A DNA stretch of 34,220 bases from Alcaligenaceae bacterium (GTDB lineage: Bacteria > Pseudomonadota > Gammaproteobacteria > Burkholderiales > Burkholderiaceae_B). Below are positions 1 to 34,220 of the stretch, one piece after another. Under the pieces are notes generated by a model. That model did no database searches. It was not told where the DNA came from and was given only the letters and a program-made list of their open reading frames with translations. Numbering within the stretch: position 1 is the first letter of the stretch; each line of letters starts with the position of its first letter. The DNA is taken from NCBI GenBank assembly GCA_030452305.1, contig JAKDMO010000005.1:1-34220 (forward strand), read 5' to 3'. Position numbers and translations under genes: made by a program.

Positions 1-5
1 TATTC

Positions 6-16
6 CGCAATTTGCG
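6..16. promoter_or_regulatory. 11-bp inverted repeat upstream of the rhodanese gene
   Basis: The sequence CGCAA-T-TTGCG is a perfect inverted repeat around one central base, 39 bp before the rhodanese start codon. It could be a regulator-binding half-site pair in the promoter. The window edge cuts off the rest of the upstream region, so no -35/-10 pair can be assigned and chance occurrence is possible. Confidence 0.25.
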
Positions 17-54
17 AAAATAGAGCCATTAGTTTCTTCTTTAGAGTTCCCATC

Positions 55-993
55 ATGAAATCCTTGCTTTCCCTGTTCGCAGTCGCCGTGGCGACGCTGG
101 GCGTGTCTTCGGCCGCCTGGGCGGCCCAGCCGCTGCTGAACCCGAGCGAACTCGATGGCATCCGCCAGGATGCCGCAGTACGCATTATCGACATTCGCCC
201 GGCGCCTGACTACGCGGCCGGCCACATCCCCGGTGCCGTGTCCGCCCCCTATGGCCAGTGGCGCGGCCCCGCCGATAACCCCGGCAAGCTGCCACCCACC
301 AATGTGTTGACCGATCTGGTGCGCAGCCTGGGCGTGGCGGACGGCACGCACGCTGTGGTGGTGTCCTCGGGTGCGAATTCGACTGATTTCGGCGCCTCGG
401 CGCGGGTGTACTGGACGCTGAAATATCTGGGCCTGCATGATTTGTCGATCCTGAATGGCGGCCTGAAAGCCTGGGCCAATGCGGGGCTCGCGCAGGACAC
501 AGCCGTGCCTGCGGTCGCCGCCAGTACCTTTACGGCACAGCTCGACGAAAGCCTGATTGCCACCACGGATCAGGTGGCGGCACAGTTGGGTAACCCGGAC
601 ACGCAACTGGTCGATGCGCGCCCCCTGGATTTCTATCTGGGCAAGACCAAGGCGCCCACGGCACGGGTTCCGGGCACGATCGATGGCGCGGTCAATCTGG
701 AAAACGACAAGTGGTTCAAACCCGGTACGTCGATATTTGTGTCGGCAGACCAGGCGCGCAAGATCGCGGCCGAGTCCCTGCCCAAGCCTGCGGCCGAAAC
801 CATTTCCTTCTGCAATACCGGGCACTGGGCTGCGACGGACTGGTTCGCGCTGTCTGAGGTCGTGGGCCGGAAAAATGTGCGTCTCTATCCGGCATCGCTG
901 GCCGAGTGGTCGCAGAACGCCAAGCTGCCCATGGAAAACGTTCCGGGGCGTGGCACACAGATCCTCAACAAGCTCAAAGGCCTGATCGGCTGA
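55..993 (+). CDS. secreted two-domain rhodanese-family sulfurtransferase
   Basis: This is a 312-aa protein with a classic signal peptide: residues 1-23 have a hydrophobic core and end in AWA, so cleavage is likely near residue 23. The mature part should be periplasmic. Two rhodanese folds follow. The first (about residues 28-150) has the DIRPAPDY and GHIPGA motifs but no active-site cysteine. The second (about 165-300) carries VDARP and the active-site loop with Cys253 in SFCNTGHWA. Tandem rhodaneses with only the C-terminal domain catalytic are the usual arrangement of thiosulfate or 3-mercaptopyruvate sulfurtransferases, which move sulfane sulfur from a donor to an acceptor. The next gene is a YeeE/YedE sulfur transporter, so a role in handling thiosulfate or another sulfane-sulfur compound outside the cytoplasm is a reasonable inference. 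The true substrate cannot be read from the sequence. Confidence 0.88.
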   Translation: MKSLLSLFAVAVATLGVSSAAWAAQPLLNPSELDGIRQDAAVRIIDIRPAPDYAAGHIPGAVSAPYGQWRGPADNPGKLPPTNVLTDLVRSLGVADGTHAVVVSSGANSTDFGASARVYWTLKYLGLHDLSILNGGLKAWANAGLAQDTAVPAVAASTFTAQLDESLIATTDQVAAQLGNPDTQLVDARPLDFYLGKTKAPTARVPGTIDGAVNLENDKWFKPGTSIFVSADQARKIAAESLPKPAAETISFCNTGHWAATDWFALSEVVGRKNVRLYPASLAEWSQNAKLPMENVPGRGTQILNKLKGLIG

Positions 994-1012
994 TATCCGT
1001 CTGGTAGATAAA

Positions 1013-1045
1013 GTGACGCCGCCTGCGGGCGGCGGTCACTATAAT
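1013..1045 (+). promoter_or_regulatory. GC-rich hairpin followed by a consensus -10 box
   Basis: Between the rhodanese and transporter genes, 1013-1023 and 1028-1039 can pair into a stem of 11 base pairs with one bulged C and a TGCG loop. TATAAT follows directly at 1040-1045. There is no T-run, so it does not look like a standard intrinsic terminator. There is no good -35 hexamer 16-18 bp upstream, because that position lies inside the stem. It may be a processing or attenuation element, or a second promoter for the transporter. Confidence 0.35.
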
Positions 1046-1077
1046 CGTGTCTTCGGTTTGTTTGACGGATGGTTTGA

Positions 1078-2157
1078 ATGAAGCGTCTTCCCCTTGCGAT
1101 CGTCGTGGTCGCATTCGTGCTGGCACTGGCCTGGTTCGTGGCCTTGCGCCAGGCTGTTTTGTTTCTGGTCGGCCTGGGCATGGGCGCGGTGCTGGCCGGT
1201 GCGCGTTTTGGTTTCACAACGGGGTGGCGCAAGCTGATCGAGCAGCGCGACCCCAGCGGGGTGCTGGCCCAGTTGCTGCTGCTGGGCCTGGCTGCGGCGA
1301 TTTCCATGCCGCTGCTGGCGGCCTTCCCGACGGATCTGGGCGCTGCCCTGGGGCCACCCAGCTATAGCCTGATCATCGGGGCCTTTGTGTTCGGCGCCTG
1401 CATGCAGGTGGCTGATGGCTGTGGCTCGGGCACCTTGTACAAGGCCGGCCTGGGCATACCGATGAATATGGCTATCCTGCCCTTGTTTGCGATTGGCAGC
1501 TTCCTGGGTTCCGCCACGCTGGATCGCTGGCTGGCCCTGGGCGCGATGCCGCCCTATGGGCTGGTGGCGCACTTTGGCGCGCCGGTGGCCTTGGTTGTGA
1601 CGATTTTGGGCTTGGGCCTGCTGGGCCTGATCGTGGTGCGCTGGGCGGGCCGCTCGGCCAGGATCGTGGATCGCAAATTGTTGATCGGTGCGGTGTTGCT
1701 GGCAATTCTGGCTGCCCTGAATCTGGTGATTGCCGGGCAGCCCTGGGGCATTGTGTACGGTTTTGGGCTGTGGGCGGCCAAGGTCGCCACGGCGGTGGGC
1801 GTGTTTGATCCGACCGTCAACCATTTCTGGAGCGAAACCGTCAATATGAACACCCTGAGCCAGTCGGTGTTCCTGGATGTGACCTCGATCACCAATTTGG
1901 GGATTCTGGCTGGTGCCTTGTGGATTGCAGCGGGCAAGTCCCGTTCCAGTGCGCGGCCCATGACGGCGACACAATGGATGGTCGGCCTGGTGGCGGGGTT
2001 CCTGTTGGGCTATAGCTCGCGCCTGGCTTTCGGCTGCAATATCGGTGCGATGGTCAGCGGGATTTCCACCGGTAGCCTGCATGGCTGGATTTGGGTGCCC
2101 ATGGCCTTCATGGGATCGCTGATCGGTGTGCGCGTGCGCCGCCACTTTGCGTTCTAA
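1078..2157 (+). CDS. YeeE/YedE family (TsuA-like) sulfur-compound transporter
   Basis: A 359-aa, highly hydrophobic inner-membrane protein with about nine to ten membrane segments. It carries the two cysteine-bearing signatures of the YeeE/YedE (DUF395, 'sulphur transport') family: ADGCGSGTLYKAG with Cys115 and LAFGCNIGAM with Cys320. Characterised TsuA proteins import thiosulfate through a chain of conserved cysteines in the membrane. Here the N-terminal repeat reads FGFTTGW (residues 44-50), where many family members have a cysteine; an extra Cys108 sits near Cys115. The gene lies 84 nt after a secreted rhodanese and 10 nt before a small membrane peptide, so the three probably form one unit. 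Transport of thiosulfate or a similar sulfur species is inferred from the family. Confidence 0.82.
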   Translation: MKRLPLAIVVVAFVLALAWFVALRQAVLFLVGLGMGAVLAGARFGFTTGWRKLIEQRDPSGVLAQLLLLGLAAAISMPLLAAFPTDLGAALGPPSYSLIIGAFVFGACMQVADGCGSGTLYKAGLGIPMNMAILPLFAIGSFLGSATLDRWLALGAMPPYGLVAHFGAPVALVVTILGLGLLGLIVVRWAGRSARIVDRKLLIGAVLLAILAALNLVIAGQPWGIVYGFGLWAAKVATAVGVFDPTVNHFWSETVNMNTLSQSVFLDVTSITNLGILAGALWIAAGKSRSSARPMTATQWMVGLVAGFLLGYSSRLAFGCNIGAMVSGISTGSLHGWIWVPMAFMGSLIGVRVRRHFAF

Positions 2158-2167
2158 GGGGGTTGCG

Positions 2168-2332
2168 ATGAAAAGACCAGTATGGGCCGCGATCTTCTGG
2201 GTGCTGTTGTTGTCGTTCTTTGCATGGGACTGGGTGCACAGCGGCCCGGTCGATGTGTACAGCGAACCGCCGCTGATCGCCGCCGGCTCGGGTCAGGCGC
2301 CCACCGGCGGGCATTGTGCCTCGACATTTTGA
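2168..2332 (+). CDS. 54-aa single-pass membrane peptide
   Basis: A short ORF starts at an ATG preceded by the strong ribosome site AGGGGG, 10 nt after the transporter stop codon. The product has one membrane segment (about residues 4-22, rich in W, F and L) and a polar tail ending GGHCASTF, which contains the only cysteine. I recognise no family. Its position and ribosome site suggest a real gene co-translated with the transporter, perhaps as an accessory subunit; this is inference. A longer reading from 2126 overlaps the transporter end and is less likely. Confidence 0.55.
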   Translation: MKRPVWAAIFWVLLLSFFAWDWVHSGPVDVYSEPPLIAAGSGQAPTGGHCASTF

Positions 2333-2355
2333 GGCACTTCGTGCCGTTTGCCTGA

Positions 2356-3159
2356 ATGCACCAGCCAAATAAACCCCTGACCAGTGACAAGCCCGCCGCC
2401 CCTGCCGTCGCGCGGGCGGCGGCGGTTCTGGACCTGATTGCCAGATCGGCCGTTCCGCTGTCCCTGGCCGATCTGGCCCGTGAAACCGGCCTGCCTAAAA
2501 GCACCTTGCACGGCCTGTGCGGAACCCTGGCCCAACTGAATTTGATTACCCGACTGGATGGTGGCCAGATGACGCTGGGGCCGCACATCATGATGTGGGC
2601 CAACGCTTTTCTGGCGCGCATCGATATCACGCAGGAATTCTTTGCCTCGTGGGACGATATGCGGGTCTTGCCCAGTGAAACCATTACCCTGTCGATACGC
2701 GATGGGGCCGAGGTGGTGTATATCGCCTGCCGCAACGGCAGTCGGCCGCTGGGCTTCACCTTTCGCACGGGCATGCGCCTGCCATCGGTCTATACCGCGA
2801 CCGGCAAGGCCATGCTGGGTACCCTGCCAGACGAGGCTGTGCGCAAGCTGCTTAGCGGCGATGCGGCCTGGCCCGAACCGCTGACCTCACAGGGGCCGCG
2901 CGGCGTCGATGAGTTGCTGGCGGAATTGGCCGAGGGGCGGCGTCGGGGCTATTCGGTCGATAGGGAAGGGGTGCGCGAAGGCATGTATTGTTTCGGGGCG
3001 CCCGTATTCGATTCGAATGGCCCCGAGGCCGTAGCCGGGGTGGCGGTCAGCATATTGTCGGGCGAGGTGGATGACGCCCTGCAAGAGCGTGCCGGGCAGG
3101 CCATCCGCAGCCTGGCGCAGCGCCTGTCCGAGCGCCTGGGCGCCGCGCACCGCGCCTGA
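2356..3159 (+). CDS. IclR-family transcriptional regulator
   Basis: A 267-aa protein of normal length for the IclR family. Residues about 15-80 form the winged helix-turn-helix, including LADLARETGLPKSTLHGL. Residues about 90-260 form the GAF-like effector-binding domain, with the family landmarks TGMRLPSVYTATGKAMLG, GYSVDREGVREGMYCFGAPV and a GVAVSI segment. IclR proteins are dimeric activators or repressors of catabolic or transport genes, and they respond to small carboxylic acids or aromatic compounds. The gene lies 23 nt downstream of the sulfur transporter group and converges on a PLP-enzyme gene whose end is 3 bp away. Either neighbour could be its target, but no operator can be identified. 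Confidence 0.9.
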   Translation: MHQPNKPLTSDKPAAPAVARAAAVLDLIARSAVPLSLADLARETGLPKSTLHGLCGTLAQLNLITRLDGGQMTLGPHIMMWANAFLARIDITQEFFASWDDMRVLPSETITLSIRDGAEVVYIACRNGSRPLGFTFRTGMRLPSVYTATGKAMLGTLPDEAVRKLLSGDAAWPEPLTSQGPRGVDELLAELAEGRRRGYSVDREGVREGMYCFGAPVFDSNGPEAVAGVAVSILSGEVDDALQERAGQAIRSLAQRLSERLGAAHRA

Positions 3160-3162
3160 TCG

Positions 3163-4407
3163 TCAGCTGTTCGCGTCAGCGTCCAGCGCCTGGGCAAAGT
3201 CACCCGTCAGATCGTTTTCATCCTCGATGCCCACGGAAATCCTCAGGAAGCCATCGGGAATACCCATGAGTGCGCGGTGCTCAGGCCCCATCTCGTAATA
3301 GATCGTATGGGCGGCGGGCAGGACCAGGGTCCGGTTATCGCCCAGGTGCGTGGCCAGAATGGCTACCTTTAACCGGTTCAGGACCTCGAACACGTCAATG
3401 CGTGGGTCGAGCTCCACGCCCATCAGACCGCCATAGCGCCCGCCAAACAATTGTGAGGCGCGCTCGTGCTGTGGGTGCGAGGCCAGGCCGGGATAGTGCA
3501 CGCGCGTGACCTTCGGGTGCACCGACAGGAAACTGGCCAGCGCCATGGCGTTCGAGCAGATGCGATCCATGCGCAGGGCCAGGGTCTCGGCGCCGGCCGC
3601 CACGCGATGCGCGACGTCAGAGGATAAGGTGCCGCCCATATCGCGCAGGCCTTTTTTCTTGATCTGCAGCAGTCCCCAATTGCGTGGGCTGCCTTTGCGG
3701 TAGGAAGCATAGATGTTCGGGTAGTCGGACCAGTCGTACAGCCCGGTTTGCGTGACGGCGCCGCCCAGGCCGTTGCCGTGGCCGCCGATGTGCTTGGACA
3801 GCGAGTTCACGACCAGCGAGGCGCCATAGAATTTCGAGGGGCACAGATAGGGGCTGGAAAGCGTGCTGTCCACCACGTACACCAGATTGTGTGCCTTGCA
3901 CAGCTCGCCGATGGCCGCCAGATCGGCCACCTGTGTGCCCGGGTTGGCGATGGTCTCGACAAAGACCATGCGCGTATTCGGCCGGATGGCGGCGGCGACC
4001 TCAGCGGCGTCGGTGGCGTCGACCAGAGTCAGTTCGACGCCGAAGTTTTCCAGTGTCATCAGCAGGCTGTTGGTGTTGCCGAAAATGTACTTACTGGAAA
4101 TCAGGTGGTCACCGTGGCGCAGCAGCGCCAGAAAGGTCGCAGCCAGGGCGGCCATGCCGGTCGCAAAGCTCACCGTGGCTTCGCCCTGTTCCATCCTGGT
4201 GACCTGCAGTTCCAGCGCGGTCGTGGTTGGGGTGCCCTGGCGCGCGTAGGTGTAGCCGGCCTTGCCCTGAAACACTGCTGCCAGCTCGCGGGCATCGGCA
4301 TAGGCATACTCGGTCGAGACGTGGACGGGCTTGTGGATGGCGCCGTGCTCGATGCCCGAGCGCCGGTCGGAATGGATGATCTGTGTGGTGAAGCCGTTTT
4401 CTGACAT
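3163..4407 (-). CDS. cystathionine gamma-synthase-family PLP enzyme
   Basis: A 414-aa protein of the Cys/Met-metabolism PLP enzyme family (cystathionine gamma-synthase, O-acetyl/succinylhomoserine sulfhydrylase, methionine gamma-lyase). Visible landmarks are YTYARQGTPTTTALE near the N-terminus, the glycine loop ATGMAAL (residues about 82-88), the pyridine-nitrogen aspartate Asp180 in VVDSTL, and the Schiff-base lysine Lys205 in NSLSKHIGGHGN. The C-terminus carries LRISVGIED. These enzymes work in the cytoplasm on sulfur amino acids. The sequence alone does not separate synthase, sulfhydrylase and lyase activities. It lies 30 nt after rlmB on the same strand, so it may be read from the rnr-rlmB transcript. 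It also lies beside a rhodanese/transporter group, which supports a role in sulfur metabolism. Confidence 0.85.
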   Translation of the reverse strand: MSENGFTTQIIHSDRRSGIEHGAIHKPVHVSTEYAYADARELAAVFQGKAGYTYARQGTPTTTALELQVTRMEQGEATVSFATGMAALAATFLALLRHGDHLISSKYIFGNTNSLLMTLENFGVELTLVDATDAAEVAAAIRPNTRMVFVETIANPGTQVADLAAIGELCKAHNLVYVVDSTLSSPYLCPSKFYGASLVVNSLSKHIGGHGNGLGGAVTQTGLYDWSDYPNIYASYRKGSPRNWGLLQIKKKGLRDMGGTLSSDVAHRVAAGAETLALRMDRICSNAMALASFLSVHPKVTRVHYPGLASHPQHERASQLFGGRYGGLMGVELDPRIDVFEVLNRLKVAILATHLGDNRTLVLPAAHTIYYEMGPEHRALMGIPDGFLRISVGIEDENDLTGDFAQALDADANS

Positions 4408-4437
4408 GTCGATGAATCAATGCGATTGAAAGCTGAA

Positions 4438-5181
4438 TTATGCGCGTTGCCGGACGGTCTCGTACAGGCATACTGCGCCGGCGACACTGACATTCAGGCT
4501 TTCGACCGAACCGAGCATGGGAATGGCGGCCAGTTCGTCGCAGGTTTCCCGGGTCAGGCGGCGCATGCCTTCGCCTTCCGCACCCATGACCCAGGCCATG
4601 GGCCGGCGGGTATCCACCTGATGCATGCTGCGTGGTGCCTGATCGTCCGTGCCGACCAGCCAGACACCGCGAGCCTTCATGGCCCGCATGGTGCGTGCCA
4701 GATTGGTCACCATGATGTAGGGTACCGTGTCGGCCGCCCCGCAGGCCACGCGCTGCACCGTGGTGTTCAGGCCCACCGCACGATCGCGCGGGGCGATCAC
4801 CGCATGCACGCCTGCGGCATCTGCGGTACGCAGGCAGGCACCCAGATTATGTGGATCAGTGACGCCGTCCAGAATCAGGAATAGCGCGGGCCCGGCCTGG
4901 TCCTCGAGTACGTCCAGCACATCATCCACATCTACCGCCAGGGGTTGCGCCTGGGCCAGCGCGACCACACCTTGATGCCGCGCGCCGCGCGCCAAGCCGT
5001 CCAGGCGCCCCGAATCGACCGGGTGCCAGCGCACACCGGCCGCCTCGATCTGCTGTGTAAAGTTCGTCATGCGCCGGTCGCGGCGCGAGGCGTCCAGGTA
5101 GATGTCCTGGATCGAATCGGGCGCGTGCCGCAGACGGGCCTGTATGGCGTGGAATCCAGCCAGTACCTGGTTTGAAGCCAT
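4438..5181 (-). CDS. rlmB: 23S rRNA (Gm2251) 2'-O-methyltransferase RlmB
   Basis: A 247-aa SPOUT (TrmH/SpoU) methyltransferase of the usual RlmB length. The N-terminal substrate-binding domain (about residues 1-75) begins with [12 protein letters not shown]. The catalytic domain shows the three family motifs: [17 protein letters not shown] (motif 1, with the conserved Asn and Arg), [12 protein letters not shown] (motif 2) and [18 protein letters not shown] (motif 3, the knot). RlmB uses S-adenosylmethionine to methylate the ribose of G2251 in the peptidyl-transferase P loop of 23S rRNA. It follows rnr by 15 nt, the classical rnr-rlmB order of proteobacteria, and so should be co-transcribed with it. 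Confidence 0.95.
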
Positions 5182-5196
5182 TGTGGGTCCTTGATT

Positions 5197-7644
5197 CTAA
5201 TGTGTCTTGCGCGTGGCTTTGCGGGGCGTGGCCTGGCGCGCAGCGCGCTTGGCCTCGGCCCGTCTTTGGTGCGCGGTGGTCCCGCGCAGCGCCGCCGGTT
5301 TGGTCGAAGCCGCTTTTTTCTTGGCGCGCGGTTTGGCGGGTGCACCGCCGCCTGCGATCTCGGCCTGCAGGGCTTTGAAATCCTCGCCCTTGACCAAGCG
5401 AAACTCGATGCGCCGGGCCTCCAGATCCACACGCGAAACCTGCACCTGCATGGTGTCGCTCAGCCGATAGCGCATGCCCGTGCGCTCGCCGCGCAACTCG
5501 TTCATGGCATCGTTGTACTGGAAGTAGTCAGACCCCAGCTCAGAGACATGCACCATGCCCTCGACATACAGCGTGTCCAGGGTGACGAACACGCCAAAGC
5601 TGGCCACGCCGGTGATCTTGCCGCTGAATACCTCGCCCACGTGCTCGCGCACGAACCAGCATTTCAGCCAGGCGGATACATCGCGCGAAGCATCATCGGC
5701 GCGGCGTTCGCGTGCCGAGAGGACGACGCCCAGATTGTCCCAGATTTCCTGTTCGTGCTTGGCGGCCGGAACCCCGGCCAGGACCTGGGTGTTTTCGGGT
5801 TCGGGCACATAGCGTTTGCTATGCAGGATCGCGCGGATCACCCGGTGCACCAGCAGGTCGGGGTAGCGCCGGATGGGCGAGGTGAAATGAGCGTAGTGCT
5901 CGTAGGCCAGCCCAAAGTGCCCCGATTGCTCGGGGCTGTAGATCGCCTGCTGCATCGAGCGCAGGCACATGGACTGGATGATTTCGTAATCGGGGCGGCT
6001 GCGTGCGGTCAGGATCAGGTCGGCGTAGTCCCGCGTGGTCGGATCGTCGCCCCCACCCAGGGTGAGGCCCAGGTTGCGCAGGTATTCGCGCAGCGCCTGC
6101 AGCTTTTCGGGCGTGGGGCCTTCGTGCACGCGAAACAGCGCCTTGCGCTTGTTTCGTACGATGAAATCGGCCGCGCAAGTGTTGGCGGCCAGCATGCATT
6201 CCTCGATCAGCCGGTGCGCATCGTTGCGCGTATAGGGCTCGATTTTCTCGATGCGGCCCAGCGGGTTGCATACGATACGGGTTTCGACTGTGTCGAAATC
6301 GATGGCGCCGCGCTGCTTGCGCGCCTGGGCAAAGGCCTGGAACAGGTCATAGGCATCGCGCACGTGCTCCATGACGTCGGCCAGGGTCTGTGCCGCCGGG
6401 CCGTTGGGCTGCTGCAGTGCGGCCCAGATATCGGTGTAGGTGGTGCGTGCGTGGGAATGAATCACCGCCTCGTAGAACTGATAGGCCGTGACCGAACCTG
6501 CCTTTGCGCCTTCGGCGGGGATGACCATGTCGCACACCATGACCAGGCGATCAACATCCGGGTTCAGCGAACAGATACCGTTCGAGAGGGCCTCGGGCAG
6601 CATCGGGATGACCCGCCGGGGGAAGTACACGCTGGTGCCGCGTTCGCGCGCGTCGTCGTCCAGCCCCGTGCCCGGCCGCACATAATGACTGACGTCGGCG
6701 ATGGCCACCAGCAGGCGCCAGCCCGGGACGGGTTTGGCGCGCGTTCCGGCCTGCGTGGGCATGCAGAACACCGCATCGTCAAAGTCGCGTGCATCCTCGC
6801 CATCAATCGTGATGAAGGGCACGTCGCGCAGATCGATACGCCCGGCGTACTCGCCCTCGACGACATGTTCGGGAACGCGTTGCAGTTCGCGCGCCGTCGC
6901 CTGCGAAAACTCAACCGGCACATCGAACTTGCGCACTGCGATTTCGATTTCCATGCCCGGATCGTCGATTTCGCCCAGCACCTCTACGACCCTGCCCAGC
7001 GGCTGCATATGGCGCGCGGGCTGACGCAGGATTTCCACCGTAACGACCTGGCCGTCCTCGGCGCCGCTGGTGTCGCCCGAGGCAATCAGGATGTCGTGCT
7101 TGATGCGTTGGTCTTCGGGGGCCACGATGTACGAACCGCGTTCCTTCAGAAAACGCCCGACCAGGCGGCCGGTGCGCCGTTCCAGCACCTCGACGATCAT
7201 GGCCTCGGGCTTGCCCCTGTGCTCGCCCGAAGGTTTCACGCAGACCCGGTCGCCATGCAATACCTTGGCCATCTCGTAGGGCGACAGATACAGATCCGGC
7301 CCGTCGCCGTCGGGCAACAGGAAACCAAAGCCGTCGCGATGTCCCTGGACCACGCCTGTAACGAATTCAGTGCTGTTGCTGATTTGCAACTTGCCCTGGG
7401 TGTTAAAGCGCAATTGACCGTCGCGTTCCATTGCCTTGATGCGACGAATGAACCCTGTGGACGGCGGAATCCCCGCATGGGTCGCGTCGGCCAGGGCTTC
7501 GATGGTTATGGGTTTGCCTGCCTCGCGCAGGGTGTGCATCACGACCTCGCGACTGGGGACGTCCGGGTCGAAGTCAGGGGGTAATTCGGCGGACGTTTGT
7601 GCCCGTGCATCACGCTTGTTGTCGTTTTCAGATCGCTTCTTCAA
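5197..7644 (-). CDS. rnr: ribonuclease R
   Basis: An 815-aa processive 3'-5' exoribonuclease of the RNB family, typical in length for RNase R. In order it has an N-terminal winged-helix region (about residues 28-90, PSREVVMHTLREAG), cold-shock-type OB folds (GHRDGFGFLLPDGDGPDLYLS), and the RNB catalytic domain with the metal-binding aspartates Asp281, Asp287, Asp289 and Asp290 in DGEDARDFDDAV. An S1 domain (GKITGVASFGVFVTLD) and a Lys/Arg/Ala-rich tail of about 60 residues complete it. It degrades structured RNA, including defective rRNA and mRNA. The first usable start is TTG at 7644, six bases after an in-frame stop; the next ATG (residue 36) would remove part of the winged helix. So TTG initiation is likely, with a weak ribosome site, which could keep expression low. 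Confidence 0.95.
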   Translation of the reverse strand: MKKRSENDNKRDARAQTSAELPPDFDPDVPSREVVMHTLREAGKPITIEALADATHAGIPPSTGFIRRIKAMERDGQLRFNTQGKLQISNSTEFVTGVVQGHRDGFGFLLPDGDGPDLYLSPYEMAKVLHGDRVCVKPSGEHRGKPEAMIVEVLERRTGRLVGRFLKERGSYIVAPEDQRIKHDILIASGDTSGAEDGQVVTVEILRQPARHMQPLGRVVEVLGEIDDPGMEIEIAVRKFDVPVEFSQATARELQRVPEHVVEGEYAGRIDLRDVPFITIDGEDARDFDDAVFCMPTQAGTRAKPVPGWRLLVAIADVSHYVRPGTGLDDDARERGTSVYFPRRVIPMLPEALSNGICSLNPDVDRLVMVCDMVIPAEGAKAGSVTAYQFYEAVIHSHARTTYTDIWAALQQPNGPAAQTLADVMEHVRDAYDLFQAFAQARKQRGAIDFDTVETRIVCNPLGRIEKIEPYTRNDAHRLIEECMLAANTCAADFIVRNKRKALFRVHEGPTPEKLQALREYLRNLGLTLGGGDDPTTRDYADLILTARSRPDYEIIQSMCLRSMQQAIYSPEQSGHFGLAYEHYAHFTSPIRRYPDLLVHRVIRAILHSKRYVPEPENTQVLAGVPAAKHEQEIWDNLGVVLSARERRADDASRDVSAWLKCWFVREHVGEVFSGKITGVASFGVFVTLDTLYVEGMVHVSELGSDYFQYNDAMNELRGERTGMRYRLSDTMQVQVSRVDLEARRIEFRLVKGEDFKALQAEIAGGGAPAKPRAKKKAASTKPAALRGTTAHQRRAEAKRAARQATPRKATRKTH

Positions 7645-7651
7645 AGGCTAC

Positions 7652-7679
7652 TTTTCATCCATAAAAATGCTGCTATAAT
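7652..7679 (+). promoter_or_regulatory. promoter of tRNA-Leu
   Basis: A perfect -10 box TATAAT (7674-7679) lies 16 bp after TTTTCA (7652-7657, 4 of 6 matches to the -35 consensus). Transcription would start near 7686, giving a leader of about 60 nt before the tRNA. The promoter overlaps the 5' leader of the divergent rnr gene. Confidence 0.7.
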
Positions 7680-7746
7680 CCTGTCTTCGCCGAGTACAGA
7701 GCAGCGCAAAGTAGTCGGCAAAGCAATAGCATACACGTTATGTTAT

Positions 7747-7831
7747 GCCCAGGTGGCGGAATTGGTAGACGCGCATGGTTCAGGTCCATGTGCCTTCGGG
7801 TGTGGAGGTTCGAGTCCTCTCCTGGGCACCA
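7747..7831 (+). tRNA. tRNA-Leu (anticodon CAG)
   Basis: An 85-nt class II tRNA. The 7-bp acceptor stem pairs GCCCAGG with CCTGGGC. The D-loop region contains GGTAG, the anticodon loop is TTCAGGT with anticodon CAG, and there is a long variable arm (TGCCTTCGGGTGT). The T-arm contains GGTTCGAGTCC. The 3' CCA is encoded (7829-7831). It reads CUG leucine codons. An intrinsic terminator follows 19 nt later. Confidence 0.97.
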
Positions 7832-7849
7832 CCAGATTGATATTCAAAA

Positions 7850-7898
7850 AGCCCCGCAGGCGATCAGCCGGCGGGGCTTTTTGCTGTATATCAAGTAA
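7850..7898 (+). terminator. tRNA-Leu terminator, left copy of a 49-bp direct repeat
   Basis: The stem GCCCCGC/GCGGGGC (7851-7857 with 7871-7877) is extended by GGC/GCC around a GATCA loop and followed by TTTTT (7878-7882), a textbook intrinsic terminator. The same 49 bases, terminator plus TTGCTGTATATCAAGTAA, recur at 9874-9922 with only two changes, both in the loop region (GA versus AG). Confidence 0.9.
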
Positions 7899-7937
7899 GC
7901 CTCAGGAGAGGGCCTTTTATCTTAATTTCATCGTGTG

Positions 7938-8285
7938 TTATGCAGCCTTGCGTCGGCCAGGACCTTTGCTGCCGTCCTGCGCAGATCGTGCCCGCTTCCT
8001 GTTGGCCGCAACCTCTCTCATGATTCGACGGCTCTCTCCCTCGGCAAACCGCATTAAGGCTACACGCATCAAGGTTTGATACCCAATCCTTTCTATGGAC
8101 GCAATCGCCTTAAAGTCGTCAATAACCGACTGCGGCAGACGAATCGATATCATTTGCATGGCCAAGGTGTTTTCGACGGCAAGTTGCACATCGGGACTCG
8201 CCAAGGCGGCATGTTCTTCGCTGTTTCCAAGCTCGCCATTCTCCCAGGCGTCATCGGTGCCTAAGATCTTCTTGGCTTCGCTCAT
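7938..8285 (-). CDS. ribbon-helix-helix antitoxin (CopG/BrnA-like)
   Basis: A protein of 115 aa with the strand-helix-helix core of RHH/CopG DNA-binding proteins in its middle (MISIRLPQSVIDDFKAIA, then a second helix IGYQTLMRVALMRFA). A basic C-terminal tail (RRIMREVAANRKRARS and beyond) follows. RHH antitoxins bind and neutralise a toxin and repress their own promoter as dimers. The ATG at 8285 is preferred because GGAGA lies a few bases upstream; an ATG at 8297 would add four residues and overlap the toxin end. Toxin-first order with the stop and start codons nearly touching matches brnTA-type operons. The antitoxin role is inferred from fold and context. Confidence 0.72.
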   Translation of the reverse strand: MSEAKKILGTDDAWENGELGNSEEHAALASPDVQLAVENTLAMQMISIRLPQSVIDDFKAIASIERIGYQTLMRVALMRFAEGESRRIMREVAANRKRARSAQDGSKGPGRRKAA

Positions 8286-8286
8286 A

Positions 8287-8589
8287 TCATTCTCCATTTT
8301 TGGTCAGTGTGGTGTATATACGTATAGAATTGTCATGTGGCTCATAGGCAGATTTCAGGAAAATATTGCCATCCCTGTGAACAAATATGATCTTCAGCGT
8401 GCGGCCTCTGTAGGTTTCCCCAATGAACCATAGTGTTGGTGGGTCTGTATCGTGCTTTTCTCGTGTGTCGAAAAGATACTTCCCTTGGAAGTTTAGGAAG
8501 CATTCACGAATCTCCTGCTCCTGAACATGATGTTTCTCTTCCAGCTTCATGCGAACGGATCGCGAAATTACGAGTGGCAAACCAGACAT
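8287..8589 (-). CDS. putative BrnT-like toxin of a toxin-antitoxin pair
   Basis: A 100-aa protein whose order is helix, then the acidic/aromatic stretch QEQEIRECFLNFQGKYLFDTRE, then beta strands with DPPTLWFIGET, GRTLKIIFVHRDGNIFLKSA and a closing strand. It resembles a group of small proteins often annotated 'ADP-ribosyl-(dinitrogen reductase) hydrolase', which look like compact RelE/BrnT-fold toxins; that annotation is probably a misnomer. The downstream gene is an RHH antitoxin read with coupled translation. Base composition is clearly more AT-rich than the surroundings, a sign of acquisition. The start could be the first ATG (8589), which the candidate promoter would leave almost leaderless, or Met14 (8550). 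RNase activity is inferred, not shown. Confidence 0.62.
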   Translation of the reverse strand: MSGLPLVISRSVRMKLEEKHHVQEQEIRECFLNFQGKYLFDTREKHDTDPPTLWFIGETYRGRTLKIIFVHRDGNIFLKSAYEPHDNSIRIYTTLTKNGE

Positions 8590-8599
8590 CGACGCTCAT

Positions 8600-8627
8600 A
8601 TTGTATATACGGTACGAAAAAGAACAA
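8600..8627 (-). promoter_or_regulatory. candidate promoter of the toxin-antitoxin operon
   Basis: Reading the minus strand, TTGTTC (8627-8622) is 16 bp from TACAAT (8605-8600, 5 of 6 for a -10 box). The -10 region overlaps the AT-rich TGTATATAC stretch, where a ribbon-helix-helix repressor could bind. The start site would be near 8593, only a few bases before the toxin ATG. Confidence 0.4.
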
Positions 8628-8784
8628 GTGAATTTACAAGGTTTTGTTGGAACTCACACTCCGCCACATTTTCCCTGCTGACATTCCCCACCGTTAGCAT
8701 TTCAACATGTTATTAAGCTTATTGTTACTCGCAAGGGGAAGTAGTCGTCGGAGAACCAAAACCTCCACTAGAAAGCGTGCACCA

Positions 8785-9468
8785 TCATCCGACCAACTGG
8801 TGGTGCCAATGCTGTTCGCTGATGATGTGCAGAGGAACGCCTGAAGCGCGGTAGTCCACGGCTTTCTTGATTTTGGTGCCGTGTGTGCTGTGCAACCAGT
8901 CTCTGCTGCCGATTTCCCCGATGACGAGGAAGTTCAGCTTCTTAGTGATGTTCGGCAGAGCAACGCCACCGTGTTCGAGCACGACGGATTCGCACCAAGC
9001 CCTCGTGCCGCTTGCGAATTTCCCAGTGAAGCAGAACGTATGATCGGGAACCTGTATGGCTGGTAGAGGATCGCTCAGGGGCAGGGAAGTGCTGTTGCTG
9101 GCGGCGACACCGTTGTTTTGATCGGGGATGCTGGCGCCTCCGGCCGTTTGGAGAAGCATGGCCATGATGTCTGCTTCTTCCTTTGCGTCTAGGTGGCCGT
9201 CTGCCATAGCCGCGACAAGCCTTGGGTATAGGGCGCTGGCAGGCCACTCGCTCGTGGCGCCGCGGTTGGCCTCAAGCCAGCGCAAGAGAAATTCAACTTC
9301 CTGCTGGCAGATCACTCCGTCCGCGAGGACGCCCTTCACAAGGCCGATCAGTTCATCAATCTGCCTGCCCTGAACGGCTTGGGCTCTATATCGCTGATTG
9401 ATTGGTTGCCCATGTGCATCCTTGGGTTCGCGCTTGGCCCCTGAAAACGCCTCGTCAAACCAGCCCAT
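8785..9468 (-). CDS. TerB-like helical domain plus BRCT domain protein
   Basis: A 227-aa cytoplasmic protein. Residues about 35-110 are helical and resemble TerB-type domains: IDELIGLVKGVLADGVICQQE, then LVAAMADGHLDAKEEADIM, two acidic Ala/Asp/Gly repeats of the ADGxxxxxE kind. A low-complexity linker (about 113-138) follows. Residues about 142-226 form a BRCT domain like that at the end of NAD-dependent DNA ligase: HTFCFTGKF, HGG, LNFLVIGEIG, then TKIKKAVDYRASG and IISEQHW. BRCT domains bind phosphopeptides or DNA ends. The start is well supported by GAGGAGAG just upstream and a promoter at 9496-9523. The gene sits alone between a toxin-antitoxin pair and a broken antitoxin in an acquired segment. 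Its function is unknown; a DNA-damage or defence role is speculation. Confidence 0.8.
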   Translation of the reverse strand: MGWFDEAFSGAKREPKDAHGQPINQRYRAQAVQGRQIDELIGLVKGVLADGVICQQEVEFLLRWLEANRGATSEWPASALYPRLVAAMADGHLDAKEEADIMAMLLQTAGGASIPDQNNGVAASNSTSLPLSDPLPAIQVPDHTFCFTGKFASGTRAWCESVVLEHGGVALPNITKKLNFLVIGEIGSRDWLHSTHGTKIKKAVDYRASGVPLHIISEQHWHHQLVG

Positions 9469-9495
9469 ATCTCTCTCCTCGCATCCGACATTGCT

Positions 9496-9523
9496 ATTAA
9501 AATTTTGTTACCTGTTGGTTCAA
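9496..9523 (-). promoter_or_regulatory. promoter of the TerB/BRCT gene
   Basis: On the minus strand TTGAAC (9523-9518) and TTTAAT (9501-9496, 5 of 6) are 16 bp apart. The predicted start near 9489 gives a leader of about 20 nt that contains the GAGGAGAG ribosome site. Confidence 0.5.
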
Positions 9524-9614
9524 AGTATCCCTCTCAAGGTAGAACATCAATCAGGGTTTCTGAGAGGCTGACGCTGCGCTGAGAAGGCGAGGCGCCAAGG
9601 CAGGTCGCATCTCG

Positions 9615-9847
9615 ATGGGGCACGTTCTTCGAAACCGGCTCCAAGGCTGGCATCCAAACCGGCGCATGCTGCAAGGCTGGCGTGCCAACTGCGGGGTCTC
9701 GGTGGATCTGGCACGCAGGTTGGAGGCCTAGTTGCGCAAGCCTGGCGGACACGGGCCCTGGCTGCGCGGCCAAGTGCCTACGATCTGTGGCAGGCTGACC
9801 ATTCGGGCGACGATCTGAATGTTGTGCCGGCGCTTGCGGTTGCGTAG
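9615..9847 (+). pseudogene. remnant of a HigA-like (VapI-type) antitoxin gene
   Basis: Read from 9615, the frame gives GVSVDLARRLEA, then an in-frame TAG (9729-9731), then WLRGQ. After a one-base loss near 9774 the neighbouring frame gives SAYDLWQADH, and the reading ends at TAG 9845-9847. The order GVSxxLAxRLEA ... WLRxQ-AYDLWQA is the C-terminal half of HigA-family antitoxins, which have an XRE-type helix-turn-helix. The N-terminal half is not recognisable, and no HigB partner can be seen in 9484-9614. At least one stop and one frameshift are needed, so the gene is dead. It supports the view that 7.9-9.9 kb is a patch of decaying mobile DNA. Confidence 0.6.
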
Positions 9848-9873
9848 TGTTGGATCTGGGAAAGGTACAAACA

Positions 9874-9922
9874 AGCCCCGCAGGCAGTCAGCCGGCGGGG
9901 CTTTTTGCTGTATATCAAGTAA
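9874..9922 (+). terminator. second copy of the tRNA-Leu terminator (right direct repeat)
   Basis: The stem GCCCCGC/GCGGGGC (9875-9881 with 9895-9901) and TTTTT at 9902-9906 match the terminator after tRNA-Leu. The next 16 bases (TGCTGTATATCAAGTA) are also identical. No RNA gene or intact CDS ends just upstream of this copy, which makes it look like a duplicated boundary rather than a functional terminator for its neighbour. Confidence 0.88.
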
Positions 9923-10010
9923 CCGGCATATTTTTGCGGGAATTCCCTTAGTTAGACTGTCAAAATTGGTGGAAAGTCAGCAACGATGCGGGTCTTCGGC
10001 GGTGTTCTTC

Positions 10011-10039
10011 TTGACATGGGTATTTTTCGAAGGCTTAAT
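10011..10039 (+). promoter_or_regulatory. promoter of the HU gene
   Basis: A perfect TTGACA (10011-10016) is 17 bp from CTTAAT (10034-10039, 4 of 6). The start site would be near 10046, leaving a leader of about 155 nt before the HU start codon. I see no other gene in 9923-10200. A second weak -10-like sequence, CATAAT, occurs close to the start codon. Confidence 0.55.
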
Positions 10040-10200
10040 ACGATTTAGCCAGCGCGTGCGCGCCAAGGGGAAGCAAGGCCCATGTGCCTGTGCTGTCCAT
10101 GCGGGGATTTGCGGCTGGCGAAGGTCGCAAACATTTCCAATCAAATGCCGGGTCGGCTGTGTCGGCCTGGACATAATAATTTTCAGGGGTATTCCTTAAA

Positions 10201-10473
10201 ATGAACAAGACTGAGCTTATCGAGCATATTTCTTCCAAGACCGACCTGTCCAAGGCTGATGCCGGACGCGCGCTGGAAGCGTTTATCGGCGCTGTGAAGA
10301 CGACCCTGAAGAAAAAGGGCTCGGTCACCCTTGTGGGCTTCGGTACCTTTGCCGTGTCCGAGCGCGCTGCCCGCACGGGCCGCAATCCGCGCACCGGCGA
10401 GGCCATCAAGATCAAAAAAGCGCGTGTGCCCAAATTCCGTCCGGGCAAGGCCCTGAAGGACGCCGTGAACTGA
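10201..10473 (+). CDS. hupB: DNA-binding protein HU (beta-type)
   Basis: A 90-aa HU/IHF family protein of the exact family length. It begins [21 protein letters not shown], has the dimerisation helices, then the strand [11 protein letters not shown]. The DNA-binding arm with the invariant RNPRTGE motif (residues about 61-67) and the closing helix [12 protein letters not shown] follow. HU dimers bend and compact DNA with little sequence preference and assist replication, recombination and transcription. It is a single-gene unit, followed by tRNA-Val with its own promoter. HU rather than IHF is supported by the overall sequence; the alpha/beta label is less certain. Confidence 0.95.
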
Positions 10474-10497
10474 TTGCACGTTCTGGCCGCAGGCTGT

Positions 10498-10526
10498 TTG
10501 CGCCGTCCCGGCGCAGTCGATATAAT
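10498..10526 (+). promoter_or_regulatory. promoter of tRNA-Val
   Basis: A perfect TATAAT (10521-10526) lies 17 bp after TTGCGC (10498-10503), a weak -35. Transcription would start near 10533, about 33 nt before the tRNA. Confidence 0.55.
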
Positions 10527-10565
10527 CGCAGCCTTGCATATGCGGCCAGCCGTGGCGCCCATAGG

Positions 10566-10641
10566 GGGTGCTTAGCTCAGTTGGTAGAGCGGCGCCCTTA
10601 CAAGGCGTAGGTCACAGGTTCGAACCCTGTAGCACCCACCA
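10566..10641 (+). tRNA. tRNA-Val (anticodon TAC)
   Basis: A 76-nt tRNA with acceptor stem GGGTGCT/AGCACCC, D-arm TAGCTCAGTTGGTAGAG, anticodon stem-loop CGCCCTTACAAGGCG with anticodon TAC, and T-arm GGTTCGAACCC. The 3' CCA is encoded (10639-10641). It is followed by a strong terminator. Confidence 0.97.
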
Positions 10642-10658
10642 CCACATATTCAATGAAA

Positions 10659-10693
10659 GCAGGGCCTGGATTACTCCAGGCCCTGCTTTTTTT
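10659..10693 (+). terminator. intrinsic terminator after tRNA-Val
   Basis: A 12-bp perfect stem (10659-10670 with 10675-10686, GCAGGGCCTGGA) with a TTAC loop is followed by seven T residues (10687-10693). The remaining 10694-10910 contains no recognisable gene, only the ribosome site of the next one. Confidence 0.95.
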
Positions 10694-10910
10694 GCGCTAG
10701 GCTCTACCAGATTTTGCCAAAGGGGCGCACTTCGGTCAGGAAAGACCAGGCCGACTTTGGGTTGATGGGCGATATGCCGGATCTCTGGGCTGTCCCCCTT
10801 TAATGATGAAGAGCCGCTCCGTTTGTTTTGCAGTCAGCCCATAGTACGATGATCAAAGATCAGACAGCCGATTTGTATGGCTGCATGTAGATAGACCGGA
10901 GGCGTGCTGA

Positions 10911-12074
10911 ATGACCATGAACCCAACCCTCATCCGGGCCGTCTGTGCTGTGGCATTGGCAGGCATCATGCTGTGCGCCGGGCCGATGACGCGCGCCTGG
11001 GCTGCGTCGGTGAATGCAGGCCTGAACGAGCCCAATCCGGTGCAGCCGTTTGCCATGGCTGCGGTGGCCGAGTTCGAGAATCCCTGGGCGATTGCGTTCC
11101 TGCCCGATGGCCGGTTGCTGGTCACTGAAAAAGCGGGCCGGCTGTTCATCGTGACGCAGGACGGCGCAAAGACCGAGGTGGCGGGCGTGCCGGATGTGTA
11201 TGTGCGCGGCCAGAATGGCATGCTGGATGTGGCGGCGTCGCCCGATTTTGAACAAGACCACGTGATTTACTTTACCTTTGTCGCACCCGGACCAGGGGGC
11301 GGTGCGCTGGAACTGGCCCGGGCGCGGCTGGAGGAAAGCGCCGGTGCGGCCCGCCTGGCGGATCTGGCGATCATCTGGCACCAGGAGGCCGGCAGTAGCG
11401 GTGGGCAGCCGGGCGGCATCATTGCCTTTGCACCCGATGGCCGGCATCTGTTCCTGAGCGTAGGCGATCGACAGCGGCCGAGCACGGCACAGGACCCCGA
11501 CCAGGCGCGCGGCAAGGTGTTGCGCCTGAACCTGGACGGTTCGGTGCCGCCGGACAATCCCATGGCCGGCGCAGGCGGTGTGCGGGCCGAGACCTGGACG
11601 ACCGGTCACCGCAACCCTTATGGTTTGGCCTTCGATGCGGCGGGGCGCCTGTGGCTGCACGAGATGGGGCCGCGCGGCGGCGATGAGCTGAATCTGATCG
11701 TGCGGGGTCGGAACTATGGTTGGCCCGAGGTATCGAATGGGAACAATTACAGCGGCATTCCGATTCCCGACCATGCCACACGCCCCGAGTTCGAGCCGCC
11801 CGTGGTGTATTGGACACCAGTCATTGCTCCGGCGGGGCTGGCGTTTTACGAGGGGGATCTGTTCCCCGCATGGCGCGGCTCGGCCCTGATCGGTGGCCTG
11901 GTGTCCAGGGGCCTGGTGCGTGTGGTCTTTGACGACCAGGGTGGCGCAAACGAGGCGGAGCGCTGGGACCTCGGTCATCGTATCCGCGATGTGGCGGTGG
12001 CCGCCGATGGCGCGGTCTGGCTGGTCGAGGATGGGCGCGCGGGCCGGCTGCTGAGGCTGAGCCCGCGCGGTTGA
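10911..12074 (+). CDS. secreted PQQ sugar dehydrogenase-like beta-propeller protein
   Basis: A 387-aa protein with a signal peptide (residues 1-32, ending AWAAS) and the six-bladed propeller of the glucose/sorbosone dehydrogenase family (YliI/Asd-like). Landmarks are ENPWAIAFLPDGRLLVTEKAG (two short segments, about 56-76), a first-blade GMLDVA, GKVLRLNLDG, TGHRNPYGLAFD, and GGDELNLIVRGRNYGWP. Family members use pyrroloquinoline quinone and calcium to oxidise sugars in the periplasm. An oddity: at residues 166-170, where typical members have H-F/Y-G-G/S-R with the catalytic histidine, this protein reads QPGGI. It may therefore belong to a divergent or inactive subgroup. GGAGG lies 8 nt before the start codon. 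It converges on an ABC permease 9 bp away. Confidence 0.82.
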   Translation: MTMNPTLIRAVCAVALAGIMLCAGPMTRAWAASVNAGLNEPNPVQPFAMAAVAEFENPWAIAFLPDGRLLVTEKAGRLFIVTQDGAKTEVAGVPDVYVRGQNGMLDVAASPDFEQDHVIYFTFVAPGPGGGALELARARLEESAGAARLADLAIIWHQEAGSSGGQPGGIIAFAPDGRHLFLSVGDRQRPSTAQDPDQARGKVLRLNLDGSVPPDNPMAGAGGVRAETWTTGHRNPYGLAFDAAGRLWLHEMGPRGGDELNLIVRGRNYGWPEVSNGNNYSGIPIPDHATRPEFEPPVVYWTPVIAPAGLAFYEGDLFPAWRGSALIGGLVSRGLVRVVFDDQGGANEAERWDLGHRIRDVAVAADGAVWLVEDGRAGRLLRLSPRG

Positions 12075-12083
12075 TCAGTTGTT

Positions 12084-13049
12084 TTAGGCGCGCACTTCCT
12101 GCCGTTGGAACACCACATATCCGGCTGTGAACAGCAGGATGCAGGCGGCGATCAGGCCGGTGAATTGAGGCCAGACGATTGCGAAGCTCTCGGACAACGG
12201 CAGCGGCGAGCCCAGCAACGCGCCCTGAAGCTGCGACAGGAATACCGGGCCCAGGGTCCGTGTGCTGGGGCTGAGCAGGGTGATGACCGCGTCGTTGAAC
12301 AGGGTCGAGGGCGATAAATGCAACAGGGCTTGTTGCCACTGCACGGTGTGGATATCCAGCCCGCCCGCGAGCACAGTCGCCATATCGGGCGGCGCGATCA
12401 GTTGTGCGACGGCGGGCGCCAGCATGGGCCATAACAGGGCCATGAACAGCCACAGTCCGAGGGCCACCAGCGCCGAGGTCGAGGCCGAGCGGAAAATCAC
12501 CGAGCACAGCATGGCGACCCCCAGCCAGACCCCGGCGTAGAACAGGGCGGCGCACAGGAAGGCCAGCGAGCGCAGGATTTCCTCGGTACTGGGGGGCACG
12601 CCCAGCAGGATCAGGCCCGAGCCGATGACCAGCAGCCACAGGCAGATCAGGCCGATGGCCAGCGAGGCCAGGCCGGCCAGGAACTTGCCGAGCAGCAGGG
12701 CGTCGCGGTAGATGGGCTGCGAGAGAATGCGGCTCATCGTTCTGCGGCTGTATTCGCCATTGATGGCGTCGAAGCCCAGGCCGATGGCCACCAGCGGGAT
12801 CAGAAAGCCCAGCAGGGCGGCGAACGAGGGCATCGGCGCCTGGGAATCGGTGAATAGCCTCAGGAATACGAAGGGGTCAACGGAAGTCGTCTGGCGGATA
12901 TCGGCCAGCGCGCCATACAGCGCCGCGACTGCGGTCAGCACGACCAGCCATTCCAGGATGCGCATGCGCGCGCTGCTCAGGTGGTCGGACAGTTCTTTGG
13001 AAAATACGGCGCCCAGGCCGCGCCATGGGGATCCTGTGCGTGTGCTCAT
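12084..13049 (-). CDS. ABC-2 type transporter permease
   Basis: A 321-aa membrane protein with about six transmembrane segments. A cytoplasmic N-terminus, GAVFSKELSDHLSSARM, leads into the first one. The segment FDAINGEYSRRTMSRILSQPIYRDALLLGK is characteristic of ABC-2 permeases of the NosY/PF12679 kind. Its start overlaps the stop of the ATPase gene by 4 nt (ATGA), so the two are translationally coupled and form one transporter. The first gene of the unit encodes a membrane-anchored NEW3-domain protein. The substrate is unknown; family members include exporters and the copper-site maturation transporter NosDFY. Confidence 0.85.
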   Translation of the reverse strand: MSTRTGSPWRGLGAVFSKELSDHLSSARMRILEWLVVLTAVAALYGALADIRQTTSVDPFVFLRLFTDSQAPMPSFAALLGFLIPLVAIGLGFDAINGEYSRRTMSRILSQPIYRDALLLGKFLAGLASLAIGLICLWLLVIGSGLILLGVPPSTEEILRSLAFLCAALFYAGVWLGVAMLCSVIFRSASTSALVALGLWLFMALLWPMLAPAVAQLIAPPDMATVLAGGLDIHTVQWQQALLHLSPSTLFNDAVITLLSPSTRTLGPVFLSQLQGALLGSPLPLSESFAIVWPQFTGLIAACILLFTAGYVVFQRQEVRA

Positions 13050-13780
13050 GACCTTGTTCCTGTGCTGAAGGTGCGCTGGTAGACCTCGGCGAGGCTCGGG
13101 GTATCGGCCGTCAATTCGTCGACGCGCCCGTTCAGTACGATGCGGCCGCTGCCGAACAGGGCGACGCGGTCACATATGCGCTGCATCTGGTCGAGCAGAT
13201 GTGACGAGATCACGATGCTGACGCCATCGGCTTTCAGTTCCTCGATCAGCAGCAGGAATGATTCCGTGGACTGCGGATCCAGGCCTGAGGTGGGTTCGTC
13301 CAGGATCGCAACCCGCGCCTGCTTCATGATGATTTCAGCCAGGCCGAGGCGACGGCGCATGCCGTGCGAGTAGGCGCCGACTTTCTTGTCGGCCTGGTCG
13401 CCGAGCGACACCCGCTCCAGCGCCTGGCTGATGCGTTCGTCGCGTTCGTTCGGGCCGATGCCCAACAGCCTGGCGGTATAGCGCATGTTTTCGCGGGCCG
13501 ACAGATCGTCATAGAAACCGACCGAGTCGGGCATGTAGCCCAGGCGCTGCTTGACCTCCAGCGGGTGGCGCTGCGGGTCCTGCCCGAGGACCTCGGCGCG
13601 GCCGGCAGAAATTTCGGTCAGGCCCAGCAGCATCAGGATGGTCGTGGTCTTGCCTGCACCATTGGGTCCAAGCAGGCCGAACACTTCGCCCGGTTCGACG
13701 GTGAAGGATACACCGTGTACAACGGTCTGTTTTTTATAGCGCTTGACCAGGCCGTCGGCGATGATGACCGGCCCGCTCAT
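13046..13780 (-). CDS. ABC transporter ATP-binding protein
   Basis: A 244-aa ATPase. Walker A is GLLGPNGAGKTTT. The Q-loop region is RLGYMPDSVGFY, the signature is degenerate (YSHGMRRRLGLA in place of LSGGQ, common in ABC-2 exporters), and Walker B is ARVAILDEPTSGLDP. A switch histidine follows in VISSHLLDQM. The start at 13780 (MSGPVIIADG) is chosen because it gives an ATGA overlap with the upstream gene; a reading from 13858 only adds out-of-family residues. It powers the permease encoded next. Confidence 0.93.
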   Translation of the reverse strand: MSGPVIIADGLVKRYKKQTVVHGVSFTVEPGEVFGLLGPNGAGKTTTILMLLGLTEISAGRAEVLGQDPQRHPLEVKQRLGYMPDSVGFYDDLSARENMRYTARLLGIGPNERDERISQALERVSLGDQADKKVGAYSHGMRRRLGLAEIIMKQARVAILDEPTSGLDPQSTESFLLLIEELKADGVSIVISSHLLDQMQRICDRVALFGSGRIVLNGRVDELTADTPSLAEVYQRTFSTGTRS

Positions 13781-14943
13781 CGCCGGCCGTACCTGGCGAC
13801 GGCGCCGATCAGGATCAGCAGTGCAATGGCAATCAGGATGGCGCCGCTGACGCCCCACAGGCTCGAAGTCGTCACCGATACCCGCAGGTCGCCGTTGGCC
13901 GATTGGCCTTGCGATCGCGCATGCAGGCTGACCATATAGTCGCCCGCCAGCGATTGGGACGAAGGGGTGATGTGGGCCTGGACCTCTGTGGTCTTGCCCG
14001 GTTCGATTTGCTCGATGCGCGCGGGTTCAAACGCCAGCTTCCAGCCCGAGGGTGCGGTACCGCTGAGTGCGATGCCGGTGGCGGCGACCGTGCCGGTATT
14101 GGCGATTTCCAGCGGCACGGTGGATGTTTCCTGGATCTGGGCGCTTGCGCTCATCAGACCGTCGCGCCCGGACAGGCTGAGCTTGGGCTGGCCGGTCAGT
14201 TCAAGCTTCAGGTCAGCGGTGGCCGAGGTGCCGTTGCTGGCGACCGTCACAGTGATTGGATGGGTGCCCGTGGCGGCATTTGCGGGTGGGCGCACGTGCA
14301 GCTTTACGGTCTTGGATTCCCCGGCCTTGATGGGCAGGGCGCTGATCTGCTGACTGCCGTAGCCTTCGGTAAACGAGGTGTCGAAGTATTTTGGCGCCTT
14401 GGCGGCCAGGCTGGCCAGCGCATCCTGACCGCTGTCGTTCTTGATGGTCAGTTGGTAGTCGAACGAGGTTTTGGTCGAGCCGGTCAGCTGGGGCAGATCC
14501 GTCTGGATCGATAGCTTGGGCGGCAACTCGTCGGCCAGGGCAATGTCGATAGGCAGGCTCAGCTTATGCTGGGCGCTGTCTGCGTGCACGACCAGCGTTT
14601 GCGAGCCTTGTGCCTTTTGTTTGGGAATCACCAACTGCAGTTCGACGGACAGGCTGTGGTCCACGCCGGGCATGGCGGAAGCCACGGGTTGGCCGCCGCC
14701 CAGCAACGTGGCCTTCCAGCCGTCCGGCACTCCGCTGACGCTGAGCGCAAAACGCTCGGCCGCAGTGTTGCGGTTGCGTAGATGCAGGGTGATACTTGAT
14801 GTCTGGCCGGGCTGTAGTGTGACCGAAGGATAGTCGCTGGTCAGAAAGATACCGGGTATCGCGGGTTCGGCGGCAAGTGCGGGGGCTGCGGCATTCAGAA
14901 GCAGTGCGCAGGCGGCAAAGAGTAGGGCAAAGGCTTTGTGCAT
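13777..14943 (-). CDS. NEW3-domain protein with signal peptide and C-terminal anchor
   Basis: A 388-aa protein. The signal peptide (residues 1-25, MHKAFALLFAACALLLN, ending ALAAE) is followed by about four immunoglobulin-like beta domains, the NEW3 type seen in COG1470 proteins: VTLQPGQTSSITLHLRN, IKAGESKTVKLHV, IEPGKTTEVQAHI. A C-terminal membrane helix (GVSGAILIAIALLILIGAVA) and a basic tail YGRR complete it. The bulk should face the periplasm. AGGAG lies 12 nt before the ATG at 14943. It is the first gene of a unit with an ABC ATPase and permease, with ATGA overlaps. NEW3 proteins beside ABC-2 exporters are a recurrent arrangement; this one may capture or guide the exported substrate. Function is unproven. 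Confidence 0.82.
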   Translation of the reverse strand: MHKAFALLFAACALLLNAAAPALAAEPAIPGIFLTSDYPSVTLQPGQTSSITLHLRNRNTAAERFALSVSGVPDGWKATLLGGGQPVASAMPGVDHSLSVELQLVIPKQKAQGSQTLVVHADSAQHKLSLPIDIALADELPPKLSIQTDLPQLTGSTKTSFDYQLTIKNDSGQDALASLAAKAPKYFDTSFTEGYGSQQISALPIKAGESKTVKLHVRPPANAATGTHPITVTVASNGTSATADLKLELTGQPKLSLSGRDGLMSASAQIQETSTVPLEIANTGTVAATGIALSGTAPSGWKLAFEPARIEQIEPGKTTEVQAHITPSSQSLAGDYMVSLHARSQGQSANGDLRVSVTTSSLWGVSGAILIAIALLILIGAVARYGRR

Positions 14944-15000
14944 AATGGCTTGAGTCTCCTTTTGTTCTTGTAGTGACCCGGTTTTGCCCTTTTGAGTTTC

Positions 15001-15014
15001 ATACAATAATGTAT
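15001..15014. promoter_or_regulatory. AT-rich palindrome ATACA-ATAA-TGTAT
   Basis: A perfect 5-bp-arm inverted repeat with a 4-bp centre, followed by a further TGTAT at 15021-15025, lies 58 bp upstream of the NEW3 gene start in an AT-rich patch. The size and symmetry suit a TetR-, GntR- or MarR-type operator for the NEW3/ABC unit. No regulator gene is adjacent. Confidence 0.35.
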
Positions 15015-15068
15015 CGTTTTGTATCAATATGGGCTCTGCTCAAGCTCACACGAGCTCAAATTAATAGA

Positions 15069-15098
15069 ATTGAGAACAATTCGCATTTCTGTTAATCT
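15069..15098 (+). promoter_or_regulatory. Fur box overlapping the tonB promoter
   Basis: The 19 bases at 15069-15087, ATTGAGAACAATTCGCATT, match the common Fur-box form AATGAGAATTATTCTCATT at 15 of 19 positions. They cover a possible -35 hexamer TTGAGA (15070-15075), with a -10-like TTAATCT at 15092-15098. Fur bound to iron here would block tonB transcription, the normal regulation of TonB systems. Confidence 0.6.
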
Positions 15099-15124
15099 TT
15101 CGGCTTTCCCCGATTGTGCTTTCT

Positions 15125-16048
15125 ATGTTGCGCGGACCCGATTCCCGACTGCCGATACTGAAGATCGTTGCGGCATGCATGGCGGTGGGCTTGCATTTGG
15201 CAGTCCTCGCGGCGGTCTTGCTGCCTGACGAGACCACAGTGTCGCTGGGCGCGCCGGAATCCGAAGTCATTCATTATGTAGAGCTTGGCCCGGCACCGGA
15301 ATCCGAGGTTGCGCCGGCGGCCGCTGAGCCCCAAACAGAGGAAACGCCGGAACCCGAGCCGGAAGCCGTCGAACCTCCTTTGCCGGAGCCCGAACTCGTC
15401 GAGCCGCCCCCGCCGGAACCCATACCTGAGCCCGAGCCGATCCCAGAACCCGAGCCTATACCCGAGCCCGAAGTTGTCGAACAGCCGCCCGAGCCGGAAA
15501 TCGAGATTGCGAAGCCGATTCCGGAACCTGAAATCCCGGAACCGATTTCCGAGCCAAAGCCGGAGCCCAAGCCAACGCCGAAACCGCAGCCGAAGCCAAA
15601 GCCGCAACCAAAGCCAACGCCGAAACCGCAACCCAAGCCGCAGCCCAAACCGGCCCCAGTCAAACCCGTCGTCAAGGCTGCGCCAGCTGCTCCGGCCGCG
15701 CAGACATCCAGCGCGCCGCCCGCCGTCCAGCCGCCGCGAGGCGCACCCGTTACCGTCGATCCGGATCGCCCGCGTGTAATCGGGCGTGTCGATTATCTGG
15801 GTCGTCGCCCCCGCCCGGTCTATCCGCGCGCCTCGCAGCGGCGGGGCGAACAGGGCAGGGTGGTGTTGCGGGTACTGATTTCGCCCGAGGGCCGGGTGGC
15901 CGATGTAAAAGTGCGGACGTCCTCCGGGCACGAACGCCTGGATGATGCTGCGATTGATGCCATACGCGTGGCGCGCTTCAAGCCTTATACCGAAAACGGC
16001 GTGGCCTACAAGGCGCTGGTGGACATCCCTTTCGATTTCGTTTTATAG
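15125..16048 (+). CDS. tonB: TonB energy-transducing protein
   Basis: About 307 aa. There is a short cytoplasmic N-terminus, one membrane anchor (about residues 10-34, ILKIVAACMAVGLHLAVLAAV), then a long periplasmic proline-rich spacer. The spacer is first acidic (EPEPIPEPEPIPEPE, nucleotides about 15340-15540) and then basic (PKPQPKPKPQPKP, to about 15660). The C-terminal TonB domain has YPRASQRRGEQGRVVLRVLI and a final DIPFDFVL. TonB passes proton-motive-force energy from ExbB-ExbD to outer-membrane receptors for siderophores, heme or B12. The ATG at 15125 is chosen; a GTG three codons upstream is also possible and neither has a good ribosome site. It is followed by exbB after 9 nt. Confidence 0.95.
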   Translation: MLRGPDSRLPILKIVAACMAVGLHLAVLAAVLLPDETTVSLGAPESEVIHYVELGPAPESEVAPAAAEPQTEETPEPEPEAVEPPLPEPELVEPPPPEPIPEPEPIPEPEPIPEPEVVEQPPEPEIEIAKPIPEPEIPEPISEPKPEPKPTPKPQPKPKPQPKPTPKPQPKPQPKPAPVKPVVKAAPAAPAAQTSSAPPAVQPPRGAPVTVDPDRPRVIGRVDYLGRRPRPVYPRASQRRGEQGRVVLRVLISPEGRVADVKVRTSSGHERLDDAAIDAIRVARFKPYTENGVAYKALVDIPFDFVL

Positions 16049-16057
16049 GACACAGAG

Positions 16058-16951
16058 ATGCTGGATCTGATGACTGAAGCCCTGCAGGTGCTCGCACAAG
16101 TGGCGGGGCCCGATACGGCAGGCGCGCTTGCACCGACCGTGTCTGCAGCGGCCCCCGCTGTTGCAGCCAGTGCGGCTGCCACACCGACCGCACTGGCCGA
16201 TCCGGCAGCTCTGGGCGCAAGTGCGGGCGGCATGCTGCATTTTGTCTCGCAAAGCGATCTGGTGGGCAAAAGCCTGTTCGTATTCCTGCTGTTGATGTCC
16301 CTGGCGAGCTGGTATCTGATCCTGGCCAAGGTGTTCACGCATCTGCGCATTCGCAGGCGATCGGCGAAGTTCCTCAATGAATTCTGGGCGGCCAGTTCGC
16401 TGGAGCAGGTTGAAAACGAGATTGCCACGCATGGCGCCACGGAGCCTTTTGCGCATCTGGCCAGCCATGCCATCTACGCACGCAAGCACCATGCAAAGTA
16501 TGGTGCGCTGAAGCTTGAGGAAAGCGGTACGACGGCAGCCTTTGTGACGCGCACCATTCGCAAGGTGATCGATGAGGAAACCGCCAGGCTGGAAAATGGC
16601 TTGACCGTGCTGGCCTCGGTCGGGTCCACGGCGCCTTTCGTCGGCCTGTTCGGCACGGTGTGGGGGGTCTATCACGCCTTGCTCAGCATCAGCATGAGCG
16701 AAGGCGTGACGATCAACCGCATTGCCGGTCCGGTGGGCGAGGCATTGATCATGACGGGCCTGGGCCTGGCCGTCGCGATCCCGGCGGTGCTGGCCTATAA
16801 CGGCTTCGTGCGCAGCAACCGCGTCTATCTGGCGCGCCTGGATGCCTTTGCGCACGATTTGTTTACCTTCCTGTCCACCGGTCAGCAGGTGTCCGATGGC
16901 GTGCACGAGCGTACACGTCCCGTCAATCTGAGCAGTGCGCGCGGAGCCTGA
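16058..16951 (+). CDS. exbB: biopolymer transport protein ExbB
   Basis: A 297-aa inner-membrane protein of the MotA/TolQ/ExbB family. The Ala/Pro-rich N-terminal region (residues about 10-55) is longer than in many ExbBs. Three membrane segments follow: about residues 70-90 (KSLFVFLLLMSLASWYLI), about 185-210 (FVGLFGTVWGVYHAL) and about 225-250 (EALIMTGLGLAVAIPAVLAY). A large cytoplasmic loop lies between the first two. GSTAPFVGLFGTVWG is the family signature. With ExbD it forms the proton channel that energises TonB. Confidence 0.95.
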   Translation: MLDLMTEALQVLAQVAGPDTAGALAPTVSAAAPAVAASAAATPTALADPAALGASAGGMLHFVSQSDLVGKSLFVFLLLMSLASWYLILAKVFTHLRIRRRSAKFLNEFWAASSLEQVENEIATHGATEPFAHLASHAIYARKHHAKYGALKLEESGTTAAFVTRTIRKVIDEETARLENGLTVLASVGSTAPFVGLFGTVWGVYHALLSISMSEGVTINRIAGPVGEALIMTGLGLAVAIPAVLAYNGFVRSNRVYLARLDAFAHDLFTFLSTGQQVSDGVHERTRPVNLSSARGA

Positions 16952-16952
16952 T

Positions 16953-17420
16953 ATGGCCTTTGGCAGCTTTGATTCCAAGAGCTCGACACATACCATGTCG
17001 GAAATCAATATGGTCCCGCTGATCGACGTCATGCTGGTGTTGTTGGTGATTTTCATCATCACCGCGCCGCTGCTTACTCACTCGATCCGGATCGATATTC
17101 CGCAGGCCACTGCCCAGCCTGTCGAGCAGGAGCCGCGCGTCGTGGATCTGGCTATCGATGCCGATGGTGTCATGTATTGGAACGACCAGCGCATGGAACC
17201 CGAGGACGTCGCCCAGCAGATGATGGTCGAAGGGCGGATGGATCCGCAGCCGGATGTGCGCATTCGCGCGGACCAGGATACACGCTATTCGGTGCTGGCC
17301 CAGGTGATGGCCGATGCGCGCAAGGCGGGCCTGAAGCGCCTGGGTTTCGTGACGCGGCCCGGGCAGGCCGACGCCTCGGGAGCCCCCTCTTTGCCAGAGG
17401 TTCCACCCGCGCAGCAGTGA
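16953..17420 (+). CDS. exbD: biopolymer transport protein ExbD
   Basis: A 155-aa protein with a short cytoplasmic N-terminus and a single membrane helix (about residues 20-43) carrying the essential proton-carrying aspartate Asp25 in VPLIDVMLVLLVIF. A periplasmic domain with the ExbD/TolR fold follows (DLAIDADGVMYWN ... IRADQDTRY). The start ATG is 1 nt after the exbB stop, with GGAG as ribosome site, so translation is coupled. The final 15 residues are Pro/Ala-rich. Confidence 0.94.
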   Translation: MAFGSFDSKSSTHTMSEINMVPLIDVMLVLLVIFIITAPLLTHSIRIDIPQATAQPVEQEPRVVDLAIDADGVMYWNDQRMEPEDVAQQMMVEGRMDPQPDVRIRADQDTRYSVLAQVMADARKAGLKRLGFVTRPGQADASGAPSLPEVPPAQQ

Positions 17421-17440
17421 TTTGGATATAGAATCACGGC

Positions 17441-18115
17441 ATGCGAGTTCTAGTTATCGAAGACGATACGACGCTGGGCCATGCCTTGCAGGAATTTTTG
17501 GTCGATCAAGGCTATGCCGTCGATTGGCTGAAGGAAGGCGACCGTGTCGAGGGGGCGGTCGCGGGTCAGGACTATGACCTGCTGTTGCTGGATCTGAATC
17601 TGCCCGGTCTTAGCGGGCTCGAAGTCCTGCGCCGCCTGCGTGCCGGGGGCTACCAGATTCCGGTGTTGATCCTGACGGCTCGCGATGGGCTTGAGGATCG
17701 CGTGGCCGGCCTGGACGCCGGTGCCGATGATTATGTGACCAAGCCCTTCGAGTTGCCTGAACTGGCGGCGCGCGTGCGCGCCTTTGCCAGGCGGCGCGTC
17801 GGGCAGGCACAGACTGTTCTGGAAGTCGGCCCCCTGTCCTTTGATACGGTGGGCCGCCAGATTCGCGTCCATGGCAAGCGCCTGGCCCTGTCCGTGCGCG
17901 AGCTTTCAGTGCTCGAGATGCTGATGGCGCGCCCGGGCCGGGTGGTCACCAAGCAGCAGATCGTCAATTCCCTGTCGGCATGGGATGCGGACTTCAGCGA
18001 AAACGCTGTAGAAGTCTACGTCTATCGCCTGCGCAAGCGTCTGGACGGCACCGGCGCCGGCATTCAGACGGTCCGGGGATTCGGCTATCTGCTCGATACC
18101 GACAGTGCCGACTGA
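17441..18115 (+). CDS. OmpR/PhoB-family response regulator
   Basis: A 224-aa two-component regulator. The receiver domain (residues 1-118) has the acidic pocket Asp8/Asp9, the phosphorylation site Asp51 in LLLLDLNLPG, Thr79 and Lys101 in DDYVTKPFE. The C-terminal winged helix (about 125-220) has LSVRELSVLEMLMARPGRVV, the recognition region SENAVEVYVYRLRKRL and the wing IQTVRGFGYLL. It resembles the QseB/TctD group. It starts 20 nt after exbD and its end overlaps the kinase start by 11 nt. It probably activates or represses transcription in response to its partner kinase; the targets are unknown. Confidence 0.93.
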   Translation: MRVLVIEDDTTLGHALQEFLVDQGYAVDWLKEGDRVEGAVAGQDYDLLLLDLNLPGLSGLEVLRRLRAGGYQIPVLILTARDGLEDRVAGLDAGADDYVTKPFELPELAARVRAFARRRVGQAQTVLEVGPLSFDTVGRQIRVHGKRLALSVRELSVLEMLMARPGRVVTKQQIVNSLSAWDADFSENAVEVYVYRLRKRLDGTGAGIQTVRGFGYLLDTDSAD

Positions 18116-19214
18116 AATAAAACCCGGCGGCCTGATCGAGCGCCTGATTCCGCGCGGCTCGCTCGCCCGGCATTTGGTGCGCAGGCTGATGCCGGCGGTG
18201 TTGCTGCTGGTGCTGCTGGATCTGGGTGTGACCTGGATCATGACGATCAAGATCGACCTGGAAACCTGGCTGCTGCGCGATATTTTCTGGCTGATGGTCC
18301 TCAGCCAGTGTTTTCTGGTGCTGTTGTTTGCCTGGGTGCTGATTTCGGGCGTAAGGTCGGAGCTGACTTCCATCAATCGACTGGCAGACGATATCCGTCA
18401 GCGTTCGATTGATGACCTGCAGCCACTCGACGAGGCGGGGCTGCCGACCGAGGTGGCGCCGCTGGTGACGCATTTCAATGACTTGCTGCTGCGCCTGGAT
18501 GATTCCATGCAGGCGCAGCGCCGCTTTATCGGCCACGCCGCACACCAGTTGCGCACACCGCTCAGTGGCCTGAAGCTGGAATCCGAACTGATGCTTGGGC
18601 GCCCCTTGCCCGACGATGTCCGCGAGCGGGCCGAGCGCATCAAGTCAGTTACGGATCGCATGATCCGCATGGGCCAGCAGTTGCTGGTGCTGGCACGGAC
18701 CGACACCTCGGCCCGGCCGCAGGATAGCTTCAATCGGGTGGATCTGTGCGAGTGGATACGCTATGCCGGCTCGGAATGGTTGGGTACGGCGCGGGCCCGG
18801 CATATTGAATTGGAGTTGATTGCGCCGGATCACCCGGTCTGGATCGACGGCGATAAGGTGCTGTTGGGCGAATTATTGAGCAATCTGATCGACAATGCCT
18901 TGCGCTACGGCGTCGGTGCCACCGGGATCACCCTGCGCGTCACAGAGAATCCACCAAGCTTTTCCGTAGCGGATGATGGCCCCGGCATCGATACCGAGGA
19001 TGTCGAACGCGTTTTCGAAGCCTTTTACCGCTCGCCGCGCGCCGCCTCCGGCGGATCGGGCCTGGGTATGGCAATTGTGCGCGAGATCGCCCGCGCCCAT
19101 GGGGCATGGTGGAAGCTGGCCAGCCGTCCGGACTTTCCGGGCACGCGCGTGGCGATTGTCTTTCCGGGCCCACGACGCGGGGCGGGCCTGACGAGGTTCG
19201 AGCAGGCGGCATGA
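18105..19214 (+). CDS. sensor histidine kinase with minimal periplasmic loop
   Basis: A 369-aa membrane kinase starting at GTG and overlapping the regulator gene by 11 nt. Two membrane helices (about residues 28-47 and 60-80) are separated by only about 12 residues, so there is practically no periplasmic sensor. A HAMP-like region (about 81-135) leads to the H-box with His147 in HAAHQLRTPLSG. The ATPase domain has the N box LLSNLIDNALRYG, G1 DDGPGID, F box RVFEAFY and G2 GSGLGMAIV. This layout is that of intramembrane-sensing kinases, which respond to membrane or partner-protein state. The stop codon overlaps the start of kup by 4 nt, so the kinase and the potassium transporter are translationally coupled. 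Confidence 0.9.
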   Translation: MPTEIKPGGLIERLIPRGSLARHLVRRLMPAVLLLVLLDLGVTWIMTIKIDLETWLLRDIFWLMVLSQCFLVLLFAWVLISGVRSELTSINRLADDIRQRSIDDLQPLDEAGLPTEVAPLVTHFNDLLLRLDDSMQAQRRFIGHAAHQLRTPLSGLKLESELMLGRPLPDDVRERAERIKSVTDRMIRMGQQLLVLARTDTSARPQDSFNRVDLCEWIRYAGSEWLGTARARHIELELIAPDHPVWIDGDKVLLGELLSNLIDNALRYGVGATGITLRVTENPPSFSVADDGPGIDTEDVERVFEAFYRSPRAASGGSGLGMAIVREIARAHGAWWKLASRPDFPGTRVAIVFPGPRRGAGLTRFEQAA

Positions 19215-21103
19215 CCCAGGAACATGTTGCGCTTTCCGGCGATCATTCGCCTCGGGCCGCGATGCTTGTCGGGGCGCTGGGCGTGGTCTTTGGCGATATC
19301 GGGACCAGCCCGCTCTACACCATGCGGGTGGCGCTGTCCGGCGCGGTACGGCCCGATGCCCAGCACATCCTGGGCGTACTGTCGATGCTGTTCTGGCTGC
19401 TGGTGGGCGTCGCGTCGATCAAGTATGTCATCTGTATCCTGCGGGCCGACAACCGGGGCGAGGGCGGTACGCTGGCGCTGATGGAGTTGGCGGTGCGCGG
19501 CCGGCGCGGGCGAGCGCGCGCATGGCTGGTTACGCTCGGCCTGATCGGGGCATGCCTGTTTTATGGCGATAGCATGATTACGCCGGCGATATCGGTCCTG
19601 TCGGCGGTGGAGGGCATCGGCATCGTTTCGCACACGCTCGATCCGTGGGTGATCCCAATTTCAATATTGGTCCTGCTGGCGCTCTTTTTGCTGCAGTCTC
19701 GAGGTACTGGAACGGTGGGCCGTCTATTCGGGCCGATCATGCTGGTGTGGTTCCTGGTGCTGGGTGTGCTGGGAGCCTGGCGCATTATTCAGGTACCTGA
19801 AGTCATCGCAGCGATCAACCCTTTGTGGGCGCTGCGTTTCATCGGGGACGCGCCCTGGGAGACCTTTGTGTTGCTGGGTGCCCTGGTGCTGGCACTGACG
19901 GGGGCCGAGGCCTTGTATGCCGATATGGGGCATTTCGGGCGCCCGGCCATTCGGCGTGCCTGGTTCGGCCTAGTGGCGCCTGCCCTGGCCCTGTGCTATT
20001 TCGGGCAGGGCGCTTTGCTGCTGCACGACCCCTCGGCAATCCGCAGTCCGTTTTTTCTGCTGGCACCGCCCTGGGCCTTGGTGCCGCTGGTGGCCCTGGC
20101 GACCCTGGCCACGGTGATTGCCTCGCAATCGGTGATCTCTGGTGCGTTCTCGGTGACTCGCCAGGCGGTACAGCTGGGCTTCTGGCCGCGCATGGTGATC
20201 CAGCATACGTCGATCCGCGAGGAAGGCCAGATCTACATGCCTCGCGTGAATTGGCTGCTGCTGGGTGCGGTCCTGGTCCTGATCGTATCCTTTGGCACGT
20301 CCGACAGCCTGGCACAGGCCTATGGCTTTGCGGTGACGGGCACCATGTTGATGACCTCGCTGCTGTCTTTTGCCGTATTGCCACGCGATTCGCATGGCCT
20401 GCGGCGCTTTGCCTGGCTGGTGCTGGTCAGCACATTTCTGGTCGTGGATGTGCTGCTGTTCTCGTCCAATACGCTAAAGATGTTCGAAGGCGGCTGGCTG
20501 CCTTTGCTGGTGGGGCTTGCCCTGCTGACGCTGATGGTGACCTGGAAGCAGGGCAGGCAGACCATCCACGACAATCTGTCCGGCGATCATCAGCCCTTGA
20601 GCGATTTCATGGCATCGATCGAGCAGTATCCACCCACGCGCGTGCCGGGCACTGCGGTGTTCATGAGCATGCTGGTCGGGACGGTACCGCCCGCGCTGTT
20701 GCACAATCTGAAGCACAACAAGGTCCTGCATGAGCAGGCCTTGTTCCTGACGGTAGAGAGCGCCGATGTGCCCTACGTGCGTTTTGATGAACGCTACCGG
20801 CTGGAGCGCATCAGCCGCAGCAGTTGGCAGGCTGTAGCACGCTGGGGCTTCAAACAAGAGCCCAACGTCCCCCAACTGCTCGAACAGATTGCCCAGGACT
20901 ATCCTGAACTGAATCTGGATCCGATGCAGGTATCGTATTTCCTGTCACGCCAGACGGTGATCGTCGTGCGCAAGCAGCCGGGGCGGCTGGGTTGGCGGCG
21001 GTATCTGTTTGCATTCATGGCACGCAACGCCACACGCACGACGCGTTTCTACCAGATTCCACCCAATCGGGTCGTTGAAATGGGCATGCAGATGGAGCTC
21101 TGA
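19211..21103 (+). CDS. kup: Kup-type potassium uptake protein
   Basis: A 630-aa transporter of the KUP/HAK/KT family, the usual length. The N-terminal signature is ALGVVFGDIGTSPLYTMR, and the next region has LRADNRGEGGTLALM. The conserved FYGDSMITPAISVLSAVEG precedes about ten further membrane segments, with GAEALYADMGHFG in the middle. A cytoplasmic C-terminal domain of about 180 residues includes VPGTAVFMS and YFLSRQT. Kup carries K+ into the cell with protons and is most important at low pH. The ATG at 19211 is chosen because it gives an ATGA overlap with the kinase gene; the longer reading from 19106 lies inside the kinase. It closes the tonB-exbBD-regulator-kinase-kup series. Confidence 0.96.
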   Translation: MTQEHVALSGDHSPRAAMLVGALGVVFGDIGTSPLYTMRVALSGAVRPDAQHILGVLSMLFWLLVGVASIKYVICILRADNRGEGGTLALMELAVRGRRGRARAWLVTLGLIGACLFYGDSMITPAISVLSAVEGIGIVSHTLDPWVIPISILVLLALFLLQSRGTGTVGRLFGPIMLVWFLVLGVLGAWRIIQVPEVIAAINPLWALRFIGDAPWETFVLLGALVLALTGAEALYADMGHFGRPAIRRAWFGLVAPALALCYFGQGALLLHDPSAIRSPFFLLAPPWALVPLVALATLATVIASQSVISGAFSVTRQAVQLGFWPRMVIQHTSIREEGQIYMPRVNWLLLGAVLVLIVSFGTSDSLAQAYGFAVTGTMLMTSLLSFAVLPRDSHGLRRFAWLVLVSTFLVVDVLLFSSNTLKMFEGGWLPLLVGLALLTLMVTWKQGRQTIHDNLSGDHQPLSDFMASIEQYPPTRVPGTAVFMSMLVGTVPPALLHNLKHNKVLHEQALFLTVESADVPYVRFDERYRLERISRSSWQAVARWGFKQEPNVPQLLEQIAQDYPELNLDPMQVSYFLSRQTVIVVRKQPGRLGWRRYLFAFMARNATRTTRFYQIPPNRVVEMGMQMEL

Positions 21104-21123
21104 ACCAGAGCCCCATCAATCGT

Positions 21124-21522
21124 TCAATTCATTTCGCCGGCTGGAATCGTGATGGTGGTTTCGCGCAAGACGCCACCCGAATCGACCGAGCCCTGTACGC
21201 GTGTATCGGGGCTGGTCATCAGTGTGATGCATCCGTCGCGTTGTTCGGCAGGCAGCGCATTGCAGCGCTGTGTACGATCCATCTTTGCGGAATTGGGATC
21301 CGGGGCCGTCAGCTTGCCGCGTCGCGAGGCTTCAAGCGCCGCACCTGCTTCGCGCAAGCAGGCTTTTTGATCGATGCCCGGTGTTTTGTGGCAGCGCTGG
21401 ACGTCAGCCTGATATTGCGCCTGGGACTCACCTGCGGCCATGGACGGAGGGCTTGCCAGCAAAGCCATACCCAGCCCTGTAATCAGGGCCGACTGCTTCA
21501 ATATTGATTGAATTTTCTGCAT
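21124..21522 (-). CDS. small secreted protein with two C-x10-C pairs
   Basis: A 132-aa protein with a signal peptide (residues 1-30, ending SMAAG) and a mature part of about 100 residues. Its four cysteines come in two equally spaced pairs, Cys44/Cys55 and Cys87/Cys98, each C-x10-C, suggesting two disulfide-bonded hairpins in the periplasm. The segment KACLREAGAALEASRRG and the ending GSVDSGGVLRETTITIP resemble conserved hypothetical secreted proteins that I have seen in Burkholderiales, with no known function. The start is supported by AGGAG 8 nt upstream. It lies downstream of the Mrp operon on the same strand and converges with kup. Confidence 0.75.
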   Translation of the reverse strand: MQKIQSILKQSALITGLGMALLASPPSMAAGESQAQYQADVQRCHKTPGIDQKACLREAGAALEASRRGKLTAPDPNSAKMDRTQRCNALPAEQRDGCITLMTSPDTRVQGSVDSGGVLRETTITIPAGEMN

Positions 21523-21540
21523 AACGGGACTCCTTGTTTC

Positions 21541-21558
21541 AATCGGCAGATGCCGATT
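21541..21558. promoter_or_regulatory. perfect 18-bp palindrome upstream of the secreted-protein gene
   Basis: AATCGGCA-GA-TGCCGATT has perfect 8-bp arms around a 2-bp centre, 18 bp before the start codon and directly before the ribosome site of the minus-strand gene. It could be an operator or an RNA hairpin in the leader. No T-run follows, so it is not a standard terminator for the Mrp operon. Confidence 0.45.
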
Positions 21559-21619
21559 CGTGAGTAAGGTGTAAAACCAGTTTAGGGGTTTTCCCGTAAG
21601 AAAAATGTAATCAAATGGT

Positions 21620-21931
21620 TCATTCGTTGCTGCGATCGCGATGAATCGCGCTTTGCATCAGCAGAATTGCTGTAACGGGCGACGTCATAATCAGCAACAA
21701 GGTGATCAGGAATTCGTGAAAAATCGGGCGATTCTGCATGGCGCTTGCGACCAGTGTCGCGGCCAGCAGTACACAGAATGTCCCCATGGTCGTACCCAGG
21801 GTCGGGGCATGCATGCGCTCGTAGAGTGTGCCCAGGCGCAGCAACCCCACTGATCCGAGTAGGGTCAGGACCCCGCTGATAACGAGCAGTATCGATGCGC
21901 TGATGCTGACCCACAGTGGCAGATCGTTCAT
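21620..21931 (-). CDS. mrpG: Mrp cation/proton antiporter subunit G
   Basis: A 103-aa protein with three membrane helices. It carries the MnhG/PhaG signature GSVGLLRLGTLYERMHAPTLG (residues about 27-47, written here in full as its 21 residues minus none would exceed a short motif; key part is LRLGTLYERMHAP), followed by TMGTFCVLLAATLV. The start at 21931 gives an ATGA overlap with mrpF. It is the last gene of the operon. The subunit is needed for assembly and activity of the Mrp complex. Confidence 0.92.
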   Translation of the reverse strand: MNDLPLWVSISASILLVISGVLTLLGSVGLLRLGTLYERMHAPTLGTTMGTFCVLLAATLVASAMQNRPIFHEFLITLLLIMTSPVTAILLMQSAIHRDRSNE

Positions 21932-22206
21932 GGCTCGATGACCTCGCCGCGCAACAGGAACTTGGCCAGGGCCGCCGATCCGACGAAACCGAACAGCGCG
22001 ATCATCAAGGCGACGTCGAAATACACGCCTTCTTCGAAGCGCAGGCCCAGTACCAACAGGATCAGCATGCCATTGATGTAGACCGTGTCCAACGCCAGGA
22101 CGCGGTCGGGCGCCGAGGGGCCGCGTACCAGGCGGATCGCTGCGCAGGCCAGTCCCAGGGAAAAACACAAGAGGGCGAAGGCGCTCGCCCAAGAGAGCAG
22201 AGTCAT
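21928..22206 (-). CDS. mrpF: Mrp cation/proton antiporter subunit F
   Basis: A 92-aa protein with three membrane helices. RLVRGPSAPDRVLALDTV is the MnhF/PhaF signature, with the conserved Pro-Asp-Arg. Its start (22206) overlaps the mrpE stop by 4 nt and its stop overlaps the mrpG start by 4 nt. It is a small membrane subunit of the Mrp complex. Confidence 0.93.
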   Translation of the reverse strand: MTLLSWASAFALLCFSLGLACAAIRLVRGPSAPDRVLALDTVYINGMLILLVLGLRFEEGVYFDVALMIALFGFVGSAALAKFLLRGEVIEP

Positions 22207-22691
22207 TCGAAAATCTCCATCAAAGGCCGTTCGTAGCGTTGTTGGACGGTGTGCCGCCATCCGTCCTCGTCCTTCAGATCCAGAACGTGCAGGGTGAGGA
22301 CGTGTTCGGCCTCGTCGTAGCCCGACCAGACGGTGCCTGGCGTGAAGGTGATGATGCATGCCAGTGCGGCCAGGCCATGGGCGTCGCGCAAGCGTAGCGG
22401 GATATCAACGAATCCGGGTGTCGCACCGGCACGCCCGCCCAGCCAGATCCGCCGGCCGACCGCCACATTCGAGCGAACAATGTCGATGAAGACATCGCGG
22501 ATCAGGCGCAGGGCTGCCAGTGGGCTGGACAGCGAGGCGCGCACCGGGCGCAGGCTGGGTGCCAGCAGGCTGAGGATCAGGGCGATGGCCGAACCCAGTA
22601 CGATTGTTCCGATCGACAGGCTATCGTTGAGGACGATCCACAGGGCGAGCAGCAGGCAGGGCAGTGGAAGGAAGCGCAGCAGGGCCCTCAT
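22203..22691 (-). CDS. mrpE: Mrp cation/proton antiporter subunit E
   Basis: A 162-aa protein. Two N-terminal membrane helices (about residues 5-45) are followed by a cytoplasmic domain with IVRSNVAVGRRIW and the conserved ITFTPGTVW (about 118-126), the MnhE/PhaE signature. The start at 22691 gives an ATGA overlap with mrpD; the longer reading from 22832 lies within mrpD. MrpE supports assembly of the complex. Confidence 0.93.
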   Translation of the reverse strand: MRALLRFLPLPCLLLALWIVLNDSLSIGTIVLGSAIALILSLLAPSLRPVRASLSSPLAALRLIRDVFIDIVRSNVAVGRRIWLGGRAGATPGFVDIPLRLRDAHGLAALACIITFTPGTVWSGYDEAEHVLTLHVLDLKDEDGWRHTVQQRYERPLMEIFE

Positions 22692-24325
22692 GGCGAGACC
22701 TCTGCGGGGCGTGGGCGCCGGGTGTCCTGGTGCAGGACGGCCTGTATATAGTATTGCGGTCTGTCCAGATAATAAGCCGTGTCCTCCAGGTAGGCCATGG
22801 CCGGGCCTGCCTTCCAGGTCAGGGCGATGCATGCGCCCAAGAGCACGATGACCGGCGTCGCCTCACTGAGGCGCAGTCGCGGGATCTTGATTTGTTCAGG
22901 TATCCAGAACAGCCGCGCACCGCTGCGGCTGAGTGCGATCAGGCAGACAAAGCCAGAGCCCAGCATGGCCCCCACCAATAGCCAGACGCTTGAGGTCGGT
23001 ACTCCGTTTTCAGCAGTATTCAGGGCTGCGGACAGCAGGGAGAATTTTGCGACAAAGCCTGAAAGCGGCGGCAAACCGATGATCAGCAGTGAGCAGGCAA
23101 AGAAGCTCAGCCCCAGGAATGCCATGGCGGCCGGCAGCGCGACGCCCACGACTTCGTCGGATAGGCCTCCGTCGTCCGGGTCATCCAGATCGAACGATTC
23201 CAGGCTGATCGCCAGCAGGTCGGCCCCGAAAGTCTGTGTGCGGCTGACCATTTCGAGCACCATGAACAGCGCACCGAGTGCCAGGACTGAACTGATCAGG
23301 TAGTACAGGGCGGGGCCGGTCAGTGCCACCCCGGGCATGCCGAGCGCTGCGAGCAAGGTGCCCGAGGACACAATAATGGCGTAGGCGGCAATCCGTTCGA
23401 CGTGCTGGCTGGCGAGCATGCCCAGCGTGCCGAAGGCCAGCGTGGCGATCCCGGCGGGGAACATCCAGTCGCCGCCGAAAGCCGCCGGCGCACCGGCCGG
23501 CAGCAGCAGTGCCCCGATGCGCAGCAGGGCATAGATGCCGACCTTGGTCATGATGACGAACATGGCCGCCACGGGCGTGCATGCCTGCGTGTAGGCGTTC
23601 GGCAGCCAGAAATTTACCGGCCATGCCGCCGCCTTGATCAGGAAGGCGACCCCCAGAATGGCTGCGGCCGCATCGAACAACTGGCGATCGGCGGTTGACA
23701 GGGTATGCACACGAATGGCCAGATCGGCCATGTTCAGGGTGCCGGTCAGGCCATAGATCATGGCAATCGCGATCAGCAGCATGAACGAGGCGATCAGGTT
23801 GACCGCGATGTAGTGCATGCCCGCGCTGACGCGCCGCATACCCGAGCCATGCAGCATCAGGCCATAGGATGCGGTCAGCAGGATTTCAAAACACACGAAC
23901 AGGTTGAACAGGTCACCGGCGAGGAACGCACCATTCAGACCCATCAGCAGTAATTGGAACAATGAGTGGAAATGCGCGCCCGCGCGATCCCAGCGCGCGG
24001 TCGAGTAGATCCAGCAACATGCCCCGAGCAGGCTGGTGAGGCTGAGCATCAGCGCCGACAGCCGATCGACCACGATGACGATGCCAAAGGGCGCCGGCCA
24101 GTCGCCCAGCAGGTAGACGCCCACTCCGCCTGGCCACATGCTGTGGTCGGCGCTGCTCGTGGCCTCGAGCAGGCTGAGTGCGACGACGATCTGCAGGATC
24201 AGGGCGACTGCGGAAATCACCAACCGGGGCTTGCGCTGGGTGTCGCGCAGCAACAGCATCCCCGCTGCGGCAAGCAGCGGAATCAGTACCGGCATGACCG
24301 GAAGGTGGTTGCCCCATGCAATCAT
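22688..24325 (-). CDS. mrpD: Mrp cation/proton antiporter subunit D
   Basis: A 545-aa protein with about 14 membrane helices, homologous to the NuoL/M/N proton-translocating subunits of complex I. The key membrane glutamate is Glu147 in LFVCFEILLTASYGL. A lysine in the discontinuous-helix region lies in GVAFLIKAAAWPVNFWLP, and PVAAMFVIMTKVGIYALLR continues the family pattern. With MrpA it forms the ion-translocating core that exchanges Na+ or K+ for protons. It overlaps mrpC and mrpE by 4 nt each. Confidence 0.95.
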   Translation of the reverse strand: MIAWGNHLPVMPVLIPLLAAAGMLLLRDTQRKPRLVISAVALILQIVVALSLLEATSSADHSMWPGGVGVYLLGDWPAPFGIVIVVDRLSALMLSLTSLLGACCWIYSTARWDRAGAHFHSLFQLLLMGLNGAFLAGDLFNLFVCFEILLTASYGLMLHGSGMRRVSAGMHYIAVNLIASFMLLIAIAMIYGLTGTLNMADLAIRVHTLSTADRQLFDAAAAILGVAFLIKAAAWPVNFWLPNAYTQACTPVAAMFVIMTKVGIYALLRIGALLLPAGAPAAFGGDWMFPAGIATLAFGTLGMLASQHVERIAAYAIIVSSGTLLAALGMPGVALTGPALYYLISSVLALGALFMVLEMVSRTQTFGADLLAISLESFDLDDPDDGGLSDEVVGVALPAAMAFLGLSFFACSLLIIGLPPLSGFVAKFSLLSAALNTAENGVPTSSVWLLVGAMLGSGFVCLIALSRSGARLFWIPEQIKIPRLRLSEATPVIVLLGACIALTWKAGPAMAYLEDTAYYLDRPQYYIQAVLHQDTRRPRPAEVSP

Positions 24326-24672
24326 TGGGGATGCTCCTGGCCGTCCACATGGTCGGTGTCGGTCAGCCCGCGCGAGGCCAGCAGGACCACCAGAAACAGT
24401 GCCGTCGTGGCAAAGCCGATAACGATGGCGGTCAGCACCAGGGCCTGGGGCAGGGGATCGGCGTAGTGGGCGGCGTCAGCGGCCCAACGGGTATTGATGA
24501 CGGGCGGAGCGTCCATGCGGATGCGGCCCATCGAGAATATGAACAGGTTGACGGCATAGGACAGTAGCGACAGCCCCATAATGAACTGAAAGGTGCGCGG
24601 GCGCAGCAGCAGCCATATGCCTGAACCGGCCAGCACCCCGATTGCCAGAGCCAGAATCCATTCCATGGTCAA
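24322..24672 (-). CDS. mrpC: Mrp cation/proton antiporter subunit C
   Basis: A 116-aa protein with three membrane helices, homologous to NuoK. The signature runs FIMGLSLLSYAVNLFIFSMG (residues about 30-49), with the later DPLPQALVLTAIVIGFATTA (about 72-91). It sits between mrpAB and mrpD with 4-nt overlaps on both sides. Confidence 0.95.
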   Translation of the reverse strand: MTMEWILALAIGVLAGSGIWLLLRPRTFQFIMGLSLLSYAVNLFIFSMGRIRMDAPPVINTRWAADAAHYADPLPQALVLTAIVIGFATTALFLVVLLASRGLTDTDHVDGQEHPQ

Positions 24673-27581
24673 GTCCTCGCTTCAACATTGGGTTTCGGGG
24701 CGGCCGGCAGTTTGCGATAAAAGCGCAGCGACTGGTGGGCCAGGGCGATGACCATCAACACGGTGGCGCCCACCACCAGCATATACACACCGATATCGAA
24801 CAGCAGGACCGTGGACAAGTGGATGGCGCCGACGATCGGCAAGACCAGATCCACGCTGTAGGCCGACAGCAGTGGCTGCCCGACCCACCAGACGCTCATC
24901 GCTGTGGCTCCCGCCAGCAACAGGCCCAGCGCGATCCAGATCTGCGGGCGGATCAGCGGCCGCGCCTCGACCCACTGCACCCCGCCCACTACATACTGCA
25001 GGATGATTCCCGTGGCCATGATCAGGCCGCCCACAAAGCCGCCACCCGGCAGATTGTGGCCACGCAGCAGGAAATAGAGCGAAATAAGGGTGGAGACCGG
25101 CAGCAGCAGGCGCACCAATACGGCCGGAATGCGCAGCAGGCCTTCGGGCAGCGGTGCCTGGACATCGGGCTCGACAAACAGTTCAGGTCCGGGGTTGCTC
25201 AGGGTGGATCGGCGCAAAGTCAGCGGAACGGTGATGGTTTCGTCGGGTGGACGGAAACGGCGCAGCAGCGCGTAGACGCTGAGTGCGACGATGCCCAGCA
25301 CGGTGACTTCGCCGAAGGTATCGAATGCCCGGAAATCCACCAGGATCACGTTGACGACGTTGGCTCCGCCACCCAGCGGCATGGCCTGTTGCACGAAAAA
25401 TCCGGATATGCCGTCGGGCGCGGGCCGGGTCATCATGACGTAGGCCAACAGGGCCAGGCCCCCGCCACCGAGTATTGCGACCCCCATGTCGCGAAAGCGC
25501 CTCACGAGGGTGCGCAGCGCTGTCGGGCCCGGGTATTCATCGATGCGCGGCGGTAGCCAACGCAGGCCCAACAGGATCAGCACGACGGTGACGACCTCCA
25601 CCGCCAGTTGTGTCAGGGCCAGATCGGGGGCAGACAGCCAGGCGTAGGTGATACTGGTGACCAGGCCGACCGTGCCGGCCAGCATGAGGGATGCGGCGCG
25701 GTGGTATTTCGCCTGGTAGGCTGCCGTCACCGCGCAGGCGCCGCCTGCCAGCCACATCAGGCCAAACGCCAGATGGGGCGGTGTGCCGGGCTGCTGCGCC
25801 CACCAGCCCGTGTGCAACAGGGGCAGGGCCGCCACGATCAGGGTCGAGGCGACCAGCAGCAGAACCTGCGCCTGCAGGCGCTGTGTCTGCAGAATCCCCA
25901 GCAGGCCGGCCGACCAGGCATCCAGCGATTCGAGCAGGGTTTCGAAAGCGCGTCGGCCGTCCAGATAGTGGATCAGGGGCGCGGATCCGGGGGCCCTGCG
26001 GTCGTGGCCGCGCAGCAGCGCGTAGATCAGGATGCCCCCCGCCGTCGCCAGCAGGCTCATCATCAGCGGCAGCGTCCAGCCGTGCCAGACGTGCAGGTCA
26101 TAGGATGGCAGGTGGGGGCCGAGCAGCGATTGCATGACCATGTGCAGCACCGCACCAAGCGTGGCACCCGGCAGAACCCCCACGAGCAGGCAGATCAGTA
26201 CCAGGACGGCGCAGGGAATCAGCATGCGCAGCGGGGGCTCGTGAGGGGCCCGTGGCAAATCGTGGGCAGGCGGCCCAAAGAACACTTGCATGATGAATCG
26301 CAGGGAGTAGGCGACGCTGAAGGCGCTGGCTATGACGGCGATGGTGGGCAAGCCCCATCGGCTGGCCCAGTGCCCGGTGATGAAAACCGTTTCCGCAAAG
26401 AACATTTCCTTGGAAATAAAGCCGTTCAATAGCGGCACGCCGGCCATGGCCATGGCGGATACCACGGCCAGCGTGGCGGTCAGCGGCATGGCGCGGCGTA
26501 GGCCCGACAAGCGCGTCAGGTCGCGGGTGCCGGTCTCGTGATCCACGATGCCCGCAGCCATGAACAGCGAGGCCTTGAAGGTCGCGTGGTTGACGATGTG
26601 AAAGACCGCTGCGACCAGGGCCAGGGGGCTGCTCATGCCCAACAGCAGGGTGATCAGCCCGAGGTGGCTGATCGTCGAGTAGGCCAGCACACCCTTCATG
26701 TCGCGCTGGAACGTTGCGGCGTAGGCGCCCAGCATCAAAGAGCACAAACCTGCGCCGCCTATCGTCCAAGTCCACCAATCGGTGCCGGCGAAAATCGGCC
26801 AGAATCGGGCCAGCAGGAATACCCCGGCCTTGACCATGGTGGCCGAGTGCAGATAGGCCGACACCGGTGTGGGGGCGGCCATGGCATTGGGCAGCCAGAA
26901 ATGGAAGGGAAACTGTGCGCTCTTGGTCAGTGCGCCGACCGCCAGCAGGATCACCAGTATGGGGTACCACTTGTGGTCACGAATCAGGCTGCCCGAGGCC
27001 AGGACCGTGTCCAGATCATAGCTGCCCGCAATATGCCCGATGATCAGCATGCTGGCCAGCAGGCAGAAACCGCCGCCGCCCGTCACCAGCAGGGCCATGC
27101 GTGCGCCGCGCCGCGCATCCATGCGGTGGTGCCAGTATGCGATCAGCATGAAGGACGACAGGCTGGTGAGTTCCCAGAAAACCACCAGCTGGATCAGGTT
27201 GCCCGACAGCACGACCCCCAGCATGGCGCCCATGAAGCTGAGCAGGAATGAGAAAAAACGAGGGGCCGGATCCTGATCCGACAGATAGTAGTGGGCATAC
27301 AGGGCAATCAGCGCGCCCATGGCCGTGATGATCACGCCGAATAGCCAGGCATAGCCATCCATGCGTAATGTCAATTCGACCCCCATGGTCGGGATCCACG
27401 GCAACTGGTATTTCAGCACGCTGTGCGCGATGATGTCCGGCGTCTGCACCAGCACCAGCGCCAGGCATGCCAGGGCGGTCAGGCCCGCCAGCCAGGCCCC
27501 GGCGCGGCGCGCACTGGTGGGCAACAGCGCGGCGATCAGGCTGCTGACAAAGGGCAGGGCGAGGGTCAGAACCAAATACAT
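24669..27581 (-). CDS. mrpA: fused Mrp cation/proton antiporter subunits A and B
   Basis: A 970-aa protein with about 20 or more membrane helices. Residues about 1-500 are the NuoL-like part, with the essential glutamate Glu137 in LVVFWELTSLSSF and the lysine-bearing TKSAQFPFHFWLPNAM. The middle part is the MrpA-specific NuoJ-like extension (VEVVTVVLILLGLRWLPP). About residues 820-955 form an MnhB domain (RGHNLPGGGFVGGLIMATG), normally a separate subunit. The A-B fusion is typical of proteobacterial group 2 Mrp operons such as pha1 of Sinorhizobium. The complex extrudes Na+ or K+ in exchange for protons and supports alkaline and salt tolerance. No strong ribosome site precedes the ATG. Confidence 0.95.
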   Translation of the reverse strand: MYLVLTLALPFVSSLIAALLPTSARRAGAWLAGLTALACLALVLVQTPDIIAHSVLKYQLPWIPTMGVELTLRMDGYAWLFGVIITAMGALIALYAHYYLSDQDPAPRFFSFLLSFMGAMLGVVLSGNLIQLVVFWELTSLSSFMLIAYWHHRMDARRGARMALLVTGGGGFCLLASMLIIGHIAGSYDLDTVLASGSLIRDHKWYPILVILLAVGALTKSAQFPFHFWLPNAMAAPTPVSAYLHSATMVKAGVFLLARFWPIFAGTDWWTWTIGGAGLCSLMLGAYAATFQRDMKGVLAYSTISHLGLITLLLGMSSPLALVAAVFHIVNHATFKASLFMAAGIVDHETGTRDLTRLSGLRRAMPLTATLAVVSAMAMAGVPLLNGFISKEMFFAETVFITGHWASRWGLPTIAVIASAFSVAYSLRFIMQVFFGPPAHDLPRAPHEPPLRMLIPCAVLVLICLLVGVLPGATLGAVLHMVMQSLLGPHLPSYDLHVWHGWTLPLMMSLLATAGGILIYALLRGHDRRAPGSAPLIHYLDGRRAFETLLESLDAWSAGLLGILQTQRLQAQVLLLVASTLIVAALPLLHTGWWAQQPGTPPHLAFGLMWLAGGACAVTAAYQAKYHRAASLMLAGTVGLVTSITYAWLSAPDLALTQLAVEVVTVVLILLGLRWLPPRIDEYPGPTALRTLVRRFRDMGVAILGGGGLALLAYVMMTRPAPDGISGFFVQQAMPLGGGANVVNVILVDFRAFDTFGEVTVLGIVALSVYALLRRFRPPDETITVPLTLRRSTLSNPGPELFVEPDVQAPLPEGLLRIPAVLVRLLLPVSTLISLYFLLRGHNLPGGGFVGGLIMATGIILQYVVGGVQWVEARPLIRPQIWIALGLLLAGATAMSVWWVGQPLLSAYSVDLVLPIVGAIHLSTVLLFDIGVYMLVVGATVLMVIALAHQSLRFYRKLPAAPKPNVEART

Positions 27582-27633
27582 GAGTTACAGCAAAGATGGG
27601 GGCACGAGCACCAATGATACGTGAAACTAAAAC

Positions 27634-27647
27634 TTGATCTGAATCAA
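27634..27647. promoter_or_regulatory. FNR/Dnr box, TTGAT-CTGA-ATCAA
   Basis: A perfect 14-bp FNR-family consensus lies in the 154-bp region between divergent mrpA and hemN. Its centre (27640.5) is 41.5 bp upstream of the predicted hemN start site (27682), the standard class II activation distance. A regulator with the matching recognition helix is encoded 1.9 kb downstream. Confidence 0.85.
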
Positions 27648-27669
27648 AGCTGAATTTGGCTGCGGCAAC

Positions 27670-27675
27670 GATAAT
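27670..27675 (+). promoter_or_regulatory. -10 box of hemN
   Basis: GATAAT matches TATAAT at five of six positions and predicts a start at 27682. No -35 hexamer is needed where an FNR-type activator sits at -41.5, and none is evident. Confidence 0.65.
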
Positions 27676-27735
27676 CTGTCACGGTGGGCCAGACCGCTTT
27701 CAGTGCCTGGTCGCCAAAGTTTCCAGGAGCCGGAC

Positions 27736-29160
27736 ATGCGCGTCATCAACCATACTGAAAATAGCGACGAGGTGGTCGCATTTCCTGATATCGAGATCTC
27801 CGAAGCCCTGATCCGGCGTTTCAACCACTCGGGGCCCCGCTATACATCTTACCCGACGGCCGACCGTTTTCAGCCGGGCTATTCGGCCCAGTCCTATATT
27901 AATCATCTGACCAGGCGCGCGGCCTCGGATCATCCTGCCCCGCTGTCGGTCTACGTGCATTTGCCCTTCTGCGAATCGCTGTGTTATTTCTGTGCGTGCA
28001 ACAAAATCATCACGCAGGATCACGGCCGCTCGGCCGAGTACATCGATATTCTCTTTCAGGAAATGGATCTGGTGGGCGCGCATCTGGGCCGCGCACGCCA
28101 GACCATCCAATTGCATTTGGGCGGTGGTACGCCGACGTTCCTGAGCGACGAGGAACTCGCCCGGCTGATGGCGCAGCTGCGCCGCCACTTCGAATTCACG
28201 CCGGATGCCGAACTGGGCATCGAGATCGACCCGCGCACGGTCAAGCCCGAAACCCTGGCCATGCTGGCCGGCCTGGGGTTTAACCGCTGCAGCTTTGGCG
28301 TGCAGGATTTCGACCCTCAGGTCCAGGAGGCCGTGCACCGGATTCAGCCCTATGAAATGGTCCAGACGGCCCTGCAAGCCAGCCGCGATAACGGGTTTCA
28401 GTCGGTGAATGCCGATTTGATCTACGGCCTGCCCAAACAGACGCTCGATAGCTTCAGCCTTACGCTCGACAAGCTGATCGGGCTTTCGCCCGACCGCATC
28501 GCCTTGTACAACTATGCCCACCTGCCCGACCGGTTCAAGGCGCAACGCCTGATCCAGGCGGCAGACCTACCCTCGGCCGAGACCCGCTTGCAGATTTTCC
28601 TGATGTCCGTGCGCCGCCTGCTGGATGCAGGCTATGTCTATATTGGTTTGGATCACTTTGCCAAACCAGACGACGAACTCAACCTCGCACGCCTGGACAG
28701 CAGCCTGCATCGGAATTTCCAGGGCTACACCACGCGTGCGGAATGCGATCTAGTGGGTCTGGGGGTATCGGCAATCGGGAAAATCGGCGGCGCTTATGTA
28801 CAGAATCAGCATTCGCTGAATGCGTATTGCCGCGCGGTTCAGGAAGGCTGCCTGCCGACCGATCGGGGTTTCGACATGAGCACCGACGACCTTATCCGCC
28901 GCGAAACAATCATGACGATCATGTGCAGCATGCCGCTGGACTTCAATGATTTCGAGACACGCCATGGCGTGCCGTTCACCGGGTACTTTGCCGACGAAAT
29001 CGAGCGCCTGCAGCCGTATTCCGAGGCCGGTCTGCTGCAGATCAACGCATACAGCCTGGATGTGACCCCAAAGGGGCGATTGTTTGTGCGTGCCCTGGCC
29101 ATGGTGTTCGACGGCTATATTCGGCGCCCGACCGTATCGACCTATTCCCGATTGATCTGA
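27736..29160 (+). CDS. hemN: oxygen-independent coproporphyrinogen III oxidase HemN
   Basis: A 474-aa radical-SAM enzyme of normal HemN length. The N-terminal part has FNHSGPRYTSYPTADRF. The cluster motif CxxxCxxC is Cys79, Cys83 and Cys86 in PFCESLCYFCACNK, which binds the 4Fe-4S cluster and S-adenosylmethionine. GGGTPTFL follows, then the C-terminal HemN domain (about 370-470). It decarboxylates coproporphyrinogen III to protoporphyrinogen IX without oxygen in heme synthesis. The start at 27736 is chosen for the AGGAG about 10 nt upstream; a GTG at 27703 is less likely. A perfect FNR-type box ahead implies induction under low oxygen or NO. Confidence 0.96.
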   Translation: MRVINHTENSDEVVAFPDIEISEALIRRFNHSGPRYTSYPTADRFQPGYSAQSYINHLTRRAASDHPAPLSVYVHLPFCESLCYFCACNKIITQDHGRSAEYIDILFQEMDLVGAHLGRARQTIQLHLGGGTPTFLSDEELARLMAQLRRHFEFTPDAELGIEIDPRTVKPETLAMLAGLGFNRCSFGVQDFDPQVQEAVHRIQPYEMVQTALQASRDNGFQSVNADLIYGLPKQTLDSFSLTLDKLIGLSPDRIALYNYAHLPDRFKAQRLIQAADLPSAETRLQIFLMSVRRLLDAGYVYIGLDHFAKPDDELNLARLDSSLHRNFQGYTTRAECDLVGLGVSAIGKIGGAYVQNQHSLNAYCRAVQEGCLPTDRGFDMSTDDLIRRETIMTIMCSMPLDFNDFETRHGVPFTGYFADEIERLQPYSEAGLLQINAYSLDVTPKGRLFVRALAMVFDGYIRRPTVSTYSRLI

Positions 29161-29528
29161 TCTTCGTCGTGTGTCCGGGTGGGCAGGCGCAGCAGGTAGA
29201 TGGTCACCCCCAGGCCGGGTATCAGCAGCAGCCAGCGTGCCCAGGGCACGGGCATGATCCAGGCCGATACGGCCAGCGAGGGCCACATCATGGCCAGGGC
29301 GAGCACTTTGGTACGCAGAGGGATGCCGCGTCCGGTCTGGAAGTCCACAATATACGGGCCAAAGATGCGGTGCGAGGTCAACCAGTCATACATGCGCCTG
29401 GACCCGCGCATATAGCAGGCGGCAGCCAGCAGCAGGAATGGCGTGGTGGGCAGCAGGGGTAGAAAAATTCCCAGCACGGCCAGGATCAGGGCCAGCGTCC
29501 CGAGAATATTGAACAGTATTCGGGTCAT
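29142..29528 (-). CDS. YbaN/DUF454 family small membrane protein
   Basis: A 128-aa inner-membrane protein with about three membrane helices. The family landmarks are the N-terminal LGTLALILAVLGIFLPLLPTTPF (residues about 9-31, key part GIFLPLLPTTPFLLLAA) and YMRGSRRMYDWL, HRIFGPYI, then FQTGRGIP. DUF454 proteins are widespread but of unknown function and often lie near heme or respiration genes. Its 3' end overlaps that of hemN by 19 bp and its start is 23 bp from the divergent regulator gene, which suggests shared control. Confidence 0.88.
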   Translation of the reverse strand: MTRILFNILGTLALILAVLGIFLPLLPTTPFLLLAAACYMRGSRRMYDWLTSHRIFGPYIVDFQTGRGIPLRTKVLALAMMWPSLAVSAWIMPVPWARWLLLIPGLGVTIYLLRLPTRTHDEDQINRE

Positions 29529-29551
29529 GCGGATAAACAGCCAGGGGAGGC

Positions 29552-30268
29552 ATGTCGAAAATGGGAATGCAGATCGATTCTAGCAGTGCCGGGGGCCGCG
29601 CCGCGCGAGTTCGGGCGCATTTGTCTGGTGTGCCGCTGTTCAAGGAGCTATCCGCGCAGGAAATGGATCCCATCGTGGGCGGCACGACCGAGATCCCCGT
29701 TGCACGGGGCGACATTATTTTCCGACGCGGTGACTCGTGCACAGGCTTTCATATCGTGGTGTCCGGCCAGGTCAAGCTCATACTCGTCTCGCCGGAGGGC
29801 GTCGAGAAAGTCGTGCGCCTGGTCGGACCGGGCGATAGTTTCGGCGAAGCGCTGATGTTTATGGGAAAGGACTATATTGTTACCTCGCAGGCCCTGGCCG
29901 ACACGCTATTGCTGCACGTCGGACGCGATGTGCTGTTCGAGCAGATCGAACGGCAACCCGTGCTGGCCCGAAGAATGCTGGCTGGGCTCAGCCGGCGCCT
30001 GCATGCGCTGATGGGCGACGTCGAGACCTATTCGATGCGATCGGGAGTGCAGCGGGTGATCGGCTACCTGCTGAAAGACCCGGACGTGCGCGCAGGGATC
30101 CCATTCCGTCTGGAAACAGGTAAATCCGTCATTGCATCGCGCCTGAGCATCACGCCCGAGCATTTTTCCCGGATTCTGCGGGAACTGAACGATCGAGGCC
30201 TGATTCGCATGCGCGGCCGCGAGATCACCGTCGGGGATCTGGACGCGCTGGCGAGTTATCGAGGTTAG
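29552..30268 (+). CDS. Crp/Fnr-family regulator, Dnr-like
   Basis: A 238-aa regulator. The N-terminal cyclic-nucleotide-type beta barrel (about residues 25-145) has GDIIFRRGD, GFHIVVSGQVKLI and GPGDSFGEALMF. A dimerisation helix follows, then a helix-turn-helix (about 190-215) with GKSVIASRLSITPEHFSRIL. Glu203, Ser206 and Arg207 form the E-x-x-S-R pattern that reads TTGAT half-sites. The N-terminal cysteines of a true FNR are absent; Cys63 is the only cysteine. So oxygen sensing by an Fe-S cluster is unlikely, and NO or another heme-type signal, as in Dnr, is more probable. The strong AGGGGAGG ends 1 nt before the ATG at 29552, so initiation at the ATG at 29561 is also plausible. The hemN box is a likely target. 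Confidence 0.88.
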   Translation: MSKMGMQIDSSSAGGRAARVRAHLSGVPLFKELSAQEMDPIVGGTTEIPVARGDIIFRRGDSCTGFHIVVSGQVKLILVSPEGVEKVVRLVGPGDSFGEALMFMGKDYIVTSQALADTLLLHVGRDVLFEQIERQPVLARRMLAGLSRRLHALMGDVETYSMRSGVQRVIGYLLKDPDVRAGIPFRLETGKSVIASRLSITPEHFSRILRELNDRGLIRMRGREITVGDLDALASYRG

Positions 30269-30307
30269 CCCAGGGCGCGCTGCATGGCAGGGGAAACGAA
30301 GCCGCGA

Positions 30308-30595
30308 TCAGGCGATGATCCGGAAGTCGATTACGATCTCTCCCGGATTGCGGGCCAGGTACTCGATCTGGATCTGGTCGCCAAAGTGGCCTTGAAGCTG
30401 CTGCAGCAGCGGCAGGGGGTCGTGGTCGTTGCAAAAGCGCATGGTTTCGCCGGGCTGCAGGGCGGACAGTGCGCCAAAGATCGCGGCGTGGCGAAAGCGT
30501 CTCGCAACCCCTCGTGCATCAAAGGGATAGACGTTTTCGGCAAACATGGGGATCGAATCATTGGCCACGGCAAGGTTCCTCGGGGATGGGTTCAT
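30308..30595 (-). CDS. DUF2249 domain protein
   Basis: A 95-aa cytoplasmic protein with the DUF2249 pattern: FDARGVARRFRHAAIFGALSAL (key part FDARGVARRFRH), LQPGETMRFCNDHDPLPLL, then IEYLARNPGEIVIDFRI. Proteins of this kind are common beside denitrification and NO-response genes and may bind metal or small ligands; the function is not established. It converges with the Dnr-like regulator, 39 bp away. A TATAAT on the minus strand at 30612-30607 would make a nearly leaderless mRNA. The start could also be the internal Met17. Confidence 0.82.
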   Translation of the reverse strand: MNPSPRNLAVANDSIPMFAENVYPFDARGVARRFRHAAIFGALSALQPGETMRFCNDHDPLPLLQQLQGHFGDQIQIEYLARNPGEIVIDFRIIA

Positions 30596-30661
30596 CAGAG
30601 TCCACGATTATAGGAACGGCGCTGCGAAACACCATGCAGAACCCTATCGCGATCAAGGTTG

Positions 30662-30868
30662 TCAGCCCGCCTGGTCGTGGGCCGGGTGCCCGGTACGGCC
30701 GGCCTGGCGCACTTCCCATTCCTTCACGGCCTGTTCCCAATGGCGTTTTTCCTCGATATAGGTATCGAATACACAGGGGTCGCAGCCGTTGCCGCAGCAG
30801 TCGTTCAGGTCGGGCTCGCAGGGTTCGGCCGGGCGCGGGTCCGCATCAGTTGCTTGTTCGGATGTCAT
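30662..30868 (-). CDS. oxidoreductase-like domain protein (small, Cys-rich)
   Basis: A protein of 68 aa matching the oxidoreductase-like domain family (PF09791). PAEPCEPDLNDCCGNGCDPCVFDTYIEE contains six cysteines, in the pattern C...DCC-x2-GC-x2-C (core DCCGNGCDPCVFD), followed by a charged helix RHWEQAVKEWEVRQ. The cysteine cluster suggests metal or Fe-S binding or redox function; the biochemical role of the family is unclear. The start MTSEQATD is chosen (30868); an ATG at 30892 would add eight residues. It lies upstream of DUF2249 on the same strand, separated by 66 bp. Confidence 0.75.
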   Translation of the reverse strand: MTSEQATDADPRPAEPCEPDLNDCCGNGCDPCVFDTYIEEKRHWEQAVKEWEVRQAGRTGHPAHDQAG

Positions 30869-30920
30869 GGTCAAGGCCCAGTCGGCACACACGGGTGCGC
30901 CGGCAGGGAATCGAAGTTGC

Positions 30921-31274
30921 TTATTCGTGGAACAACAGGGCGCGCAGCTTGGCGCGTGTCTGGGCCAACTCGTCGGGAGTGGCCTTGCCTTCCAGTGTAA
31001 TACGGGTATCGGACCAATTCAGGCTTTTGGGCTGGTCAGCCAGTGCGACCTGGCCGCCCCCGGCATCCAGGGGTACCTCAAAGGGATAGCCCTTGACGTG
31101 CTCGGTGATTGCGCAGCAGACCATCAGGCCGGTCTTGTCGTTGTAGGACTTGGGGCTGACGATCAGTGCGGCCTTGTGGGGGCCGACTGCCGAGCCCAGT
31201 GGCGCAGCGAAATGAATATGGACAATATCCCCGCAATCGGGGACGTAGCGACGGGTGGTTTTACGAGTGCTCAT
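30921..31274 (-). CDS. mazF: MazF/PemK-type toxin endoribonuclease
   Basis: A 117-aa protein closely following E. coli MazF: RRYVPDCGDIVHIHF at the start, SPKSYNDKTGLMVCC, ITEHVKGYPFEVPL, then VALADQPKSLNW and a C-terminal helix. MazF toxins are ribosome-independent mRNA interferases that cut at short sequences. The segment GSAVGPHKAALIVSP aligns without gaps to GSEQAGHRPAVVLSP of E. coli. It puts Lys34 where the catalytic arginine (Arg29) normally is, so activity may be altered. The conserved threonine is kept. It lies directly after mazE. The start at 31274 fits the family's N-terminus; an ATG at 31292 overlapping mazE is possible. Confidence 0.88.
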   Translation of the reverse strand: MSTRKTTRRYVPDCGDIVHIHFAAPLGSAVGPHKAALIVSPKSYNDKTGLMVCCAITEHVKGYPFEVPLDAGGGQVALADQPKSLNWSDTRITLEGKATPDELAQTRAKLRALLFHE

Positions 31275-31284
31275 GGCTTGGGCT

Positions 31285-31515
31285 TCAGGCATCGGCTGCG
31301 CCGAAATCAATTTCGGGATGGCGATTCTGGGTCTTGATGCCGCCCAGCAATTGCGCGAGTATGTATTCTTGGGTGCGTACCGGTTCAATGACGATATTGC
31401 CGCGTTCCAAGCGGATATCGACCAGACTGTCGGGGCCGAGTTTCAATGACTTGACCATCGAGGCCGGCAGCCGGACCGCTGCACTGTTGCCCCATTTTTT
31501 GACGACTCCTCGCAT
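31285..31515 (-). CDS. mazE: MazE-type AbrB-fold antitoxin
   Basis: A 76-aa swapped-hairpin (AbrB/SpoVT) protein. The DNA-binding part VKKWGNSAAVRLPASMVKSL and IVIEPVR match MazE. The C-terminal tail with NRHPEIDFG is the part that wraps and inhibits MazF (compare NLHENIDWG in E. coli). It is the first gene of a mazEF operon; the pair should autoregulate from the region 31516-31653 shared with clpB. Confidence 0.9.
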   Translation of the reverse strand: MRGVVKKWGNSAAVRLPASMVKSLKLGPDSLVDIRLERGNIVIEPVRTQEYILAQLLGGIKTQNRHPEIDFGAADA

Positions 31516-31579
31516 GCTGCTGCCCTTGTAGACGACGTAAGGGGCAAGCTTACCAGCTGCGGATGGGAACGTGCAACGC

Positions 31580-31607
31580 CTTGAAAACACGCAGAACAGC
31601 CACACAT
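31580..31607 (+). promoter_or_regulatory. candidate heat-shock (sigma-32) promoter of clpB
   Basis: CTTGAAA (31580-31586) is separated by 13 bases from CCACACAT (31600-31607). This matches the sigma-32 pattern CTTGAAA - 11 to 15 bp - CCCCATnT with a full -35 and a two-mismatch -10 element. It lies about 50 bp before the clpB start, as expected for this chaperone. Confidence 0.6.
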
Positions 31608-31653
31608 ATTCTTTATTCGGGCCTTGGCCCACCATTTTTACGGCAAATACACC

Positions 31654-34220
<2,567 letters not shown>

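Follow-up and report, generated by a model that had tools for sequence, protein, structure and literature searches.

Several described systems share features with the locus analysed here. Intramembrane-sensing histidine kinases of the BceS type are defined by two membrane helices without an extracytoplasmic domain and by a stimulus perceived in or at the membrane, and the co-sensing of BceS with BceAB, as presented in the relevant passages of PMC8534201, provides a precedent for a kinase that depends on a transporter. For E. coli, the passage of PMC5458449 dealing with kup calls the gene constitutively expressed, and in this respect the arrangement described below differs from E. coli. A published kup operon with a two-component system was not recognised among the hits listed from the open-licence PMC literature, as judged from titles and the openings of abstracts.

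The window, i.e. the whole stretch of 34,220 nt that was analysed, contains such an arrangement on the forward strand. An OmpR-type response regulator resembling TctD and QseB (17441-18115; PF00072, Response_reg, 3.9e-28; PF00486, Trans_reg_C, 8.2e-21) is followed by a histidine kinase with a probable TctE/QseC-type core that lacks the periplasmic 2CSK_N domain (18105-19214). Its only Pfam matches above cut-off are PF00512 (HisKA) and PF02518 (HATPase_c). The third gene, kup (19211-21103), encodes a KUP-family K+ importer of 630 residues, which was assigned by PF02705 (K_trans, 4.6e-174), PF22776 (K_trans_C, 5.2e-46), and TIGR00794 (558.2 bits, cut-off 539.6); with NF008015, the model for E. 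coli-type low-affinity Kup, it scores 749.9 of the 883 bits needed. According to the ORF reading, the kinase frame starts with GTG, codes for 369 residues and ends with TGA at 19212-19214, and the kup ATG occupies 19211-19213. The ATGA (19211-19214) in which the stop codon of the kinase and the start codon of kup overlap, as the preliminary description had reported, is therefore genuine. The kup-frame ORF as mechanically listed begins earlier, at 19106; K_trans homology sets in at residue 19 counted from the 19211 start, and the Kup starts of relatives (starts being picked by alignment throughout) align near 19211. By itself, an overlap is ordinary here: regulator and kinase share 11 nt, and exbB and exbD, as listed, overlap too.

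Upstream lie, on the same strand, a tonB-like gene of uncertain start (15116-16048; TIGR01352, tonB_Cterm, 4.3e-22), whose order is conserved, an exbB/tolQ-like gene (16058-16951; PF01618, 1.3e-30), and an exbD/tolR-like gene (16935-17420; PF02472, 2.2e-32), which ends 20 nt before the regulator in the window's genome. Two convergent neighbours follow downstream on the reverse strand. The first is a small gene of 132 residues (21124-21522) that matches no Pfam or NCBIfam model and is conserved in loci with and without kup; the second is an Mrp-type Na+/H+ antiporter cluster (21582-27581), assigned by PF00361, PF13244, PF20501, and PF04039 in the two ORFs scanned (22688-24325, 24669-27581) and by position for the rest. 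The Mrp cluster is a neighbour and is not counted as part of the two-component/kup system.

Gene order was compared in a family sample of 61 genomes; ten come from the window's genus, and 42 other genera contribute one or two each. Many of these are MAGs; moreover, the set of loci and the set of genomes may share strains, and their counts are not additive. A kinase orthologue is present in 51 of the 61 genomes, and kup lies directly downstream of it in 37. The remaining 14 kinase-bearing genomes have no adjacent kup; in one of them (G030), the locus is truncated where the contig ends. In the 37 adjacent pairs, the kup ATG overlaps the kinase stop in 18 cases (exactly ATGA in 11), begins 1-15 nt past it in 14, and 17-135 nt past it in five. 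It is the conservation of kup after the kinase, rather than the overlap alone, that exceeds chance in this comparison. The observation of an overlapping regulator-kinase-kup locus is thereby confirmed; the order holds in relatives well outside the strain, and the coupling is not confined to it, a possibility that the preliminary description had raised against itself. Castellaniella defragrans DSM 12141 (locus L050) is one named strain carrying the operon. All 37 adjacent kups belong to one Kup clade (SH-aLRT 99), which also includes two relocated copies. A Kup of the window's type (at least 57% identity) occurs in 39 of the 61 genomes, and each of the 39 has the kinase too. In 40 genomes from other families of the order, none of the kinase matches listed exceeded 42% identity. 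On the kinase tree, kup adjacency changed at least eight times, and a search for a replacement gene after the kinase in 10 kup-less loci gave no common same-strand gene. The exbB gene, which the preliminary description did not mention, adjoins upstream in 44 of the 51 kinase-bearing genomes, i.e. more often than kup.

The kinase had been described as having two membrane helices about 12 residues apart, the design of a kinase that senses the membrane or a partner transporter. The hydrophobicity of the sequence bears out this gap, and the AlphaFold2 model (mean pLDDT 81.5) contains helices 20-48 and 57-99, which are 8 residues apart. Membrane span 1 lies within helix 20-48 (18162-18248, forward strand), which carries D39 and W44; span 2 belongs to the beginning of the second helix (residues 57-80; 18273-18344, forward strand), which carries Q68. 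Having two helices and no sensor domain according to Pfam and AlphaFold2, the protein shows the anatomy of an intramembrane-sensing kinase. The periplasmic 2CSK_N domain (PF08521) is absent from the window kinase and from four other short orthologues scanned, and was found in the scanned long orthologue (g43, 2.2e-22). There are 64 short and 11 long orthologues; the long ones all come from one genus (11/11 genomes) and all occur in an exbD-regulator-kinase context without kup within 1.5 kb. A tree test did not reject a single clade of short kinases, which corresponds to a single domain loss (p-AU 0.34), on a tree with long branches (G023, G031, G039); G039, which has a short kinase and no kup, falls outside the long-kinase genus with weak support (92/62). 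Apparently, this TctE/QseC-type kinase was derived by domain loss in a betaproteobacterial TctE-type kinase.

The gap between exbD and the regulator contains a predicted -10 element, TATAGAAT (17427-17434, forward strand), whose TAGAAT hexamer starts 12 nt before the regulator ATG. A TANNAT box occurs at -12/-13 relative to this ATG in 42 of 49 genomes, related genomes being treated as separate, and SD pairing before the regulator is weak. This suggests that the regulator mRNA is leaderless and arises from its own predicted promoter in this gap. A scan of 14900-21600 for consensus sigma-70 promoters gave 0 sites vs 2.0 expected, and the -10 element is therefore based on conservation, without a -35 box. 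Farther upstream, the motif TCAGNNNTGTAAC (TCAG motif) is found at -62 to -66 or at -73 to -75, positions about one helical turn apart; it is exact in 14 of the 49 upstream regions and has one mismatch in three more, again with related genomes counted separately. In 14 genomes, its 15-nt form has 9 genome-wide matches, 7 of them at the regulator locus, and the reversed control pattern has 7 genome-wide; because 9 is barely above 7, it is the position at the locus that supports the motif. The 15-nt form is absent from the window's genome, and none precedes the relocated kup copies, where the best sites have 3-4 mismatches. The upstream regions of mrpA in the window and 10 loci contain no exact copy (best 2-5 mismatches; mrpA was not matched in L209 and L210). 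A site with two mismatches lies 15 nt before mrpA in the window, which is within chance.

That the pair is distinct from KdpDE, as proposed at the outset, is borne out: membership was ruled out, as the kinase contains neither a KdpD (PF02702) nor a DUF4118 domain, and no KdpD match was found in the window's genome (92.8% complete). Of 26 family genomes in which kup adjoins the kinase, 18 likewise gave no KdpD match. In Burkholderiales, kup is also preceded by a short-KdpD kinase that is unrelated to the present one, namely in all 15 short loci fetched; thus, the pairing of kup with a two-component system is recurrent in the order.

Our best explanation, to which we give an even chance, is that a TctDE/QseBC-type system with a domain-stripped kinase heads its own operon and adjusts this operon, and hence Kup, to a signal from the membrane or the cytoplasmic side. 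The gene order, the overlaps, the missing domain, the conserved promoter element, and the common descent of the kups found here are established by sequence comparison. The kinase would read a signal that arises within the membrane or at its cytoplasmic face, and the regulator would act on its own promoter, so that the levels of all three proteins would be set jointly by signal strength. Translation would enter at the leaderless AUG and be passed on via the overlapping genes to kup, the third, translationally coupled gene; Kup would be the output of the system and not a needed part of the sensor. The signal would most plausibly be linked to K+ supply, turgor or membrane energization, with K+ or turgor as a plausible sensed cue. 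In favour of this explanation are the conserved kup adjacency within one Kup clade, the low identity of kinase matches listed from other families, the short and long kinases, the predicted promoter, the place of the TCAG motif at the locus, the family genomes in which KdpD was not found, the parallel short-KdpD operons and the contrast with constitutive E. coli kup. Against it count the absence of the motif from the window's genome and its low share of exact copies, the mismatches before the relocated kups and mrpA, the empty sigma-70 scan, and the 14 of 51 genomes in which regulator and kinase persist although no kup adjoins them; where kup is absent, the regulator probably has other targets.

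The preliminary description had proposed that Kup could act as co-sensor. In such a scheme, the kinase would read the conformation or flux of Kup within a membrane complex, in the manner of BceS with BceAB. Two membrane helices with almost no loop, the tight coupling to a transporter gene, and the precedent in the cited part of PMC8534201 would fit this proposal, which we nevertheless consider very improbable: the kinase is kept in those same 14 genomes, and adjacency changed repeatedly on its tree. Among 11 kinases without adjacent kup that were examined (6 from genomes in which no kup was found, 5 with kup elsewhere), all retain D39, W44, and Q68, the latter being present in 47 of 47 kinases counted. 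The divergence of the TM region relative to the regulator is also alike, with a median of 2.19 in the presence (n=36) and 2.15 in the absence (n=11) of an adjacent kup (p 0.23). On these indirect grounds, the role of a necessary co-sensor is not supported for Kup. Weaker points are that D59 varies in 2 of 11 kinases without and 1 of 36 with an adjacent kup, and that G022 and G029 keep a same-clade kup elsewhere in the genome.

The system could instead serve the TonB-ExbB-ExbD or envelope side, with kup as a passenger at the operon end. The more frequent adjacency of exbB and the occurrence of the exbD-regulator-kinase order in kup-less loci, including all 11 with a long kinase, speak for this; we still regard it as unlikely, since a separate promoter for the regulator is predicted downstream of exbD in most genomes, inherited gene order can be kept without shared function, and this type of Kup never occurs without the kinase in the family sample. 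Mere economical packing, with kup at a constant level and a coupling devoid of regulatory meaning, is a distinctly poor candidate. Overlaps are common in this operon, as gene overlaps are in bacteria at large. The window kup also has a moderate SD pairing of its own (-6.6 kcal/mol), and the constitutive E. coli kup (in the passage of PMC5458449) would agree with a constant level. Against packing stand the like pairing with an unrelated kinase in the short-KdpD loci and an adjacency kept over much divergence, with Kup down to 57% identity.

Returning to an operon-heading system with Kup as output, a wider reading can be offered tentatively, as a possibility that we rather doubt: KdpDE-independent K+ signalling, in which a citrate-type kinase would have lost its outer ligand domain, been repurposed to a K+ or turgor cue from the membrane or the cytoplasmic side and recruited kup to a translationally chained operon with a leaderless start, a KdpD-type kinase having reached the same pairing in other Burkholderiales. 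If the kup-tied system controls K+ uptake, a whole family uses another switch, many of its genomes being without detectable KdpD. Short and long orthologues allow a natural comparison of kinase function before and after the loss of the sensor domain, and the dependence of the kinase on Kup is directly testable, as related genera carry it with and without kup.

In the comparison with TctDE/QseBC, TctD is the best NCBIfam model for the window regulator (221.9 bits, below the equivalog cut-off of 337), and QseC and PmrB are the best ones for the kinase (189.6 bits for QseC, below the cut-off of 475). The orthologues of one genus are full length; the scanned one carries 2CSK_N, and the long forms share the architecture of this type. 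The kinase core may thus belong to this lineage. In contrast, the window kinase lacks 2CSK_N, and its neighbours are tonB/exbBD, kup, and Mrp genes rather than genes for tricarboxylate transport. With the BceS type, the kinase shares two helices, a minimal loop, and a transporter gene in the operon; however, the partner is a KUP permease, often missing, where the BceS type has an ABC exporter. As with KdpD-KdpE and kdpFABC, a two-component system is here linked to a K+ importer, but the kinase has no KdpD, Usp, or DUF4118 domains and the transporter is Kup. The short DUF4118 kinase/KdpE-like regulator/kup operons of Burkholderiales likewise consist of three tightly packed genes with kup last, whereas their order is kinase-regulator-kup, their kinase is of the KdpD type, and those of their Kups that were placed on the tree fall in another clade.

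In the window, the forward strand carries, in this order, a tonB-like gene, exbB (16058-16951), exbD (16935-17420), and the genes for an OmpR-type regulator (17441-18115), a TctE/QseC-type kinase (18105-19214) and the K+ importer Kup (19211-21103). As the preliminary description had stated, the kinase stop and the kup start overlap as ATGA (19211-19214); because exbB/exbD, as annotated, and regulator/kinase overlap too, this arrangement is unremarkable in itself. Convergent to the operon, a small gene encoding 132 amino acids (21124-21522) and an Mrp-type Na+/H+ antiporter cluster (21582-27581) follow on the opposite strand. The small gene is kept beside the operon both with and without kup; its product begins, judged by eye, like a signal peptide and had no match in a Pfam and NCBIfam search. 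At kup-less loci, ORFs resembling the window's Mrp genes come next in six of ten examined by eye. Across most of the loci viewed, mrpA is preceded by a conserved ATCGTAT/CACGTATCAT-like element.

The order regulator-kinase-kup is genuine and conserved, and it predates the genus. The kinase was searched for in 61 genomes from the family of the window (its own included) and 40 from other families of the Burkholderiales, 101 in all, and is present in 51 of the 61. Among these 51, kup lies directly 3' of the kinase in 37 and elsewhere in five; it was not found in nine, among them G030, whose contig ends within the kinase gene. In 44 of the 51, exbB is the immediate upstream neighbour. The ten family genomes without the kinase comprise six with kup and four with none. 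The arrangement is thus kept in relatives and is not peculiar to one strain; it recurs in 21 of 32 named loci (Castellaniella, Pollutimonas, Candidimonas, Allopusillimonas and other Alcaligenaceae), some of the remaining 11 lying on short contigs. One kup-less genome (G054, locus L117) has a kinase frame with internal stops, possibly in decay. In a larger set of 268 family genomes, scored for presence only, the kinase occurs in at least 208 (E ≤ 1e-75) and Kup of any type in at least 203 (E ≤ 1e-100). Among the matches listed for the 40 other-family genomes, identity to the kinase is at most 42%, and nearly all start past query residue 40, the exceptions being G089 (from residue 16; a longer kinase of 468 residues) and G066 (from residue 29; a short kinase). 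This G066 kinase (L156, 349 aa) is TctE-like, and the sole Kup match of its genome lies far off on the same contig.

The kup ATG overlaps the kinase stop in 18 of the 37 adjacent-kup genomes, exactly as ATGA in 11; in 14 the start lies 1 to 15 nt past the stop, and in five it is 17 to 135 nt away. Anti-Shine-Dalgarno pairing in front of kup ranges from weak to moderate, with a median of -3.0 kcal/mol (n=37; ≤-4 kcal/mol in 14). Distances and pairing together make translational coupling of kinase and kup likely in most genomes, though not universal; in the window, where pairing reaches -6.6 kcal/mol, kup may in addition bind ribosomes independently. A quick tree of 57 rows placed all 37 kinase-adjacent kup genes in a single clade (SH-aLRT 99), in which only the relocated copies of G022 and G029 are nested; sampled kup genes of the roughly 44-54% type form a separate clade. 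On the kinase tree, with adjacency labels confirmed for G271, G272, G273 and ten further genomes of g43 (a coded genus with a full-length kinase), at least eight adjacency changes are needed. Both trees indicate an old pairing that has been lost or relocated on several occasions.

The window kinase contains HisKA and HATPase_c and no further Pfam family above cut-off. Its two membrane helices, already described as closely spaced, were recovered at residues 20-48 and 57-99 in an AlphaFold2 model built on a 40-row orthologue alignment. One stretch of the kinase measures 49-51 residues in 64 orthologues, 180-199 in the 11 g43 members and 162-167 in ten longer paralogues; the one g43 kinase scanned (L116:4464-5981) contains 2CSK_N (PF08521, 2.2e-22). 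All 11 g43 genomes have the full-length kinase and all 11 loci the order exbD-regulator-kinase, with no kup within roughly 1.5 kb 3' of the kinase; among the matches listed, any Kup at E ≤ 1e-100 occurs in two of these genomes. In a tree of the kinase core, the long forms make up one clade near the base, and the short kinase of G039 falls outside this clade with weak support. A topology test on 73 rows, with 12 long-branch or near-copy rows dropped, did not reject a single clade of all short forms (p-AU 0.34). One loss of the outer domain would be the simplest reading of these sequences, not a proven one.

A -10-like hexamer, TANNAT, starts 12 or 13 nt before the regulator ATG in 42 of 49 genomes (window 17427-17443) and is missing in G023, G031, G035, G045, G048, G051 and G054. 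None of the 42 has a Shine-Dalgarno-like string in the last 20 nt before the regulator, and anti-SD pairing of ≤-4 kcal/mol occurs in 2/49. In a second, partly overlapping set with another start choice, such pairing precedes 7/50 regulators, 24/41 exbB, 39/41 exbD and 29/34 small-gene starts, and TANNAT at regulator-type spacing was seen at 41/50 regulators vs 3/41 exbB, 0/41 exbD, 0/51 kinases, 0/31 kup and 0/34 small-gene starts. This spacing predicts transcription from the AUG itself, and the regulator mRNA would be leaderless. Further upstream, the TCAG-type motif TCAGNNNTGTAAC is found as a single copy in 31 of 189 loci, some of which may represent the same strain twice. Its distance to the ATG, computed for 30 loci, is 62-66 or 73-75 nt with none between, so that the two positions differ by roughly one turn of the helix. 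Regulator upstream regions contain it exactly in 14/49 genomes and with one mismatch in three more; it is absent from the window genome. The 15-nt version GTCAGNNNTGTAACG occurs once each in 9/14 genomes, seven of the nine matches at the regulator-kinase locus, vs seven matches of a reversed control pattern in the same genomes. We propose the motif as a candidate activator site in part of the family only, its binder being perhaps the regulator itself.

We give an even chance to the reading that the kinase, a TctE type that has lost the outer sensor domain, would act with the regulator on their own operon and thereby on the level of Kup; K+ or turgor is a plausible candidate signal. The idea, raised earlier, that Kup could be a co-sensor was not borne out for a needed partner, a role that is very improbable because the kinase membrane region looks alike with and without adjacent kup: D39 is kept in 35/36 and 11/11 kinases, respectively, and W44 and Q68 in 47/47, and divergence of this region relative to the regulator is 2.19 vs 2.15 (p 0.23; relatives are not independent). 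D59 is kept in 35/36 and 9/11, and the catalytic part differs weakly (1.61 vs 1.51, p 0.08). This comparison covers 47 of the 51 genomes, leaving out G030, G036, G051 and G054 (cut or missing gene, long form, broken frame); in five of its 11 rows without adjacent kup, the gene lies elsewhere. A facultative contact of Kup and kinase is possible. The nearby TonB-ExbBD genes leave room for an envelope role of the system, which we consider unlikely, and plain packing of kup in the operon appears quite unlikely. The preferred reading remains control of Kup through the operon.

As to other K+ systems, a search covering 37 family genomes found KdpD in ten of them, and 18 of the 26 with adjacent kup gave no match; searches of the window's genome (92.8% complete) found neither KdpD nor TrkH. 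In G037 (L131:237-4887), a second kup lies ~600 nt 3' of another regulator-kinase pair, whose kinase is of the HAMP type. At other loci, the other-clade kup can follow a different pair, made up of a KdpE-like regulator and a short DUF4118 kinase that may or may not include GAF. Of 399 genomes of the order searched, at least 141 gave a match, and 30 loci were fetched; kup lies directly 3' of the regulator in 15/15 loci with a frame below 600 residues vs 2/15 with a longer one. The portion of PMC11018627 consulted contains no mention of kup beside split-KdpD kinases; it reports that separate TM/GAF/DHpCA kinases occur where KdpD is split (PMC11018627). In the Burkholderiales, operons of a short KdpD-like kinase, a KdpE-like regulator and kup are found at L137:761-4866, L122, L123, L211-L221, L225, L230, L234 and L237, and the two such kinases that were scanned have DUF4118 and no KdpD domain.
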